Shown in pieces: positions 1-61,517 of a stretch of 61,517 bases of DNA. This DNA comes from Clostridiaceae bacterium (GTDB taxonomy: Bacteria > Bacillota > Clostridia > DSM-8532), in the NCBI GenBank assembly GCA_012520615.1, contig JAAYNX010000028.1, positions 1 through 61,517 of the forward strand, given 5' to 3'. The notes below the pieces were generated by a model. The model worked only from the letters and a program-made list of their open reading frames with translations, searched no databases and was not told where the DNA came from. Every line of letters starts with the position of its first letter. Position 1 is the stretch's first letter. A program made the position numbers and the translations under genes.

Positions 1-1
1 T

Positions 2-1333
2 GCGGGTTGCGGGGACAAAAACCCTCTGGATCCGAGTAAACCTGTCATCATTACGTTATGGCATAATTACGGCGGTCAAATGGAAAAGTCAATGAATGAT
101 TTGGTGGATGAATTTAACAGAACCGTAGGTAATAAGCAAGGCATTATTATTAACATCACTTCGGTATCCAGTTCCTCTGCCCTTTATGATAAAATAGTCG
201 CCTCTGCCGAAGGAAACCCTGGTTCTTCTGACCTTCCGAACATTACAACCGGATATCCCAAATCGGCTTTTGCTCTAATCAAAAATGACAAGCTTGTAGA
301 TTTAAAAGAGTATTTTTCAGAAAATGAGCTGGATGAATACTTGCCTCAATTCATTGCCGAAGGAATGATTGCGGATAAATTGGCTGTTTTCCCAACAGCA
401 AAATCAACCGAGGTTCTTTTCCTCAACAAGACACTTTTTGACCGTTTTTCCACTGCCACGGGAATAAACATGAATCACCTTTTAACCTTTGAAGGTATTT
501 CCGAAGCAGCAATAAAGTACTATGAATGGACAGATTCACAGACCCCTGATATCCCTAACGACGGGAAGGACTTTTATATCTCGGATTCCTTGTTTAATAT
601 AGCTCAGTTAGGGATGAATCAACTGGGAGATAACTTTATTGTAAATGAATCCCTTAATTTCTCTGAAAATTATAAAAGGATTTGGGATTCTTATTTTGAA
701 GCTGCCGTTAAAGGTGGCATTGCTGTTTACGACGGTTATTCGTCGGATCTTGCCAAGACCGGTGAAATTGTCTGTTCTACTGGTTCCACTGCCGGAATTC
801 TTTTTTACGGAAGCACAATTACATATCCGGATAATACAATAGAAAATGTTGAATATGAGATTCTTCCCTACCCTGTTTTTGAAGGCGGAAATAAGGTAGC
901 AATACAGCGGGGAGGCGGAATGATTGTTACTAAATCTACAAAAGAAAAAGAATACGCCTCTGCAGAGTTTTTGAAATGGATTACCGCACCGGAGCAAAAT
1001 ATGAGGTTTATATCCGAAACAGGCTATATTCCTGTTACCAAAAAAGCATTTGAAACGGCCATTGATGCGAATATTGATAAAGCCGAAAATACAAATATAA
1101 AGAAGCTCCTTAAAACTGCCGTAACTATGTATAATGAATATGATTTCTATATTCCTCCGGTTTTTGATGAATTTGATAAAATGGAAAAGACATATATCGA
1201 TAGGATTAAATCAGCTACTGTTAATGCCAGAAAGGAGTACATATCTCTATTGGAAGAAAAGAATGCTGATGTAGCATATAAAGAAGTATCCGAGAGTGTT
1301 TTTGATGATTTCATCAGCCTTAGTGAAGACTAA
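2..1333 (+). CDS. Sugar ABC transporter substrate-binding lipoprotein (5' end outside window)
   Basis: The reading frame is open to the left edge, so the protein is 5'-truncated. The first visible codons read AGCGDKNP, which fits the end of a lipoprotein signal peptide with Cys as the acylated residue. The rest (about 440 residues) has the pattern of family 1 extracellular solute-binding proteins: LWHNYGGQMEKSMNDL near the start, and late in the protein GGGMIVTKSTKEKEYASAEF followed by KWITAPEQNMRF, as in sugar-binding proteins. It should sit on the outer face of the membrane and deliver a sugar to permeases that are not in this window. The next gene, 96 bases downstream on the same strand, is a membrane sensor with a DNA-binding domain, a plausible regulatory partner. 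The ligand cannot be told from sequence. Confidence 0.85.
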   Translation, partial: AGCGDKNPLDPSKPVIITLWHNYGGQMEKSMNDLVDEFNRTVGNKQGIIINITSVSSSSALYDKIVASAEGNPGSSDLPNITTGYPKSAFALIKNDKLVDLKEYFSENELDEYLPQFIAEGMIADKLAVFPTAKSTEVLFLNKTLFDRFSTATGINMNHLLTFEGISEAAIKYYEWTDSQTPDIPNDGKDFYISDSLFNIAQLGMNQLGDNFIVNESLNFSENYKRIWDSYFEAAVKGGIAVYDGYSSDLAKTGEIVCSTGSTAGILFYGSTITYPDNTIENVEYEILPYPVFEGGNKVAIQRGGGMIVTKSTKEKEYASAEFLKWITAPEQNMRFISETGYIPVTKKAFETAIDANIDKAENTNIKKLLKTAVTMYNEYDFYIPPVFDEFDKMEKTYIDRIKSATVNARKEYISLLEEKNADVAYKEVSESVFDDFISLSED

Positions 1334-1429
1334 CAATAGTATAAAATCTAATTAATGAAGATACACAACTTTTGTACTATTTTTCGTAGAAAAAACAAGA
1401 GGTGAAATAAACTGAGTATTAAAAAATCT

Positions 1430-3052
1430 ATGCTTTCTTGCCGGGATCTCTGGGATAGAATAAAAAAGGTAATTAAAGAAGGCAGGACATTACGCCGACG
1501 CCTTATTATTTTTTCCGTTCTATTTATAGTAACCTTTATTATCGCTGTTTTTTCAATATTATTGATATCCGGTGTTTTTAATATAGGTAATAAAGAAACT
1601 AAAACATTATTTGAAAACGAGCTTAATCATTTAGCAAATGACATCTATAAGGATTATGGCAGTATTGCGGTAAAAGGCGTAGATCTTGCTAAAGCCATTA
1701 ATAAAAGCATTGAAGATAAATTGGAGAGTATGAATCTGGATGCTAGCAATTTAAAAAATCATCCGGAAATTTATAATGAGCTTTTGGAATCCGAATGTCA
1801 AAGATTAATTACTGCACTCTTACGAACAAAAAGCAGCGGTGTTTTCATAATTCTGGATGGAACTATAAATCCTAAGCTTCCAAACTCGGAATTTTCAAAA
1901 GCTGGCATTTATATTCGTAATATGGAGCCAAATATAGTAAATCTGGAGTCACCTTACTTACATATGCTCCGAGGATCAACAGACATAGCTAAAAGCAATG
2001 ATATTCTGATTCATTCTCAGTGGGCAATGGAGTTTGATGTAAAAGAAGCTGATTATTTTTCAAAAACTATTGATATTGCAAAAGAAAATAAAGATTTGCC
2101 TCTTTCAAAGCTTTATTATTGGTCGCCTAATTTAGCTTTGCCAAATACCACTGATAAAGTAATGCTTTGCTCAATCCCGCTGATAGCTTCTGACGGTACA
2201 ATATATGGCGTATGCGGTTTTGAAGTAAGTGCATCCCTTTTCAAATTATCTTATATTCCGGATTCTGCAATATCAGATACAGTTTTCAGTTTACTAGCAA
2301 AAGCCGAAAATAATTTAATTGACTGCTCTTCATCATTTATGGCAGCCGGATATTCAGCCGTTATAAGAAATGAGCTTACTAATGCTAAGATAAGATATCA
2401 AATAAAGCAAAACTCTCTTATCAAGTACTTTAGCACGACAAATGAGTTTATGGGATTACATAAAAACATCGTCCTTTATTCCGAAGATTCACCATATATA
2501 GAGGAAGAATGGGTTTTAAGCGTTATGGTACCATTAAAGGATTATGAAAAAGCACTGGATAATATCAATCAGAGACTTGTTTTGCTATTACTAGTATTGC
2601 TTTTAGCAGGAATCATGGCATCTTTCTGGTTCAGTAAAATCTATCTGAAGCCTATAACAGATGCAATCCGTAAAATGAAACAAACAAAACCTTCGGAAAT
2701 AGAAAAAACAAACATCTTGGAGATTGATGATCTTCTGGAATTCCTCTCACAACAAGACAACAAAGCTGCAGTAAATGAGAGTAAAGTAGATAGCCCGTTC
2801 TCATATATCAAAAGTTCCGGGATGTTCAAAGAATTCCTTGAGAATATTAATACCCTATCACCCGCCGAGCGAGCTGTGTTTGACCTTTATATGGAAGGCT
2901 ATACCGCAAAAGAAATTGCTGAGAAGCTGTATTTAAGCATAAACACAATAAAAACTCATAACAAGAGGATATATGAAAAAATGAATGTATCCTCTCGAAA
3001 TGAGCTTATGGTTTACATTAAAATGATGAAGGAAATAAATTCGAAAGGGTAG
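1430..3052 (+). CDS. Membrane-anchored LuxR-type transcriptional regulator with extracellular sensor domain
   Basis: Domain order: a short basic cytoplasmic start, a transmembrane helix at about residues 25-50, an extracytoplasmic region of about 330 residues that looks like a Cache-type ligand sensor, a second helix at about 383-405, a linker, and a C-terminal LuxR/GerE helix-turn-helix at about 476-535 (LSPAERAVFDLYMEGYTAKE, then SINTIKTHNKRIYEKM). It would sense an external ligand and bind DNA from the membrane without a kinase step. The start is uncertain: the good Shine-Dalgarno AAGAGGTGA at 1397-1405 is 24 bases from this ATG but only 6 from an in-frame CTG at 1412. It lies just after a sugar-binding lipoprotein gene and may regulate that uptake system (inference). 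Confidence 0.8.
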   Translation: MLSCRDLWDRIKKVIKEGRTLRRRLIIFSVLFIVTFIIAVFSILLISGVFNIGNKETKTLFENELNHLANDIYKDYGSIAVKGVDLAKAINKSIEDKLESMNLDASNLKNHPEIYNELLESECQRLITALLRTKSSGVFIILDGTINPKLPNSEFSKAGIYIRNMEPNIVNLESPYLHMLRGSTDIAKSNDILIHSQWAMEFDVKEADYFSKTIDIAKENKDLPLSKLYYWSPNLALPNTTDKVMLCSIPLIASDGTIYGVCGFEVSASLFKLSYIPDSAISDTVFSLLAKAENNLIDCSSSFMAAGYSAVIRNELTNAKIRYQIKQNSLIKYFSTTNEFMGLHKNIVLYSEDSPYIEEEWVLSVMVPLKDYEKALDNINQRLVLLLLVLLLAGIMASFWFSKIYLKPITDAIRKMKQTKPSEIEKTNILEIDDLLEFLSQQDNKAAVNESKVDSPFSYIKSSGMFKEFLENINTLSPAERAVFDLYMEGYTAKEIAEKLYLSINTIKTHNKRIYEKMNVSSRNELMVYIKMMKEINSKG

Positions 3053-3129
3053 AATACATAATTTATTCAGGATTTATATAAACCCTTTATATCTACCTTA
3101 GTTTCCAATTCTGTAGGTCCCCTGTATTC

Positions 3130-5208
3130 TTAATTCTGCATAAACCAGTATCTTACGGCATTTGTTTCTGTATCCAGAGGCAGTGTGGCGTCCTCTAGAC
3201 CTATTATCAGGTAGTTAGCGTCGTCGCCTTTCTCAAGAGTAAAATAACGGGTTTCGTCTGCAGGCGAATTTCCATCCTTCCAGGTTTTTCCGTAATCAGA
3301 ACTAACTTTGCTGGTTTGACTGCTAAAGATAATCTTTCCATCTTTCACGGCATACTTACCTTTGATAACTATTTCCGACCCCAAACCCGTGGAAATTAAT
3401 TCAGCAAAGGTTCCATCGCTATTAAACTGATACTCTTCCCTTGAACCGTATGCACCGAAATCAAAGCTTCCCGTACCGGTGTTATATCTGACACCTGTCA
3501 TACCATTGCTCCAATTCCCGACAATAGCTCCGCTTTCTACTTGGGGCGTGGATGGCTGTCCCGCAGGAGGTGTCTTTGTAATATCCTGTTCCACCGGCCC
3601 ACCGTCCACTATTTCATCGGATTTTTCAAATGTACGGTTACTAAAGAGCAGTGCCTGTTCCCGTGTAGCATTGGTGTAGTTTTTTGCATCCTCGGCAGTG
3701 GGGGTATTCTTGGGAACGAACAAATTGTTGGTGACTTGTATGATTTTATATTTTGCCATAAAATAGACCGAAGGCTTAAAGTTTGGGAAAATATTCGCAT
3801 CATCGGCAAATGGTGCCACTCCTTTATAGTCGAGAGAATGTTTGGTATAGGTGGCATCTTCTTTGATTGTCCAACCCTCCCAGTTTACCTTTTTATATAC
3901 CCTGGTCAGCATGGCAGCGCATTGTTCGCGGCTTATAAATTGGTCAGGGGCATATTTGTTATTGCCTACACCAACCACTATATCGGCCGCATAGGCTTTA
4001 AGTACATCAGTGTCTTTGGTATCAGTGAACGTAGTGTTTGGTGCCGGGGAAACCGTCTTTCGCGAAAGGGCTTCGTACAGCTTTAGAGCTACCGAGGCAA
4101 ATTCGGCGCGGGTGATGGGTTTGGTCAGATCGGCATCTTTAAATCTATCTGGGTAAAGGCCGTTCTCCACCGATTTTTTGACCTCTCCTTCTGCCCAACC
4201 GGAAGTACTGCCCCAAGCCGGCATGTTCTGAGAAATCACATTGGAGAAAGGGCTGTAAATATCCACCGAAGAAGAAGTGCTATCTATGCCGGCTTGCTTA
4301 TATTTACGAAGATCTAAGGAATATCTGGTCTTTATTTCAAAGGCAGCTTCTTCATAACTGTCCCTATAGTCCTCAAAATAGGGTTCGGCATTAAAGTTGA
4401 TGGTCTCGTTAGAAACCCACCAATAATGGACTTGTTTGAAGTCCTTGTCCCCTTTTTTTCTGAGCCATATTTCGACTCTCACAGCGCCGCCCGTCACGAC
4501 GTTCAGATCACCGATATTCTGGTGAGGTTTTTCCAGCTTGACCGCCAAATATGGTGTATCGCCGCGCATTTCAACTTCCGCATCTGTGAGCACAGGGGCA
4601 AAGTTGATCATCTTATTGGGATCCACTTTTACATTGGCAGAAAGGACGAATTCCTTTGACCAAGGCGAAAGTACATAGGTTTTTTCGTTGTCAAAGGACT
4701 GGGCAAAGCGAACCCTGAAAGTAATACTATTGTTTGTAAAGTAGTCCCATCCGCTTTCCGTAATGGTTTTGACAATTGATTCATCGGAGAACAAATGTGA
4801 AAAATAAGCATAAGAAGAGCTGGTATAGTGTTCTCCGTCTCTACAGACGACGGAATACATCTTCTTCTGATTTTTGGGAACCGTTTTTGGAGAATCCCAA
4901 GCTGATGTATACTGCCAGCTTCCATTATTGATTTTGGTATCCACCTGATAATAAAGTGAGAGGCTAAGTAAATCGGTATTATCCGGGTCGTTCTGCACCC
5001 TTTGAGCCATGTATGTCCGTATTTCATCGGGAGCGCTTACAAAGAGTATAAAGCTACCGTAATTAAAAGTCACCCCAAAATGGGCTGGAGCACCAAGTAC
5101 TTTTGGTGGAGCTACTTTTGCTGTTACAGTAAAGGGTATGACACTTATTAGAACTATTAGAGCTAACAAAACTGAACTGAGTCTTTGTTTAATTGATATT
5201 CCCCTCAT
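3130..5208 (-). CDS. S-layer homology (SLH) domain surface protein with C-terminal lipocalin-like domain
   Basis: An ATG at 5208 is preceded by GGAGAGG with a 6-base spacer and is preferred over one 15 bases upstream. The N-terminus is a clear signal peptide (KQRLSS followed by LLALIVLISVIPFTVTA). The first 300 residues are a beta-rich region of unknown type. Three SLH-like repeats follow at about residues 335-555, recognisable by PITRAEFASVALKLYEAL, FISREQCAAMLTRVYKK and NATREQALLFSNRTF. They should bind secondary cell-wall polymer and hold the protein on the surface. After a proline/threonine-rich linker, the last 110 residues (GNWSNG, YQFNSDGTFAE, GKYAVKDGKIIF) resemble small lipocalin-type barrels found in clostridial secreted proteins. 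The gene is convergent with the LuxR-type regulator; substrate or role unknown. Confidence 0.8.
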   Translation of the reverse strand: MRGISIKQRLSSVLLALIVLISVIPFTVTAKVAPPKVLGAPAHFGVTFNYGSFILFVSAPDEIRTYMAQRVQNDPDNTDLLSLSLYYQVDTKINNGSWQYTSAWDSPKTVPKNQKKMYSVVCRDGEHYTSSSYAYFSHLFSDESIVKTITESGWDYFTNNSITFRVRFAQSFDNEKTYVLSPWSKEFVLSANVKVDPNKMINFAPVLTDAEVEMRGDTPYLAVKLEKPHQNIGDLNVVTGGAVRVEIWLRKKGDKDFKQVHYWWVSNETINFNAEPYFEDYRDSYEEAAFEIKTRYSLDLRKYKQAGIDSTSSSVDIYSPFSNVISQNMPAWGSTSGWAEGEVKKSVENGLYPDRFKDADLTKPITRAEFASVALKLYEALSRKTVSPAPNTTFTDTKDTDVLKAYAADIVVGVGNNKYAPDQFISREQCAAMLTRVYKKVNWEGWTIKEDATYTKHSLDYKGVAPFADDANIFPNFKPSVYFMAKYKIIQVTNNLFVPKNTPTAEDAKNYTNATREQALLFSNRTFEKSDEIVDGGPVEQDITKTPPAGQPSTPQVESGAIVGNWSNGMTGVRYNTGTGSFDFGAYGSREEYQFNSDGTFAELISTGLGSEIVIKGKYAVKDGKIIFSSQTSKVSSDYGKTWKDGNSPADETRYFTLEKGDDANYLIIGLEDATLPLDTETNAVRYWFMQN

Positions 5209-5313
5209 ATTAATCCTCTCCATTACATATTTTTACAAGAAGATTATATCAAGCACGATAACGGCATAATACTAAAATATTGTCATCTTTATACCAAATA
5301 ATTGCCATGTGAT

Positions 5314-6192
5314 TCAGTTTTGAGAAAATGAACTGATAAATACGGAAGGTGTTACTCCAACCTTCTTTTTAAAGACAGAAGTAAAATGACTATGGCTTGA
5401 AAATCCTAAAATATATCCTACCTCTGTAATTGAGTAGGTCCTAGATTTTAGATATGTAATCGCTTTATATATTTTTATATCCATATAGTATTCATAAGGG
5501 GTTTTTCCTGTTTGAGCTTTAAACAATCTTACGAAATAATAAGGACTTAAATTTACAATACGGCTAAGAAAGGCAAGTGAAAACTCAGTAGTATAATTTT
5601 CCCAAAGTTAATCAATCGCAGTGTTTATTTCTTTCTTTGCCGTATATCTTCTTTCCTCCAGCATGTCTGGCATATTGTTTCTTATACTCCTTACCAAGCC
5701 AATTGTAATTTCCATGGAAAGACTGTCCAAAACAAATTGGTAACCAAACTGCCTGTTAAGGAATTCTGTCTCAAAATTTGATATAAGGGTAAGCAACTTG
5801 TTGCTTAAATAGGCTGTATCGTTATAAAAAAATAATTCAGATTTGTTGAAAGCCTCTTTTGTAATCTCTTTCAGCTTACTTGGAGCAATAAATAAGCATA
5901 AAAATTTTATATCATTGGAATTGGTATACATATTGTTGATTGGCGGTAGTAGTAGTTTTTGGCCTGGATTTGTTGCTAGTAATGAATTCTTACGTATGCT
6001 TATTTCTTTTTTATCAGCATAAAAGCATGGAATTTCAACTCTTGGCACAACAAAGTGATAGCATTCAAATTGGTTTTCACTTTCTACAAAAATCCTAGGT
6101 TTAAATACTGCTAAATCTGAATTACCAAAAGACTCCGGTATTGTATTCTGAAGCCCTTGAACTTCTTCAAGAACTCTTTGACACATACCCAT
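5314..6192 (-). pseudogene. AraC-family regulator interrupted by one in-frame stop codon
   Basis: Two pieces lie in the same frame, 6192-5608 and onward to 5314, separated only by a TAA at 5610-5608. Reading through gives LWENYTTEFSLAFLSRIVNL and then SPYYFVRLFKAQTGKTPYEY, a textbook AraC helix-turn-helix, and a second helix-turn-helix SITEVGYILGFSSHSHFTSV. The N-terminal 195 residues look like a cupin-type AraC sensor domain. No base is lost, so a single substitution explains the break. As written, the first product lacks all DNA-binding residues and the second piece has no full domain and no convincing ribosome site. Either a recent inactivation, a sequencing error, or (less likely) stop readthrough. 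It lies upstream of, and on the same strand as, the SLH gene, which it may once have controlled. Confidence 0.8.
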
Positions 6193-6297
6193 AAAGTTTT
6201 ACTCCCTTATTTCCTTGCTGTTAGAAAGTATGCTTTTATTAAATTGCTAAAAAAATTAGTCGATTTTAAATTGTATACTTAAATTATGCCATATATA

Positions 6298-6975
6298 TTA
6301 AAACGGTAAAAGTATATTTTTACGCATAACGATAATCGGATGGTCTATTTTTCCCCCAAGTTGTCCTTCCATTCCCTCCATTACACATGTTGCAAATAAG
6401 GGGATACCCGTTTTTTGAGTTATTTCCCGGGAAAGCTCTAATCCATATAAAATATCGTCCACGGTAGTTTCTTCGAGGTAATGGGTATTATTTATAATTC
6501 CGCTGATTTTTAGCCTTGAAGCCGCTTCAATTTCTCCGATATAGGTAAGAGTTTCATTTAAATTCGTGGTCATTGGTCTTGAACGATTAAATACAAAAAA
6601 CATATCATAATCATTCTGATCTATTTCATGGTAATAGCGACCTAAAACCTTTGCTCCATCTTCGTCTCCCCCTACATCTAAAATTACGCGCCTTAAATTA
6701 TGCCTTAGAGCCACAGATATCTCCGGTCCTACTACTGGTACATCCACATTAGTGTTGGCATATATAGGAGCAATAACCTTGATACCCTTATCCTCCAGAG
6801 CTGCCTTTGCATCAACGCTTCTAAAAAACGGATTAACTATATCCATATCTGCCATAAGTACATCGTCAAAACTCTCTTTTAATAAAAATGCTGTATTAAC
6901 AGATATTTCAGACTTTCCGCTACCATAATGGCCGGTGAAAATATTAATTCTCTTACTATAAAATGCTTTTTTCAT
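6298..6975 (-). CDS. P-loop ATPase of the MinD/ParA-like (SIMIBI) class, function unknown
   Basis: The start at 6975 has GAAGGGCG seven bases or so upstream and lies one base after the fumarase beta stop, so the two are translationally linked. An upstream in-frame ATG would force a long overlap. The Walker A is INIFTGHYGSGKSEISVN (residues about 8-25), followed by MADMDIVNPFFRS, in which the Asp is the usual second metal/nucleotide contact, and LDVGGDEDGAKVLGRYY as Walker B. These features place it with deviant-Walker ATPases such as MinD, CooC and nitrogenase iron protein maturation factors. About 225 residues, no membrane segment. Its tight coupling to an Fe-S fumarase subunit suggests a link with that enzyme or with metal-centre handling, but this is inference only. 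Confidence 0.7.
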   Translation of the reverse strand: MKKAFYSKRINIFTGHYGSGKSEISVNTAFLLKESFDDVLMADMDIVNPFFRSVDAKAALEDKGIKVIAPIYANTNVDVPVVGPEISVALRHNLRRVILDVGGDEDGAKVLGRYYHEIDQNDYDMFFVFNRSRPMTTNLNETLTYIGEIEAASRLKISGIINNTHYLEETTVDDILYGLELSREITQKTGIPLFATCVMEGMEGQLGGKIDHPIIVMRKNILLPF

Positions 6976-6976
6976 A

Positions 6977-7537
6977 TTATCGCCCTTCAACTTTGTATTT
7001 TTCTTGCCCTTCTTTATATCTATCTCTGCCATTGCTGTCTATAATCACAACACATGGAAGATTTTCTACCTCTAATCTTCGGATAGCCTCTGTTCCAAGA
7101 TCTTCAAAAGCTATTATCTCTTGTTTTTTAATGCACGATGATATCAATGCACCGGCACCGCCAATTGCACCAAAATAAACTGCTTTATGGGTTTTAATTG
7201 CGTTTACTACATTATTATCTCTAAGGCCTTTACCAATCATACCTTTAAGCCCCAATTCAATTAGTCTTGGGGCATATGCATCCATTCTGCCACTGGTAGT
7301 AGGGCCTGCAGAGCCTATTATTTTGCCATCGGGAGCAGGACATGGCCCTACATAATATATAACCTGTCCTTTTATATCAAAGGGCAACGGCTCTCCTTCA
7401 TCCAGTAAGGCAATCATACGCTTATGAGCAGCATCTCTGCCTGTATATATTAAGCCGGAAATTAAAACCTCATCTCCTGCATTTAATTCATTAATTATAT
7501 CATCTGTTAACGGGGCAGTGATTCTTTTTATTGACAT
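6977..7537 (-). CDS. Fumarate hydratase class I (Fe-S) beta subunit
   Basis: The 186 residues match the C-terminal/beta subunit of the two-subunit class I fumarase/tartrate dehydratase family: VLISGLIYTGRDAAHKRM, the YYVGPCPAPDGKIIGSAGPT block, TTSGRMD, and GMIGKGLR followed by YFGAIGGAGAL. In this family the beta subunit completes the active site whose 4Fe-4S cluster is carried by the alpha subunit; together they interconvert fumarate and malate. The start has GAGG upstream. The unusual point is that no alpha subunit lies in the window: the upstream neighbour is trmN6 (2-base gap) and the downstream one a P-loop ATPase. The alpha gene may be elsewhere, or this subunit may serve another hydro-lyase. 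Confidence 0.88.
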   Translation of the reverse strand: MSIKRITAPLTDDIINELNAGDEVLISGLIYTGRDAAHKRMIALLDEGEPLPFDIKGQVIYYVGPCPAPDGKIIGSAGPTTSGRMDAYAPRLIELGLKGMIGKGLRDNNVVNAIKTHKAVYFGAIGGAGALISSCIKKQEIIAFEDLGTEAIRRLEVENLPCVVIIDSNGRDRYKEGQEKYKVEGR

Positions 7538-7539
7538 TT

Positions 7540-8289
7540 TTATACCTCACTATCCATAGAATACTGTATCCGTGCCTCTTTGGTGTAGTTTCCTGCGTCA
7601 TCGCAAACTACCAAATCAGGCAGAATCTTTAACCCGGGTTTCCCGTTTTTCAACCCTTTAACAAGAATGAGAGATGGCGCCTTGCCTGGGCATGGACAAA
7701 CCATCCTGAGAAGCTTAGGCTCGATTCTAACTTTCCTCATACCCACTAATATGTCTGTAAGTCTTTCAGGCCGGTGCACCATAAAAAACCAACCCTGAGG
7801 TTTAAGTACCACTGAGCTGTTTGTTAAAACATCGGTGAGATTGCAACAAAGTTCATGCCTAGAAATAGCTTTGCTGTCCTTTGGGTTAACATTGCCACTT
7901 CCAACCTTAGTATAAGGTGGGTTAGTAACTACTATATCATAGGTAGCGGCACCGAAAATAGAGCCCGCTTCCTTGATATCGCCAGTTTTTATAGTTATGC
8001 GGTTGTTAAGATTATTACCGCTAACACTTCTTCGAGCCATGTCTGCTATATCAGGCTGAATTTCCAGACCTGTTATGCTTTTTGCATTAGTTTTTGCCGC
8101 AATAAGTACCGGAATAATACCTGTACCTGTTCCCAAATCAAGCACATTTTGATTTTGATGTGCAGTAACAAAATTTGACAAAAGCACAGCATCCATACCA
8201 AAACGAAAAGAATCCTTCTTTTGAAGAATAAAGAGTCCATTAATCTGTAAATCCTCCAAGGTTTCATCCGGTAATACTACAAAGCTCAT
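7540..8289 (-). CDS. trmN6: tRNA1(Val) adenine-37 N6-methyltransferase family protein (YabB/YfiC type)
   Basis: A Rossmann-fold SAM-dependent methyltransferase of 249 residues. The N-terminus ETLEDLQINGLFILQKKDSF and FRFGMDAVLLSNFV is characteristic of the TrmN6 family; the SAM motif is VLDLGTGTGIIPVLIAA and the catalytic NPPY motif is in VVTNPPYTKVGSGN. The expected reaction is N6-methylation of the adenosine next to the anticodon in one tRNA. In Bacillus the homologue yabB lies in the same tmk-holB-yaaT neighbourhood, which agrees with the placement here. Ribosome site CAGGAG lies five to six bases before the ATG. It appears to head a three-gene transcript with the fumarase subunit and the ATPase, all with 1-2 base gaps. 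Confidence 0.88.
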   Translation of the reverse strand: MSFVVLPDETLEDLQINGLFILQKKDSFRFGMDAVLLSNFVTAHQNQNVLDLGTGTGIIPVLIAAKTNAKSITGLEIQPDIADMARRSVSGNNLNNRITIKTGDIKEAGSIFGAATYDIVVTNPPYTKVGSGNVNPKDSKAISRHELCCNLTDVLTNSSVVLKPQGWFFMVHRPERLTDILVGMRKVRIEPKLLRMVCPCPGKAPSLILVKGLKNGKPGLKILPDLVVCDDAGNYTKEARIQYSMDSEV

Positions 8290-8363
8290 ATTGGTACTCC
8301 TGAAAAAATTAATTAGGTTAAGTTTTCTCTAGACTCTCGCCGCATATCTCTAACATCTTTGAT

Positions 8364-8397
8364 ACGAAAAGGAGCCAAGCTCTATGGCCTGACTCCT
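8364..8397 (-). terminator. Rho-independent terminator after the ferredoxin gene
   Basis: On the minus strand, starting 18 bases after the ferredoxin stop, the sequence forms a hairpin AGGAGtCAgGC / GCtTGgCTCCT with a 6-base loop, followed directly by TTTT. Mismatches in the stem make it imperfect, but position and U-run fit a terminator. Confidence 0.65.
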
Positions 8398-8414
8398 CCA
8401 AATGCAATTGAATA

Positions 8415-8585
8415 TTATTTAGGCTGTGGAGCCTCTACAGGACAAACATTTGCACAAGAACCGCAATCTATGCAAGCATCCTCATCAATTATGTATTTGC
8501 CGTCGCCCTCAGATATGCAACTTACAGGGCACTCCGGTTCACACGCACCACAACTGATGCATTCATCACTAATAATATATGCCAT
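8415..8585 (-). CDS. 2[4Fe-4S] ferredoxin, 56 residues
   Basis: A short gene of 56 codons starting MAYIISDECISCGACEPECP. It carries two complete CxxCxxCxxxCP motifs: CISCGACEPECP (residues 9-20) and CIDCGSCANVCP (residues 38-49), so all eight cluster-binding cysteines are present. Length, sequence and symmetry are those of small clostridial bacterial ferredoxins, which carry low-potential electrons between oxidoreductases, hydrogenase and pyruvate:ferredoxin oxidoreductase. Start chosen by CGGGAGGTGT just upstream. It has its own strong promoter (8634-8662) and terminator and is therefore probably monocistronic, although it lies between ricT and trmN6, which are neighbours of one conserved cluster in Bacillus. 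Confidence 0.95.
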   Translation of the reverse strand: MAYIISDECISCGACEPECPVSCISEGDGKYIIDEDACIDCGSCANVCPVEAPQPK

Positions 8586-8633
8586 GTCGTACACCTCCCG
8601 ATAAATAAAATTATGTATACATTGTACAAAATT

Positions 8634-8662
8634 ATCCTATACTATTAATTCCCCGATGTCAA
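8634..8662 (-). promoter_or_regulatory. Promoter of the ferredoxin gene
   Basis: On the minus strand TTGACA (8662-8657) is followed after exactly 17 bases by TAGGAT (8639-8634). Transcription would begin near 8627, giving a leader of about 40 bases that ends in the GGGAGG ribosome site. Confidence 0.65.
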
Positions 8663-8692
8663 CAATTATGACAGGTAATTTATTGCGTATTT

Positions 8693-9577
8693 TTAGTCTT
8701 CCAGAACCTTTAACTCTTCCAACACTTTATCTTCCAGATCGACTTTCTTTTCTGCATCTTTAACAACACGGATATCATTAACAGAGTATTCCGCTATATC
8801 GGTACTTTGATCAAGATCAAGCTTAACTTTTACCTTTCCCTTCAATAAACTAACCTGCACAATGGTTCCCTGCCCGTTTGGCGTCTGAACAATAGCATCA
8901 ATCTTAGGAGTCTTTTTAAGCAGGTATTCATAAGTATCCTGTTCGTATTTTAAACAGCACATCAGCCTTCCGCACGTGCCGGATATCTTGGTTGGGTTCA
9001 AAGACAAAGATTGTTCTTTTGCCATTTTAATTGAAACAGGATGGAATTCGGACAAATGGGTACTGCAGCACAATGATCTGCCGCAAGCACCAATTGCGCC
9101 TATCATCTTTGCCTCGTCCCTAACACCTATCTGGCGAAGTTCTATTCTGGTACGAAATACGGAAGCCAAATCCTTTACCAGTTCTCTAAAGTCAACGCGA
9201 CCATCGGCAGTAAAATAAAAAAGCACTTTATTATTATCAAAGGTATATTCTACATCTATGAGCTTCATATCAAGTTCATGCTTCTTAATCTTTTCAAGGC
9301 ATATACCAAAGGCTTCGACTTCTTTTTTCTTATTTTCTTCAACCTGCTTTAAATCTTCTTCATCGGCCTTTCTGATGACATTTTTTAAAGGTGCAACTAC
9401 TTCCTCATCGACAACTTCATGATTAGCCACAACCACTGAGCCGCATTCAACCCCTCTGGCTGTCTCAACAATGACCATATCACCTTTCTTAAGTTCCAAA
9501 TCACAAGGATCAAAATAATATATTTTACCTGCGGTTCTAAAACGAACTCCCACAACTTTTAGCATTTTTAGTATCAT
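8693..9577 (-). CDS. ricT: RicT (YaaT/PSP1 family) RNA-maturation and sporulation factor
   Basis: The 294 residues belong to the PSP1 C-terminal domain family. Visible signature: GVRFRTAGKIYYFDP near the start, the cysteine-rich GAIGACGRSLCCSTHLSEF and GTCGRLMCCLKYE segments, and the spacing of these four-plus cysteines at about residues 164-216. In Bacillus, RicT with RicA and RicF forms an Fe-S cluster-containing complex that helps RNase Y process transcripts and promotes sporulation and competence. The start has GGAG six bases upstream. It follows holB by 33 bases, as in Bacillus (holB-yaaT). RicA and RicF homologues are not in the window. Confidence 0.92.
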   Translation of the reverse strand: MILKMLKVVGVRFRTAGKIYYFDPCDLELKKGDMVIVETARGVECGSVVVANHEVVDEEVVAPLKNVIRKADEEDLKQVEENKKKEVEAFGICLEKIKKHELDMKLIDVEYTFDNNKVLFYFTADGRVDFRELVKDLASVFRTRIELRQIGVRDEAKMIGAIGACGRSLCCSTHLSEFHPVSIKMAKEQSLSLNPTKISGTCGRLMCCLKYEQDTYEYLLKKTPKIDAIVQTPNGQGTIVQVSLLKGKVKVKLDLDQSTDIAEYSVNDIRVVKDAEKKVDLEDKVLEELKVLED

Positions 9578-9610
9578 TCCTTTCTCCGGAATTATAACAT
9601 TATATATAAA

Positions 9611-10561
9611 CTATATTTCCAGTGTTAACATATCAACAGCAAGCTGATAGTTCATATTACGCTTCATATTGCTCCGCACCTTCTCTATCATCGAAATTTT
9701 ATCGGTGATATCAACGGTACTATGCTTGTTTGCGTACTTTAATATATTATCCTTTTTGTCTGCATTAATCAACCCATCCTCCAAAGAACAACTTAGTAAA
9801 AGTGTATCACGATATATCGATTCTAATATATCAATACAGGTATAAAAAGCGTTCTTATTCTTGGAAAGGTATTGATTAAAGTCAAGCTTAGAACTGGTAT
9901 CTTCATTGAATACAAAGTTGAGCGTCTTTTCCCTGTTCTCCTCAAAATTTTTATCTGCCAAAAGTTGTATCGCTTTACCGGGGATACCCCTGCTTAGATA
10001 AAGAAGATGCTCTTTACCATCGAAATTAATACCTTTTTTCTGTAAAAGCAGCTTCATCTCATTGATGGAACATGGCTTTAAATTAATGCGTACAATTCTG
10101 GATCTTATAGTTAATAGAAGAGCTTCATACTTATCTGTGGTAAGAATTATAGTTGCATAAGCCGGGGGCTCCTCCAATGTTTTTAAAAGGCAGTTCTGAG
10201 CCTGATTTGTCATTTTGTCTGCATCTTCTATAATATATACCTTACGCCCCTGAAGCGGTCGAACACTAATATCCTCTATAAGCTCTCTGATTTGTTTAAT
10301 AACTATATTACGGGTTTCGCTGCGTATAAGAAAAAAATTTGGGTTTATCATTTCATCAAAACTTTTGCATGCTCTGCAGTGCCCGCATGGAGGCTGAGCA
10401 ATACCTTTTTCTGTACAAAGTAAAGCCTTTGCGATGAAATGGGCAAGAGTTTTTTTGCCTATACCTGTTTCTCCCGTCAATACAAAAGCATGACTTAAGT
10501 TGTCATGCTTGATTCCGTTTCTGAATCCATCAACAATATCAGTCTGACCTATATAATCCAT
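9611..10561 (-). CDS. holB: DNA polymerase III delta' subunit (clamp loader)
   Basis: A 316-residue AAA+ protein. The Walker A is FVLTGETGIGKKTLAHFIAK (about residues 26-45), the zinc-binding group is spread over CTEKGIAQPPCGHCRAC (four Cys), and sensor/Walker B elements VYIIEDADKMTNQAQNCLLK and TLEEPPAYATIILTT follow. The delta' subunit is the stator of the clamp loader that places the beta clamp on DNA. The usual SRC arginine-finger motif appears as SRI (in LLTIRSRIVRI), so Cys is replaced. Good ribosome site GGAGG. Between yaaR (20-base gap) and ricT, the conserved Firmicute order. Confidence 0.93.
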   Translation of the reverse strand: MDYIGQTDIVDGFRNGIKHDNLSHAFVLTGETGIGKKTLAHFIAKALLCTEKGIAQPPCGHCRACKSFDEMINPNFFLIRSETRNIVIKQIRELIEDISVRPLQGRKVYIIEDADKMTNQAQNCLLKTLEEPPAYATIILTTDKYEALLLTIRSRIVRINLKPCSINEMKLLLQKKGINFDGKEHLLYLSRGIPGKAIQLLADKNFEENREKTLNFVFNEDTSSKLDFNQYLSKNKNAFYTCIDILESIYRDTLLLSCSLEDGLINADKKDNILKYANKHSTVDITDKISMIEKVRSNMKRNMNYQLAVDMLTLEI

Positions 10562-10581
10562 CTATTGCCTCCTATGTAGTG

Positions 10582-11043
10582 TTAAAGCACAAGATCCAGT
10601 ATTAACCCTCTTATATCTTCAATACGTCCCAATATGGCGAGGTTGTCCCGTTCAGAACTCAAAACATCTCTGGTAAGCTGCTCTAGTTTTTCATTGATTA
10701 TTTTAATGCTTGAAAACACTCTATGTCTTCCCCTTCTGTCTAAAAAACTATCCTTCGTAAAACGTGATGAGCTTCTTACCGCCTCATCCAGAAACTCCAT
10801 TACCAGCCTCTTATAAGCTTTTAATTCAGATACGTCAATATGCGATGACAAGTGTTTTCCTTGCTTTTCGATTTCTAGGGCTTTCTTTTTAAGCTCCTCA
10901 TCCTGGTTTTCCGAAAACTGACGATCCATATGAGAACTAAACTGGGTTCCGTTCATATCGTTGACTTTTTTAAAATCTCTGCCTTTTCGTTCGGGTATAT
11001 TCTGCGGCTTTCTTCCCGAACTTCCATCAATTTTCAAGGCCAT
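10582..11043 (-). CDS. yaaR: YaaR family (DUF327) protein
   Basis: A 153-residue soluble helical protein whose C-terminal 100 residues have the family pattern ELKAYKRLVMEFLDEAV, SFLDRRGRHRVFSSIKIINE and GRIEDIRGLILDLVL. The charged N-terminal 50 residues look disordered. No biochemical function is established for the family as far as I know. It sits between tmk and holB, its usual position, with GGAGGT before the ATG. In Bacillus the c-di-AMP-binding gene yaaQ/darA lies between tmk and yaaR; here the gap is only 17 bases and that gene is absent. Confidence 0.88.
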   Translation of the reverse strand: MALKIDGSSGRKPQNIPERKGRDFKKVNDMNGTQFSSHMDRQFSENQDEELKKKALEIEKQGKHLSSHIDVSELKAYKRLVMEFLDEAVRSSSRFTKDSFLDRRGRHRVFSSIKIINEKLEQLTRDVLSSERDNLAILGRIEDIRGLILDLVL

Positions 11044-11060
11044 AAGCTTATACCTCCGTT

Positions 11061-11738
11061 CTATTTTATTGCTTGCATGACAATAGAATAGATGTCCTTA
11101 TGGATGTCGGCTATGTTCCTAATCTTTTCGTCCTTAACACAGTAAACGTGATTCCAGTTATATACTTTTGCGATACCGCATGCGTTTTCATAAGATTCAA
11201 GTAAATATTCAAAATCGTTTTCATGAATATCTTTTTCATCTTGTCCCGTGATTTTATTCTTTCTGTCTTTCATAAGACTCATGGCATATTTCGGAGGCAT
11301 ATCCAAAAAAATAACACAATCCGGAACCGGTATTCCCAGTTTATTAAATTCTAAGTCCCACAACCACTCTAAAAATGCTTTTTTCTTCTCAGCATCTTTT
11401 TCTTTTGCTGCTTGATGTATCATATTTGACATAGTATAACGATCACTTATAACTATACCGCCGTCGTCATAAAAATCTTTCCATATGGTCTTAAATGATG
11501 CAAAGCGGTCAATAGCAAAAAACATTGATGAAGCATACGGATTAACATCCTCAGGTTTGTCGCCAAAATCTCCGTTAAGATACATCTTTACCAATGCTGA
11601 TGAATCACTGCTATAATTAGGGAACTCAACTTTTTTTACTTTAATATTTTCACTGACCAAACGTTCATACAGCATTTTTGTATGTGTAGCTTTTCCGCTA
11701 GAATCAACACCTTCTATAATAATTAGCTTACCTTTCAA
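11061..11738 (-). CDS. tmk: Thymidylate kinase (dTMP kinase)
   Basis: The start is TTG at 11738, preceded by GGGGGAG. The 225 residues show a P-loop LIIIEGVDSSGKATHTKML, the DR(Y/H) motif in GGIVISDRYTMSNMIHQAA, and FLDMPPKYAMSLMKDRKNK as the lid/phosphate contact. The P-loop has SSGKAT where the classical enzyme has GxGKST, as in the longer thymidylate kinases found in some Clostridia. The enzyme phosphorylates dTMP to dTDP for DNA synthesis. Gene context (YaaO-type decarboxylase upstream, yaaR-holB-ricT downstream) agrees with the Bacillus arrangement yaaO-tmk-yaaQ-yaaR-holB-yaaT. Confidence 0.9.
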   Translation of the reverse strand: MKGKLIIIEGVDSSGKATHTKMLYERLVSENIKVKKVEFPNYSSDSSALVKMYLNGDFGDKPEDVNPYASSMFFAIDRFASFKTIWKDFYDDGGIVISDRYTMSNMIHQAAKEKDAEKKKAFLEWLWDLEFNKLGIPVPDCVIFLDMPPKYAMSLMKDRKNKITGQDEKDIHENDFEYLLESYENACGIAKVYNWNHVYCVKDEKIRNIADIHKDIYSIVMQAIK

Positions 11739-11759
11739 AGTATCTCCCCCAAAATAAAT

Positions 11760-13187
11760 TCAATGTGCATTTAAAACTCTTATCTTTCGGTTATTGATTC
11801 CATGTACCTGGCAGTTCTTACTTAATAGAATATTTATGAAGTTTACAATTTCCCCTGTTATTATCTCCCCGGGGATAACCAATGGTATTCCCGGCGGATA
11901 TGGTGTAATATATACTCCGCTTACTTTTCCAATGGCTTTATCAATTGATATTTCTTCACCTTTATTTAACAAAGCCTGCCTTAGAGGTAGAATACGATCG
12001 GGTACATTGCATGGCCAAAGTGGTAATTCTAGTTCTGTTTTACCGCCACAAAATTCTTCTGAAATCAATTTTAGTGCCTCTAATAGTTTATCAAAATTAT
12101 CAGGGATATGAAAGGGGGTGGCAATTAATACGATATTATTAAAATCAGCCATTTCGGCTACAATATTAAATCGGGTCCTTAATATTCTTTCTGCCTCAAA
12201 CCCGCTTAATTTGGTAGATTCAAAACTCAAAACAATACGGGAAAAATCTGTCTCAAAGTTGCTGTAATCACAAGCAATTCTCTTAATACAAGTATATTTA
12301 TTAAGCATTATATTAAAATTAGTAATATTAAGCTTTAACTTTTCGTAAATCTCTTTACCCTTATTCTCCATTATATTGCGGGCTATGTCAATGGATGACA
12401 TTAAAAGATACGAAGGACTTGTGGTTTGAACCATAGATACTGTTTTCTCAACAATGTTTCTGTCTACCATGCTATTGTCACAACCGTGAAGGATAGCAGT
12501 TTGTGTTAAAGCGGGCAGGGTCTTATGCAGGCTTTGAACACAAAGGTCGGCACCCAGAGTTATTGCCGGTTCTGGGAAATCATCGTGAAAACGAAAATGA
12601 GCACCGTGGGCTTCATCTATCAAAAGGGGTATTTTATATAACTTTGATAGATTTGCTATGTCCTTTAATTGCGTGGCAGTTCCATAATATCCGGGTCTGG
12701 TTATTAAAATGGCTTGTGCATCAGGATTGGCTTTTAAAGCTCTTTCCAAACCTTCTGCTGTCACTCCGAGCGGTATTCCGGCTTTTTCATCAGTTTCGGG
12801 AAATGCAAAAACAGGCTCACCATCAATTTGAGCTAATGCATTTAAAGCAGAAACGTGGCAATCCCGACCAAGAATAAGCTTCCCTCCAGGTTTGACAGTT
12901 GCCTGAATCATAGCATGAATGCCTGAAGTAGAACCGTTTACCAAAAATAACGAATAGTCGGCTCCAAAACATGAAGCTGCCAAATCCTGCGCTTTCTTAA
13001 TAACTCCGTGAGGTTCATGCAGACAGTCCGAACCCGGAATTTCGGTAATATCGAAACCGCCTGCAATTTTCATTTCCTCTATAAGGCCGCTTCCCAAAAT
13101 ATGCCCCGGCATATGGAAAGGCAAAGGCTTCTTATCACGATATGCTTTTAGCATTTCATAAATTGGAATACTATTTTCAGGTTTCAT
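11760..13187 (-). CDS. Orn/Lys/Arg decarboxylase (YaaO/SpeA type), PLP-dependent
   Basis: A fold-type I PLP enzyme of about 475 residues with N-terminal KPLPFHMPGH, SLFLVNGSTSGIHAMIQA, LIDEAHGAHFRFH and the Schiff-base lysine in LCVQSLHKTLPALTQTA. The C-terminal part (GVYITPYPPGIPLVIPGE) is the small domain typical of the family. It decarboxylates arginine, lysine or ornithine to agmatine, cadaverine or putrescine; specificity is not visible. The ATG at 13187 lies one base after the potD stop; a TTG at 13199 would overlap it. Neither has a good ribosome site, which suggests translation coupled to potD. It is thus joined to the polyamine transporter operon on one side and to tmk on the other. 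Confidence 0.88.
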   Translation of the reverse strand: MKPENSIPIYEMLKAYRDKKPLPFHMPGHILGSGLIEEMKIAGGFDITEIPGSDCLHEPHGVIKKAQDLAASCFGADYSLFLVNGSTSGIHAMIQATVKPGGKLILGRDCHVSALNALAQIDGEPVFAFPETDEKAGIPLGVTAEGLERALKANPDAQAILITRPGYYGTATQLKDIANLSKLYKIPLLIDEAHGAHFRFHDDFPEPAITLGADLCVQSLHKTLPALTQTAILHGCDNSMVDRNIVEKTVSMVQTTSPSYLLMSSIDIARNIMENKGKEIYEKLKLNITNFNIMLNKYTCIKRIACDYSNFETDFSRIVLSFESTKLSGFEAERILRTRFNIVAEMADFNNIVLIATPFHIPDNFDKLLEALKLISEEFCGGKTELELPLWPCNVPDRILPLRQALLNKGEEISIDKAIGKVSGVYITPYPPGIPLVIPGEIITGEIVNFINILLSKNCQVHGINNRKIRVLNAH

Positions 13188-13188
13188 T

Positions 13189-14241
13189 TTAATCCACAAG
13201 AATCTGGGTTAAAATGTCGTTATATTTAGCCTTGTATTCACCCAAATCAACATATACATCGCTCTTCTCGATTATTTCTTCATCCGGCCAGTAGGCGGGC
13301 AGCTCAAATACCTCGGGGTATTCCTCACGCATTCTTTTTATAGCTTCTGTATTTGGGGAAGTGTAACCCATTGCCTCAGAATTTCTGAAAGCCACATCCG
13401 GGTCAAGCATGAAGTTTATAAACATCTCTGCTTCTTTTTTATACTTGCTGCTTGCAGGGATAACCATAGAATCATACCAGACATTTGTTCCTTCCTTGGG
13501 AACACCATAGGAAATATTTTCAAACCCTTCCCAATAAAGATCCATAGCGTCTCCTGAATAGGTTAACGCCATAGCGGCATCTCCATTAGCAATAAAATCT
13601 CTAATTTCATCGCCATAGTATCCATTTACAAGAGGCAATTGCTCCAGAAGAAGGGCTTTAGCCTCTGCAAGCTCATTATCGTTTGTACTGTTCATTGAGT
13701 AGCCTAACTTTTTAAGAGCTGCACCCAAACTATCACGAACATCTTTTTTCATAAGTATTTGCCCTTTATACTTAGGGTTCCAAAGAATATCCCAACTGTC
13801 TACAGGGTCGTCTACCATATCAGTGTTATACAATATTCCAATAGTTCCCCAGAAATAAGGAACAGAAAACTTATTCTCAGGATCATACTCGGGGTTTTTT
13901 AGTTTCTCATCAATATATTTAAAATTCGGTATATTGCTAAAATCTATTTCCAAAAGCATATCTCTCTTTATCATTTCAGAAATAGCATAATCAGATGGAA
14001 ACACCACATCAAAGCTACTTCCGCCAGCTTCCATTTTAGCAAGAAGTTCTTCATTAGTAGCATAGGTTTTATAATTAACTTTAATTCCGGTTTGTTTCTC
14101 AAACTCATCAATTAATGACTCGTCCATATATTCGCCCCAATTAAAGACATTAATTACAACACCTGAACCGCATCCAGCAAGAGGTACAACTGCGGTAAGA
14201 ATCAAAGTCAAAACCAGAAATAAAAGTACATGCTTTTTCAT
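13189..14241 (-). CDS. potD: Spermidine/putrescine ABC transporter substrate-binding lipoprotein
   Basis: A 350-residue lipoprotein: signal peptide KKHVLLFLVLTLILTAVVPL followed by AGCG with the acylated Cys at residue 24. The mature part begins VINVFNWGEYMDESLIDEFE, the standard PotD/PotF opening, and contains FDVVFPSDYAISEMIKRDML and a late SSKYKKEAEMFINFMLDPDV. It binds polyamines outside the cell for PotABC. Its ATG overlaps the potC stop by four bases (ATGA), and it ends one base before the decarboxylase start. Confidence 0.92.
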   Translation of the reverse strand: MKKHVLLFLVLTLILTAVVPLAGCGSGVVINVFNWGEYMDESLIDEFEKQTGIKVNYKTYATNEELLAKMEAGGSSFDVVFPSDYAISEMIKRDMLLEIDFSNIPNFKYIDEKLKNPEYDPENKFSVPYFWGTIGILYNTDMVDDPVDSWDILWNPKYKGQILMKKDVRDSLGAALKKLGYSMNSTNDNELAEAKALLLEQLPLVNGYYGDEIRDFIANGDAAMALTYSGDAMDLYWEGFENISYGVPKEGTNVWYDSMVIPASSKYKKEAEMFINFMLDPDVAFRNSEAMGYTSPNTEAIKRMREEYPEVFELPAYWPDEEIIEKSDVYVDLGEYKAKYNDILTQILVD

Positions 14242-15017
14242 ATTATTATATCTTCTCCTTTATCATTCTTCTTGTTTATTATTAGCATCAGAATAAGAAC
14301 AGTTAAAAACATTAATGTACTCAATGCATTAATCGTAGGCTTAACACCTCTTTTAGCCATAGAGTAAATAAGAATGGATAAATTTGTTGCTGATGTACCG
14401 GCGGTGAAAAAGCTTATGACAAAATCGTCTATTGATAGTGTAAAAGCTATTAAAGCGCCGCTTACAATACCCGGCATTATTTCGGGAATAATAACCTTTC
14501 TCATAGCATATGCAGGGGTTGCACCTAAGTCCAGTGCTGCTTCTGCGGTATGCTTGTTAAGCTGCCGTAGTTTCGGCAACACCGCCAAAATTACATAGGG
14601 TATGCTAAACACTATATGGGCTATAAGCATTGTAAGAAAGCCAAGTTCCATACGTATAGAGATAAATAGCGTCATGAGCGCAACGCCCGTTACAATATCC
14701 GGGTTTAAAACAGGAAGATTGTTCATATTTAGCACAACTGTACGCCCTATTTTAGTCATATTATTAATACCCAAAGCAGCGATAGTTCCCACAATAGTAG
14801 AAATCAAAGTGGAGAGCACAGCTATAAGTATTGTAAAGTATAGAGCTTCACGGATTTGTCTGTCTCTGAAAAGATCAATATACCAGTCCAAGGTAAAGCC
14901 GCCCCATTGACCCCGGGATTTTGATTTGTTAAAGGAGAAAACAATCAATACTATTATAGGCGCATAGAGAAAAAGGAAAATTATACTCATGTATACTCTT
15001 TTAATGGCCTTTTGCAT
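14238..15017 (-). CDS. potC: Spermidine/putrescine ABC transporter permease PotC
   Basis: A 259-residue inner-membrane permease with six predicted helices. The conserved EAA loop is TAEAALDLGATPAYAMRKVI (about residues 158-177), which contacts the ATPase; the segment SIDDFVISFFTAG is typical of PotC/PotI. The start forms TAATG with the potB stop (one-base overlap), and the gene runs into potD by four bases. Confidence 0.93.
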   Translation of the reverse strand: MQKAIKRVYMSIIFLFLYAPIIVLIVFSFNKSKSRGQWGGFTLDWYIDLFRDRQIREALYFTILIAVLSTLISTIVGTIAALGINNMTKIGRTVVLNMNNLPVLNPDIVTGVALMTLFISIRMELGFLTMLIAHIVFSIPYVILAVLPKLRQLNKHTAEAALDLGATPAYAMRKVIIPEIMPGIVSGALIAFTLSIDDFVISFFTAGTSATNLSILIYSMAKRGVKPTINALSTLMFLTVLILMLIINKKNDKGEDIII

Positions 15018-15862
15018 TAGATTTTCCTCCTTTCTTCCTCGGGGCTGCTGTCAATACGCGACATTACAGCCATCGATATTAAAATCATAATCATCAATAT
15101 TATAGACAGGGATGATCCAAAATGCCAATTACGAGAAGACAGGAATTGCTGCTCTATTAAGTCTCCTATAAGCGGAGTTTTCCCGCCTCCTAATAGCCCC
15201 GATATTACAAAGGTGCTCACTGCAGGCAAAAAAACCATAGTAATTCCCGATACGATTCCCGGTATGCTCAATGGCAGAATGACTCTCATAAAGGTTGTAA
15301 CACTGTTACCCCCAAGATCATTAGAAGCTTCTATAACATGTTTATCAATCTTGCTTAGCACTGTATAAATAGGTAAAACCATAAAGGGCAGAAAATTATA
15401 TACCATGCCAAGTAGAACAGCACCCTTACCCGGCATTATTTCAAGTTTAGGTAAGCCTATCCACAATAAGAATCTATTAACTAATCCATTGGGTGATAGA
15501 AGAGACATCCAGGCATATGTCCTAAGTAAAAAATTCATCCAGATTGGAACCAAAAAAAACATTAATAATAGGTTTCTATACTTAATATCAGTATTGGCAA
15601 TAATCATAGCCACCGGATAACCTATAATAAGACATATGAGGGTTGAGATTCCAGCCAGCAAAAAAGAATTGCCTATTACTTTTAGGTAAATGGGCTCAAG
15701 CACCCTATTATAGCTGTTTAGAGAGAACTTTAAATCTTTTATGTTATGAATATCGCCCTCTGTTAAGCTGTAAAAAAGAATCAAAAACAAAGGTACAACG
15801 ATGAAGATAGCCATCCATACAACGTAGGGATATGCTATTCTTCCTCTTCCTCTTCGCTGCAT
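15017..15862 (-). CDS. potB: Spermidine/putrescine ABC transporter permease PotB
   Basis: A 281-residue permease with about six helices, pairing with PotC to form the channel. The EAA-type loop is [20 protein letters not shown], and [19 protein letters not shown] is characteristic of PotB/PotH. The ATG at 15862 lies 28 bases inside the end of potA but is preceded by GGGGGG at the right distance, so the overlap is probably real and couples translation. Confidence 0.92.
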
Positions 15863-16908
15863 AGCACGTCCCCCCTTTTCATTACTTGTATATCAGCCGG
15901 TTGTACATTCATACCTACAACGCTTCCTTCAGGGAACATCATAGTACGTTGAACCAGATATTCTCTTGTGTCAGATTCAATTATCATTTCGTAGTGAACG
16001 CCTTTAAACACAACCGATGTAACAGTTCCTTTAATCATTCCTTCATCGGGATTGACTACTATACGGATATCCTCGGGCCTAATAACTATATCCACAGGTT
16101 CGTTTGGTGCAAAGCCCTTATCAACACAATCCAGAAGAAGACCGTCAAATGCAACCTTAAAATCCTCAAGCATTGTTCCTTCTATAATATTGCTCTCGCC
16201 GATGAAATCAGCAACAAATCTATTTGTAGGCTCGTTATATATATCTTGTGGAGTTCCTATCTGTTGTATAACTCCTTTATTCATTACAACAATAGTATCC
16301 GACATGGTAAGGGCTTCTTCCTGGTCATGGGTTACATATATAAAAGTAATCCCTACGCTTCTTTGCATATCTAATAGCTCTATCTGCATCTCTTTTCTAA
16401 GCTTTAGGTCAAGTGCCCCCAGAGGCTCATCTAAAAGGAGAACCTTGGGTTCATTAACTAATGCTCTAGCTATTGCAACACGCTGTTGCTGGCCACCACT
16501 TAAAGAATCCACATAACGCTTATCAAAGCCCTCTAAGTCGACCATCTTAAGCATTCTTTTTACCCTTCTATCAATTTCACTTTTCGAGACTTTCTTTATA
16601 CGTAGACCGAAAGCCACGTTTTCGTAAACATTCATATGAGTAAATAGCGCATAGCGCTGAAAAACCGTATTTACATTTCTTTTATAGGCCGGAACATTAT
16701 TTAATAGTTTTCCCTCGAAAAGAATTTCTCCATCATCAGGGTCCTCAAACCCGCCTATCATTCGAAGGGTTGTTGTTTTGCCACATCCGCTGGGACCCAG
16801 CAGAGTAACAAATTCGTTCTCTTTAATTGTCAGATTGATGCTGTCGACAGCAGTCATTCCATTATAGCGTTTTGTAAGATTTTTAAGCTCAATTAAATTT
16901 TTGTTCAT
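15835..16908 (-). CDS. potA: Spermidine/putrescine ABC transporter ATP-binding protein
   Basis: A 357-residue ABC ATPase. Walker A is [20 protein letters not shown] (about residues 35-54), the signature is [20 protein letters not shown], Walker B is [20 protein letters not shown], and the switch His is in [10 protein letters not shown]. The C-terminal 110 residues form a TOBE domain as in PotA/MalK. It powers polyamine import through PotBC. The tail ends in a run of six glutamates encoded by the region where potB starts. First transporter gene after the regulator, with a 19-base gap. Confidence 0.95.
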
Positions 16909-16927
16909 TTCTTTCTTCCCCTAATAT

Positions 16928-17470
16928 TTAAAAGCTTGGTGGTGTAGATATCCATAATATCTTTGCAAGTGTTTTTCCTGTATTTCTCATTACATGGGGC
17001 TTATTGGGTTTAAACATAAAGCAATCGCCTTTTTTCAGCCTGAAACGTTCTTTTCCTAAATATAGGTACAAACTACCGCTAAGAACCATACCAAATTCCT
17101 CTCCTTGATGGGGTTGATCTTCCTCAAAGGAACAGTTTGGGCTAATCTCAACAATAATAGGCTCCATCAGACGTTTTTTTGCGTTAGGTACTATCCAATT
17201 TATTGCATAACTATGATCGGCTGCTTCTTTCACAAAATAGTTCGAATCTGTGAAGACAACCTGCTCATCAATAGCCTCTTCACCAAAGAATTTTTGAAGG
17301 CTTGAACCAAGGCATTCTAGAATATCCTCTAAAGTTGAAATTGAAGGTGATGTAAGATCTCTTTCAAGCTGTGAAATGTAGCCTTTGGTGAGCTCACAAC
17401 GGTCGGCAATTTCTTCTTGCGTCATACCGCTTTCCAATCTGAGTCTCTTAATTTTATTACCTATCTGCAT
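16928..17470 (-). CDS. XRE-family regulator with C-terminal cupin (PuuR-like)
   Basis: About 180 residues. The N-terminal helix-turn-helix is KIKRLRLESGMTQEEIADRC followed by LTKGYISQLERDL; the C-terminal cupin shows PHQGEEFGMVLSG and KKGDCFMFKPNKPHVMRN. This XRE-cupin layout is that of PuuR and other polyamine-sensing repressors, and the gene heads the potABCD-decarboxylase operon, so it is probably its autoregulator. The ATG at 17470 is preceded by AAGGGGGAT at ideal distance; a longer frame starting at 17503 has no such site. Two near-identical palindromes lie between promoter and start and are likely its operators. Confidence 0.9.
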   Translation of the reverse strand: MQIGNKIKRLRLESGMTQEEIADRCELTKGYISQLERDLTSPSISTLEDILECLGSSLQKFFGEEAIDEQVVFTDSNYFVKEAADHSYAINWIVPNAKKRLMEPIIVEISPNCSFEEDQPHQGEEFGMVLSGSLYLYLGKERFRLKKGDCFMFKPNKPHVMRNTGKTLAKILWISTPPSF

Positions 17471-17540
17471 GCAATCCCCCTTCAAACAATAAAAATACTT
17501 CACTGTAAGAACATGGTATCTTCTCTCTTAAAACAAAAAA

Positions 17541-17557
17541 GTTTAATAGAATTAAAC
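17541..17557. promoter_or_regulatory. Perfect palindrome, likely operator 1 of the XRE-cupin regulator
   Basis: GTTTAATAGAATTAAAC: two 7-base arms around a 3-base centre, no mismatch. It lies in the leader of the pot operon, about 70 bases before the regulator start, and its centre is 43 bases from that of the second palindrome (about four helical turns). Confidence 0.6.
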
Positions 17558-17583
17558 AAATAGATAGCCTTACATTACAAAAA

Positions 17584-17600
17584 GTTTAATTTTACTAAAC
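17584..17600. promoter_or_regulatory. Near-perfect palindrome, likely operator 2 of the XRE-cupin regulator
   Basis: GTTTAATTTTACTAAAC has the same outer arms as operator 1 with one mismatched pair. It begins a few bases downstream of the predicted transcription start, so a bound dimer would block initiation or early elongation. Confidence 0.6.
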
Positions 17601-17610
17601 AACATTAGAT

Positions 17611-17639
17611 ATTATTGCACTATTTATTTTAAATGTCAA
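17611..17639 (-). promoter_or_regulatory. Promoter of the polyamine operon
   Basis: Minus strand: consensus TTGACA (17639-17634), a 17-base spacer, and AATAAT (17616-17611), one base from consensus. Predicted start near 17604, immediately before operator 2. Confidence 0.7.
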
Positions 17640-17703
17640 TTATAAAATTATACTTTTTATTGTCATCTTTCTATGCTCTTTTGTTGCATAGAACCAACCT
17701 AAA

Positions 17704-17734
17704 GTAAAAAAAAATCAGCCATACAGCTGATTTT
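17704..17734 (-). terminator. Rho-independent terminator of lepB
   Basis: On the minus strand AAAATCAGC, a 6-base loop and GCTGATTTT form a perfect stem followed by a run of T. It starts 17 bases after the lepB stop. Confidence 0.85.
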
Positions 17735-17750
17735 AATATACACATTTATG

Positions 17751-18383
17751 CTATTTTTCATCAATGGGGCCGAATTTCTTGAAAGGCAATACTCTGAATA
17801 TCGCTTTACCTTCTACCCACGAACGATCTATAACTCCAAATGCCCTACTGTCCAAACTATGCCCCCTGTTGTCTCCCAGAACAAAAAGTTGATTAGGTTG
17901 CACCACTATCTTCTCCATTGTTCCGTTTAGAACAGTATCGGTAAAAGAATCGATTCTAGCATATTTTTCATCTTGGGCTATCCCGTTAACATATAAAACA
18001 TTATCAACTATCTCTACTGTATCGCCCGGAATTCCTACAACCCTCTTAATAAGCCTATTTCTTCTAAATTCCTTATTAATCTTCTTGGTTATATCACTCA
18101 AATAGATAGAAGCCCTGCCAATAATACCATTGATGGGTTCATCTCTTAAGAAAATGATGATATCGCCCCTTTTAGGCTCATCAAAACTATAAGAAAGTTT
18201 GCTCATAATCAGTTTATCACCGGGCTCCAGAGTTTCCATCATAGACTCCATATTAACTTCTGTGAGTGCAAACAGCTCACTTTGTATTATTGAAGCTATT
18301 AAAAAAGCTACGATAATCAGCAATACCCACTCAGATGCTTCTCTTAAAATACTTTTATTTCCCTTTGTCAAATGTTTAGACAT
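17751..18383 (-). CDS. lepB: Signal peptidase I
   Basis: A 210-residue S26 peptidase with one N-terminal membrane anchor (residues about 19-40). The catalytic Ser47 is in VNMESMMETLEPGD (family SMxPTL, here with Glu for Pro) and the catalytic Lys113 in LIKRVVGIPGDTVEI; the late box is LFVLGDNRGHSLDSRAFG. It cleaves signal peptides of exported proteins outside the membrane. The ribosome site AAGGAG touches the ATG without spacer, so an in-frame TTG four codons later is a possible start. It follows the MgtC-like gene by 8 bases. Confidence 0.92.
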   Translation of the reverse strand: MSKHLTKGNKSILREASEWVLLIIVAFLIASIIQSELFALTEVNMESMMETLEPGDKLIMSKLSYSFDEPKRGDIIIFLRDEPINGIIGRASIYLSDITKKINKEFRRNRLIKRVVGIPGDTVEIVDNVLYVNGIAQDEKYARIDSFTDTVLNGTMEKIVVQPNQLFVLGDNRGHSLDSRAFGVIDRSWVEGKAIFRVLPFKKFGPIDEK

Positions 18384-18391
18384 CTCCTTTT

Positions 18392-19087
18392 TTATAAGGA
18401 TACTTTCAGTACCCCTTCTATCTCGTTTATTTTAGCTGATATTTTAGCTAAATCCAAGTCTTTATTTTCAGTTTCCAATTGAAATACTATTTTTTGCCTG
18501 GTGGACTTAGGAATATCATACGTATCCAGGCTCCTAACAACAAAGTTTAATTCTTTTAATAAATTGCTCAGAGGGATCATAACCTGTTTGTCTATTTCCC
18601 CTTCAACTTCAAGCACCTTCGCTTTAACCCTATTAGCAATCTTGTTTTCAAGGCTTTTAAGATACATAAGTATTGTCCATATTAGTAAAGTAACCAGAAT
18701 GGCTCCAGTGTAAAATCCGATTCCACATGCCAAACCTACACATGCAACCACCCAAATACTTGCTGCTGTAGTAATTCCTTTAACAGAAACACCATGCCGT
18801 ATTATAGCACCGGCTCCCAAAAAGCCTATGCCGCTTACAACTTGGCCGCCAATACGTGTTGGATCAATATTTACCTGATTTGAATAAGCAATAATTGAAA
18901 AATCCGCTATAAGCATAACCAGACACGAACCTAGGCAAACAAGAATATGGGTTCTAAAACCTGCCGGCTTATTTCGCGATTGTTCACGCTCAATACCAAT
19001 AATTCCGCCTAATACGCATGATAAAAGAATGCGTACTAAAATAGTAAACAAAAATTCTGAACTAAATTGAAAACTATTCCAATCCAT
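18392..19087 (-). CDS. MgtC/SapB family membrane protein
   Basis: The 231 residues start with a helix FLFTILVRILLSCVLGGIIG followed by the family hallmark IEREQSRNKPAGFRTHILV, then LVMLIADFS, GSGIGFLGAGAIIRHG-type text (VSGIGFLGAGAIIRHGVSVK) and TTAASIWVVACVGLACGIGF. Four to five membrane helices fill the first 145 residues; the remaining 85 form a cytosolic ACT-like domain (FVVRSLDTYD, IEGVLKVSL). Family members affect magnesium homeostasis or inhibit ATP synthase; the role here is unknown. Position between yqeK and lepB, with short gaps, suggests one transcript. Confidence 0.88.
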   Translation of the reverse strand: MDWNSFQFSSEFLFTILVRILLSCVLGGIIGIEREQSRNKPAGFRTHILVCLGSCLVMLIADFSIIAYSNQVNIDPTRIGGQVVSGIGFLGAGAIIRHGVSVKGITTAASIWVVACVGLACGIGFYTGAILVTLLIWTILMYLKSLENKIANRVKAKVLEVEGEIDKQVMIPLSNLLKELNFVVRSLDTYDIPKSTRQKIVFQLETENKDLDLAKISAKINEIEGVLKVSL

Positions 19088-19104
19088 AAAGGCACCCCCT
19101 TACT

Positions 19105-19692
19105 TCATAAATATTTTGTTTTTCTGTACTTTATGAGCATTAAACTGTAATTGCGAGTTTCAACTGTGTTTTGATGTAATAGGACACCTTTCTTTAATAT
19201 AAAGTCTATTGTGCTTTCCGAGCAATAGACTATACATTTGTCTAAATCCTCAAAAGCTACCTTTCTCATGTTTTCGATGCCCTCAAATGATCTTAACGGT
19301 TCTATGTAATCAGCAATATAAATGATTTTTTCCAAAAGATTCATGCCTGCTTTGCCTGTTGTATGCCATCTTATTGCTCCCAGGATTTCCTCATCGGTAA
19401 CCCCATATATCTCCTTAGCCAGATTCTCACCTATTATACCATGCAGCAACTTTGGTTGAAGCATTTCAATCTCATCAGGCTCATAACCCATATTTTTAAC
19501 ATAGTCTCTTGCATCATCACCCTTATAATTTTTACCGCAATCATGAAGTATTCCGGCAAGTCGTGCTTTATTAATATCTGCTCCGTAATATTTTGCAAGA
19601 GATTCAGCCATTTCCATAACATTTACTGAGTGGTTAAATCTGTTTGGGTCCAGTACATTCTTTAGTTTTTTAAGAATAGTTTCAAATTCCAT
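19105..19692 (-). CDS. yqeK: HD-domain hydrolase YqeK (symmetrical Ap4A hydrolase family)
   Basis: A 195-residue HD-domain protein. H21 in RFNHSVNVMEMAESLA, H50-D51 in LAGILHDCGKNYKG, HGIIGENLAKE and the Asp in IIYIADYIEPLRSFEG form the metal site of the YqeK family. Members hydrolyse diadenosine tetraphosphate to two ADP. It directly follows nadD with a 14-base gap, as in most Firmicutes; the usual next gene, ribosome silencing factor rsfS, is replaced here by an MgtC-like gene. Confidence 0.9.
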   Translation of the reverse strand: MEFETILKKLKNVLDPNRFNHSVNVMEMAESLAKYYGADINKARLAGILHDCGKNYKGDDARDYVKNMGYEPDEIEMLQPKLLHGIIGENLAKEIYGVTDEEILGAIRWHTTGKAGMNLLEKIIYIADYIEPLRSFEGIENMRKVAFEDLDKCIVYCSESTIDFILKKGVLLHQNTVETRNYSLMLIKYRKTKYL

Positions 19693-19706
19693 TCTATCCC
19701 CCGGTA

Positions 19707-20312
19707 TTAATCACTGACATAGAGTCTGTTCTTAAATATATAGTTCTCCACCTCGGGAGGTACCTGATATTTAATAGATAAACCCTTCTTAACCCTTCTT
19801 CTTATTTCAGTAGAAGAATAGTCCATTGCTTTGCCCGAGAATTTTAAAATATTTGCATCAAATTTCTCTTTAAATCTATTTATAAAGTTATCCAAAATAT
19901 CTTCCTTAGTATCAGGTCTTGAGGCTACAATAATTTTGGCTAGTTTAAAGATTTCACCATAATCTCGCCATGTTTCAAATTGTATCAATGAATCCGCGCC
20001 CACTATCAAAGCCAGGCTATCTTCATTCTTTAAATGCTCTTGGTAGGCTTTAAGTGTATCAACGGTATAAGATGAACCTTCCCGCTTCATTTCTATATCG
20101 CTGGATACAAAAAAAGGGTTATCTGCAATAGCAAGATCTACCATACAAAGCCTGTCGTGTGCCTCAATTATTTTGGTATTATCCTTATGAGGCGGAATTT
20201 TTGCCGGAATAAATATGATTTTTTTTAGATTAAATTCTTCCCGTATACCTTCACACATAAGAAGGTGACCATAATGTATAGGATTAAAGGTTCCTCCCAT
20301 TATACCCAGCAC
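19707..20312 (-). CDS. nadD: Nicotinate-nucleotide adenylyltransferase
   Basis: A 201-residue nucleotidyltransferase with the N-terminal GIMGGTFNPIHYGHLLMCEG (the xxGH motif is HYGH) and the C-terminal DYSSTEIRRRVKKG; PAKIPPHKD is the usual substrate loop. It makes deamido-NAD from nicotinate mononucleotide and ATP. Start is GTG at 20312 with GAGGTG five bases upstream. Confidence 0.95.
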   Translation of the reverse strand: MLGIMGGTFNPIHYGHLLMCEGIREEFNLKKIIFIPAKIPPHKDNTKIIEAHDRLCMVDLAIADNPFFVSSDIEMKREGSSYTVDTLKAYQEHLKNEDSLALIVGADSLIQFETWRDYGEIFKLAKIIVASRPDTKEDILDNFINRFKEKFDANILKFSGKAMDYSSTEIRRRVKKGLSIKYQVPPEVENYIFKNRLYVSD

Positions 20313-20372
20313 AATAACACCTCATTATTAAAACCTGCATATCAAAACAGTTTTGCACAGTCTGCCTAAGAG

Positions 20373-20398
20373 GTAGAGGAAATCTTGATTTTCTCTAC
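20373..20398. other. 12-bp hairpin at the end of the YccF gene
   Basis: GTAGAGGAAATC, two loop bases and GATTTTCTCTAC pair over 12 positions with one G-T pair. It overlaps the YccF stop codon. No T-run follows on either strand, so it may stabilise or process the RNA rather than terminate it. Confidence 0.4.
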
Positions 20399-20772
20399 AA
20401 CCAACTCTTAGTATATATTCTTGATCCGAAGGGAACCAATGATAGTTTAGCAAGCTTAAAATGCTGTTTCCCGAAAGGAATTCCAATTATAGTAATACAT
20501 AATAAAAGCCCAACCACTAAATGATATACGCAAAGTTCCCAACCAAGAATAATTATCCATATTACATTTCCAATCAAGCTACCAATGCCAAAGCCTTTAA
20601 TTTCAACGTCACGTCCAAAGGGATATAGCACAAAGGCCGCAATTTTAAAGCATTGAATGCCAAAGGGTATTCCGATAAAAGTAATACAGCAAATTAGCCC
20701 GGCAATAAACCAAAGAATCGCAGCTATGAATCCGCCAAATAGCATCCAAATTATGTTACCTAACAAATGCAC
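20395..20772 (-). CDS. YccF-domain membrane protein
   Basis: About 125 residues built from two copies of the YccF domain: LLGNIIWMLFGGFIAAILWF with CITFIGIPFGIQCFKIAAF, then LIGNVIWIIILGWELCVYHL with CITIIGIPFGKQHFKLAKL. Each contains two hydrophobic helices and the GIPFG-x-Q-x-FK motif. The GTG at 20772 has GGGGAGG seven bases upstream and is preferred to an ATG 21 bases further out. Function of the family is not known to me. Confidence 0.82.
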   Translation of the reverse strand: MHLLGNIIWMLFGGFIAAILWFIAGLICCITFIGIPFGIQCFKIAAFVLYPFGRDVEIKGFGIGSLIGNVIWIIILGWELCVYHLVVGLLLCITIIGIPFGKQHFKLAKLSLVPFGSRIYTKSWL

Positions 20773-20832
20773 TATATCGCCTCCCCAAAACAAAACAATA
20801 AATTATAAGGTTAATTCTGTTGGAACGAATAA

Positions 20833-20863
20833 ATGCCTATCCATGTCAATACAGGACAGGCAT
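20833..20863 (-). terminator. Hairpin terminator after the HMA-fold gene
   Basis: On the minus strand ATGCCTGTCC, an 11-base loop and GGATAGGCAT pair with one mismatch, and are followed by TTTATT. It begins 22 bases after the stop of the 70-residue protein. Confidence 0.55.
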
Positions 20864-20885
20864 CTAAAACCGAAACAGAATAGGC

Positions 20886-21098
20886 TTATTTCACCTCAAA
20901 GCCTGCATCTTCAATCGTTCCTTTTATTATATCAGCACTGAGTCTTTCTTCATCATACTCAACTACAACGCGCTTTGCATTAATGTCGATAATAACTGCA
21001 ACAACTCCATTAAGCATAGTTATTGAATTCTTTATCAATTCAGCGGAATTATCGTTATCTATTCCTTCAACACTAAATGCAACATTCTGCTCAGCCAT
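20886..21098 (-). CDS. Small HMA-fold (heavy-metal-associated-like) protein lacking the metal-binding cysteines
   Basis: A 70-residue protein with the ferredoxin-like pattern of HMA domains: VAFSVEGIDNDNSAELIKNS, LNGVVAVIIDINAKRVVVEY and ADIIKGTIEDAGFEVK. In a copper or mercury chaperone the first loop would read GMxCxxC; here it is GIDNDNSAE, with no cysteine anywhere in the protein. It cannot bind metal in the usual way. Good ribosome site (GAGGTGATTGA before ATG). Transcribed alone between a YccF gene and rluD. Confidence 0.75.
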   Translation of the reverse strand: MAEQNVAFSVEGIDNDNSAELIKNSITMLNGVVAVIIDINAKRVVVEYDEERLSADIIKGTIEDAGFEVK

Positions 21099-21216
21099 TC
21101 AATCACCTCACAAAGTAGCCATAAAAATTATATAATATCATCCGGATTATGTCCAATATTTAATTTTGAAACTTTCAGTCCGATATTTATGTGCATAAGA
21201 AATGTTAATAGTAGAG

Positions 21217-22146
21217 TTATAGCTCCCTTAAGCGCAAAAGAAGACCCGAAAAATAATCCGGAAGGGGTGCTTCAAAAATCATCTCCCTCTCGCTCACAGG
21301 GTGTGTCAATTTCAAAAATCGGGCATGTAAGGCCTGGCCTTCCGTATCCATTAATTTGCAGGCTTTTCCATAAACAAGATCACCTGTAACCGGATGACCG
21401 ATTGAAGCCATATGAACACGTATCTGATGGGTTCTTCCGGTTTCTAATTCAAGCTGAATATGAGTATATCCTTTGTAATATTCGATAACTTTGTAGTGTG
21501 TAACAGCAGGCCTGCCGTTTTTAATATTTACAGCCATTTTCTTTCTGTTAGTGGGATGTCTTCCAATTGGCGCTGAGATTCTCCCTGAATCATCTTTTAC
21601 TTTTCCGTCTACAATGGCTTCATATATCCGTTGAATTTGGTGTTGTTTCAACTGTGTTGATAATTTTAAATGGGCAATATTGTTCTTTGCTACCACAAGA
21701 AGACCTGTGGTGTCCTTATCTATTCGATGAACAATTCCCGGTCTAATTACTCCGTTTATATCGGATAATGAATCTTTGCAATGGTACAGAAGAGCATTAA
21801 CCAAAGTGCCTTCCCAGTTTCCGGCGGCGGGATGTACTACTAAATCCTTTGGTTTATTAATTACTATTATGTCATCGTCTTCAAAAACAATATCTAAAGG
21901 AATATCCTGGGACTCGATTTTAGGGGTATACGGTTCGGGTATATTAACTTCAATACTCATACCACTCTTTAGCTTGAAACCACTTTTTACTTCTGCCCCG
22001 TCTACCTTCACCAGACCTTGACCAATTAACTTTTGAATATAGCTCCTCGTAATCGATTCAGATTCAAATTGAGATACCAAAAAGGCATCAAGTCTTTTTC
22101 CTTCATCTGACTCATTTACAGTGATTGTTTTAGTCTTGCTGCTCAT
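21217..22146 (-). CDS. rluD: Ribosomal large subunit pseudouridine synthase (RluA/RluD family)
   Basis: A 309-residue enzyme with an N-terminal S4 RNA-binding domain (RLDAFLVSQF, SYIQKLIGQGLVKVDG) and the catalytic block GIVHRIDKDTTGLLVVAKN, in which Asp is the nucleophile. Further family motifs: VINKPKDLVVHPAAGN, GRHPTNRKKMAV and LETGRTHQIRVHMASIGHPV. It converts uridines of 23S rRNA. The ATG overlaps the end of lspA by 17 bases and has GAGGTG upstream, the common lspA-rluD arrangement. Confidence 0.93.
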   Translation of the reverse strand: MSSKTKTITVNESDEGKRLDAFLVSQFESESITRSYIQKLIGQGLVKVDGAEVKSGFKLKSGMSIEVNIPEPYTPKIESQDIPLDIVFEDDDIIVINKPKDLVVHPAAGNWEGTLVNALLYHCKDSLSDINGVIRPGIVHRIDKDTTGLLVVAKNNIAHLKLSTQLKQHQIQRIYEAIVDGKVKDDSGRISAPIGRHPTNRKKMAVNIKNGRPAVTHYKVIEYYKGYTHIQLELETGRTHQIRVHMASIGHPVTGDLVYGKACKLMDTEGQALHARFLKLTHPVSEREMIFEAPLPDYFSGLLLRLREL

Positions 22147-22630
22147 TAGTCACCTCAGCAAAATCAGAGCTCTTTTTATCGTTGACAGGTTCCTTGTAAA
22201 TAAAAAGAACGTAAAAAGCTAGAACAAAAACTCCTATATTAACACAGATATCAGCAAAATTAAAAATGGGAAAATCGTAGCCGAAGGGGAAAAAGTCTAG
22301 AAAATCGATTACAAAGCCTCTTAATAGCCTATCAATAAAATTTCCCATTGCCCCTGATATCAAAAATGTTAGCGCAATACGCAATATAGTATTATTATTT
22401 TTGATAAAGTACCAAACCATTATGCCAACGGCCACAATTGTTAATAAGATAAATGCCCATCTAAAATTTTGTAGTATCCCGAAGGCCGCCCCCCGGTTCT
22501 CCAAATAAGTTAGATGGAAAAAATCCTTAATGATCACATATCCATTGTATTGTAATTTGTTTGTATAAAAATACCATTTAGATAATTGATCAAATCCTGT
22601 CAGAATAATAATTAATGCAATCCAAAGCAT
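22130..22630 (-). CDS. lspA: Lipoprotein signal peptidase (signal peptidase II)
   Basis: About 166 residues with four membrane helices. Catalytic aspartates are in GAMGNFIDRLLRGFVIDFLD and FPIFNFADICVNIGV; LTYLENRGAAFGIL is the family signature. It removes signal peptides from prolipoproteins such as the binding proteins in this window. The ATG at 22630 has GGGAG seven bases upstream; a TTG 18 bases further out lacks a proper site. Confidence 0.95.
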   Translation of the reverse strand: MLWIALIIILTGFDQLSKWYFYTNKLQYNGYVIIKDFFHLTYLENRGAAFGILQNFRWAFILLTIVAVGIMVWYFIKNNNTILRIALTFLISGAMGNFIDRLLRGFVIDFLDFFPFGYDFPIFNFADICVNIGVFVLAFYVLFIYKEPVNDKKSSDFAEVTNEQQD

Positions 22631-22654
22631 TTTTTTGCTCCCATTCAAATTTAT

Positions 22655-24340
22655 TTACTCAACAGTTACACCCGTAAAATAATGCTTCAATATCTGATCA
22701 TAAGTATAACCATTTCTGGCAAATCCTTTTGCACCTTCTTGGCTCATTCCTATAGCATGGCCCCAGCCTTTCCCTGTTAAAACAAAGGTATCCGCTGAAA
22801 CTTCTCCGCTTATTATCGCTGAATTATCCGCACCTACAACTTTAACCGGACCTGCCGTGGATAAAATATCATATATTCCCGAAGAAGTCACTGCTTTATT
22901 TCCGTATATATTTAAAGTCGACGTTCCATCTGCAGAAATAACAGATGCCATACTTGACCCGGTACCTGAGCCTGGAGAACTAATTGTAAACATGCGGCTT
23001 GGAAGATATCCTCCGTTCTCGCCCAAGATAATACGTATATCTTCATTGCTATATGTTATTGAGCCGTTTGTTCCCACTATTCTGAGTTTATTAACTCTTC
23101 CTGCTGGGGTATATTCATCAGCCACCATTGCTACTATGTCACCGATTTCCACACCACTGATAAAAAGCTTCATTTTAATGTCCGCAGCAGAAAATGTTCG
23201 GGACCAGTTATAATTATAAGAATTTTCAGCTTCATAAGGGTCAACAACACTCTTTAGATATGGAATGTCCGATCCCCATACATAAATATTGTCTTCTGTC
23301 ATTCCGCCACTTGAGCTAAAATAGTGCATGGATATAAGGTTTCCTTTGTACAGAACTTTTTTTCCCTTAGTTTCATCAACAGCTTGGTTGGTAGTTGGTT
23401 TTTCGTCGTTATATCCTCCGTATACCTGAGAGGAAACAGTGTTAACAACGTCAAAATCCCATTTTTTATAGCTTCCCATTGACCTGTAAGCAAAGGTTCT
23501 TGCTGCAACTGCCTGGGCTTTTAATGCCTCCATAGGTGCATATGATTCTATCTCTCTTGGAACAACCCCATATAAATATTGTTCTAAATCTACAATATTT
23601 ATTACCGTCATATCGCTACCCGAAAAACGCCTAAGTTCAATTTCGCCTCGATATGGTTTACTGTTTACTGAAATAAGTTTGGGATTGTTAGAGCTGTTTG
23701 GTCGAATAGTCAGTTTCGCAGTGGTATCACCGAAAATGATCAACGGTTCAAAGCTGCTATTATATAAAATTATTCGTGAAGCAGACTGATCAACTACCTT
23801 TAGTTCGACTTCTCCCAGCTTAGCGGCCAAGTTTGGCATATCTTTATTTGCTTTGTCGGAATCCGAATAAAAGCCTGTCCAAACTGACCAACCATCTTCA
23901 AAAACAGGATATGCTATAACCCCGTTAGTTTTGTAATCTTTACACAAATCTTGGGCAGAAGCTAAATCAGCTACCTTATTTCCTATCTGTACATGATATG
24001 GGCCATAGGTTTCACCTTCAAACGGAATGCCCTCATTTGGGTTATACTCAGAAACTACGCCCGAGGCAGATTTTATAAAATGTGCGTCTTTCCTGAATAT
24101 TGACTGAGCACCGCCTTTTTCGGTTAATAGAACAACAAAATTATTATCCTTGTAATAACCTATTTCAAGGCCGGATTTTGCTTCTAATGCAACACTGGAG
24201 GCTGGTGCACTTCCAAAATAAAGTCCTACTCTAATTGTCTCCGGATAAGTCCGTGCCATAACTCCATTATTAGAAGAAAACAGGAAAACAAAACACAGAA
24301 CAACCATTACGGCAACATAACGCCATGATCTCTTCGGCAT
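22655..24340 (-). CDS. SpoIID/LytB-domain protein, probable cell-wall amidase-enhancing or lytic protein
   Basis: About 560 residues. A signal peptide/anchor (YVAVMVVLCFVFLFSSN) precedes a region with SPOR-like text (HVQIGNKVADLASAQDLCKD). The SpoIID domain follows: VINIVDLEQYLYGVVPREIE, LKAQAVAARTFAYRSMGSYK, SMHYFSSSGGMTEDNIYVWG, and the ending GWGHAIGMSQEGAKGFARNG. In SpoIID this fold is a lytic transglycosylase for forespore engulfment; LytB is an amidase enhancer. The longer N-terminus resembles vegetative relatives, so a sporulation role is not certain. ATG at 24340 chosen for its 7-base distance from GAGG; an ATG at 24346 touches it. Confidence 0.88.
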   Translation of the reverse strand: MPKRSWRYVAVMVVLCFVFLFSSNNGVMARTYPETIRVGLYFGSAPASSVALEAKSGLEIGYYKDNNFVVLLTEKGGAQSIFRKDAHFIKSASGVVSEYNPNEGIPFEGETYGPYHVQIGNKVADLASAQDLCKDYKTNGVIAYPVFEDGWSVWTGFYSDSDKANKDMPNLAAKLGEVELKVVDQSASRIILYNSSFEPLIIFGDTTAKLTIRPNSSNNPKLISVNSKPYRGEIELRRFSGSDMTVINIVDLEQYLYGVVPREIESYAPMEALKAQAVAARTFAYRSMGSYKKWDFDVVNTVSSQVYGGYNDEKPTTNQAVDETKGKKVLYKGNLISMHYFSSSGGMTEDNIYVWGSDIPYLKSVVDPYEAENSYNYNWSRTFSAADIKMKLFISGVEIGDIVAMVADEYTPAGRVNKLRIVGTNGSITYSNEDIRIILGENGGYLPSRMFTISSPGSGTGSSMASVISADGTSTLNIYGNKAVTSSGIYDILSTAGPVKVVGADNSAIISGEVSADTFVLTGKGWGHAIGMSQEGAKGFARNGYTYDQILKHYFTGVTVE

Positions 24341-24371
24341 ACGCATACCTCGCTATATTTTTCTTTAGTAG

Positions 24372-24387
24372 CCCTGCATTTGCAGGG
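24372..24387 (-). other. Short perfect hairpin in the leader of the SpoIID-domain gene
   Basis: CCCTGCATTTGCAGGG can pair over seven bases per arm. It lies about 30 bases upstream of the start codon, so it would be in the 5' leader. No function known. Confidence 0.4.
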
Positions 24388-24516
24388 AAAAATTATACCT
24401 CTTTTTATTATACATATTTAGACAACATATGTACACAAAACTAAAAGAAACATTACAAATAAGAAATATTATTGCAACAATATGACTTTTTATAGGATGC
24501 CACACAGGTATTAATC

Positions 24517-24631
24517 TTGCACCGGAGCGGCGTTAAAATAGCGTAAGCGTAGCATGGATTGCGTAGCTACGCGACTAAAATCCTAGATGGATTTTCGGAG
24601 CGGCGCACTTTAACCCGCTCTACAGGCGCAA
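24517..24631 (+). repeat. Dispersed structured intergenic element, copy A
   Basis: About 115 bases, GC-richer than its surroundings. The outer arms TTGCACCGGAGCGGCGTTAAA and TTTAACCCGCTC plus TACAGGCGCAA pair as a long interrupted stem. Inside are AGCATGGATTGCG (24551-24563), CGCGACTA (24570-24577), a hairpin AAAATCC-TAGAT-GGATTTT and TTTTCGGAGCG. The same blocks in the same order and orientation occur at 47456-47562, where the stems persist with other bases. A noncoding RNA or a mobile repeat are both possible. Confidence 0.65.
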
Positions 24632-24726
24632 CACTACTTTATTAATAATTGGTGCTCCTGCTTTTTTTTGCAGTTTTTCTGTGTTATTATTGATGGTGCT
24701 AATTACACTTAATTTGGGGGCTATTT

Positions 24727-25461
24727 ATGAAAGTAACCGCTGTTAAAACAAAGCTGATAGAAGCTAATAAATACACATTAACAAAAGTTTTGTCTGAATC
24801 TATAGATAATCTTGAGGAAAACAGTATTGTAGCAATAAGTTCCAAGATAGTTTCATTATGCGAAGGAAATGTTTTGCCTTTAACAGATTTGTCGAAGGAT
24901 CAACTGATAGAAAATGAGGCCGATCAATTTATCCCCAAAGAATATAGCAAATACGGTGTTTATTTGACAATTAAGAATGGTTTATTGGTGCCTTCAGCAG
25001 GTATTGACGAATCAAATACAAATGGTTACTTTGTAATGTGGCCAAAAGATCCGCAAAAAACAGCTAATAATTGTTGGGAATTTTTAAAGGAAAAATTCGG
25101 GCTAAACAATCTTGGAGTAATAATTACCGACAGCACTACCTCTCCTCTTAAATGGGGTGTTACCGGAAAAACCATATCTCATTGCGGCTTTATGAGCATT
25201 AATTCAAATATAGGCGACAAAGATCTTTTTAATAAAACTCTCAGGCAAACCAGAATCAATGTAGCAGATGGGTTAGCTGCCTCAGCAGTTTTATGCATGG
25301 GAGAATCGGTAGAGCAAACTCCCATAGCAATAATTGAGGACGTGCCATTTGTCGTATTCCAGAATCATGTTCCAAGCATAGATGAGCTTAAATCACTGAG
25401 AATCGAGATTAAGGATGACCTTTATGCGCCATTGTTAGAACGAGCACCTTGGACAGATTAA
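24727..25461 (+). CDS. CofE-like gamma-glutamyl ligase family protein
   Basis: The 244 residues resemble the F420-0:gamma-glutamyl ligase family: ENSIVAISSKIVSLCEGN near the start, NGLLVPSAGIDESNTNGYFV, LGVIITDSTTSPLKWGVTGK, and a C-terminal NVADGLAASAVLCMGESVEQ TPIAI segment. Archaeal and actinobacterial CofE adds glutamates to coenzyme F420; clostridial homologues are often labelled putative folate or amino-acid ligases, since these bacteria usually do not make F420. No F420 or folate gene is nearby. TTGGGGG precedes the ATG. It lies 95 bases downstream of structured element A. Confidence 0.8.
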   Translation: MKVTAVKTKLIEANKYTLTKVLSESIDNLEENSIVAISSKIVSLCEGNVLPLTDLSKDQLIENEADQFIPKEYSKYGVYLTIKNGLLVPSAGIDESNTNGYFVMWPKDPQKTANNCWEFLKEKFGLNNLGVIITDSTTSPLKWGVTGKTISHCGFMSINSNIGDKDLFNKTLRQTRINVADGLAASAVLCMGESVEQTPIAIIEDVPFVVFQNHVPSIDELKSLRIEIKDDLYAPLLERAPWTD

Positions 25462-25465
25462 AAAA

Positions 25466-26206
25466 TCACTGCCTCGCCCCGTTTTTCGCCAGCAGATCTG
25501 CCCTATCATTAAGTTCAATCCCTGTATGGCTTTCTACTTTATACCATGTTATAGCAATCCCGCAGCTATCTATATATTCCTTATATGCTTGTGTCATTGG
25601 GGTATTTGTTCGGAATTTGCCTGTTGCCCACTTTTCGATATTCTGAAAATCATAAAAAATAGAAATTTCTTTAACATTCTCTTTTTTACACCATTCCAGA
25701 ACCTCTATTACAGCCTGTATTTCTCCTCCCACCTGCCTTGCATTAAAGGCTTCAGGAGTATCCAGCTTTCCAGACAACTCAGCTACAATACTGCCCTCTT
25801 TTAGAATTACAGCACCATAACCGGTATTCCCTTCAATAAAAGAGCCGTCTACATAAGCATAGTAAGAAGTAGATACTTCTATTTTCTGCAAATCGGTTTT
25901 TTGCTTTTTCTGATTTTTATTTTCTGAGCTAGTTTTTGCTTTTAGCCTATCTGTTTCACCAAGTAAAGCAATAATTCGGACAAACTGATCTTCCGGCAAA
26001 TCCGAGTCTCTCCTATAATTATAGGATTGCTTTTTAGGACTATAATCTATTATAAGTTTTCCAAGAACTTTATCATTCTCACTTATTTTTATTTTCAAAA
26101 GATAATCTCTGATTAGAGCTATTTCAGGTTCTAATCCCGATACTAAAAAACTTGGTTCCAAAGAATTGTATATAGAAATCAGTTCTTTTTCACAAATATA
26201 AGCCAT
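25466..26206 (-). CDS. RNase H family protein with unassigned N-terminal domain
   Basis: The C-terminal 130 residues form an RNase HI domain with all four acidic residues visible: YAYVDGSFIEGNTGYGAVIL, ARQVGGEIQAVIEVLEW, IFYDFQNIEKW and the final SHTGIELNDRADLLAKNGAR. It should cleave the RNA strand of RNA-DNA hybrids. The N-terminal 110 residues (KELISIYNSLEPSFLVSGLE, IIALLGETDRLKAK) are not the viroplasmin domain common in bacterial RNase H1 and I do not recognise them. It is convergent with the CofE-like gene (4-base gap) and upstream of nothing else on its strand except the pilus operon. Confidence 0.85.
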   Translation of the reverse strand: MAYICEKELISIYNSLEPSFLVSGLEPEIALIRDYLLKIKISENDKVLGKLIIDYSPKKQSYNYRRDSDLPEDQFVRIIALLGETDRLKAKTSSENKNQKKQKTDLQKIEVSTSYYAYVDGSFIEGNTGYGAVILKEGSIVAELSGKLDTPEAFNARQVGGEIQAVIEVLEWCKKENVKEISIFYDFQNIEKWATGKFRTNTPMTQAYKEYIDSCGIAITWYKVESHTGIELNDRADLLAKNGARQ

Positions 26207-26238
26207 ACCTTGCTTTTCTCTCCTAACTTCCGAGTTCT

Positions 26239-27303
26239 TTAAAGATATTTTAACAGAACATCTGGATTCAGGCTATACAGCAGTGCATCTTCCCGGGTAA
26301 TATAACCTTCTTTATACAGTTCACTGATATCATTATCCATACTCTTCATACCATAGTTTTTACCGCTGTGTATTACAGAGTCAATCTGATATGTTTTGTT
26401 TTCCCTGATGAGATTTTGAATAGCATTATTTGAGCACATAACCTCGAAAGCAGCCACTCTTCCCCTTTTTTCCGATGGAATTAGCTGTTGGGAAATAACA
26501 GCCTTCAGTACCGTTGAAAGTTGCATGCGTATCTGATGTTGCTGATTAGGGGGAAATACATCAATTATCCTGTCTATTGATTTTGATGCTCCCAAGGTAT
26601 GAAGGGTAGACAGAACCAAATGCCCGGTTTCAGCAGCAGTCATTGCAATGGAAATCGTTTCGAGATCTCTCATTTCTCCTACTAAAATTACATCAGGTGA
26701 TTCTCTTAAAGCCGCCTTTAATGCACGCGCATAGCTTTGGGTATCCTGCCCTATCTCCCTTTGGTTAACAACACTTAATTTATGTTCATGGAGATATTCA
26801 ATAGGCTCTTCAAGGGTTAGAATATGGCATTTTCTCGTACTGTTAATTAAATCTATTATACATGAGAGGGTTGTGGATTTACCGCTCCCGGTAGGCCCTG
26901 TCACCAACACAAGCCCTTTATTCAGTTTGTGTAACTGTAGAACAGAATCAGGAATTAATAAATCCTTCGGATTTGGCAGTTCCGTAAACACAAGACGAAT
27001 CGCCGCTGCTAACGATCCTCTTTGAATAAATGTGTTCACGCGAAATCTTCCCATTTTACTTATTGATAGAGAAAAATCTTTATCCCCAACTGCTAAAAAG
27101 GCATTAAAGGTTTCGTCATTAGGAAAAAGCTCACGGACAAGCCTTTTTGTATCTTCAGGTTCAAGTTCCTTTTCACCGACATACTGCCACTCCCCTCTGA
27201 TTTTAAATACAGGGGGTACGCCCACAGTAACCTGCAGGTCTGATGCACCGTTCTTTATTGCATTTATAAGTAGTTCTTTCATGCTATATGTATTTTTCTC
27301 CAT
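26239..27303 (-). CDS. pilT: PilT-type twitching motility / pilus retraction ATPase
   Basis: About 354 residues. Walker A is LVLVTGPTGSGKSTTLSCII, the Asp box is ILTLEEPIEYLHEHKLSVVN, Walker B is DVILVGEMRDLETISIAMTA, and the His box is TGHLVLSTLHTLGASKSIDR. The C-terminal motif AIQNLIRENK matches the AIRNLIRE signature of PilT rather than PilB, so it should power retraction. The ATG at 27303 overlaps the upstream stop as TAATG and has GGAAGG upstream. Last gene of the pilus operon here; no PilB extension ATPase is present in the window. Confidence 0.9.
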   Translation of the reverse strand: MEKNTYSMKELLINAIKNGASDLQVTVGVPPVFKIRGEWQYVGEKELEPEDTKRLVRELFPNDETFNAFLAVGDKDFSLSISKMGRFRVNTFIQRGSLAAAIRLVFTELPNPKDLLIPDSVLQLHKLNKGLVLVTGPTGSGKSTTLSCIIDLINSTRKCHILTLEEPIEYLHEHKLSVVNQREIGQDTQSYARALKAALRESPDVILVGEMRDLETISIAMTAAETGHLVLSTLHTLGASKSIDRIIDVFPPNQQHQIRMQLSTVLKAVISQQLIPSEKRGRVAAFEVMCSNNAIQNLIRENKTYQIDSVIHSGKNYGMKSMDNDISELYKEGYITREDALLYSLNPDVLLKYL

Positions 27304-27812
27304 TATGGTATTCCTTCCCATAAATCTATTGTATTATTTAATTCAAAGGGCTCTTGCCACATTTTCCACTCCTCGACGGAGCAAATATCATTTACACTAC
27401 TTTCTGTATCGGGTTGATTAATTGTCAGAATTATATCAAGGAATCTACGCTTAGAGTTCTCTTCCAGAATAATATTACGTTCTATGGTCATCAACCTGGT
27501 ATTATTATCTGAATTAATAGTACGTATAATATTATCACCTAGCAGATTATCAAAATGCTCAAAAAACGATTGGGGATCATTCCGGGAAAGTATAAGGGCT
27601 TCGTTTATCTTGCTTTTTATATCATATAAAAAACGTTTGCCTTCTGAATCAAGCATATAATAGGTCTTGTTATTTTCTGCATTTTTGCGAGACAATCTCA
27701 ATTCAGATGCGGTTGAAGAAATACTTAACAACGCAAACACAACCAACGTCACCAAAAGTAGTGATATTAATAACGTAGAGCTTCCGTTTTGAGATTTAAG
27801 TTTCAATATCAT
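27303..27812 (-). CDS. Pilus-associated membrane-anchored protein (PilX-like position), unknown family
   Basis: A 169-residue protein with an N-terminal hydrophobic segment GSSTLLISLLLVTLVVFALL directly after a short basic start and with STLL in place of a cleaved pilin motif. This resembles PilX/GspK-like minor pilins, which begin GSALL followed by a helix, and the rest (ELRLSRKNAENNKTYYMLDS) is consistent with the PilX family pattern. It overlaps the upstream pilin gene by ATGA and pilT by one base, so it is translated with them. The family call is tentative. Confidence 0.6.
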   Translation of the reverse strand: MILKLKSQNGSSTLLISLLLVTLVVFALLSISSTASELRLSRKNAENNKTYYMLDSEGKRFLYDIKSKINEALILSRNDPQSFFEHFDNLLGDNIIRTINSDNNTRLMTIERNIILEENSKRRFLDIILTINQPDTESSVNDICSVEEWKMWQEPFELNNTIDLWEGIP

Positions 27813-28252
27813 TTATCTTCACCCCAGTAGGACAAATCTTCAATAATAACTGAAATCTTATAGATTTCATTCTCACCATTCTTCTCCAATATATATGGTT
27901 TTAACCTAACTACTCTTAAATCAAGATGTAGAAGCCCCGCTTTGTCATCCGACAATTTGGCTAGGTCACCATAGATTGCATATTGAATATTTGATTCTAT
28001 AATATTTGTGCGTTCCCATTTATCATTATAATATATTGTAAAGCTACTGCCATTGCCGGGGGAGCCTTTAATATCCTGAAATCTTTCTATCAGAGCGTTT
28101 GTTTCCAAAACAGCGTAATCAAGGTCAACTGCCTTTTGATGACTAACCTGGGAAGTTAAAAAAAGGCGCATTATACCTACTGCCAATACTGCTAAAATTC
28201 CTATGGCAATAACCATTTCTATTAATGTAAATCCTTTTTTATTTGACTTCAC
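27809..28252 (-). CDS. Prepilin with N-terminal cleavage/methylation motif
   Basis: A 147-residue type IV pilin-like protein. The leader MKSNKKG is followed by FTLIEMVIAIGILAVLAVGI, the classical prepilin peptidase site (cleavage after Gly, Phe methylated, Glu at +5). The remainder is a small soluble domain ending DLSYWGEDK. Start is GTG at 28252 with GGGAGA seven bases upstream. Part of the operon 30172-26239. Confidence 0.9.
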   Translation of the reverse strand: MKSNKKGFTLIEMVIAIGILAVLAVGIMRLFLTSQVSHQKAVDLDYAVLETNALIERFQDIKGSPGNGSSFTIYYNDKWERTNIIESNIQYAIYGDLAKLSDDKAGLLHLDLRVVRLKPYILEKNGENEIYKISVIIEDLSYWGEDK

Positions 28253-28265
28253 AACACATCTCCCA

Positions 28266-28787
28266 CTATTTAGCTCTTATTTTTATAACGCTGTTATATG
28301 GTTTTATGCCATTAATACCAACACTTGTAAATATCATATGATCGATAATATTATAATCAATTTGAAAACTATCAACTTTTGCAATTGTTTGACTTACATC
28401 AATTGAAGGTTCCTCATTTTTTAGAACTAATGCTTCCATGAGATATCCTGAATTATGGAAAATCCATGTTTCATATTCTTCACCGTTTATATTTTCATAG
28501 ATAACCAAAGCATTATTACCGGTAATAGGGTGTGACTTAACATCGAGACTTCCTTTAATATCATTCTGGCGAATTTTATTCATCACAAAAGAGTTAGCTA
28601 CCCTAAGCTCAGTATTTTTCTCCTTTGAATCATTCAGCCTTTGATATGCTCCAAAGGTAGACATAGAGAGACTAAAGCAACCCACACCAAGTAATATCAA
28701 AATAAGTAAAACCGAAAGGGTTTCAATAAATGTACGGCCATTTTCTTTTCTTAAACTAATATAAATATTATTACGAACCTCTTTCAT
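28266..28787 (-). CDS. Pilin-like membrane-anchored protein (possibly DUF4860 family)
   Basis: About 173 residues from the ATG at 28787, which has GGAGG three to four bases upstream. The N-terminus contains NGRTFIETLSVLLILILLGV, which mimics a pilin start (FIETL in place of FTLIE), but the residue before it is Thr and there is no Gly, so cleavage is doubtful. The soluble part (VIYENINGEEYETWIFHNSG, VDSFQIDYNIID) resembles minor pseudopilins. The start lies inside the end of the upstream gene (17-base overlap). Probably a minor subunit of the same pilus or secretion apparatus. Confidence 0.62.
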   Translation of the reverse strand: MKEVRNNIYISLRKENGRTFIETLSVLLILILLGVGCFSLSMSTFGAYQRLNDSKEKNTELRVANSFVMNKIRQNDIKGSLDVKSHPITGNNALVIYENINGEEYETWIFHNSGYLMEALVLKNEEPSIDVSQTIAKVDSFQIDYNIIDHMIFTSVGINGIKPYNSVIKIRAK

Positions 28788-29085
28788 AAACCTCCACGTA
28801 TGGCATAACATTTGATGCAAATATTTCATAATAATAAAAATATTTGTCATCGTTGATAATAAGCCCATAATTCTCTTTTAAATACTCTAAATCAGGAGGA
28901 TAACTCCCCTCGAGAGCGTAGCATTGTATGCATGCACGCTCAATGGCTTGTTTAATTCTATCAGGGTCAGCGTCGTTGTTGTTACCCAAGAATTTATCTA
29001 CTGATATAAATGTTCCTGCAACAATAATTACAATAATGATTATGAGAAGTATATGAACCCAATTTGTGATATTTTTTTTAAGCAT
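28771..29085 (-). CDS. Small membrane-anchored pseudopilin-like protein
   Basis: A 104-residue protein with one N-terminal helix (WVHILLIIIIVIIVAGTFIS). Downstream, AIERACIQCYALEGSYPPDL and EYLKENYGL look like the conserved C-terminal part of GspG-type pseudopilins (AxxxCYAxEGxYPxxLxxL). The pilin cleavage motif itself is missing: the start is LKKNITNW. GGGGGCTC precedes the ATG. It is located between pilC and the other pilin-like genes and is likely one structural part of the apparatus. Confidence 0.62.
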   Translation of the reverse strand: MLKKNITNWVHILLIIIIVIIVAGTFISVDKFLGNNNDADPDRIKQAIERACIQCYALEGSYPPDLEYLKENYGLIINDDKYFYYYEIFASNVMPYVEVYERGS

Positions 29086-29095
29086 ATTGAGCCCC

Positions 29096-30172
29096 CTATC
29101 CGATGGAAGACATCATGCCTATAAGCGGCAATAGAACCGAGAGAAGCACTATTCCTAATATTATTGACAGTATAGCTACTAAAGCGGGCTCAATAGTTTT
29201 GCTAAATCTTTTTAAAGAAATCTCCGCTTCTTTCCCATACACCCTCGATAGTTTTTTCATAACGCTATCAAGATTTCCGGAAAGCTCTGCCGTTCTAATC
29301 ATTTTTGAAAAAAGTTCGGGGAAAATGCCGCTCTGTCTAGCAACATCAGAAAACGACTCACCCTTTGTAAGTTTTTGTGATGCTTCTTCCAGCTTCTGGG
29401 TTACATGTTTATTATTTATCAGTTCTTTAACCGCATTAAATCCATCTATTGCATTCATACCGCTTTGAGTTGTCAGGCTTAAGCCCTGCCCTATTCTGTA
29501 TGCTATTATTTTACGGTACAGTGGCCCAGTTACCGGATTCTGAACCTTTAACCTATCAAAAACAAATCTGCCTTTCGGAGTTTTTATATAAAAAACAATT
29601 GCTATGATAACGGGTACAAGTATTACTACAAGCCACAAGAGACTTCTTTCTAAGGATAGGGTAAAAGAAAAAAGTATCTGTGCTTCTTTCGATATCTGCC
29701 CTCCAAGGCTTTCAACAATTTCAGCAAACATAGGTATTACTTTTAGAATCATAATGCCTATAACACCAACCATAAGCAATGCAAGAATAACTGGATATGT
29801 AATAGCATTTTTCATTTCTCTGTTCAAATCCGATTCATTTTCATAATAAACAGAGAGATTCTCCATTACAGTATCTAGCATACCTGTCATTTCACCAATC
29901 TTAATCATATTTAACATATAATCGGGGAAATTGCCTTCCGATAAAAAAGCTTGGTACATAGACATGCCGTTTAACATTTTTTCAGAAATATACTCCAGAG
30001 GCTTTTTAATTGCCGGATTATTTGTGTCCTCTGACAATATAGGTATCCCTTCTAAAGGGCTAACTCCGGATTTAAAAACCAGTGCCAATTGATGACAGAG
30101 CAATGACAGTTCCATAGCATCGAGTGTTTTTTTGTTATGTAAAGTCTTAGTTTTTTTCATAATCCCATACAC
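29096..30172 (-). CDS. pilC: Type IV pilus / type II secretion inner-membrane platform protein PilC/GspF
   Basis: A 358-residue protein made of two GspF domains with three membrane helices (about residues 130-150, 180-205 and 325-350). Typical text: LLCHQLALVFKSGVSPLEGI, MIKIGEMTGMLDTVMENLSV, and in the second half MIRTAELSGNLDSVMKKLSR and SKTIEPALVAILSIILGIVL. It forms the membrane platform that couples the ATPase to pilin movement. First gene of the cluster. The start is ambiguous between ATG 30172 and ATG 30160; the site CGGAG lies 3 and 15 bases away respectively. Confidence 0.9.
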   Translation of the reverse strand: MYGIMKKTKTLHNKKTLDAMELSLLCHQLALVFKSGVSPLEGIPILSEDTNNPAIKKPLEYISEKMLNGMSMYQAFLSEGNFPDYMLNMIKIGEMTGMLDTVMENLSVYYENESDLNREMKNAITYPVILALLMVGVIGIMILKVIPMFAEIVESLGGQISKEAQILFSFTLSLERSLLWLVVILVPVIIAIVFYIKTPKGRFVFDRLKVQNPVTGPLYRKIIAYRIGQGLSLTTQSGMNAIDGFNAVKELINNKHVTQKLEEASQKLTKGESFSDVARQSGIFPELFSKMIRTAELSGNLDSVMKKLSRVYGKEAEISLKRFSKTIEPALVAILSIILGIVLLSVLLPLIGMMSSIG

Positions 30173-30250
30173 TCCGTTTTTGGTGTGATATTATTAATAT
30201 CTATTATACCATTTTTTGGTGACAAATAACACGTTTTATAAGCAAAAGAT

Positions 30251-30293
30251 GATAAAGTTACCCTTTGTTATTAGTAAAAGGTAACTTTATTAT
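30251..30293 (-). terminator. Terminator of the oligoendopeptidase gene
   Basis: GATAAAGTTACC CTTT, a short loop, then AAAAGGTAACTTTATTATC pair over about 15 bases. The stem is flanked by A- and T-rich sequence on both sides and begins 12 bases after the pepF stop; it may also stop transcription entering from the other side. Confidence 0.7.
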
Positions 30294-30304
30294 CCCGCAT
30301 GTAT

Positions 30305-31990
30305 TTATATTTTTATCTCTTCAATAGCTTTTTCAGTTCCCGTACACACATCTTTAATGCATCCACCTTCCATGGGCGATCGAAGCCCGGAGGATTTCAA
30401 AAGCTCTGTAAAAGTCATTGTGCCTGCTTTCTTACTAAAGTCAAGATACTTTTCCCATGCAGCCTTATAGTCCTCGGACATTAGATTTCTAAATTGCAGG
30501 GCGCAGGTTTGTGCCAGACAATAATCAATATAGTAAAACGGGGAGCTGTAAATATGAGTTTGGGCCTGCCATCTTCCGCCTTTTCCGAAGAATGAATCAT
30601 CTTCATAATCCAAATATGGCTGGTATTCATTTTCTATACGTTTCCATACTGCTTTTCGTTGGTCGGGTGTCATATAAGGATTCATATATACTTCATGCTG
30701 AAACTCATCTACTGCACAGCCATAGGGTATAAAACTAATTGCTGATGCCAGGTGCATATATTTATATTCCTCAACCTTATCACCAAAGAACATTTCCATC
30801 CATGGCATTGTAAAGAACTCCATGCTCATTGAGTGAACCTCGCAGGTTTCCATAGTAGCGGTTCTATATTCACTTACTTCTATATCCTTTGCCAAATAGC
30901 CATTAAGGGCATGACCTGCCTCATGTGTTAAAACATCAATATCACCGCTGGTTCCGTTAAAATTAGCAAAAATAAAAGGAGATTTGTAATCCGGAATATA
31001 GGTCATATATCCGCCAGAAGCCTTTCCTTTACGGCTGAGGCAATCCAACAGCTCATTATCCAACATGAAGCGGAAAAACTCACTAGTTTCTTTAGATAGC
31101 TCGTCATACATCTTTTGCCCAGCTTTGAAGATTTCTTCAGGAGTGCCTTCAGGCTTCGGGTTTCCTTCTTTAAAATATAGCTGTGAATCAATGAAAGTAA
31201 GCTTTTTAAGCCCTAACCTCTCCCTTTGTTTTTCATTGAGCTTCAACGATAACGGCACCATGTATTTCTTCACTTGTTCTCTGAACGCAGAAACCTCTTT
31301 CGGTCCGTAGCAGTTCCTTCCCATTCTTATATAACCAAGCTCTACATAATTTATAAATCCAAGTTTCTTGGCCATATTTGTGCGCACTCTTACCAATTTA
31401 TCGTATATATCATCAAGCTTTTCCTTATTCTCCTCAAAAAACTCAGTCCGCTTTTGATATGCACTTTTTCGCAGCTCGCGATCCGGCGACTCCATATACA
31501 AGCGAAGTTGTGATAAATTAAGCTTTTTACCGTCTAAATCAAGTTGTGCCGAAGCAATAAGCTTTATATATTCGCTTACAAGGCGATTTTCTTCTTGTAA
31601 ATCAAGTATAATTACCGGGTCAATTGCTTTTAATTCAAGTTCTGCATTCTCAAAGAGCAACTTACCAAGCTTTTGTTCCAGCTCTTTTCGATAACTTGAA
31701 GACACAAATGCCCTGTAAAACTCGGCACTCGCATTTTCAACAAGAGGGCTGTTCTCATCAAAAAAATCCTTCTCTTTATCATAAAAACTATCTTCGGTGT
31801 TCATTGTGTTCCGGATATGTGCTATGGTTCCCATTGTATTAAATTTTTCCGATAAAGCAGTAAATTCCTTATGAGCCGAAAGTTGTTCTTGATAGGTTTT
31901 TGCATTCTTTACTTTCTCTGTTATCTTATTTACTTCATTTATAAAGGCTTCAATATCAGGCCTTTTATATAACATTTCAGAAAATTTCAT
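30305..31990 (-). CDS. pepF: M3-family oligoendopeptidase (PepF)
   Basis: A 561-residue cytosolic zinc peptidase. The zinc motif is HEAGH at residues 356-360 (IDVLTHEAGHALNGYLAKD) with the third ligand Glu in RTATMETCEVHSMSMEFF about 28 residues further on. Other family blocks are YIPDYKSPFIFANFNGTSGD and QTHIYSSPFYYIDYCLAQTC. It cleaves short peptides, probably those taken up or left by proteolysis. Ribosome site GGAGAG. Transcribed alone, with a terminator, and divergent from udk. Confidence 0.93.
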   Translation of the reverse strand: MKFSEMLYKRPDIEAFINEVNKITEKVKNAKTYQEQLSAHKEFTALSEKFNTMGTIAHIRNTMNTEDSFYDKEKDFFDENSPLVENASAEFYRAFVSSSYRKELEQKLGKLLFENAELELKAIDPVIILDLQEENRLVSEYIKLIASAQLDLDGKKLNLSQLRLYMESPDRELRKSAYQKRTEFFEENKEKLDDIYDKLVRVRTNMAKKLGFINYVELGYIRMGRNCYGPKEVSAFREQVKKYMVPLSLKLNEKQRERLGLKKLTFIDSQLYFKEGNPKPEGTPEEIFKAGQKMYDELSKETSEFFRFMLDNELLDCLSRKGKASGGYMTYIPDYKSPFIFANFNGTSGDIDVLTHEAGHALNGYLAKDIEVSEYRTATMETCEVHSMSMEFFTMPWMEMFFGDKVEEYKYMHLASAISFIPYGCAVDEFQHEVYMNPYMTPDQRKAVWKRIENEYQPYLDYEDDSFFGKGGRWQAQTHIYSSPFYYIDYCLAQTCALQFRNLMSEDYKAAWEKYLDFSKKAGTMTFTELLKSSGLRSPMEGGCIKDVCTGTEKAIEEIKI

Positions 31991-32247
31991 TAACTTTTCT
32001 CTCCTTTTTATTTATAGACTATAATATGTTCAATAATGATTTTGACCCAGCTTGCAAATACTGTTATTTCGCACTACACAATATTTCCTTTATTACTTTT
32101 ATTATACTAGCACAGTGAAACCAGAATAACAATTTTAACTAAATGCCTGCTATTAATTTATAGTGTTTGTAACTATTTACTTGTTTAAGACAACACATCA
32201 TTGGTAAAATTAATTTGAATAGCATTGATGGATTGTAGAGGACAACT

Positions 32248-32871
32248 ATGAGAAATGTTGTAACAATAGGTATTGCTGGAGGTACAGGCTCTGGCAAAAC
32301 CACTTTAGCTAACATAATCAAAGAATACTTTGGGAAAGATGTAGTAGCAATTTGTCAGGATTATTATTACAAATCCTTTGACAATTTACCTTTTGAGGAA
32401 AGAACAAAGATTAACTATGACCATCCTAATAGTTTTGACAATGAGTTAATGATTAGTCAGATTAACGATCTTAAAAATCACAAGACAATCAACAGACCTG
32501 TTTATTCTTTCATTGAGTTCAAGAGGTTGGCTGAGACTATAACCGAAGAACCCAAGCCTGTAATAATAGTCGAAGGAATATTATTATTTAATAACCCGGA
32601 ATTAGTTAAATTAATGGATATTAAAGTATTTGTAGATACTGATTCCGATACTCGATTTGCTAGAAGGCTGACACGCGACATCCACGAACGAGGGCGAGAT
32701 ATAGATTCTGTAATTAACCAGTATTTCGCTACTGTTAAGCCCATGCACGAAGCTTTTGTTGAACCTAGCAAAAAGAATGCGGATATAATTGTGCCCAATG
32801 GTGGCCTGAATGAAGTTGCCAGCTCAATGATAATAGAGAAAATAAAAAGCATACTTAATGCCAGCAAGTAA
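32248..32871 (+). CDS. udk: Uridine kinase
   Basis: A 207-residue P-loop kinase: VVTIGIAGGTGSGKTTLANI (residues about 3-22), CQDYYYKSFDNLPFEERTKI, NYDHPNSFDNELM, IIVEGILLF and RRLTRDIHERGRDIDSVI are all uridine kinase signatures. It phosphorylates uridine and cytidine for pyrimidine salvage. GTAGAGG precedes the ATG. The tRNA-Arg gene starts 94 bases downstream with its own promoter. Confidence 0.94.
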   Translation: MRNVVTIGIAGGTGSGKTTLANIIKEYFGKDVVAICQDYYYKSFDNLPFEERTKINYDHPNSFDNELMISQINDLKNHKTINRPVYSFIEFKRLAETITEEPKPVIIVEGILLFNNPELVKLMDIKVFVDTDSDTRFARRLTRDIHERGRDIDSVINQYFATVKPMHEAFVEPSKKNADIIVPNGGLNEVASSMIIEKIKSILNASK

Positions 32872-32917
32872 GTAGTATATAGGGGCTAAATAGCTAAAAA
32901 TATGATAAAACATCGTC

Positions 32918-32946
32918 TTGACAAAGCATTAAGTCATTTGTATAAT
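32918..32946 (+). promoter_or_regulatory. Consensus promoter of the tRNA-Arg gene
   Basis: TTGACA (32918-32923), 17-base spacer, TATAAT (32941-32946): a full sigma-A consensus, with the tRNA beginning 20 bases after the -10 box. Confidence 0.88.
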
Positions 32947-32965
32947 ATAAAAGTCGCTCTGACGT

Positions 32966-33042
32966 GTGCCAGTAGCTCAGCAGGATAGAGCAACGGACTT
33001 CTAATCCGTCGGTCGGGTGTTCGAATCATCTCTGGCACGCCA
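32966..33042 (+). tRNA. tRNA-Arg (anticodon UCU), CCA encoded
   Basis: The sequence folds as a cloverleaf: acceptor GTGCCAG/CTGGCAC, D-stem GCTC/GAGC, anticodon stem ACGGA/TCCGT with loop CTTCTAA giving anticodon TCT, variable loop CGGTC, T-loop TTCGAAT. The T-stem GGGTG/CATCT contains two G-T pairs. Discriminator G and genomic CCA follow. It reads AGA/AGG codons, the major Arg codons in low-GC genomes. A consensus promoter and a terminator make it a single-gene unit. Confidence 0.95.
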
Positions 33043-33047
33043 ATGAA

Positions 33048-33085
33048 AAAGCCACTCTCACTTATTTAAGAGGGTGGCTTTGTTT
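33048..33085 (+). terminator. Terminator of the tRNA-Arg gene
   Basis: AAAGCCACTCTC, a short loop and GAGGGTGGCTTT form a stem of about 11 pairs followed by TGTTT, starting six bases after the tRNA. Confidence 0.85.
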
Positions 33086-33164
33086 ATTAAAAAATCACTT
33101 AAATGTCACAAAAAATGTAGGCACTATAGCCCCCACTACTTTAGCAGGGGACAAAATAAATTAT

Positions 33165-33692
33165 TTACAATTGCTCTTTTAGAATTTTGAAAAGAAGATC
33201 AACCAATTCATCGGCTCTATCTACTTCACCAAACCGATCGCTGATACGATAGCCCTGTTCGGCTTCAAAACCGTTTACTGGAGGAATATCTAGATTAAAT
33301 CCATCTTGCCCGGCTTTTGTTTTTCTTATTAGATCTATCAACTGCCCTATATTGAGCAAAGGCATGCAACTCTCTTTCAAAAAAAAGTCCCCGGCATCAA
33401 ATGCGCAATCATAGAAATCATCATCCGAAGATACTTGTTCATCCTCGGAAGGCTCTTCATCCACTACGATGTCATCTACCATTCTAAGCCTTTTTAAAGT
33501 TAATGTGGTTCCATGGGACAGAATAACCTCACCAACCACAAACTCTATATTTTCATACACGTCATTTTCTACATCGGTACAAACAGAGGCGACAACTTGG
33601 TCATATTTTTCAGGTAACCAATACGAATTCAGGGTTTGTTTTTGACTAAAAGTTAATGAATTTAAATCTTCAATGGTTATATTCTGTTTCAT
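33165..33692 (-). CDS. Acidic protein of unknown function
   Basis: About 175 residues from the ATG at 33692, which has GAGGGG at the right distance. I do not recognise a family. It is soluble and strongly acidic, with a low-complexity stretch VVDEEPSEDEQVSSDDDFYD at about residues 75-95. The remaining parts (IEDLNSLTFSQKQTLNSYWL, FLKESCMPLLNIGQLIDLIR, DRADELVDLLFKILKEQL) look like ordinary folded helices and strands. It stands alone on the minus strand between tRNA-Arg and glutamate dehydrogenase. A weak hairpin of CCCC/GGGG lies just beyond its stop. Confidence 0.65.
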   Translation of the reverse strand: MKQNITIEDLNSLTFSQKQTLNSYWLPEKYDQVVASVCTDVENDVYENIEFVVGEVILSHGTTLTLKRLRMVDDIVVDEEPSEDEQVSSDDDFYDCAFDAGDFFLKESCMPLLNIGQLIDLIRKTKAGQDGFNLDIPPVNGFEAEQGYRISDRFGEVDRADELVDLLFKILKEQL

Positions 33693-33741
33693 AAGTTTTC
33701 CCCTCATATTATATATTTTTTGTATCATTATACCATATGTT

Positions 33742-33780
33742 CAGGCATAGCAATAAGAAAGTCCAGGCATAGCAATAAGA
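33742..33780. repeat. Tandem 17-bp direct repeat upstream of gdhA
   Basis: CAGGCATAGCAATAAGA occurs at 33742-33758 and again at 33764-33780, a spacing of 22 bases (two helical turns). It lies about 85-125 bases before the -35 box, a position that suits an activator site. Confidence 0.6.
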
Positions 33781-33865
33781 TTGTCGTAAAACATCTTAGT
33801 TTGTCTTGTGAAATTGAAAGATACCGTTCTATAAATTTCATTCGTATCTCATTAATATCCAATGG

Positions 33866-33894
33866 TTGACATATCAAAATAGCATTGGTATGAT
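33866..33894 (+). promoter_or_regulatory. Promoter of gdhA
   Basis: TTGACA (33866-33871), 17-base spacer, TATGAT (33889-33894). Transcription would start near 33901, leaving a leader of about 175 bases. Confidence 0.72.
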
Positions 33895-33944
33895 ATCTAT
33901 GGTTTGGGATTTTGATAGATGCTCGAGATAAGGATAAATGCTTA

Positions 33945-33994
33945 TTTTTTAATAATAAATTTGCATAATTTGCAATTTATTATTAATAAAAAAT
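33945..33994 (+). other. AT-rich inverted repeat in the gdhA leader
   Basis: TTTTTTAATAATAAATT and AATTTATTATTAATAAAAAA face each other across a short loop containing TTGCATAATTTGC. On RNA it makes a long hairpin made almost only of A-U pairs. No following T-run, so not a simple terminator. Confidence 0.45.
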
Positions 33995-34075
33995 CATTTT
34001 GTGGTACACCAATCTTGATTCCGAAGCCTTATAACCTAACTTTTTAATTTATTAAATTATTATGGAGGCTTAAAA

Positions 34076-35362
34076 ATGAGTAACACATCTTATAATCCTT
34101 ATGAAATTGCTCAGCAACAATTTGATTCGGTTGCCTCAAAGTTAGACCTTGATGCCGCAACCTGTGAACTTTTACGTCAGCCTATGCGCGAGTACCATTT
34201 CACAATACCCGTCAAAATGGATGACGGCAGCACTAAAATTTTTAAAGGATTCAGAGTACAACATAATGACGCAAGAGGCCCTGCAAAGGGTGGTATCCGT
34301 TTTCATCCAATGGAAACCGTTGACACAATACGTGCTCTATCATTGTGGATGACATGGAAATGTTCTGTGGTAGACATTCCATTAGGCGGAGCTAAAGGCG
34401 GCGTTATTTGTGACCCCAGAAATCTTACAGAACGCGAACAGGAAAGGCTTTGCCGCGGTTATGTACGTCAGTTGGCTAAGAATGTCGGTCCTAATTCTGA
34501 TGTTCCCGCACCTGATGTTATGACTAATGCAAAACATATGCTTTGGATGCTTGATGAATATGAGACTATTCATGGCAGCAGATACCCTGGCTTTATAACA
34601 GGCAAACCAGTTGGTATGGGTGGTTCTTTAGGAAGAACAGAGGCAACCGGCTTTGGCGTTATTTATGTTTTGAACGAAGCACTGAAGAACCTTAATATTC
34701 CTATTGAAAATACTACCGCAAGTTTCCAAGGATTCGGCAACGTTTCTCAGTATGCGGTTAGATTATATCAACAATTAGGTGGTAAGGTTGTTGCCATTTC
34801 CTGCTGGAATGAAACAGATAAAAAGGCTTATACCTTCCGCAAGCTTGACGGCATGGACATCAATGCTCTAGTAAGCATTACAGACTCATATGGAACCATC
34901 GATAAAGAGAAAGCTATGGGTCTAGGATATGAAGTTCTTCCTGGAGATGCATGGATTGAGCAGGATGTTGACATTTTAATTCCTGCTGCAATGGAAAACC
35001 AAATTACTATAGAAAATGTTAATAAAATTAGTAAACAAGTAAAAGTTATTACTGAAGCGGCTAACGGCCCTACAACTCCCGATGCTGATAAAGTAATCGC
35101 CGATAGAAATATCTTCCTTATTCCTGACTTCTTAGCTAATGCCGGTGGCGTAACTTGTAGCTATTTTGAGCAGGTTCAGTCAAATCAAAACTACTATTGG
35201 GAAAAGGATGAGGTCCTTGAAAAATTGAATACTAAGATGACCTCAGCATTTAAATCAGTATATGAGCTTTCGCAAAGCAAGGGTTTAAGGATGCGTGAAG
35301 CTGCATATGTTATTGCCATAAACCGTGTAGCACAGGCTGTTAAGAGCCGTGGATGGATTTGA
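34076..35362 (+). CDS. gdhA: Glu/Leu/Phe/Val dehydrogenase family: glutamate dehydrogenase
   Basis: A 428-residue NAD(P)-dependent amino acid dehydrogenase. The substrate loop is GFRVQHNDARGPAKGGIRFH, the catalytic lysine lies in VDIPLGGAKGGVICDP, the GITGKPVGMGGSLGRTEATG segment is typical of glutamate dehydrogenases, and the nucleotide-binding glycine motif is FQGFGNVSQYAV. It links glutamate and 2-oxoglutarate with ammonia. Strong ribosome site GGAGG. Preceded by its own promoter and followed by a strong hairpin, then by the ATP-grasp/nucleotidyltransferase gene on the same strand. Confidence 0.93.
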   Translation: MSNTSYNPYEIAQQQFDSVASKLDLDAATCELLRQPMREYHFTIPVKMDDGSTKIFKGFRVQHNDARGPAKGGIRFHPMETVDTIRALSLWMTWKCSVVDIPLGGAKGGVICDPRNLTEREQERLCRGYVRQLAKNVGPNSDVPAPDVMTNAKHMLWMLDEYETIHGSRYPGFITGKPVGMGGSLGRTEATGFGVIYVLNEALKNLNIPIENTTASFQGFGNVSQYAVRLYQQLGGKVVAISCWNETDKKAYTFRKLDGMDINALVSITDSYGTIDKEKAMGLGYEVLPGDAWIEQDVDILIPAAMENQITIENVNKISKQVKVITEAANGPTTPDADKVIADRNIFLIPDFLANAGGVTCSYFEQVQSNQNYYWEKDEVLEKLNTKMTSAFKSVYELSQSKGLRMREAAYVIAINRVAQAVKSRGWI

Positions 35363-35377
35363 TGTAACGGAACCTTT

Positions 35378-35425
35378 TTAGCTGTCATGTGTGCTAAGGA
35401 ATTTCGCCTTTCACATGACAGCTAA
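35378..35425 (+). other. 14-bp perfect hairpin between gdhA and the next gene
   Basis: TTAGCTGTCATGTG (35378-35391) and CACATGACAGCTAA (35412-35425) are exact complements around a 20-base loop. No T-run follows on the plus strand, so it is more likely an RNA processing, stability or attenuation element than a full terminator. Confidence 0.65.
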
Positions 35426-35507
35426 CAGGGTGCCTTATCGTTTCGCCCTACCATCATTTGTTTTACTTCACACCTCCAACCTTTACGATATGGGAGGCCT
35501 TGAAAAC

Positions 35508-38500
35508 ATGAGTAATATTAATAATTCCGATAACTTACTTGATGTCTTAAAGGAACGCGAAAAAGAACTAAATTGCTTATATATGGTTGACGATATTCTT
35601 GAAAATCATCAACTATCATTACCTGAGCTTTTTAGAGAAATCATTAAAGTACTTCCCTCAGGCTGGAGATTCCCTGAATATTGTAGTGTAAAAATAATAT
35701 TCAATAATCAAAGCTTTCAAAGCCCCAATTTCATATCCTCTCCTATTTCCGAAACCTGTAATATTAAGGCAGATGGAAATATTGTGGGCACCATTGAAGT
35801 TGTCTATATTAGGGATGTGCCGAAAACCGACGAAGGTTATTTTCTTTTCAAGGAAAAAAAACTGATAAAAACCGTTGCTGACAGAATCGGTCAAATGCTT
35901 GTATACAGGCAGATGAAATCTGTCATGAACGATTGGGAAACTTCAAAATCAAATTCATCTAAGACAGAAGAATGGGAAGTTGTCATCGAGTTTCTAAAGC
36001 ATACCGATAGCAGTATGCTTCTTCACATTTGCAGAAAACTGACGAATTACCTTTTGATTTTAGGTGTTAACGAAGCCTCTGCCCTCTTTAGTTGTTCTAC
36101 AGATAGTATAAAGGATGATGGCGGATATACTAATTCTCCAACAGCAGCGGAACCAATCGGTGATATAGAGCGTGTGTGTGAGGATGCATTTCGTATAGCT
36201 GTAAAATATATCGGTGCCGAGGAGCTAAAAAACCAAATCAAAAGATGGATGCAGGAAGAAAACTCCTATTCCCTTATTAAAGCCATCGGGAGCATATCTC
36301 CCACAATTCATAATATCATTGAAGCGTTAAAAAAATTCCAAAAATCTTCGAAGGGTTACCAACATGAACTCATGTTTTCCCCTAAAGGTCGCTGGCTTAC
36401 AGTGGGCTTGATTAAAGATTTTTTATCAAATAAACCTGATTTTATAAATATTGCAGCTCAATATATTAATTACACTGATTTCTATGAAATTATAAATAAT
36501 ATTATCTATCCCTCAGAGAGCCAAGGTAAAATCGGAGGCAAGGGCACAGGTTTATTTTTAGCAAAAAAAATACTTTCAAAAGAAAGTGATAATCTCCCTT
36601 TGCTTCAATCCATAAAAACTCCTAAGACATGGTATATTACCACTGACGCCATAACCGATTTTCTACATTATAATGATCTTGAAGAATTAAATGAACAAAA
36701 ATACAGAAGGATTCAAGAAATTCGCATCGAATACAGAAATGTTATTCATTTAATGAAAAACTCCAAGCTTCCTCCGGAAATTGTGAATAGTCTATCGGTG
36801 GCTTTAGATGATTTTGGCGATTCACCTATTATAGTCAGAAGCTCCAGTGTCTTGGAAGATCAAACCGGTGCTTCATTTTCCGGTAAATATAAGAGTTTGT
36901 TTTTAGCCAATCAGGGTAGTAAACAAGAAAGGCTATCAGCACTTCAAGATGCCATTATAGAGGTATATGCATCTATGTTCGGGCCCGATCCTATCCAATA
37001 CAGAGCAGAAAGAAATCTGCTTGATGTAAGCGAAGAAATGGGTATTCTGATACAACAGGTTGTTGGAACAAAGGTCGGTAAATACTTCTTCCCTCTGTTT
37101 TCCGGCGTTGCTTTCAGCAATAACGAATACAGATGGTCACCCAGAATTAAGAGAGAAGACGGTTTGATAAGAATGGTTCCCGGTTTGGGCACCCGCGCTG
37201 TTGACCGCTTAACCGATGATTTTCCCATAATGGTATCACCCCAGCAACCCGGAATAAAGGTAAACATAGTACCAGAAGAAATAAAAAGATATTCACCAAA
37301 AAAGATAGATGTTATCAATCTTGAGAGTAATTCTTTTGAAACCCTTAAAATATCTGACTTACTTCAAGAGTATGGTAATGAAATAGATAATATAAATAAA
37401 ATTGTTTCAATTATGGAATATGATCATATCCGAAAACCAAATATGTTTGAGATTGATTTCAAAAAGGATGATCTGGTTGTTACCTTTGACGGTATGATTA
37501 ACGATTCACCTTATATTACACAAATAAATGCGGCGCTCAGAACTCTGAAAACAAAACTCGGCTATCCTGTTGATATAGAATTTGCCTCTGACGGTAAAGA
37601 TTTATATCTTTTGCAATGCAGGCCTCAAAGCTTTAGAGAAGAAACTGCCCCTGCCCCTATTCCCCAGGACGTTTTACCTAAAGATATTATTTTTTCTGCA
37701 AATCGGTATATCTCGAATGGAATTATTCAAAATATATCGCATATTGTATATGTTAATCCCGAAAGTTACAACGAACTATCAGAGCTGGATGATTTAAAAA
37801 CAATAGGCAGAATTATTAGCGCTTTAAATGCTTTTCTCCCTAAACGTCAATTTATTCTTATAGGTCCCGGCCGCTGGGGAAGCCGCGGTGATATTAAACT
37901 TGGAGTTTCTGTCACTTACTCTGACATCAATAATACCGCAGCTTTGATTGAAGTCGCCAGAAAAAAAAGCGGATATATGCCTGAGCTATCTTTTGGCACT
38001 CATTTTTTCCAAGACCTTGTTGAAGCTAATATCCGTGTTCTGCCATTATACCCCGATAATGAAGGCATAATTTTTAATGAAAAATATCTTACAAAGTCCA
38101 GAAATATATTAAAAACAATATTCCCGGAATATGAAAAATTTGAGGAAGTTGTAAGAGTAATAGATGTACCATCAACATCTGATGGGTACAACCTGAGTAT
38201 TTGTATGAATGCTGATTTATCCCAAGCCTTGGGTTTCTTAACTCCTCATAGAATAAAACTTTCACGTCAGCAAGCCGTTGTTGAATACGATGACTATACC
38301 GGCGATGACAAGGCTTGGAGATGGCGCTCTCACATGGCAGAGCAGATAGCTTTAAAAGTTGATTCAACCCGTTTGGGCGTTAAGGGCTTCTACCTGTTTG
38401 GAAGTACCGCTTCCGGCACAGCTGGCCCCGGCAGTGATATTGATATCTTAATTCATTTTAAAGGTAACGAAACACAACGGGCAGAACTTGTAAGCTGGCT

Positions 38501-38672
38501 TGATGGTTGGAGTATGAGCCTCGCCGAAACAAACTATATGAATACAGGTTATAGGATGGATAAGATACTAGATGTACACATCATAACCGATGAGGACATC
38601 AACAATAAAGATTCATTTGCTATAAAGATAAATCACCCGATAGATCCGGCCATACCCTTAAAAATTTCTTAG
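35508..38672 (+). CDS. Fusion protein: GAF-like domain, PEP/pyruvate-binding ATP-grasp domain, C-terminal nucleotidyltransferase
   Basis: The ATG at 35508 has GGGAGG 11 bases upstream; an earlier in-frame ATG at 35391 falls inside a hairpin. About 1054 residues. Region 10-155 looks like a GAF-type sensor (LYMVDDILENHQLSLPELF to KTVADRIGQMLVYRQMK). The PEP-synthase-like ATP-grasp domain runs from about 340 (GKIGGKGTGLFLAKKIL) over IIVRSSSVLEDQTGASFSGK to YLLQCRPQS (about 707). A segment at about 780 (FILIGPGRWGSRGDIKLGVS) is typical of PEP-synthase-like proteins that lack the phosphohistidine domain, which I cannot find here. The C-terminus has a minimal nucleotidyltransferase motif GSTASGTAGPGSDIDIL (about 964-980), with the DxD metal pair. 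It would use ATP and transfer nucleotide or phosphate to an unknown target. Followed after 50 bases by a helicase gene. Confidence 0.8.
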   Translation: MSNINNSDNLLDVLKEREKELNCLYMVDDILENHQLSLPELFREIIKVLPSGWRFPEYCSVKIIFNNQSFQSPNFISSPISETCNIKADGNIVGTIEVVYIRDVPKTDEGYFLFKEKKLIKTVADRIGQMLVYRQMKSVMNDWETSKSNSSKTEEWEVVIEFLKHTDSSMLLHICRKLTNYLLILGVNEASALFSCSTDSIKDDGGYTNSPTAAEPIGDIERVCEDAFRIAVKYIGAEELKNQIKRWMQEENSYSLIKAIGSISPTIHNIIEALKKFQKSSKGYQHELMFSPKGRWLTVGLIKDFLSNKPDFINIAAQYINYTDFYEIINNIIYPSESQGKIGGKGTGLFLAKKILSKESDNLPLLQSIKTPKTWYITTDAITDFLHYNDLEELNEQKYRRIQEIRIEYRNVIHLMKNSKLPPEIVNSLSVALDDFGDSPIIVRSSSVLEDQTGASFSGKYKSLFLANQGSKQERLSALQDAIIEVYASMFGPDPIQYRAERNLLDVSEEMGILIQQVVGTKVGKYFFPLFSGVAFSNNEYRWSPRIKREDGLIRMVPGLGTRAVDRLTDDFPIMVSPQQPGIKVNIVPEEIKRYSPKKIDVINLESNSFETLKISDLLQEYGNEIDNINKIVSIMEYDHIRKPNMFEIDFKKDDLVVTFDGMINDSPYITQINAALRTLKTKLGYPVDIEFASDGKDLYLLQCRPQSFREETAPAPIPQDVLPKDIIFSANRYISNGIIQNISHIVYVNPESYNELSELDDLKTIGRIISALNAFLPKRQFILIGPGRWGSRGDIKLGVSVTYSDINNTAALIEVARKKSGYMPELSFGTHFFQDLVEANIRVLPLYPDNEGIIFNEKYLTKSRNILKTIFPEYEKFEEVVRVIDVPSTSDGYNLSICMNADLSQALGFLTPHRIKLSRQQAVVEYDDYTGDDKAWRWRSHMAEQIALKVDSTRLGVKGFYLFGSTASGTAGPGSDIDILIHFKGNETQRAELVSWLDGWSMSLAETNYMNTGYRMDKILDVHIITDEDINNKDSFAIKINHPIDPAIPLKIS

Positions 38673-38722
38673 CTATTTATGGTAATATATAAAACATAAA
38701 TACTATTTTATATGGGTGTAAT

Positions 38723-41500
38723 ATGATGAAGAAACTTTCGGGGAATGATAAAAAAAGGTATTCTTTTAAAGGAACGTTCAGAAACTATCAAGCACGCGTT
38801 CTTGCGGATGCAGAAATACATTTGGCCGATAATCGAGTACATATTGTTGCGGCTCCGGGATCAGGTAAGACAATTTTAGGCTTGGAGTTAATTTTCAGAA
38901 TTGGCGAGCCTGCTTTGGTCTTATCCCCCACTTTATCAATCAGAAATCAATGGAAACAGCGCTTTACCGAATCATTCACGGATAATCAGAATGCAGATGA
39001 TATTGTTTCCACTTCGTTAAAAGATATAAAATTTATAACTTCTATTACTTACCAAACACTACATTCTGCTTTAAATAAGCTAAGCAGCTGCCGTGCAATT
39101 AATAGTAAGGATTCCGAAGAGGGCGATACAGATAGCGAAAATAATGAATCCGGACAAGATGTATTAAACCAATGGGATGATTTGTGCGACAACGAAGATT
39201 ACAATAATTTTGAAATCCTAAAGGCAATAAAAAAAGCAGGTGTTAAAACGATTTGTCTCGATGAGGCACATCATTTACGTTTAGAATGGCAAAAATCTTT
39301 AGAAAATTTCTTAAGTAAGCTAGATAAAGACTATAAAATAATCGCTTTAACTGCAACCCCTCCGTATGATGCCAATAAATATGAATGGGATAAATATATT
39401 TCTGTTTGCGGGGAGATTGACGACGAAATTTTTGTCCCGGAATTGGTTAAAGAAAAAAATCTTTGCTACCATCAAGATTATATATACTTTAATTATCCCG
39501 GACAACATGAGTTAAATGCAATTTATGAATTTGATGCCAGAATTGATCGTTTTGTAGACGAATTGTTTAACGAAGGCCTTTTATATAGATTGGCCAATGA
39601 AAACCTTGTTTTTAAAGATCCGGATAAATATTTAGACATATGTTTTGATGATGAAGAAGATTTTATCGGATTTTTGAACCTGTTAGATTATTCGAGCGAG
39701 TATATTCCTGCTGATATAATCTCAATTTTTTTAAGTCAAAATAATCGTATACCTGTTGATGCAGGCTTTCAGTTTATTTTAAATCATAAAGAATTATTTA
39801 ATGAGGACCTTTACGATACCATCATAAAAAAGCTTAAAGAAGCAAAATTAATAGAAAGAAACAAGGTTAGAATAATTTTTGATAAAAAGATTAATAATCT
39901 CATGATTCAGTCGGTTGGGAAACTTCAGAGCATAAAAGAGATTTGCAACGCTGAATTCAATGCTATGGGCAATAACTTACGAATGTTAATTTTAGGTGAT
40001 TATATAAGAAAAAACTACCTGAATGATATTGGCACCGAAAATTCTTTTACCCAAATAGGTATAGTACCGATTTTTGAAACCGTCAGACGTAGTTTAGGAA
40101 CAAGCGCAAAGATTGGCGTTTTAACAGGCAGTTTAATAATTCTACCTGAAATTACGCTAAATGAAATACGAAGCATAGCTGAGAAAAACGGGGTTAGTTT
40201 TAAATGCACGCAAATAATTGAAGGATATGTAATCATTGATAATGTTAATAAAAGTAGTGCCATGGTGAGCATTATTACTGGTGCTTTTCAAATGGGTCTT
40301 ATAGAAATACTGATAGGAACAAAATCACTTTTAGGCGAAGGCTGGGATTCACCCAATATAAACAGTTTAATACTTGCGAGCTTTGTCGGGTCTTATGTTT
40401 TATCAAACCAAATGCGAGGAAGAGCTATTAGAATTGACCCGATATACAAAGATAAATCTGCAAACATATGGCATTTGGTAACAGTGAACCCGCCACATTT
40501 GTTTAAAAACAAACTCATGTCCGGAGAAAAAAGTTGGTTTGGAGATCCGCTTTCCGGTTCTAATGACTTTATTACTCTGAAACGGCGATTCAAAACCTTT
40601 GTTGGGCCTCATTATTCGAAAAATTCTATTGAAAACGGTATAGAGAGAATCGACATTATAACCCCACCTTTTGATAAGGAAGGTTTTAACCGTATAAATA
40701 ATATAATGTTACAATTGGCCGCTGACAGGGAAGGCATGGCCCAAAAATGGAAGAAAGCCTTAGGCGAAGAAACCAATAACAAAAAAGCAAACTACGAAAT
40801 GCAAAAGCAGGTGCGAATTAAAAAGAAGAAAATCCCTGAAATTAGGTTTATTAATCACCTTAATTCGATTTTTGTAACTGCAAGCCTATTAATTTATTAT
40901 TACGTATTAAGATCTATAGTATTCCGAAGTATATTTACCGGTAATCCTATGTTCTTACTTTCCGGATTTGTGGCAGCCAACGTTCAATTAGCCTTTTCTA
41001 TAAAGAGCAAAGTATTTTTTGCCAGAATAACATCGCCAAAAAGAAGATTGAAAATTCAATCCGAGGCGATACTCAAAACCTTTATATATATGGGTGTAAT
41101 TAAATCTGAAGATGTTAAGGTAAAAGTAGAAAGCAATGGGATTGATGATTTTATTACCATAAGTTTAGTAGGCGGTACAGCTCATGAAAAAGAAATTTTT
41201 GCAGCTGCCCTAAAAGAAATGGCAGCACCTATACAAAGGCAAAAATACTTATTAATTCATAAATCAAAGAAAAAAATTAAAAAGTATCTTCTTGCTACTC
41301 CCTGTCCTGAATTGATAGCCAGAAGACGAGAATACGTAGATTTTTTACAAAAGGAGTTTAAAAGAAAGATGCTTCCCTATGACGTTATTCATACCAGGAA
41401 TGCAGAAGGAAGAGAAATACTGCTAAAGGTAAGAAAGCTATCTTTAAAAAGTATCGATACAGCTTTATCTGAATGCATAGAGCGCTTCGTTAGCAAATAA
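38723..41500 (+). CDS. Superfamily II DEAH-type helicase with a hydrophobic, probably membrane-spanning, segment
   Basis: A 925-residue protein. Helicase motifs: Q-like FRNYQARVLADAE, Walker A HIVAAPGSGKTILGLEL (about residues 42-58), DEAH in TICLDEAHHLRLEW, motif III ALTATPPYD, and late ILIGTKSLLGEGWDSPNINS with QMRGRAIRIDP (motif VI). A long insert separates the two RecA lobes. At about residues 715-765, FVTASLLIYYYVLRSIVF and FLLSGFVAANVQLAF suggest two membrane helices, which is unusual for an SF2 helicase. The last 150 residues are a basic domain of unknown type. It probably remodels nucleic acid at the membrane. Co-directional with the ATP-grasp/nucleotidyltransferase gene (50-base gap); the ribosome site (GGGTG) is weak. 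Convergent with the response regulator gene. Confidence 0.82.
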   Translation: MMKKLSGNDKKRYSFKGTFRNYQARVLADAEIHLADNRVHIVAAPGSGKTILGLELIFRIGEPALVLSPTLSIRNQWKQRFTESFTDNQNADDIVSTSLKDIKFITSITYQTLHSALNKLSSCRAINSKDSEEGDTDSENNESGQDVLNQWDDLCDNEDYNNFEILKAIKKAGVKTICLDEAHHLRLEWQKSLENFLSKLDKDYKIIALTATPPYDANKYEWDKYISVCGEIDDEIFVPELVKEKNLCYHQDYIYFNYPGQHELNAIYEFDARIDRFVDELFNEGLLYRLANENLVFKDPDKYLDICFDDEEDFIGFLNLLDYSSEYIPADIISIFLSQNNRIPVDAGFQFILNHKELFNEDLYDTIIKKLKEAKLIERNKVRIIFDKKINNLMIQSVGKLQSIKEICNAEFNAMGNNLRMLILGDYIRKNYLNDIGTENSFTQIGIVPIFETVRRSLGTSAKIGVLTGSLIILPEITLNEIRSIAEKNGVSFKCTQIIEGYVIIDNVNKSSAMVSIITGAFQMGLIEILIGTKSLLGEGWDSPNINSLILASFVGSYVLSNQMRGRAIRIDPIYKDKSANIWHLVTVNPPHLFKNKLMSGEKSWFGDPLSGSNDFITLKRRFKTFVGPHYSKNSIENGIERIDIITPPFDKEGFNRINNIMLQLAADREGMAQKWKKALGEETNNKKANYEMQKQVRIKKKKIPEIRFINHLNSIFVTASLLIYYYVLRSIVFRSIFTGNPMFLLSGFVAANVQLAFSIKSKVFFARITSPKRRLKIQSEAILKTFIYMGVIKSEDVKVKVESNGIDDFITISLVGGTAHEKEIFAAALKEMAAPIQRQKYLLIHKSKKKIKKYLLATPCPELIARRREYVDFLQKEFKRKMLPYDVIHTRNAEGREILLKVRKLSLKSIDTALSECIERFVSK

Positions 41501-41512
41501 TTTGATTGTCAT

Positions 41513-42271
41513 TTACTTGTTTGGATTATTGCGGTATTCATTTGGAGAAACCTGCTCCAACTTTTTAAAGATTTTTGAAAAATGAGTGATATCATTAAAC
41601 CCTAAAAGCTCTGATACTTCATGTATTTTTAACGAAGGATCTTTGAGCATCTGCTTGGCTTTATTTATTCTTGTTTGATTGAGCAGATTAGAAAAGCTAA
41701 CGCCAAGATAGCCATTTAAAAGCTTGCTTAGATACCACTGGCTGACATATATATTATCAGCTACACTACTCAAGGTCAGCTTTTCTGAATAGTGCTGTTC
41801 TATGTATTCTACTGCACGCCGCACAATAAAATTGTTTGCAACAGCACTGTCGTCCGTCTTTAATTCTTTGGGTGTTTGTTTTACTGATTCATGTTTATAA
41901 TTAAGGTTTTCTACCATTGTTTGAACGGCTTCTTCCAATTCGTTCATCTTAGAAGGTTTCAGTAAAAACCGGGTGACGCCTATATGCAGCGCGCGTTGAG
42001 CGTATTCAAAATCACGGTGGCCGGTAAGCACGGTGATTTGCATATTTGGAAACTCGCCCTTTAATCCGGCAAGCATTGTAAGTCCGTCTATTCCGGGCAT
42101 CTTAATATCCATGAACAAAATGTCGGGGTTATGACAACGTATTCTTTGCGCGCCGCTTTTAGCATCATATGCCGTATCGACAACCTCGCATCCATAATTC
42201 TTCCAGTCCACGACCTTTTGCAACCCCTCGACAATCCGCTCTTCATCGTCTACGATGATGACCTTGTACAT
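41513..42271 (-). CDS. YesN-type response regulator with AraC DNA-binding domain
   Basis: About 252 residues. The receiver domain starts MYKVIIVDDEERIVEGLQKV and carries the phosphorylation site Asp55 in ILFMDIKMPGIDGL; the AraC domain at the C-terminus has TLSSVADNIYVSQWYLSKLL and IHEVSELLGFNDITHFSKIF. It should act with the YesM-type kinase encoded at 47363-45618 and control the sugar genes between them. The ATG at 42271 has CGGAGG eight to ten bases upstream, better than an ATG 33 bases earlier. Confidence 0.93.
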   Translation of the reverse strand: MYKVIIVDDEERIVEGLQKVVDWKNYGCEVVDTAYDAKSGAQRIRCHNPDILFMDIKMPGIDGLTMLAGLKGEFPNMQITVLTGHRDFEYAQRALHIGVTRFLLKPSKMNELEEAVQTMVENLNYKHESVKQTPKELKTDDSAVANNFIVRRAVEYIEQHYSEKLTLSSVADNIYVSQWYLSKLLNGYLGVSFSNLLNQTRINKAKQMLKDPSLKIHEVSELLGFNDITHFSKIFKKLEQVSPNEYRNNPNK

Positions 42272-42320
42272 ATAACCGAACCTCCGAAGTGTACTAGTTT
42301 TCAACCCCTATTTCTATATT

Positions 42321-43217
42321 TTACCCTTTAATTGCGCCTGCTGTCATTCCTTTAATAATATTTTTCTGCAGAAAAATATATACTATCAATACCGGAACTA
42401 CCACCAATACTACAGCAGCAGCCATAAGCCCATAGTTAATTCCTGCGATTGATACAATTTCATTAAGTAACCTTGTTACTGTGTATGTATCCCGATAACG
42501 AAGGAAGAACATTTGTGTGAAAAGGTCATTATACGACCAAAGAAAAGTAAAAATTGCAACAGTAGCAAAGCTTGGTTTAATAATAGGCACTACAATACGA
42601 AAATAAATCTGTAACTGATTATATCCCTCTAGATATGCCGCCTCCTCCATATCAATGGGAAGGCTTTGTATATATCCCATAAGTACAATAATTGCGAAAG
42701 ATAGATTGCCTGCTATCTGAGGTAGTATAACGCTAAGCTGTGACAATGTAAGATTTGAGGTGTTTACAATACCCCAGGAAAACTGCATTCTGAACACCGG
42801 AATGATTGTAGAGAACACCGGAAACATCATACTTGCAATAATCAAAGAGTGTACAATAGTACGCAGGCGGAACTGATATCGTGCCAATGCATATGCGGCA
42901 AATCCACCTAATAACAAAACAACAATTGTGACTGTAATTGAAATTATTAAACTGTTTTTGTATGCTCCAAAGATATTTACCCGCTCAAAAGCTGTGATGT
43001 AGTTATCTAGTGTAAAGCTGTCCCCCATAGGTATAGAAAATGAATCAGAACGTATCTCGCCTTTATATCTAAAAGAGTTGAGGATAACCCATACAAAAGG
43101 ATAAATGGTGGTTATGGCCCAAAAAGAAAGGAATAGATAGATAAATATCTTCGAAATACTTAAGTTCGAACGCTTTATTTTTATTGAGTTCTTTCCAATA
43201 ACATTTCGTTTAAACAT
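42321..43217 (-). CDS. Carbohydrate ABC transporter permease (MalG/AraQ type)
   Basis: A 298-residue permease with six helices; typical start of the CUT1 family (FLSFWAITTIYPFVWVILNS) and EAA loop EEAAYLEGYNQLQIYFRIVV PIIKPS. It pairs with the permease encoded upstream (43231-44118, 13-base gap). Good ribosome site. The ATPase is absent from the locus, as is usual for CUT1 systems that share a common MsmK-like ATPase. Confidence 0.92.
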   Translation of the reverse strand: MFKRNVIGKNSIKIKRSNLSISKIFIYLFLSFWAITTIYPFVWVILNSFRYKGEIRSDSFSIPMGDSFTLDNYITAFERVNIFGAYKNSLIISITVTIVVLLLGGFAAYALARYQFRLRTIVHSLIIASMMFPVFSTIIPVFRMQFSWGIVNTSNLTLSQLSVILPQIAGNLSFAIIVLMGYIQSLPIDMEEAAYLEGYNQLQIYFRIVVPIIKPSFATVAIFTFLWSYNDLFTQMFFLRYRDTYTVTRLLNEIVSIAGINYGLMAAAVVLVVVPVLIVYIFLQKNIIKGMTAGAIKG

Positions 43218-43230
43218 TCCTTTCCCTCCC

Positions 43231-44118
43231 CTAATAATCTTTTTCTTTGTATAGCTTGTTTGCTGTTTTAGATATTACTACTCCAAGTACAACAATAATA
43301 ATCGAGATGGTGGAACCATAGTCTACATCACCCATTGTAAATGTCTGGTTGTACATATAGGTTCCAAGAAGCCATGATTTATCCATCGGCATACCGGCTC
43401 CCATCATCACCCATGGAAGGTCAAATATTTTAAGTGCCCCGGTGATGCTCAATATAAGACAGGTTCCAAGCACATTATGTAAAAGTGGCAATGAGATATA
43501 TCGAATTCGTTGGAACATATTTGCGCCATCTATCTCACTAGATTCATAAATCTCCGGTGATATATTGTTTAGTCCGGTAAGAATGATTACAAAATAGAAG
43601 CCGACATACTGCCACATGACCGGGAAAGACATGGTGAATAAATAATGATTCTGGTCCTTCCAATCAATAAACTCCTCCACTCCAAATTTCATCAGAAGTT
43701 GATTTAACATACCCCCGTCATATAGGAAGATAAGATTAAACAATAGACCTAAGGCGGTTGCGGAGATAACAATGGGAAAGAAATATACGGTGCGGAAGAA
43801 TTGTACCCCTTTTGATATATTATCTATTAGTAGCGCAAGAAATAAGGCCATGCCCACTTGAAAAACAATGGTGAATACCGTCATTAAAAGTGTGTTTTTA
43901 AGAGCCGTACGCATTATAGGATCCGTAAACAGCTTTAAGTAGTTGCTATACCACGGATTGTTAAAACCTTTCGAAGAGGTTCCCAAGCCTGTGATACTAG
44001 AAAAACTATTTATGATATTCATAACAAAAGGATAGTATAAATATATACACAGAAACAGCAACGCCGGGGTTAAGAAAAGGATTAGCGGAGCTTTCTTTTT
44101 ATACATGACTGATTTCAT
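43231..44118 (-). CDS. Carbohydrate ABC transporter permease (MalF/UgpA type)
   Basis: A 295-residue six-helix permease: APLILFLTPALLFLCIYLYY at the N-terminus and the EAA loop ISPEIYESSEIDGANMFQRI followed by RYISLPLLHNVLGTCLILS. It forms the channel with the MalG-type partner. It is separated from the binding-protein gene by a terminator-like hairpin, so it may be made at a lower level. Confidence 0.92.
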   Translation of the reverse strand: MKSVMYKKKAPLILFLTPALLFLCIYLYYPFVMNIINSFSSITGLGTSSKGFNNPWYSNYLKLFTDPIMRTALKNTLLMTVFTIVFQVGMALFLALLIDNISKGVQFFRTVYFFPIVISATALGLLFNLIFLYDGGMLNQLLMKFGVEEFIDWKDQNHYLFTMSFPVMWQYVGFYFVIILTGLNNISPEIYESSEIDGANMFQRIRYISLPLLHNVLGTCLILSITGALKIFDLPWVMMGAGMPMDKSWLLGTYMYNQTFTMGDVDYGSTISIIIVVLGVVISKTANKLYKEKDY

Positions 44119-44133
44119 AATTTATCTCCCTTG

Positions 44134-44170
44134 AAAAAAGCCGGAGAACCTCACACACATGCTCTCCGGC
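44134..44170 (-). terminator. Leaky terminator between binding-protein and permease genes
   Basis: On the minus strand GCCGGAGA, a loop of about 15 bases, TCTCCGGC and then TTTTTT. It lies between the binding-protein stop and the permease start on one presumed transcript, so part of the transcripts should end here, giving excess binding protein. Confidence 0.75.
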
Positions 44171-44203
44171 CTATGCAAAGATAGTAGTTGCCTAGAAGTC
44201 TGA

Positions 44204-45502
44204 TTACTCTGTAATTGCAAGTGCCTCGTCAATTGCAGCCTCGGCAGTAATGCTACCTGTTACAATATTCTTAACATTAGCGAACAATGATGCGCGGGCG
44301 GTTTGATTTAAATTATCCTGTGTTGCTGGAGCAATCCCGGTAGAGCCTTTAGTCATCTCAATTGCTGCAATCATCAGTGAATCTGCATTGGAAGGAGGTA
44401 CAGCTCCTTTTTTTAAAGCAGTAACAGCGGTTGCACCAAACTTAGAAACTACATCGTCCTTAGTCATTGCTGTTACAAAATCAACAGCGGCTTTTTGTTT
44501 TACAGGGTCATCCCATGCTTTTTTGGTAATATAGTAACCCATTGAAAGTCCACCGATAACATCAGTTGCTTTTCTGTCATTCTTTCCGGGAACGTATGTA
44601 ACTGTAAAGTCGTCAATATTTTTAGCGTTTTCTTGGAACCAACCGATTTTCCATGAACCATCGATTGCAAATGCAGCCTTATCGTCAGCCATCATCTGGA
44701 AGATTTCAGCATCGGTTGCAGTAAGTGTGTTTACAGGGAAGTATCCTTTTTCATACATCGTTTTTATGTCATTAAGCCCGGCAGCCCATGCCTTACCTGT
44801 TTCATCCGAAGATGAGCCGGGTAGGTTATTATGGGTCTCCACTGTGCCGTGATTTAATACTGTAAACTCAAACCAGTAATGCGGTACTTCCTGCAAGGAA
44901 GCTGCTACAGGAGTGTAGCCTTTGCTCTTTATAGTCTCGCAATCAGCCATGAACTGATCCCATGTATATCCTGCACCGGGTACTTCGACTCCACAATCTG
45001 CAAGAACCTTCTTATTTACATACAGACCTTCCCAGTAGCCGTTTACAGGAACCGTATACTTTTTGCCATCTGCAGGAGATATGGGAAGAATATCTTCCTT
45101 CATGTTAGAAGCATAGTCAGGATAAACTGAGCGAATCGTTTCTATGCTGACAACCTTGTTGTTCTCGATGAGCTTGTTTGCATCAACACCAGCAAAGAAG
45201 AATAGCACATCAGGTTCTGCTCCTGTTTCAAAGTCGGCCATTATTTTAGCCTTCCATTCTTCATTCGAAGTACCGGAACCATCCTTAACAATATTGCCGG
45301 TAGCTGCTTCATAGGCTTTGAATGCCTCCTCATAGTTTGCACGATTGCCGTCATCGCCGCCATAAGAGGTTACCACTGTAATCTCCACCGGGCTTGCAGG
45401 ACTTTTGCTTTCACCCTGATTTGAAGGTGTCGTTGATTGACACGCTGTAAATACTGATAAGCAAAGAACTGCACAGAGAAGTAATGCGATAGTTTTTTTC
45501 AT
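44204..45502 (-). CDS. Sugar ABC transporter substrate-binding lipoprotein
   Basis: A 432-residue lipoprotein with signal peptide KKTIALLLCAVLCLSVFTAC (Cys21 acylated) and the family 1 solute-binding fold: EITVVTSYGGDDGNRANYEE, AKIMADFETGAEPDVLFFFA and GGLSMGYYITKKAWDDPVKQ. It captures an oligosaccharide; given the GH94 phosphorylase and mutase in the same locus, chitobiose or a chitin fragment is my inference. GGAGGT precedes the ATG. The adjacent kinase gene upstream suggests a YesMN-controlled uptake operon. Confidence 0.9.
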   Translation of the reverse strand: MKKTIALLLCAVLCLSVFTACQSTTPSNQGESKSPASPVEITVVTSYGGDDGNRANYEEAFKAYEAATGNIVKDGSGTSNEEWKAKIMADFETGAEPDVLFFFAGVDANKLIENNKVVSIETIRSVYPDYASNMKEDILPISPADGKKYTVPVNGYWEGLYVNKKVLADCGVEVPGAGYTWDQFMADCETIKSKGYTPVAASLQEVPHYWFEFTVLNHGTVETHNNLPGSSSDETGKAWAAGLNDIKTMYEKGYFPVNTLTATDAEIFQMMADDKAAFAIDGSWKIGWFQENAKNIDDFTVTYVPGKNDRKATDVIGGLSMGYYITKKAWDDPVKQKAAVDFVTAMTKDDVVSKFGATAVTALKKGAVPPSNADSLMIAAIEMTKGSTGIAPATQDNLNQTARASLFANVKNIVTGSITAEAAIDEALAITE

Positions 45503-45617
45503 TAATCTGACCTCCTAGCATTTTCAATAAAAAGTAAACTACATTTTTTACTTTACATATTTATGATACCTTCGGCGATGATAAAAATTAATAGATAGAG
45601 TTGTGGTTTGTTGCATA

Positions 45618-47363
45618 TTATTGGTTTGTTTGTTCAATTGCAATAACAATTTGAAAAACAGTATGTCCTTTTTCACTGTTTTTCACAAAAAGGCCGCCAT
45701 TATCACCGTAAAGGATGCGTAACCTCTGGTGAACATTGCGTATGCCTAGGCTGGTAGAGGTTGTCTTATCGTCATAGAGCAACTGTTCTATTCTTTTTAT
45801 GTCTTCATCGGACAGGGTTTTGTTATTCTCTACTTCGATTATAAGTTTATTTCCTGTTATAAATGCCCTAATGATGATTTCGCATTGCTGCTGCAGCTCC
45901 ATTCCATGCTCTACCGCATTCTCAATAATTGGCTGGGTAATAAGACGGGGAACGTTGTACTCCAACACATCCGGATTAATCACCTTCAATACTTTAAGTC
46001 GTTTACCAAACCGCTCAGAAATAATATATAGATATGAATCTACATATATCATCTCTTCAGAAAAGCGGATGAAAGGCTTGCCTTCTCTATCTGATGCGGC
46101 ACTTAACATCGAGGAAAGAGCTTCAATCATGCGTGTGATTTTACCGTTTTTAGATAAACGTGACTCCCAGTTGATAATTTCTAGGGTGTTATTTAAAAAA
46201 TGAGGGTTGATTTGTGACTGTAACGCCATAATTCGAGCATCCCTTAGTGCAAGTTCCTCCTTATAGATACGGTTGAACTGATATTGCAGCTTATAGGACA
46301 TCTGATTGAATGCATCAGTAAGGTATGCAAATTCTTTATTGTGAGGCTCTTTAGCTACCGTCACTCCATAATTTTCATCCTCTATGCTGCGGGCCGCAAT
46401 AATCAAGCGTTTAGTAGGCTTGGTCACATTTTGGGTAAAAAAGTTTATTATCAGAACTAGAAAAGGAATTGAAGCAATAAGCAAAACAATGAGCACTAAC
46501 TGAATTCGCCTCATTTCTTGCAATAAAACAGTGCTGTCGATCTCTACAATATACGAAATATCAGCAGTTTCTGCCTTCTTCGTCCCATATATATAATAAA
46601 GACCTTCGGCCTTTCGATGTTCCTGACAATTCGATGGGAATGTTATAGAAAGCTCATCCGGACTTAACTGCTCCCCTGCTAATACAACGGGCGTCGTATT
46701 GAGCCATACAGTTGTTGCACTTTGCCAGGCAACGTTTTTTAGATTACCGAACATATCTTCAACATCAAGCTGTAGAACCAGTACTCCAAAGGGCATAAAA
46801 TTTGCATCCATTAGGTTTCGTACCATATAAATATCATTGTTTATATTGAAAAAGACTATTTCAGTGCCAAACTCCTTTGCAGCCTGTGAAACTAATTCAT
46901 GTGCATTTATGCGGTAATTTCGTACGGTGCTGTAGGTAGAGTCATTGGCCTCATTATATGTATAGTAAACAGTATCAGGGTCTTGGTGTAAAAAGAAAGC
47001 ACTAATTAAGAACATGCTATCATATTTATACTGCTGTGATAGGAAACCTGATATTTGCTCATAGAGATGCATTTTGTCTGCCGTTAATTGATATACGCCA
47101 TAGGCATCCTTGATGGTGGAATTATACGACGCATACCGGGAAGCCATTACTGCCGAATCCAATTGCGAGGCCGAGATTTTCACTGCGTTTTCCACCGTAG
47201 AGTTAACGGATTGTGTAATCTGGTTTGTGATGTTGTGGGTGATATAGTAACTCATAACTCCGCCCATAATACAAATAGGCAATACCCAACACAAAGTAAT
47301 AATCAGCACAAGCCATAATCTCAGCGATAATTTGCGTTTGGTTTTATTTTTTTGCTCATTCAA
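45618..47363 (-). CDS. YesM-type sensor histidine kinase
   Basis: A 581-residue membrane kinase. Helices at about residues 12-35 and 285-305 frame an extracytoplasmic sensor; a HAMP segment (KPTKRLIIAARSIEDENYGV) follows. The phosphoacceptor His is at about residue 388 in QSQINPHFLNNTLEIINW, the signature of the His_kinase/YesM group, and the ATP-binding part has LITQPIIENAVEHGM and TSLGIRNVHQRLRILYGDNG. Start is TTG at 47363 with GGGGTG upstream. It should phosphorylate the YesN-type regulator encoded at 42271. Structured element B lies in the region just upstream. Confidence 0.92.
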   Translation of the reverse strand: MNEQKNKTKRKLSLRLWLVLIITLCWVLPICIMGGVMSYYITHNITNQITQSVNSTVENAVKISASQLDSAVMASRYASYNSTIKDAYGVYQLTADKMHLYEQISGFLSQQYKYDSMFLISAFFLHQDPDTVYYTYNEANDSTYSTVRNYRINAHELVSQAAKEFGTEIVFFNINNDIYMVRNLMDANFMPFGVLVLQLDVEDMFGNLKNVAWQSATTVWLNTTPVVLAGEQLSPDELSITFPSNCQEHRKAEGLYYIYGTKKAETADISYIVEIDSTVLLQEMRRIQLVLIVLLIASIPFLVLIINFFTQNVTKPTKRLIIAARSIEDENYGVTVAKEPHNKEFAYLTDAFNQMSYKLQYQFNRIYKEELALRDARIMALQSQINPHFLNNTLEIINWESRLSKNGKITRMIEALSSMLSAASDREGKPFIRFSEEMIYVDSYLYIISERFGKRLKVLKVINPDVLEYNVPRLITQPIIENAVEHGMELQQQCEIIIRAFITGNKLIIEVENNKTLSDEDIKRIEQLLYDDKTTSTSLGIRNVHQRLRILYGDNGGLFVKNSEKGHTVFQIVIAIEQTNQ

Positions 47364-47697
47364 TTAATTCAGCACCCCATTCATCACGCATCGACAGCCA
47401 GTGCGAAACTGCTTTGATATTAATAATTGTTATTAATTGTGCTAACACATAACTAAGCGGCGTGGCTGCTGCGATTTAAAGCGAAGCATGGATTGCGGAG
47501 CGGGCGCGACTAGAAACAGGACGTTTTCCCGGAGCGCTAAATCGCAGTAGTCTACAGCCGCTAAACTAGTATATACTTATGTTTTCGCATTGGTCGCCGT
47601 ATTATCGTATTGTAAATAAAATGATATTTAGGGCATTAACTTCTAATAAATTATACCATATGCATCTACTGTTTTACATAAAAGGCGCATCATATGA
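47364..47697. other. Intergenic region upstream of the sensor kinase gene
   Basis: 334 bases between the mutase stop and the kinase start. It holds structured element B (47456-47562). A plus-strand open frame starting at 47579 lies partly in the mutase gene and is a shadow. Confidence 0.65.
47456..47562 (+). repeat. Dispersed structured intergenic element, copy B
   Basis: About 107 bases. AGCGGC pairs with GCCGCT at the ends, then CTGCTGCGATTTA (47466-47478) with TAAATCGCAGTAG (47538-47550). Core blocks AGCATGGATTGCG (47485-47497) and CGCGACTA (47505-47512) are identical to copy A. The inner hairpin reads GAAAC-AGGAC-GTTTT where copy A has AAAATCC/GGATTTT: different bases, same pairing. Reported on the strand of copy A; relative to the kinase gene it is antisense-oriented. 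Confidence 0.65.
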
Positions 47698-49134
47698 TTA
47701 TTTTAGTGAAAGAAACTCTACTAAAATATTGCTGATTTTCTTTGCTTCTTCAATGCTTGGCATCTCACAAAAAATGCGAAGCAGGGGTTCAGTGCCGGAA
47801 AACCGTGTGATAACCCAACCACCATTCTTAAAATAGACCTTACATCCATCCAGATATGAAACTTTATCAATCTCATAAGGAAATTCAGGTAGTAGTTTGT
47901 CTCTGAGTAATATATCAGAAATTTGCTGTTTTTTTGATTCGGAAAAGCGGTAATCATCTTCTGTCATCTCATAAGTACCATACTTCTCCTTGATTTCATT
48001 GAAGAGCGCTGATAGGCTCTTACCTGTCTTGGCTATCATCTCCACCAATAAAGTTGCGGCATATATACCGTCCTTTCCCTGAATATGCCCTCGAACTGTA
48101 AGACCTCCCGATGATTCTCCGCCTATAACGGCATTGGTCTCCGCCATTTTTGATGATATATGTTTAAACCCGACAGGCACCTCGTAACAGATTTCACCGT
48201 AATCTTCGGCAATACGGTTGAGCAGGTGTGTTGTAGCAACGTTGCGTACAGCGCAGCCACGCCACCCTTTGTATTTCAAAAGATAATAGTATAGTAGTAC
48301 CAGTATGGTGTTAGGATGTAAAAACTGGGCACAATCATCGACAATACCTAGCCGGTCTGCATCACCGTCAGTTGCTATTCCGATATCGCAATGATTTTCC
48401 TCCACATAATTGATAAGCCCTGCAAGAGTTTTATGATTAGGTGCTGGCAAACGCCCTCCAAATAACGTATCATGCCTATCGTGAATAACTTCGACATCAC
48501 AACGTGCAGTTAACAAAATGGTCTGCAGCGCTGTTTTGCTTACACCATACATAGGGTCAAGCACGATTTTTAAGTGTCTGTTTCGGATAGACTCAACATC
48601 CAGCGCACTTATGATGCCATCTATGTACTCGTTCATGGGGTCTATCATCTTGATTGCACCACTTTCAACCGCTTCATCAAATGGAATTGATGTAATATCA
48701 TCAGGATTAATTATCGAAGTAAGTTCTTCAAGCTCCTCAGTAAGGACCTCATCCGCATCACGTCCGCCCTCCATAAATACTTTTATACCGTTGTAGATAG
48801 CGGGATTATGGCTAGCTGTAATTGAGATGCCATATGGCAGAGCCATATGCTTAACTGTAAACATAACAAGGGGAGTGGGTGCCTGCCGATTAATAAAAAG
48901 ACATGGAATTCCCTGTGACGCCATAGTCTCAGCAGCCCACTTCGCAGCTTCTTTTGACAGAAATCGCCGGTCATAGCCAATTACAATGCCAAGCTTCTCC
49001 ACATTATCCTGCTTCATTTTTTTTGCAATTGCAGTCATTAGCAATTGAACATTTTTCTTGTCAAAGCCATCTCCTATTATTGCGCGCCAACCGCCTGTTC
49101 CAAATTGTATCATTATTGCTACACTGCCTTTCAT
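47698..49134 (-). CDS. Phosphohexomutase (phosphoglucomutase/phosphomannomutase family), probably acting on GlcNAc-1-phosphate
   Basis: A 478-residue alpha-D-phosphohexomutase. The phosphoserine is Ser108 in GISITASHNPAIYNG; the metal loop is ATDGDADRLGIVDD; the sugar loop GGESSGGLTVRGHIQGKDGI; the phosphate loop RFSGTEPLLRIFCE. All four catalytic elements are intact. It follows the GH94 gene (58-base gap). If that enzyme releases GlcNAc-1-phosphate, this mutase would convert it to GlcNAc-6-phosphate for catabolism or wall synthesis (inference). The same pairing of a mutase gene with a GH94 gene is known, as I recall, in Vibrio chitin-utilisation clusters. Start 49134; an in-frame ATG at 49113 is possible. 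Confidence 0.85.
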   Translation of the reverse strand: MKGSVAIMIQFGTGGWRAIIGDGFDKKNVQLLMTAIAKKMKQDNVEKLGIVIGYDRRFLSKEAAKWAAETMASQGIPCLFINRQAPTPLVMFTVKHMALPYGISITASHNPAIYNGIKVFMEGGRDADEVLTEELEELTSIINPDDITSIPFDEAVESGAIKMIDPMNEYIDGIISALDVESIRNRHLKIVLDPMYGVSKTALQTILLTARCDVEVIHDRHDTLFGGRLPAPNHKTLAGLINYVEENHCDIGIATDGDADRLGIVDDCAQFLHPNTILVLLYYYLLKYKGWRGCAVRNVATTHLLNRIAEDYGEICYEVPVGFKHISSKMAETNAVIGGESSGGLTVRGHIQGKDGIYAATLLVEMIAKTGKSLSALFNEIKEKYGTYEMTEDDYRFSESKKQQISDILLRDKLLPEFPYEIDKVSYLDGCKVYFKNGGWVITRFSGTEPLLRIFCEMPSIEEAKKISNILVEFLSLK

Positions 49135-49149
49135 ACTAGATTCTTTGAT

Positions 49150-49182
49150 AACTGTGCGAAACTTTCTTTTGTTCGCACAGTT
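49150..49182 (-). other. 11-bp perfect hairpin between GH94 and mutase genes
   Basis: AACTGTGCGAA and TTCGCACAGTT pair around an 11-base loop. No T-run follows on the minus strand, so it may stabilise the 3' end of the GH94 message rather than stop transcription. Confidence 0.5.
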
Positions 49183-49192
49183 TGTCGAGTAG

Positions 49193-51589
49193 CTAGCCCA
49201 TTAATACGTGAACCTTATTATGTGAGCCTTTAGATTGCTGAGGAATTTTGCCATGAACCTCTCTGCCGTTAAGCATTATACTTTTAATTCCTTTGCTAAC
49301 ACCCGAAGGATTTTCCACACGAATCTCATAGAGCGCTTCACGCCAGATCCGTTTTACCTCAAAGCTTTTCCATTCCGATGGAATACAAGGGTCTATAATT
49401 AGCCCATCATAATCGGGGCGCACCCCCAGTAGATACCGTGTTGCTGCAAAATATGCCCATCCGCCTGAGCCTGTCATAAACGGATGTCTCGCACGTCCGT
49501 GTGCCGTATGGTCCTTACCCATTACAAACTGGCAATATGAATATGGCTCGGCTTCGCGGATTTCAATAATATCATTCTGATTCTGTGGGAGCAATGCATT
49601 ATAAAATTTCATTGCTCTATCACCCCGCCCCAAAACTGATTCTGCACACCATGCCCACGGATTTGGGTGGCTAAACACAGCTCCATTTTCTTTCACTCCC
49701 GGGTATACTCGTGTGACAAATCCAATTTCATCATCATCTTTTGTATAGGAAGGCGCATTAAGCATAAGCCCATATTCGGTGTACAGGTATTGGTTAACCG
49801 CATCCATGGCAAGTTCAGCTCGCTCTTTATCTGCCAGACCGGAAAATACTGCCCACGCATTGGACTCCAAGTGAACACGGCCTTCTTGGTCTTCCTTGGT
49901 ACCAATTTTGCGGCCACTGGCGGTGATGCCACGGATATACCAGTTTCCATCCCATAGATTATCTTCGCAAGCCTTTTTTACTTTCTGCGCCATCTTTTCA
50001 TATTTATCTATGTACTCGGTCTTCTGCGCAAAACGAGAAAGTGCAAGAAAATGGGTTATAGCCCAATAATGCAAGAAACTCACCATTGCACTTTCTCCTC
50101 CACCAAGATTCAAGCAGTCATTCCAGTCGGCACGTAAGCCCTTACAGATACCGTTTGCACCAATTTCACGGGCAGAGAAGTCAAGAATTCGCATCATATG
50201 TTCATATACAGTATCTACCCCACCATCGGCATAGGTAACCTTCTCATCTAACAGGGATACCTCACCGGTTTCCTTAATATATTCGCAAATCGAGGCAATC
50301 AACCACAGGGCATCATCGGAACAGGCATCCTCAATCCCGTGTACTATTTCGCTCTTTGAAGGAGTGGGAATAACTGTGGGAGATTTAAAGCTCTGCTGTT
50401 TGCCTGCAATCTCAGGATCAAACCATTCGGGTTGGAAAAGGTGTAATCCATATCCCTTGGAAGTTAATCCGCGTAGCAGTTCTATAATGCGGGAACGGCT
50501 TTTTTCCGGGTTGGAATGGGGAATTGTCATTGAATCCTGGGCAGTATCACGGTATCCAAGACCTGTTCGTCCTCCCACTTCAATAAACGATGCAAAACGC
50601 GAGAACATCAGATTTATTTCCGACTGGTATAGATTCCATATGTTTAGTGATGTATTCATATTCTGGTTCGGCGTGTTTACCTGAAGATGCGCAAGCTTAT
50701 TATCCCAGAATTTTTTAAGCTCTGAAAAAGCCTCATCTACCTGAATAAAATCAGAGTATTTTTTCCGTATTTCCGCTCCCTCTAAGCGCCTTCCCTCACC
50801 AAGCATAAAGACCATACGCATACTTTGGCCTGGATTAAGAATTATCTTTTTATGTAATGCTCCGCAGTGATTGCCTGTTTTCTCGAAACTACCGGAGCAA
50901 CTGCCTCGCTCTATAGCAATCGGATTTGACTCATTACGGTATGAACCTAAGAATTTGTCTCGCAGACAATCAAAACTATCTGGTTCAAAGCTTGCGCCAA
51001 ACCACTGATAGCCAAATTCTTCGTAATACAAATCATATTCTATTATACCGTCTGCATAGTCACTGCCCGAGGCATATAAGCTCATCTGAAAATTTTGATT
51101 ATCCATGTCTATATGATGAAAAGAAAACTCCACATAGGAGAATACGCTTAAAGACCTTGGACGGGCTGAATCATTGGCTATTACAACATCCCATAATTCT
51201 ACCGGATCCGCAATTGGAATAAACACTGTCTGACTTGCTTTGATACCGTTGTAGTCACAACTGTATTTTGAGTAAGATAGCCCGTGCCGGCACTCATACC
51301 TTGCCTTTGCCAAGTCTTTGCCTACCGGTTGCCATGAGATGCTCCAATACTCGCCTGTATCATCATCTTTCAAATAAACATAATGTCCGGGGCTATCAAT
51401 AGGCGCATTGGGGCGGAAACGACTAATACGGTGGTATTGAGGTGATTTGTAGAACACATAACCACTTGCAGTCTGATTTAGGACTGCACACATATCCCCT
51501 ACCCCGATATAGTTAGTCCAAGAAACAGGAGTATTAACCCTTTTGATGGCATATTCTCTGTTTTTGTTATCAAAATACCCGTAATTCAT
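49193..51589 (-). CDS. chbP: GH94 phosphorylase, most like N,N'-diacetylchitobiose phosphorylase
   Basis: From the ATG at 51589 (AGGAG nine bases upstream) the protein has 798 residues, close to the roughly 800 of Vibrio chitobiose phosphorylase. The N-terminal beta domain begins MNYGYFDNKNREYAIKR; the (alpha/alpha)6 domain carries the catalytic Asp491 in LRADWNDCLNLGGGES, and phosphate-loop text GRTGLGYRDTAQDSM. Segments such as FRPNAPIDSPGHYVYLKDDD and the C-terminal SKGIKSIMLNGREVHGKIP match what I remember of chitobiose phosphorylase far better than cellobiose phosphorylase. The reaction would be phosphorolysis of (GlcNAc)2 to GlcNAc-1-phosphate and GlcNAc in the cytosol. Cellobiose or another disaccharide remains possible. 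Confidence 0.8.
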   Translation of the reverse strand: MNYGYFDNKNREYAIKRVNTPVSWTNYIGVGDMCAVLNQTASGYVFYKSPQYHRISRFRPNAPIDSPGHYVYLKDDDTGEYWSISWQPVGKDLAKARYECRHGLSYSKYSCDYNGIKASQTVFIPIADPVELWDVVIANDSARPRSLSVFSYVEFSFHHIDMDNQNFQMSLYASGSDYADGIIEYDLYYEEFGYQWFGASFEPDSFDCLRDKFLGSYRNESNPIAIERGSCSGSFEKTGNHCGALHKKIILNPGQSMRMVFMLGEGRRLEGAEIRKKYSDFIQVDEAFSELKKFWDNKLAHLQVNTPNQNMNTSLNIWNLYQSEINLMFSRFASFIEVGGRTGLGYRDTAQDSMTIPHSNPEKSRSRIIELLRGLTSKGYGLHLFQPEWFDPEIAGKQQSFKSPTVIPTPSKSEIVHGIEDACSDDALWLIASICEYIKETGEVSLLDEKVTYADGGVDTVYEHMMRILDFSAREIGANGICKGLRADWNDCLNLGGGESAMVSFLHYWAITHFLALSRFAQKTEYIDKYEKMAQKVKKACEDNLWDGNWYIRGITASGRKIGTKEDQEGRVHLESNAWAVFSGLADKERAELAMDAVNQYLYTEYGLMLNAPSYTKDDDEIGFVTRVYPGVKENGAVFSHPNPWAWCAESVLGRGDRAMKFYNALLPQNQNDIIEIREAEPYSYCQFVMGKDHTAHGRARHPFMTGSGGWAYFAATRYLLGVRPDYDGLIIDPCIPSEWKSFEVKRIWREALYEIRVENPSGVSKGIKSIMLNGREVHGKIPQQSKGSHNKVHVLMG

Positions 51590-51754
51590 GGTCAGCCACT
51601 CCTTTGGAATATAATTCATCTTAATTATATAGTGGCAATCCCAATGATTGAATAGACAAACTTGCAATAAATTATACATTATTGCATAACTTGATTATTA
51701 AATTACGGTCATTATATAAAATAAGGCAGAAAGCAGAAAGAAGCAAAAAGCAGA

Positions 51755-51792
51755 CCGTTTCAGAATTACTTTACGATTCTATTCTGAAACGG
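51755..51792 (-). terminator. Terminator of the TrpXYZ-like transporter operon
   Basis: CCGTTTCAGAAT and ATTCTGAAACGG are exact complements around a 14-base loop; on the minus strand they are followed by TCTGCTTTTTGCTTC. It starts 38 bases after the ATPase stop. The T-run is interrupted, and a purine-rich low-complexity tract (51724-51754 on the plus strand) lies beyond. Confidence 0.65.
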
Positions 51793-51829
51793 CCAATTTA
51801 GTTTCGAAGTACAAAAGTTATTATGCAAA

Positions 51830-52624
51830 TTAGGATAGGAGTGCCCGGTCATAGGTGAATTCCTCACCACTGGCACTTCCAAAGCGTTTCAGAAGGCTCT
51901 CCACTGTCAGCTTCTTCTTTTCTTCGCCCCGGATATCCAGAATTATGCGCCCGTCATGCATCATAATCAAACGATTACCATGTTTTATGGCATCACGCAT
52001 ATTGTGTGTCACCATCATAGTAGTCAAATTGTTTTCACTAATTAATTTATCCGTCAGGGCTAGTACCCTCTCTGCTGTTTTTGGATCAAGGGCGGCAGTA
52101 TGCTCATCCAGTAAAAGAAGTTTGGGCTTTTTTATAGTTGCCATTAATAGGGTTACAGCTTGTCTTTGACCTCCGGAAAGCAAACCGACTTTAGTATGTA
52201 ATCTGTTTTCAAGGCCTAAGTCTAAATGAGAAAGCATTTGTCTGTAGGTTTCCCTTTCCTTGCTTGTTATTCCCCATTTAAACCCTCTGGGTTGGCCCCG
52301 TCGCAAGGCTAAGGCTAAATTTTCTTCAAGAATCATGTCTGAAGCTGTACCCATCATCGGATCCTGAAAAACTCGCCCTAGCATTGTTGCACGCTTGTGT
52401 TCAGGAAGTTTCGTCGCATCTGTTCCTGCAATGTTGATAGTTCCCCTGTCAACCCCGTATACACCTGCTACACAGTTGAGCAATGTTGATTTCCCCGCTC
52501 CATTGCCGCCTATAAGGGTTACAAAATCCCCTTCTTCCATTTCTATGCTGACATTTCGCAGTGCTATCTTTTGGTTTACTGTCCCGGGGTTGAATACTTT
52601 ATAGATTCCATTAACACTAAGCAT
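51830..52624 (-). CDS. ABC transporter ATP-binding protein (TrpX/Y/Z-like system)
   Basis: About 264 residues. Walker A is LIGGNGAGKSTLLNCVAGVY, signature VGLLSGGQRQAVTLLMATIK, Walker B LLLLDEHTAALDPKTAERVL (Glu-His in place of the common Glu-Pro), and switch MMVTHNMRDAI. DEHTAALD is typical of ATPases that work with the binding proteins of family PF04392. The ATG at 52624 has GAGGAGGGTG upstream and lies one base after the permease stop. It energises uptake by the next two gene products. Confidence 0.9.
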   Translation of the reverse strand: MLSVNGIYKVFNPGTVNQKIALRNVSIEMEEGDFVTLIGGNGAGKSTLLNCVAGVYGVDRGTINIAGTDATKLPEHKRATMLGRVFQDPMMGTASDMILEENLALALRRGQPRGFKWGITSKERETYRQMLSHLDLGLENRLHTKVGLLSGGQRQAVTLLMATIKKPKLLLLDEHTAALDPKTAERVLALTDKLISENNLTTMMVTHNMRDAIKHGNRLIMMHDGRIILDIRGEEKKKLTVESLLKRFGSASGEEFTYDRALLS

Positions 52625-52625
52625 C

Positions 52626-53519
52626 TTACTCACCCTCCTCAATAGCTATTTTAGGCGGGTTAATATAGGCTTTAATTATTGGAAGAGCCAACGCCACGGC
52701 CACTGTAATAGCAGTAAAAAGTTTTAAATCGTTGCTGTGCATACCCATCTTCAATACTAATGCTATTATTATCCGATATGTAATAGCACCCATTGCGAGG
52801 GAAACCAGTCTGAGGAAAAAGTTCCGCTTACCAAAGAGCACCTCACCGATTATCACCGATGCCAGGCCAATAACAATTGAGCCGGTTCCCATCTGAACAT
52901 CCGCAAAAGTTTGGTTTTGTGATATCAGAGCCCCACTTAAAGCAACAAGGCCATTACTTATTACGAGCCCTATAATTATCATAGTATTTGTGTTTATACC
53001 TTGAGCCCGTACCATATTTGGATTATTCCCCGTAGCTCTGATTGCACAACCAATCTCTGTTCCAAAAAACCAATATAGAAAACAGATTACAATTATTACG
53101 CTTATTAAACCCAGTGCAATAATAGCCCAGGAAGAGTCCAAACCAAGCCTTTCAAATGGTGTATAAACTGTTTCCATTCGTAACAATGAAAGGCTTGCTT
53201 TCCCAAGTATGCGAAGATTTATAGAGTATAATGCAATCATGGTAAGGATACCTGATAACAGTGCAGGAATCTTTAGTTTAGTGTGCAAAAGCCCCGTCAC
53301 CAATCCGGCGGCCATTCCTCCTAAAAGAGAAATGCCCGTTGCAATATAAGGATTAATACCATTAGTAATTGCCTGTGCGGCAATGGCAGCACCCATAGCG
53401 ATACTGCCTTCCACCGTGAGGTCTGCAATATCTAATACACGGTATGTAATATACACTCCTATTGTCATTACAGACCATAGCAAACCTAAGGAAACCGCAC
53501 CTTTTATAATATCAAGCAT
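52626..53519 (-). CDS. ABC transporter permease (branched-chain/TrpY-like family)
   Basis: A 297-residue permease with about eight helices: ITYRVLDIADLTVEGSIAMG (a family signature near the start), KLKIPALLSGILTMIALYSI, IRATGNNPNMVRAQGINTNT, and SIVIGLASVIIGEVLFGKRN. These belong to the LivH-like permeases that pair with PF04392 binding proteins. It lies between the binding protein gene (67-base gap) and the ATPase gene (1-base gap). Confidence 0.9.
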   Translation of the reverse strand: MLDIIKGAVSLGLLWSVMTIGVYITYRVLDIADLTVEGSIAMGAAIAAQAITNGINPYIATGISLLGGMAAGLVTGLLHTKLKIPALLSGILTMIALYSINLRILGKASLSLLRMETVYTPFERLGLDSSWAIIALGLISVIIVICFLYWFFGTEIGCAIRATGNNPNMVRAQGINTNTMIIIGLVISNGLVALSGALISQNQTFADVQMGTGSIVIGLASVIIGEVLFGKRNFFLRLVSLAMGAITYRIIIALVLKMGMHSNDLKLFTAITVAVALALPIIKAYINPPKIAIEEGE

Positions 53520-53586
53520 GATAGTCCACCTTTTTTCCTAAGTCCCATTAAAATGAATTCTATTGAATACTAAGACATCTTTCTTT

Positions 53587-54558
53587 TTATTTATCAATAA
53601 CGTATTCCAAAAGATCTGCAGGAATTTCCAGACCGATTTCCTCAGCTACTGCACCATTTATAGCAAAATCGAATTTATTTGGCTTTTCAATAGGCATAGT
53701 TGCTGGTTCTGCTTCACCTTTTAGAATTTTGACTGCCATAAGGCCGGTTTGGTAACCTAAATCATAATAATTTATGCCGAGAGTCGCTAACCCGCCGGTT
53801 TCTACCATTCCGGATTCGCCGCAAATAACAGGCGTCTTTGATTTTGATGTCACTCCGTAAACAGTAGGCATTGCCGTAGCAAAAGTATTATCGGTGGGTA
53901 TGTAAATGGCGTCACATTTTTCTACTATAGATTGAACAGCTTGTTGTACATCGTTAGAATTGGTTACTGTGACTTCAACATATTTTAGCCCCATTGATTC
54001 AATATTTTCTTTAGCAATAGCGGCCTGAAGTATTGAATTATCCTCACTTGAAGTATACAGAACGCCAACAGTTTTTGCATCAGGCACAAGCTTAACTAAA
54101 AGCTCGATTTGCTCTTTAATCGGGTTCATATCTGTTGTTCCGCTAACATTTAGACCGGGAGCTTCATTGGTTTGTGCTAATCTAGCATCCACATAATCTG
54201 TAATAGCTGTTCCGAGTATAGGGATTTTAGAAGTTTTCCCGGCGATAGACTGACCTGCCGGTGTTGCGATAGCCAGCACTAAATCTACATTGTTACTGAC
54301 AAATCGATCGCTAATGGTTGAAAGATTTGTTTGATCACCTTGGGCATTTTGTACGTCAAAAGTAATATTCTCACCTTCAACATATCCATTGTCCTTTAAA
54401 GCATTGATAAATCCTTCTCGTGATGAGTCCAGCGCGACATGCTCCATATACTGGATAATTCCGATTTCGGGATTTTTCTTTTCGTTTGAGCAACCTGCTA
54501 ATACTACAAATACTACCATGGCAAGCATAATTGCCATAGCTCTCACTATTCTTTTCAT
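53587..54558 (-). CDS. ABC transporter substrate-binding lipoprotein (PF04392/TrpX type)
   Basis: About 323 residues: signal peptide RAMAIMLAMVVFVVLAGCSN with the acylated Cys, then GIIQYMEHVALDSSREGFIN, the standard opening of this family, ILGTAITDYVDARLAQTN and VICGESGMVETGGLATLGIN. Some relatives bind tryptophan or tyrosine; the ligand here is unknown. The ATG at 54558 is seven bases from GGAGG, better than one at 54564. Upstream lie a TATAAT box and a palindrome but no T-box. Confidence 0.9.
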   Translation of the reverse strand: MKRIVRAMAIMLAMVVFVVLAGCSNEKKNPEIGIIQYMEHVALDSSREGFINALKDNGYVEGENITFDVQNAQGDQTNLSTISDRFVSNNVDLVLAIATPAGQSIAGKTSKIPILGTAITDYVDARLAQTNEAPGLNVSGTTDMNPIKEQIELLVKLVPDAKTVGVLYTSSEDNSILQAAIAKENIESMGLKYVEVTVTNSNDVQQAVQSIVEKCDAIYIPTDNTFATAMPTVYGVTSKSKTPVICGESGMVETGGLATLGINYYDLGYQTGLMAVKILKGEAEPATMPIEKPNKFDFAINGAVAEEIGLEIPADLLEYVIDK

Positions 54559-54586
54559 TTCCATTCCTCCGTGCTACAATATTTCA

Positions 54587-54604
54587 ATTATACCCTTACG
54601 GGTA
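54587..54604 (-). promoter_or_regulatory. -10 box and overlapping palindrome upstream of the TrpX-like gene
   Basis: Minus strand: a perfect TATAAT at 54592-54587. TACCCTTACGGGTA at 54591-54604 is a palindrome with 5-base arms that overlaps the box and would suit a repressor. No convincing -35 box is seen. Confidence 0.4.
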
Positions 54605-54678
54605 AAACTGCAATAAAACTACTACTTCATTATATTCACTGCCAGTTTCCATGTCAACCGACAATAAAAAATGATTCT

Positions 54679-55155
54679 CTACCGTTTTGATTTTATTACC
54701 TGATTTACTTTTTCGAGATTTTTTAGCTGTTCAATCTTTAGTTCAGTATTTGTATTTGTTTTAATATATAGATAATGTATATCTCCGTAAAAGATATCCC
54801 TTCGTGATTTTTGCTCTACGCTTTCTATTTCACTGTAAAGCAGGTCAAATGAGTCATGCCCGGTATTGCCAAACATCCTGTTCTCTGTAACAGATATTTT
54901 TCTTTTTCTATTTAATAATATTTCTTTAACGGATAAAGTCATAAAATATGCTGAACTAATTAATATTATATAATCTAAACCTGCTATCATGGAATCATTA
55001 CGTTTATAAAGACTTATTAAGGAAGTAATAATACAAAAAATCGCTAAAACAAGCCCTATAATAAAAACCGTTTTCTTAAATTCCCCTTCAATCAGTATCT
55101 TTTCTTCTTTCTCGTCAAAAGATTTTTCGCTTATCTCATTATTGAGCTTATCCAT
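54679..55155 (-). CDS. Small membrane protein with PH-like C-terminal domain
   Basis: A 158-residue protein of unknown function. Two hydrophobic helices (VFIIGLVLAIFCIITSLISL and GLDYIILISSAYFMTL) are followed by a charged domain (KISVTENRMFGNTGHDSFDL, LYSEIESVEQKSRRDIFYGD, YLYIKTNT) with the strand pattern of bacterial PH-like domains seen in YcxB/YdbS-type proteins. Clear ribosome site AAAGGAAA. It stands alone between the transporter and sbcC. Confidence 0.65.
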   Translation of the reverse strand: MDKLNNEISEKSFDEKEEKILIEGEFKKTVFIIGLVLAIFCIITSLISLYKRNDSMIAGLDYIILISSAYFMTLSVKEILLNRKRKISVTENRMFGNTGHDSFDLLYSEIESVEQKSRRDIFYGDIHYLYIKTNTNTELKIEQLKNLEKVNQVIKSKR

Positions 55156-55287
55156 TTACTTTGGTTTCCTTTCAGATGCTTTGTTGTGAATAATATGATA
55201 AGTTATTTTATCATAAAACGCTATTTTGAACATCATTTTATATTTTTATTTGATTATGCATCTTATAAATGCAAATATTTTTGCATT

Positions 55288-58200
55288 TTATAAAATAATA
55301 CTGATACTACTTCCACTATTGCCTTTTCGAATCACAATCTGTCTGTCAATCCGCTCCTTTAGCTCACTTACGTGAGAAATAATACCCACCATGCGGTTTC
55401 CTGCCGCAAGGCTTAAAAGTGTCTGTATTGATTGTTCTAACGACTCGGTGTCCAGTGCTCCAAAACCTTCGTCTATGAATAATGTATCAATTTCCACCCC
55501 GCCGGCATAGCTTTGTATCACGTCAGAAAGTCCCAAGGCCATTGAAAGAGATGCCTTAAAGGATTCGCCGCCAGAGAGTGACTTCACCGATCGTATCCTG
55601 CCGGTATAATGATCCAGCACATCAATTTCAAGTCCGGTCTGAGAACGAAGATCTGCCGCATCTTCTCTGCGTAAAAGCTCATATCTGCTGTTTGTCATAA
55701 TCTTCAGCCTCTTATTTGCTTCAATAAGAATTTGATTAAAATATGAGGCTTGTACATACTGTTCAAATGCTAACTTTTGTTTCCCGGCTAATTCGCCGTT
55801 TGCCGTTTTTGATAGATTGCTTAAAAGCAGGTATTCCTGTTGATATAAAGTTGCCTCGGAAATTGCTTTATTTATAGCTAATGCTATCGGCTCGTTGGTT
55901 CCAAGACGCGCTACAATTGTCTGAATAGACTCGTCAGCCTGCCTTTTTTCCTGCTCCAACTTTTCTTTTGTGGTTTCAAGCTGTTCAATATCCTGCTTTT
56001 GCTTATTTTCAGTTTCTTTGGTCAGCCTTCTTAAATCCTGTTCCACGGCTTGAACTTCTTTTTGATACTGTTCGATAGATTGTTTTAACTCATTAATTTC
56101 TGATTCTGTTTTTAATGCGTTATGATATACTTCCTCATTGGCAAAACCACATTCAGGCAACTTTTTAGTGTATGTTTCCAGTGCCTGCTGTTTTGCTTGG
56201 ATAGTATTTGTTAGCCTTTCTTTCTGGTCCTTAAGAAGAGTTTGGTTCCCCTCCAGCTTGTTTTTAAGCGCATGATATGCTTCTTCGGCTTTTCTATACT
56301 CTTCTTTTAATAAACTTAGTTGTTTGGTCCAAGCTTCTATAAATGCCTCTGCTTGCTTGCGATCTGCGTACTCTAAAGAGGCTTTTAGCGTCTTTAGTTC
56401 TCCGGTTTTGGAAGCAATATCAGAAATAATGTTATTTTTCTGTTGCTCATTTAGTGCTGTTGTTTCTTCGTTGGTCTGTAGTGCGCGCTCTAATGTGGCA
56501 AGCTGTTCCTTAGCGTGGTTTTTACGAGTGACCTGATCTTTTAATTGTATATATAGTTCGTCATTTTCTTTTTTTCGCTGTCTGCTTTCTTGCAGAGCTG
56601 ATTCAATCATATCAGAAAGGGTATCTTGCTTGACCCCCTGATTGATATTTGGCAAATAAGTTCCTGCAGCATGTAACAACTGATCCCACGCAAGTTTGAT
56701 TTCTGCCAGTCTTGTAGCAGAACGCTCACTGGCTTTCTGCATGTTCTGTCGGGAAATATCTGTTTTTTGTTTTAATTCATTAAGTTCTGCCTCACTGGGA
56801 GCATCTGCGGCTGGTTTTGCCTTGTTGGGATGAGTGGTGGAGCCGCAAACCGGGCAGGGATTACCATCTTTTAATGATGAAGCTAAAAGTCCGGCCTGCT
56901 CACGGAAGAAAGCAGTTTCTTTTTCCGTATAAGCTGCATTATCCTTTTGGAAGGTATCTTGTGCAATAGTAAACTGCTGTTGCAGCTGGAGGCTTTCTCT
57001 TTGTAATTGGTTGAGACGGGATAAAGAATCCTGCGAATCAAGTAATCCAGACTGGTTGGTTTGAATCTGTTTTGCTTCTTGCTGACAGGCTGATACTTTT
57101 GCCTCTATGTCCTCAAGCTGGTTCAATTCTTGATTAAGGTTATTCTTTTGCTCTATAAAGCTAGCTTTTTTCTGTTTGAGATCATCTAACGCAGCACTTA
57201 ATGACAACTCCTTATCAGCCAGTGTTTTTAAATCTCTTGCAAGTTCCTCGGATATATCATACTGTGGAAGCATTTTTTTAAGCCTGTCAATATTTGAAGC
57301 AAGCTTTTCCCGCTCCGGTTCCTTTTCCTTGGCAGCAAGATAGGCAGACTGCAATCTTTGCAGGTCTATATTTTGTGCCTGTATTTCAGTATCCAGCACC
57401 TTGATGCTCTGCGTTAGTTTATTTTCGGCTTCCAGTTCCCGCAAATACGCAGCTTCAAGGGGGAAAACAGCACTTAGGGCTTTTTCCGCATCTTGCAGTA
57501 TTTTCTTCTTCGCACTATATTGACCAGATTGTTCTGTCAGAATCTTATGCTTTTCTTTGACAATATTTAAATTGGTAAAAGCTTGATTGATAAATTGTGC
57601 TTGGGTGATTATTGCAATCTGTGAAACAAGCTCTTTATCCAGTTTACCTGTCTGTTTTTTCAATCTATCCCGATTGGTAATGTCAGAAACAATTAAAGCC
57701 TGTAAATCCGACAATATATCCTGTGCATTATGTATGGTAGCCGTGCCAAGCTTTTCAAACAGCTTCTGCCCCTGCTCACTTTCAGGGCATGCGATTCCTG
57801 AAATGTATTGAAGAATACTCTGCTCAATACTCTCACACCGCTTTTTAGCTTCACGTTCGCCATCCTTTAATAAGCGCTGTGCAATTTGATAGAGGTTAGT
57901 ATTAAATACACGTCGAAAAATATCGCCCCGCTCTTTACTATCGGCGAGCAAAAGCTGAAGAAACTCACCTTGGGCAATCATAGCAATTTGTTTAAATTGG
58001 CGATAGTTGATTCCTAGAAGATCCACGATTTTTCCCGTAACATCCCGATATCCGGTTATGACATCTCCATTAGGCAATTGCAGCATAGCATCGGCGTTTT
58101 CAGTTGTCACACCTTCGCCGCTTTTTTTAGGTCGTTCATAACGGGGATTTCGTGTTATAGTGTATATCTTGTTTTTATGTAAAAAAGTCAGCTCGACATA

Positions 58201-58431
58201 AGTCTTGGTGCCAGGTTCAGCAAAATCACTGCGCAGGGTATCCACGGTTCTGGTAGAACCGCTCGCTTCGCCGAACAGAGCAAATGCAATAGCGTCGAAA
58301 ATGGTAGTTTTGCCCGCACCGGTATCACCGGTAATAAGGAATAACCCTTGGTCTCCGAAGGCTGCCAAATCCAGTTCTGTTCTTTCGGCATAAGGACAGA
58401 AGGCACTCATCACTATTTTTAACGGCTTCAT
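55288..58431 (-). CDS. sbcC: Exonuclease subunit SbcC (SMC-like ATPase)
   Basis: A 1047-residue Rad50-type protein. Walker A GDTGAGKTTIFDAIAFALFG lies near residue 35, the Q-loop is QIAMIAQGEFLQLLLADSKE, two long coiled coils flank the zinc hook CPVC (about residues 524-527, GNPCPVCGSTTHPNK), and the C-terminal lobe has VKSLSGGESFKASLSMALG and TLFIDEGFGALDTESLEQSI. With SbcD it cleaves DNA hairpins and double-strand ends. Start overlaps the sbcD stop by ATGA. Confidence 0.95.
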   Translation of the reverse strand: MKPLKIVMSAFCPYAERTELDLAAFGDQGLFLITGDTGAGKTTIFDAIAFALFGEASGSTRTVDTLRSDFAEPGTKTYVELTFLHKNKIYTITRNPRYERPKKSGEGVTTENADAMLQLPNGDVITGYRDVTGKIVDLLGINYRQFKQIAMIAQGEFLQLLLADSKERGDIFRRVFNTNLYQIAQRLLKDGEREAKKRCESIEQSILQYISGIACPESEQGQKLFEKLGTATIHNAQDILSDLQALIVSDITNRDRLKKQTGKLDKELVSQIAIITQAQFINQAFTNLNIVKEKHKILTEQSGQYSAKKKILQDAEKALSAVFPLEAAYLRELEAENKLTQSIKVLDTEIQAQNIDLQRLQSAYLAAKEKEPEREKLASNIDRLKKMLPQYDISEELARDLKTLADKELSLSAALDDLKQKKASFIEQKNNLNQELNQLEDIEAKVSACQQEAKQIQTNQSGLLDSQDSLSRLNQLQRESLQLQQQFTIAQDTFQKDNAAYTEKETAFFREQAGLLASSLKDGNPCPVCGSTTHPNKAKPAADAPSEAELNELKQKTDISRQNMQKASERSATRLAEIKLAWDQLLHAAGTYLPNINQGVKQDTLSDMIESALQESRQRKKENDELYIQLKDQVTRKNHAKEQLATLERALQTNEETTALNEQQKNNIISDIASKTGELKTLKASLEYADRKQAEAFIEAWTKQLSLLKEEYRKAEEAYHALKNKLEGNQTLLKDQKERLTNTIQAKQQALETYTKKLPECGFANEEVYHNALKTESEINELKQSIEQYQKEVQAVEQDLRRLTKETENKQKQDIEQLETTKEKLEQEKRQADESIQTIVARLGTNEPIALAINKAISEATLYQQEYLLLSNLSKTANGELAGKQKLAFEQYVQASYFNQILIEANKRLKIMTNSRYELLRREDAADLRSQTGLEIDVLDHYTGRIRSVKSLSGGESFKASLSMALGLSDVIQSYAGGVEIDTLFIDEGFGALDTESLEQSIQTLLSLAAGNRMVGIISHVSELKERIDRQIVIRKGNSGSSISIIL

Positions 58432-59579
58432 GTTTCGGCACCTCCTGCCTGTTCAAAAACCCTTTCCAAAACCTGAATCTGTTCCGGTGTCAGCTCGTTA
58501 TTGTTTTGTATCTGATAGAACGCTGCAAATAAATCAATGGGGCTTTTTTTAGCAATATCATCGGAAGCAGCAATCTGTGAAAAAGCAATTTGACTGCTGC
58601 GGCTGTTTTCAAAGTCCAGCACCATCAGGTTAGGATAAACCTGTCGTAACTGCCCGATTGCGTCATAGATTTCTTCTTCGTCGGTTAGGGTTGCATGGAT
58701 GTAATCTTCAGCGTTCTCCGGATCTTCCCGTCCTATACGAAGAAGTTCAGCAATCGGCCCTTTAATTTCACGCATATCATGAAGTGGAGTAAGCGGAATC
58801 TGCTTGATTAAAACCTCGCTGTTTTTGCCAAGCTCCAAAAGTGTTGCTGCTTTTTTATGATGCGCTTCGGAAAAGGAATATTTCAAAGGCGAACCGGCAT
58901 ATCGGACGCTATCACGTCCGATTTTTTGTGCTCTGTGTAGATGACCTAAAGCAACATAATCGAAATCACTAAAAGCGCTAACATCCACATGATCCACTCC
59001 GCCTATGGACAAACTTTCCGACTCGGAGCGCTCAGGCTGCTGTGCTCCGCTAACCACAAACTGGTGTGCCAGAAGGATATTTCGTTCCTGGGTATTAATC
59101 TCCGTTGCAGAAACCACCGCCCGTATGGCTTGCTCATAGGACTCTATTTGCTGTTCAAAGAATGGTCTCACCATAGCAGGTTTTAGAAAGGGCATTAAAT
59201 AGATGTTGAATTTGCCAAACTCATCTTCAAGTGTTGCCTTTTGCAGAACACCATCAAATACACCAGCGATATGAAGTCCGTTTTTCTGTAAAATCCGGCT
59301 TCCAAAGCCTAGGCGTTCAGGTGAATCATGGTTTCCGCTAATCATGAAAACGGGCTGCCCAAGTGCAGTTAACTGCGTTAGAAACTCATCCAATAATTCT
59401 ACCGCTTCGGCGGAAGGCTGGCTTTTATCATAGACATCTCCGGCAATGAGTACACCATCCGGCTTTTCCTCTTCGGTTATCCTCAAAATCTGCTTCAGTA
59501 TGTATTTTTGATCTTCAATCATATTAAATTCGTTGACACGCTTGCCAATGTGTAAATCGGCAATATGTAACAATTTCAT
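58428..59579 (-). CDS. sbcD: Exonuclease subunit SbcD (Mre11-like nuclease)
   Basis: A 383-residue calcineurin-like phosphoesterase with all metal motifs: KLLHIADLHIGKRV, GVLIAGDVYDKSQPS, MISGNHDSPERLGFG, NILLAHQFVVSG and YVALGHLHRAQK. A C-terminal capping domain follows (ALRIGREDPENAEDYIHATL-like text). It is the nuclease partner of SbcC. Good ribosome site GGGAGAAAG. The two genes form an operon. Confidence 0.95.
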   Translation of the reverse strand: MKLLHIADLHIGKRVNEFNMIEDQKYILKQILRITEEEKPDGVLIAGDVYDKSQPSAEAVELLDEFLTQLTALGQPVFMISGNHDSPERLGFGSRILQKNGLHIAGVFDGVLQKATLEDEFGKFNIYLMPFLKPAMVRPFFEQQIESYEQAIRAVVSATEINTQERNILLAHQFVVSGAQQPERSESESLSIGGVDHVDVSAFSDFDYVALGHLHRAQKIGRDSVRYAGSPLKYSFSEAHHKKAATLLELGKNSEVLIKQIPLTPLHDMREIKGPIAELLRIGREDPENAEDYIHATLTDEEEIYDAIGQLRQVYPNLMVLDFENSRSSQIAFSQIAASDDIAKKSPIDLFAAFYQIQNNNELTPEQIQVLERVFEQAGGAET

Positions 59580-59634
59580 CGAATCTTTCTCCCAAGTGTT
59601 GATTCCTTTTCAGGATTATTCTTATTATATCATC

Positions 59635-60486
59635 TTACGGCTCTCGTACAGAACTTGTAAAATCTAGGTCATTTGTATTGATGCCTACTGAAGAATATTT
59701 TTTCCACACTTTTAAGGCGATAGCTACAAAGCCAGCAGACAGTACATATATAACGAATAAAACGATCCACATACTTGGCACGTATTTTGACAGTATTACA
59801 GCAAACGCATTAACAACAGTATGTAACAGAATTGCAAGGGGGTAGAATTTGAAGCTCTTCCCTCCATTTTTCGCAGCAAACCACACTAAAACTGACAATG
59901 AAAGGTGAATAGCTACCGCAGCTAGTCGCTCGATTGCGGCCATCAAGAAATCTATGGAAGGAGTTCCTGCGAGTGTTTCAAATGCCTTATACAGTGTCTG
60001 TAATTGTACTTCGTCAGTAACTCCGGATATTAGTTGCTCGGCCATATTATTGTTCAGCATAACCGCCATTATAATATTTGATATCATGCTGAATATCAGA
60101 ATAAACAATGCTTCGATTCCACCGTGGCCTGCCCCGTACATCAGAGAATTCATATCGTTGCCGTTATACTTTTTAAGTAAATTTTTAAACGCAAAAAAAC
60201 GGCCTGTCTCTTCGAAAATACCGGCCATTAGTCCCCCATAAATACCGTAAAGCCAGATATTGTTCTGAATTACTTTGCCGGCGCCAGATGTCAATATAAA
60301 TGAGTGAGCAATTCGTTCAAGAAAAAGTGCAAATACTACAAATGTCGCACAACCTATAAAGAACGGTTTAATATCGGCCTTATATTTTTTCCTGAAAATA
60401 ACGAACAGGACAATAGGGATAGCAATACCGATTAAAGCGGTAATTGACATAAAAACAATTGATAATTTAGGCACAGAGTACTCCAT
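59635..60486 (-). CDS. YhfC-family glutamic-type intramembrane protease
   Basis: A 283-residue protein with about eight helices. The EExxR motif is at residues 92-96 (YGGLMAGIFEETGRFFAFKN) and a His-containing helix NSLMYGAGHGGIEALFIL follows, as in CPBP/YhfC-type proteases. A late helix with FKFYPLAILLHTVVNAFAVI provides the second conserved His. Substrate unknown. GGAGGATAAATTT precedes the ATG. It is a single gene upstream (in transcription) of the sbcDC operon, with a 55-base gap. Confidence 0.85.
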   Translation of the reverse strand: MEYSVPKLSIVFMSITALIGIAIPIVLFVIFRKKYKADIKPFFIGCATFVVFALFLERIAHSFILTSGAGKVIQNNIWLYGIYGGLMAGIFEETGRFFAFKNLLKKYNGNDMNSLMYGAGHGGIEALFILIFSMISNIIMAVMLNNNMAEQLISGVTDEVQLQTLYKAFETLAGTPSIDFLMAAIERLAAVAIHLSLSVLVWFAAKNGGKSFKFYPLAILLHTVVNAFAVILSKYVPSMWIVLFVIYVLSAGFVAIALKVWKKYSSVGINTNDLDFTSSVREP

Positions 60487-60653
60487 AAATTTATCCTCCT
60501 TTAAGTTGCTTTAATTGTATGATATATAAGCTTTCTTTTCAATGATTTGATTAATCAAGTATTGCTACTGGAACCGGGAATAACATATTAAATATTATTA
60601 CTATTCAATTATTTCGCAGTTTGGAGACTTCTTTTTTATATATATTCATGTGT

Positions 60654-61210
60654 TTACTCAACTACAGGATAGAATGAAAATGCTTCAAGATTCCATTCCC
60701 ATGCTTCCTTAACTTTTAGACCTTTCGTATCTATTAAGTTACCTTCAATATCGTACTCACAAATCTCTATATTTGAATCTTCAAGTAAGAAAGCAACATA
60801 TAACTTACCATCTATAAATTTTACATCTCTTATGGCTCTTCTATTATTATTTCTATCACTTAAAAAAATGTCATTTGTATTATTAAAATATTCATCAAAG
60901 ACTTTTATAACCTCGTTATTCCCAAGAACATATAATTTGTCTTGATAAGTAAATGCAAAATTGCTTGAAAAATCATTTATATAATATTTTTCATTAACAC
61001 TTTTTTTTACTACTTCAATCCAAGATCCCTTGTTTATAAATATTCCTTTTTCTTCATCATAAATGTCATGAGATTTATAGAATACAACATTATCTTTATA
61101 AAGTACTATGGGCAAATCCGGTTCATTGTTTACATCTTTGCTTATAAAGAATTATCTTCATTCATCAAAATAATTGAATCTTTATTATTTCTTACTCCAC
61201 TTAATGAAAC
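60654..61210 (-). pseudogene. Frameshifted remnant of an unknown, AT-rich gene
   Basis: The main frame (61115-60654, TTG start) gives about 153 residues of beta-rich text (VLYKDNVVFYKSHDIYDEEK, KFIDGKLYVAFLLEDS), without ribosome site or normal start. Upstream in another frame lies coherent coding text YIVSLSGVRNNKDSIILMNE ending in a stop near 61150; with one base added there it joins FFISKDVNNEPDLPIVLYKD. This indicates a single-base frameshift. The 5' part is missing: a zinc-ribbon gene of higher GC begins at 61218. It looks like the C-terminal part of a repeat (propeller-like) protein, but I do not recognise a family. Confidence 0.6.
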
Positions 61211-61217
61211 TATGTAC

Positions 61218-61517
61218 TTATAGCGCTGTTCCACACTGACCGCAAAATCGAGCACCGAGAACAATACCGGAGCCACATTTCGAGCAGAACTTTATCTGCG
61301 GCTCAGCTTGGTATGTCAGCGGCAGATCCTCATTCTGCACAGCGTCAGACAGAAACAGCCAGTCAATGTCCTCGCCGTCGTTACATAAGCCGATAGCTCC
61401 GGCAGGCGATACCACATAAAAGCTGTCCTCATCGATGGGGTCTTCACTATCGCTTGTTTCGGCAAGCACCAGCAAGCCTTTTACATCGTATCTATCATTG
61501 GAAGTGGCAAAGCTCCA
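61218..61517 (-). CDS. Zinc-ribbon protein, C-terminal part (5' end outside window)
   Basis: The frame is open to the right edge (WSFATSNDRYDVKG are its first visible residues), so only the last 99 residues are present. The C-terminus is a double-CxxC zinc ribbon: KFCSKCGSGIVLGARFCGQC with CGTAL at the end. The rest is acidic (ETSDSEDPIDEDSFYVVSPA). Zinc-ribbon tails of this type are common in clostridial membrane or regulatory proteins. GC content is clearly higher than in the next 500 bases. Confidence 0.75.
   Translation of the reverse strand, partial: WSFATSNDRYDVKGLLVLAETSDSEDPIDEDSFYVVSPAGAIGLCNDGEDIDWLFLSDAVQNEDLPLTYQAEPQIKFCSKCGSGIVLGARFCGQCGTAL

What the first reader, a model, noticed from the sequence alone, without database searches (positions are those of the whole stretch)
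35508..38672. Fusion of a PEP-synthase-type ATP-grasp domain with a minimal nucleotidyltransferase
The protein has the ATP-grasp part of PEP synthase but no phosphohistidine or PEP-binding barrel that I can find, and it ends with a GSx(n)SDIDIL nucleotidyltransferase core. A GAF-like domain is at the front. ATP-grasp plus nucleotidyltransferase in one chain suggests nucleotide or phosphate transfer to a protein or RNA target under control of a small ligand, an activity I do not know to be described for this architecture.
Basis: partly seen in the sequence, partly recalled or inferred. Interest (0 to 1): 0.7.

Follow-up and report, generated by a model that had tools for sequence, protein, structure and literature searches.

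The report
Glutamate-dehydrogenase-linked sensory dikinase–nucleotidyltransferase fusion
This is a multi-part enzyme (a sensor, a phosphate-transfer engine and a nucleotide-transfer tail) whose gene sits beside the gene for glutamate dehydrogenase in bacteria of many phyla, so it is probably an undescribed controller of that nitrogen-metabolism enzyme, although its chemistry and its target have not been shown.

Summary
One intact 1054-residue protein (35508-38672, +) carries a GAF domain, a helical region, a PEP-synthase-type ATP-grasp domain, a ~195-residue domain absent from Pfam, and a minimal nucleotidyltransferase. Catalytic residues of ATP-grasp and nucleotidyltransferase are identical in all 73 sequences aligned, from many phyla. 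The pyruvate barrel is absent. The unassigned domain follows the ATP-grasp where dikinases carry their phosphohistidine domain, is predicted to have the same swivelling fold, and has an invariant His at the equivalent place, so it is probably a divergent phosphocarrier (not proven).

A particular glutamate dehydrogenase (GDH) gene lies next door. 47 of 48 loci with enough upstream DNA have a GDH-family gene, 43 of them this type, same strand, within 3.6 kb. In 119 Acidobacteriota genomes, 23 of 24 with this GDH also have the ATP-grasp protein. Many loci add a second ATP-grasp protein and a metallophosphoesterase. Natural variants lose the nucleotidyltransferase or the GAF yet keep GDH beside them, so GDH is linked to the dikinase-like core.

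Best explanation: a ligand-sensing, reversible control module for GDH acting by phosphate and/or nucleotide transfer. The linkage is well supported; the chemistry is inferred. No characterised homologue was found.

The parts
34076..35362 (+). glutamate dehydrogenase gene (428 aa), conserved partner immediately upstream
   Evidence: Pfam ELFV_dehydrog 2.5e-71 and ELFV_dehydrog_N 2.5e-55; GDH-family gene present in 47/48 assessable loci; sequence keeps K71, K95, K107, D147, S362, which I match from memory to the GDH substrate and catalytic residues
33866..33894 (+). promoter-like site TTGACA-17-TATGAT with TG, about 180 nt upstream of the GDH gene
   Evidence: 11 of 12 consensus matches; a consensus match only
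35369..35434 (+). stable intergenic hairpin between the GDH stop and the fusion start
   Evidence: inverted repeat, 23-nt arms, 87% complementary; RNA fold z -3.29; single copy in the genome
35508..38672 (+). GAF - helical - ATP-grasp - swivel-like - nucleotidyltransferase fusion, 1054 aa
35529..35957 (+). GAF domain (residues 8-150)
   Evidence: VIA-align Z 12.7 to 3cit, 11.7 to NifA GAF 8jrc; model pLDDT about 80-92 over most of it
35958..36497 (+). helical region (residues 151-330), the least conserved region apart from the linker
   Evidence: AlphaFold2 secondary structure; mean pairwise identity 0.37
36498..37667 (+). PEP-synthase/PPDK-type ATP-grasp domain (residues 331-720); K345, R444, E450, E691, Q703, R705 invariant
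   Evidence: PPDK_N 4e-61; RPH 5hv3 Z 25.8, PEP synthase 2ols Z 25.3; 73/73 conserved
37671..38252 (+). unassigned domain (residues 722-915), candidate divergent phosphohistidine swivel domain
   Evidence: no Pfam hit of its own in 72 members at E<=10; own model pLDDT 89; VIA-align Z 4.4-6.2, mostly to swivelling beta/beta/alpha folds including PPDK 386-527, RPH 759-867 and the pyruvate kinase C-terminal domain
38001..38003 (+). codon of H832, invariant candidate phosphoryl carrier (SFG-T-H-FFQD), at the start of a helix
   Evidence: 73/73 in the fusion; also invariant when the companion ATP-grasp proteins are included
38307..38642 (+). minimal nucleotidyltransferase domain (residues 934-1045): G965-S966, D977, D979, D1022
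   Evidence: NTP_transf_2 1.2e-10; Foldseek MNT 8xeh/8xeo and 2rff, probability 0.99-1.00; catalytic residues 73/73

Best explanation
The protein is a ligand-sensing controller of the glutamate dehydrogenase encoded next to it. Proposed working: the GAF domain binds a small signal. The ATP-grasp domain splits ATP and phosphorylates H832 on the next, swivelling domain, as in dikinases. Because the chain has no acceptor barrel, the swivel delivers the phosphate to an acceptor outside the core, most simply GDH itself or something bound to it. Where present, the C-terminal nucleotidyltransferase adds a second modification (nucleotidylation) to the same partner or to the complex. In many bacteria a metallophosphoesterase encoded next door could reverse the modification. 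Shown here: domain content, invariant catalytic residues, and the conserved linkage of the ATP-grasp/unassigned-domain core with GDH. Inferred: that the unassigned domain is a phosphocarrier, that GDH is the acceptor, and that the metallophosphoesterase is the eraser.
For: GDH-family gene present in 47 of 48 loci with >=4.2 kb upstream; leaving out four exceptions in the same listing, 43 have the 62-93% identical GDH on the same strand within 3.6 kb. All 12 related genomes with the fusion have this GDH beside it (in G016 the fusion itself is split over two contigs). Even draw of 119 Acidobacteriota genomes: ATP-grasp protein in 26, this GDH in 24, both in 23 (Fisher p 3e-20, uncorrected for phylogeny), adjacent or within about 3 kb in 20 of 27 places. 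Relatives with the same ATP-grasp and unassigned domain but a KaiC-like front end have GDH nearby in only 1 of 12, so linkage is not a property of the superfamily. Extra GDH-family paralogues lie in some clusters; a GltS-like gene (glutamate transporter by my reading of the sequence; no Pfam hit) lies downstream in 4 clostridial loci. Catalytic residues invariant. Companion ATP-grasp protein in 40/63 loci and metallophosphoesterase in 36/69, 30/39 with the companion against 3/20 without. Precedents: MNT domains adenylylate a partner protein (PMC7641770, PMC11586414); dikinases phosphorylate varied acceptors through a swivelling His (PMC4844700).
Against: No direct evidence of modification. GDHs of this type occur without the fusion, and no GDH residue cleanly separates those with from those without it, so no target site is visible. 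No sequence homology of the unassigned domain to PF00391 by profile comparison, and its fold match is modest (Z up to 6.2). Gene neighbourhood also fits a metabolic partner rather than a protein target. Neighbourhood counts are not corrected for shared ancestry or horizontal transfer.
Confidence: 0.42

Rival explanations
1. Small-molecule dikinase: the ATP-grasp/swivel core phosphorylates a metabolite connected with glutamate metabolism, and GDH is a pathway neighbour, not a protein target.
For: Known relatives of this ATP-grasp act on small molecules: rifampin (PMC4844700), hydroxyphenylethanones by HpeI (PMC12167813), pyruvate. Conserved neighbours of metabolic type, GDH and in some a GltS-like gene.
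Against: No acceptor domain such as the PEP barrel or the RPH rifampin-binding domain is present in the chain; a GAF sensor and a nucleotidyltransferase are unusual for a catabolic kinase; the same GDH is kept in genomes that lack the fusion, so the fusion is not essential to the pathway.
Confidence: 0.22
2. Non-covalent, energy-dependent regulator: ATP turnover and His phosphorylation drive conformational changes that switch a GDH complex on or off, without modifying GDH.
For: Same linkage evidence as the best explanation; no candidate modification site in GDH; C-terminal catalytic motif lost in one GDH-linked relative (L179) and the whole nucleotidyltransferase absent in many.
Against: The nucleotidyltransferase catalytic residues are invariant in the 73 sequences that have the domain, which suggests real transfer chemistry where it is kept.
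Confidence: 0.2
3. Broader signalling protein with targets other than GDH (RNA, a regulator, or a nucleotide second messenger); GDH adjacency reflects co-regulation by nitrogen status.
For: GAF sensor; a family of response-regulator-like genes in 8 of 80 loci (naming by my reading of the sequence); variable N-terminal sensors in relatives, GAF or KaiC-like.
Against: No other gene approaches the frequency of GDH next to it; co-occurrence with this GDH type is nearly one-to-one in Acidobacteriota.
Confidence: 0.13

Closest known systems
Rifampin phosphotransferase (RPH) and PEP synthase / pyruvate phosphate dikinase
   Same: ATP-grasp domain (Z 25.8 and 25.3; PPDK_N E 4e-61) with the catalytic Lys, Arg, Glu, Gln; a following domain with the predicted swivel fold and an invariant His.
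   Different: No rifampin-binding domain and no PEP/pyruvate barrel; the putative swivel domain is not recognised by sequence; GAF in front and nucleotidyltransferase behind; found next to GDH.
MNT (MntA) minimal nucleotidyltransferase of HEPN/MNT toxin-antitoxin systems
   Same: GSx(10)DxD and a third Asp; Foldseek matches to MNT structures.
   Different: Fused to a large sensory ATP-grasp protein; no HEPN partner among the conserved neighbours; the conserved neighbour is a metabolic enzyme.
GlnE / GlnD nucleotidylyl switches of glutamine synthetase and PII (from own knowledge)
   Same: Would be the functional analogue: a nucleotidyltransferase protein dedicated to a central enzyme of ammonium assimilation.
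   Different: No GlnE/GlnD domains; an ATP-grasp/swivel core rather than tandem nucleotidyltransferases; the linked enzyme is glutamate dehydrogenase.
KaiC-like + PPDK_N + same C-terminal domain proteins (about 855 aa) in the same bacterial family
   Same: ATP-grasp and the unassigned domain at 29-36% identity, including GPGRWG and G[ST]HFF.
   Different: KaiC/RecA-like front end (my reading of the sequence) instead of GAF, no nucleotidyltransferase, no conserved neighbours.

Membership tests
PEP synthase / PPDK (PEP-utilising dikinases) | PPDK_N ATP-grasp domain with conserved ATP-binding residues | tested here: met
   PPDK_N 4e-61; K345, R444, E691, Q703, R705 in 73/73; Z 25 to PEP synthase and RPH
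PEP synthase / PPDK (PEP-utilising dikinases) | phosphohistidine domain recognisable as PF00391 | tested here: not met
   no PF00391 match at E<=1 in the protein or in 72 domain homologues at E<=10; hhalign not significant
PEP synthase / PPDK (PEP-utilising dikinases) | swivelling beta/beta/alpha fold after the ATP-grasp with a catalytic His | tested here: inconclusive
   model of residues 722-926 matches PPDK, RPH and pyruvate-kinase swivel domains at Z 4.4-6.0; His832 invariant at a helix start; residue-level superposition could not be made
PEP synthase / PPDK (PEP-utilising dikinases) | PEP/pyruvate-binding TIM barrel PF02896 | tested here: not met
   no Pfam match at E<=1; chain accounted for by other domains
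Rifampin phosphotransferase | central rifampin-binding domain and C-terminal His domain | tested here: not met
   ATP-grasp is followed directly by the swivel-like domain and then a nucleotidyltransferase; NCBIfam RIF_Ptrans_rph 43.9 bits against a cut-off of 999
MNT-type minimal nucleotidyltransferase domain | GSx(n)DxD motif, third Asp, nucleotidyltransferase fold | tested here: met
   NTP_transf_2 42 bits over cut-off 21; G965, S966, D977, D979, D1022 invariant; Foldseek probability 0.99-1.00 to MNT and 2rff
HEPN/MNT toxin-antitoxin system | adjacent HEPN toxin gene | tested here: not met
   no small conserved neighbour gene among clustered ORFs of at least 90 aa; the conserved neighbours are GDH, a second ATP-grasp protein and a metallophosphoesterase
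GlnE/GlnD-type nitrogen regulators | GlnE or GlnD domain families | tested here: not met
   no GlnE, GlnD_UR_UTase, HD or ACT match in Pfam or NCBIfam
GAF domain | GAF fold | tested here: met
   VIA-align Z 9.6-12.7 to many GAF structures over residues 1-153; no Pfam GAF match
Enzyme that modifies glutamate dehydrogenase | biochemical modification or regulation of GDH | not testable with these tools
   only genomic linkage available

The most novel reading that the evidence does not exclude
A previously undescribed, widely distributed system that controls glutamate dehydrogenase by reversible covalent modification: a GAF-sensing protein dikinase that passes phosphate from a histidine on a swivelling domain to GDH, with an optional nucleotidyltransferase as a second writer, a paralogous second dikinase, and a metallophosphoesterase as eraser. 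It would be the GDH counterpart of the GlnE/GlnD control of glutamine synthetase.
Probability: 0.25. Interest if true: 0.85.

Novelty: new variant of a known kind. Interest (0 to 1): 0.62.

Why it matters
Glutamate dehydrogenase links carbon and nitrogen metabolism in nearly all organisms, and, to my knowledge, no dedicated bacterial modifying enzyme of the GlnE/GlnD kind is established for it. Here a conserved gene pair (or a four-gene set) across many, mostly uncultured, phyla offers a concrete, testable candidate. It also suggests that the dikinase engine, so far known for small acceptors, may have been turned into a protein- or complex-directed regulator, and it names a conserved ~195-residue domain that Pfam lacks. 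Because homologues resemble PEP synthase over their best-recognised part, they invite misreading as pyruvate metabolism in metagenome reconstructions.

Tried and rejected
Profile comparison of the unassigned domain with canonical phosphohistidine domains (hhalign with 3, then 14 sequences) was not significant; Pfam scan of 72 homologues of it found nothing consistent; Foldseek of that domain against the PDB found nothing below E 0.001, so the phosphocarrier reading rests on the VIA-align second look, domain order and the invariant His. Search for GDH residues that separate partners from non-partners of the fusion found none clean. Apparent splits of the nucleotidyltransferase into its own ORF (G010/L099, L056) coincide with unread bases (N) in the assemblies, so I do not count them as gene splits. 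Defence-system reading: PADLOC hits are only candidate families over the nucleotidyltransferase part. Phage origin: no relative in viral contigs. True PEP synthase: rejected, no barrel. The downstream helicase (38723-41500) is not a conserved neighbour. Literature searches for the architecture or for the GDH pairing found nothing relevant; the library holds open-licence papers only. PMC4324140 mentions a nucleotidyltransferase protein Swol_1036, but I did not establish whether it is a homologue.
Full report
OBSERVATION. The ORF is real: 35391-38672 from GTG, or 35508-38672 from an ATG with a GGGAGG ribosome-binding site 10 nt upstream. The 1054-residue protein has PPDK_N at 341-719 (E 4e-61) and NTP_transf_2 at 955-998 (E 1.2e-10). 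A paralogue with 83% identity lies on contig C33 of the same genome. So architecture and reading frame are old and conserved.

ANATOMY. AlphaFold2 gave a good model (mean pLDDT 83.8). VIA-align places a GAF domain at about 9-144 (3cit, Z 12.7) and a PEP-synthase/RPH ATP-grasp at about 301-711 (5hv3 Z 25.8; 2ols Z 25.3). Foldseek matches the C-terminus to MNT nucleotidyltransferases at probability 0.99-1.00, with weak E-values in a search with the whole chain. In 73 aligned sequences the ATP-grasp residues K345, R444, E450, E691, Q703, R705 and the nucleotidyltransferase residues G965, S966, D977, D979, D1022 never change. Conservation is equal and high in ATP-grasp, the next domain and the nucleotidyltransferase (mean pairwise identity 0.61-0.63) and lower in GAF (0.42) and helical region (0.37); a hypervariable linker (0.09) precedes the nucleotidyltransferase.

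THE UNASSIGNED DOMAIN (722-915). It contains GPGRWGSRGD and SFGTHFFQDL. No Pfam family matches it consistently in 72 homologues. Predicted alone it is confident (pLDDT 89). Foldseek finds nothing significant. VIA-align gives Z up to 6.2; most rows are, by my knowledge of fold classes, swivelling beta/beta/alpha domains: pyruvate kinase C-terminal domain (Z 6.0), PPDK 386-527 (4.4-5.1), RPH 759-867 (4.6-4.9), RraA, TRiC apical and PA domains. With the whole chain, PPDK and PEP synthase align through model residues 916-925, that is through this domain. H832 is invariant, starts a helix between two strands and follows Thr or Ser, as in the TSHAAIVARELGIP signature of dikinases; by eye the order strand - loop - strand - (T/S)H-helix - strand - terminal hairpin and an N-terminal SNG-I segment (SPG-A in PPDK) also agree. 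Profile comparison does not support homology. I take it as a probable divergent phosphocarrier domain, unproven.

NEIGHBOURHOOD. The gene just upstream (34076-35362) is a glutamate dehydrogenase. tblastn on the 80 loci: of 48 loci with at least 4.2 kb upstream, 47 hold a GDH-family gene. Four of the 47 are not the plain case (L038 divergent; L079 other GDH types; L034 and L036 about 5 kb away), so 43 have this GDH on the same strand within 3.6 kb. In many non-clostridial loci a second, ~580-aa ATP-grasp protein with the same C-terminal domain lies between (40 of 63), and a calcineurin-type metallophosphoesterase follows, mostly convergent (36 of 69); the two go together, 30/39 against 3/20 (Fisher 7e-6, not corrected for phylogeny). 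A GltS-like gene follows in four clostridial loci. All 12 relatives with the fusion have this GDH next to it; the GDH also occurs without it, once with a clean absence between GDH and gltS (G003) and once with a decayed remnant (G017), so the fusion is dispensable.

UNBIASED SAMPLES AND NATURAL VARIANTS. In 148 genomes of the phylum of L061, 13 have the protein; of 11 fetched loci where it can be judged, 9 have GDH beside it. In an even draw of 119 Acidobacteriota genomes the ATP-grasp protein is in 26 and this GDH in 24, both in 23 (Fisher 3e-20, uncorrected), adjacent or within about 3 kb in 20 of 27 places; the other seven lie on separate contigs or have no such GDH. There the match ends at about residue 915 in most genomes: chains that stop just after the unassigned domain, still next to GDH, sometimes with further GDH paralogues in the cluster. 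L179 has a C-terminus without the catalytic motif and GDH next to it; L178 matches only from residue 156 on and so seems to lack the GAF, with GDH next to it; L180 lacks both GAF and nucleotidyltransferase and has no GDH. The KaiC-like relatives, which share ATP-grasp and unassigned domain, have GDH nearby in 1 of 12. So the GDH link belongs to this clade's ATP-grasp/unassigned-domain core, and the nucleotidyltransferase is an accessory.

MECHANISM. I favour a GDH controller: GAF senses a ligand, ATP-grasp charges H832, the swivel passes phosphate to an acceptor outside the core (GDH most simply), and the nucleotidyltransferase adds a second modification where present; the metallophosphoesterase may reverse it. 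The dikinase cycle is established for RPH (PMC4844700) and protein adenylylation for MNT domains (PMC7641770, PMC11586414). Against it: no target residue in GDH stands out, and a small-molecule substrate or a non-covalent role is not excluded. NifA's GAF (8jrc, Z 11.7), which I recall binds 2-oxoglutarate, is among many similar GAF hits, so a 2-oxoglutarate signal is only a guess.

NOVELTY. It is not a PEP synthase, PPDK or RPH, since defining domains are missing; it uses a dikinase-type engine and an MNT-type domain. No description of the architecture or of the GDH pairing was found in the open-licence papers searched. I rate it a new variant of a known kind of enzyme with a well-supported new functional association and an unproven function.

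Noticed in passing
35369-35434: Stable hairpin between the GDH stop codon and the fusion gene (12-bp perfect core, RNA fold z -3.29), single copy and not found in relatives; may set the expression ratio of the two genes.
   Followed up: partly
G000 contigs C40 (window) and C33 (L002): The genome carries two GDH + fusion cassettes; GDHs 92% and fusions 83% identical, so the pair duplicated or was acquired as a unit.
   Followed up: partly
37671-38252; L101-L108: A ~195-aa conserved domain (GPGRWG...G[ST]HFF) without any Pfam family, present in at least three architectures (fusion, 580-aa companion, KaiC-like proteins).
   Followed up: yes
L201, L196, L199: Acidobacterial clusters in which two or three GDH-family genes of different types surround the ATP-grasp protein.
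   Followed up: partly
L119 (G017) and L113 (G003): A decayed remnant of the fusion next to GDH, and a clean absence of the fusion between GDH and gltS.
   Followed up: partly
L179:4112-7144 (-): GDH-linked homologue whose C-terminal region has lost the nucleotidyltransferase catalytic motif.
   Followed up: partly
38723-41500: 925-aa ResIII/XPB-like helicase gene right after the fusion; not conserved next to it elsewhere.
   Followed up: partly
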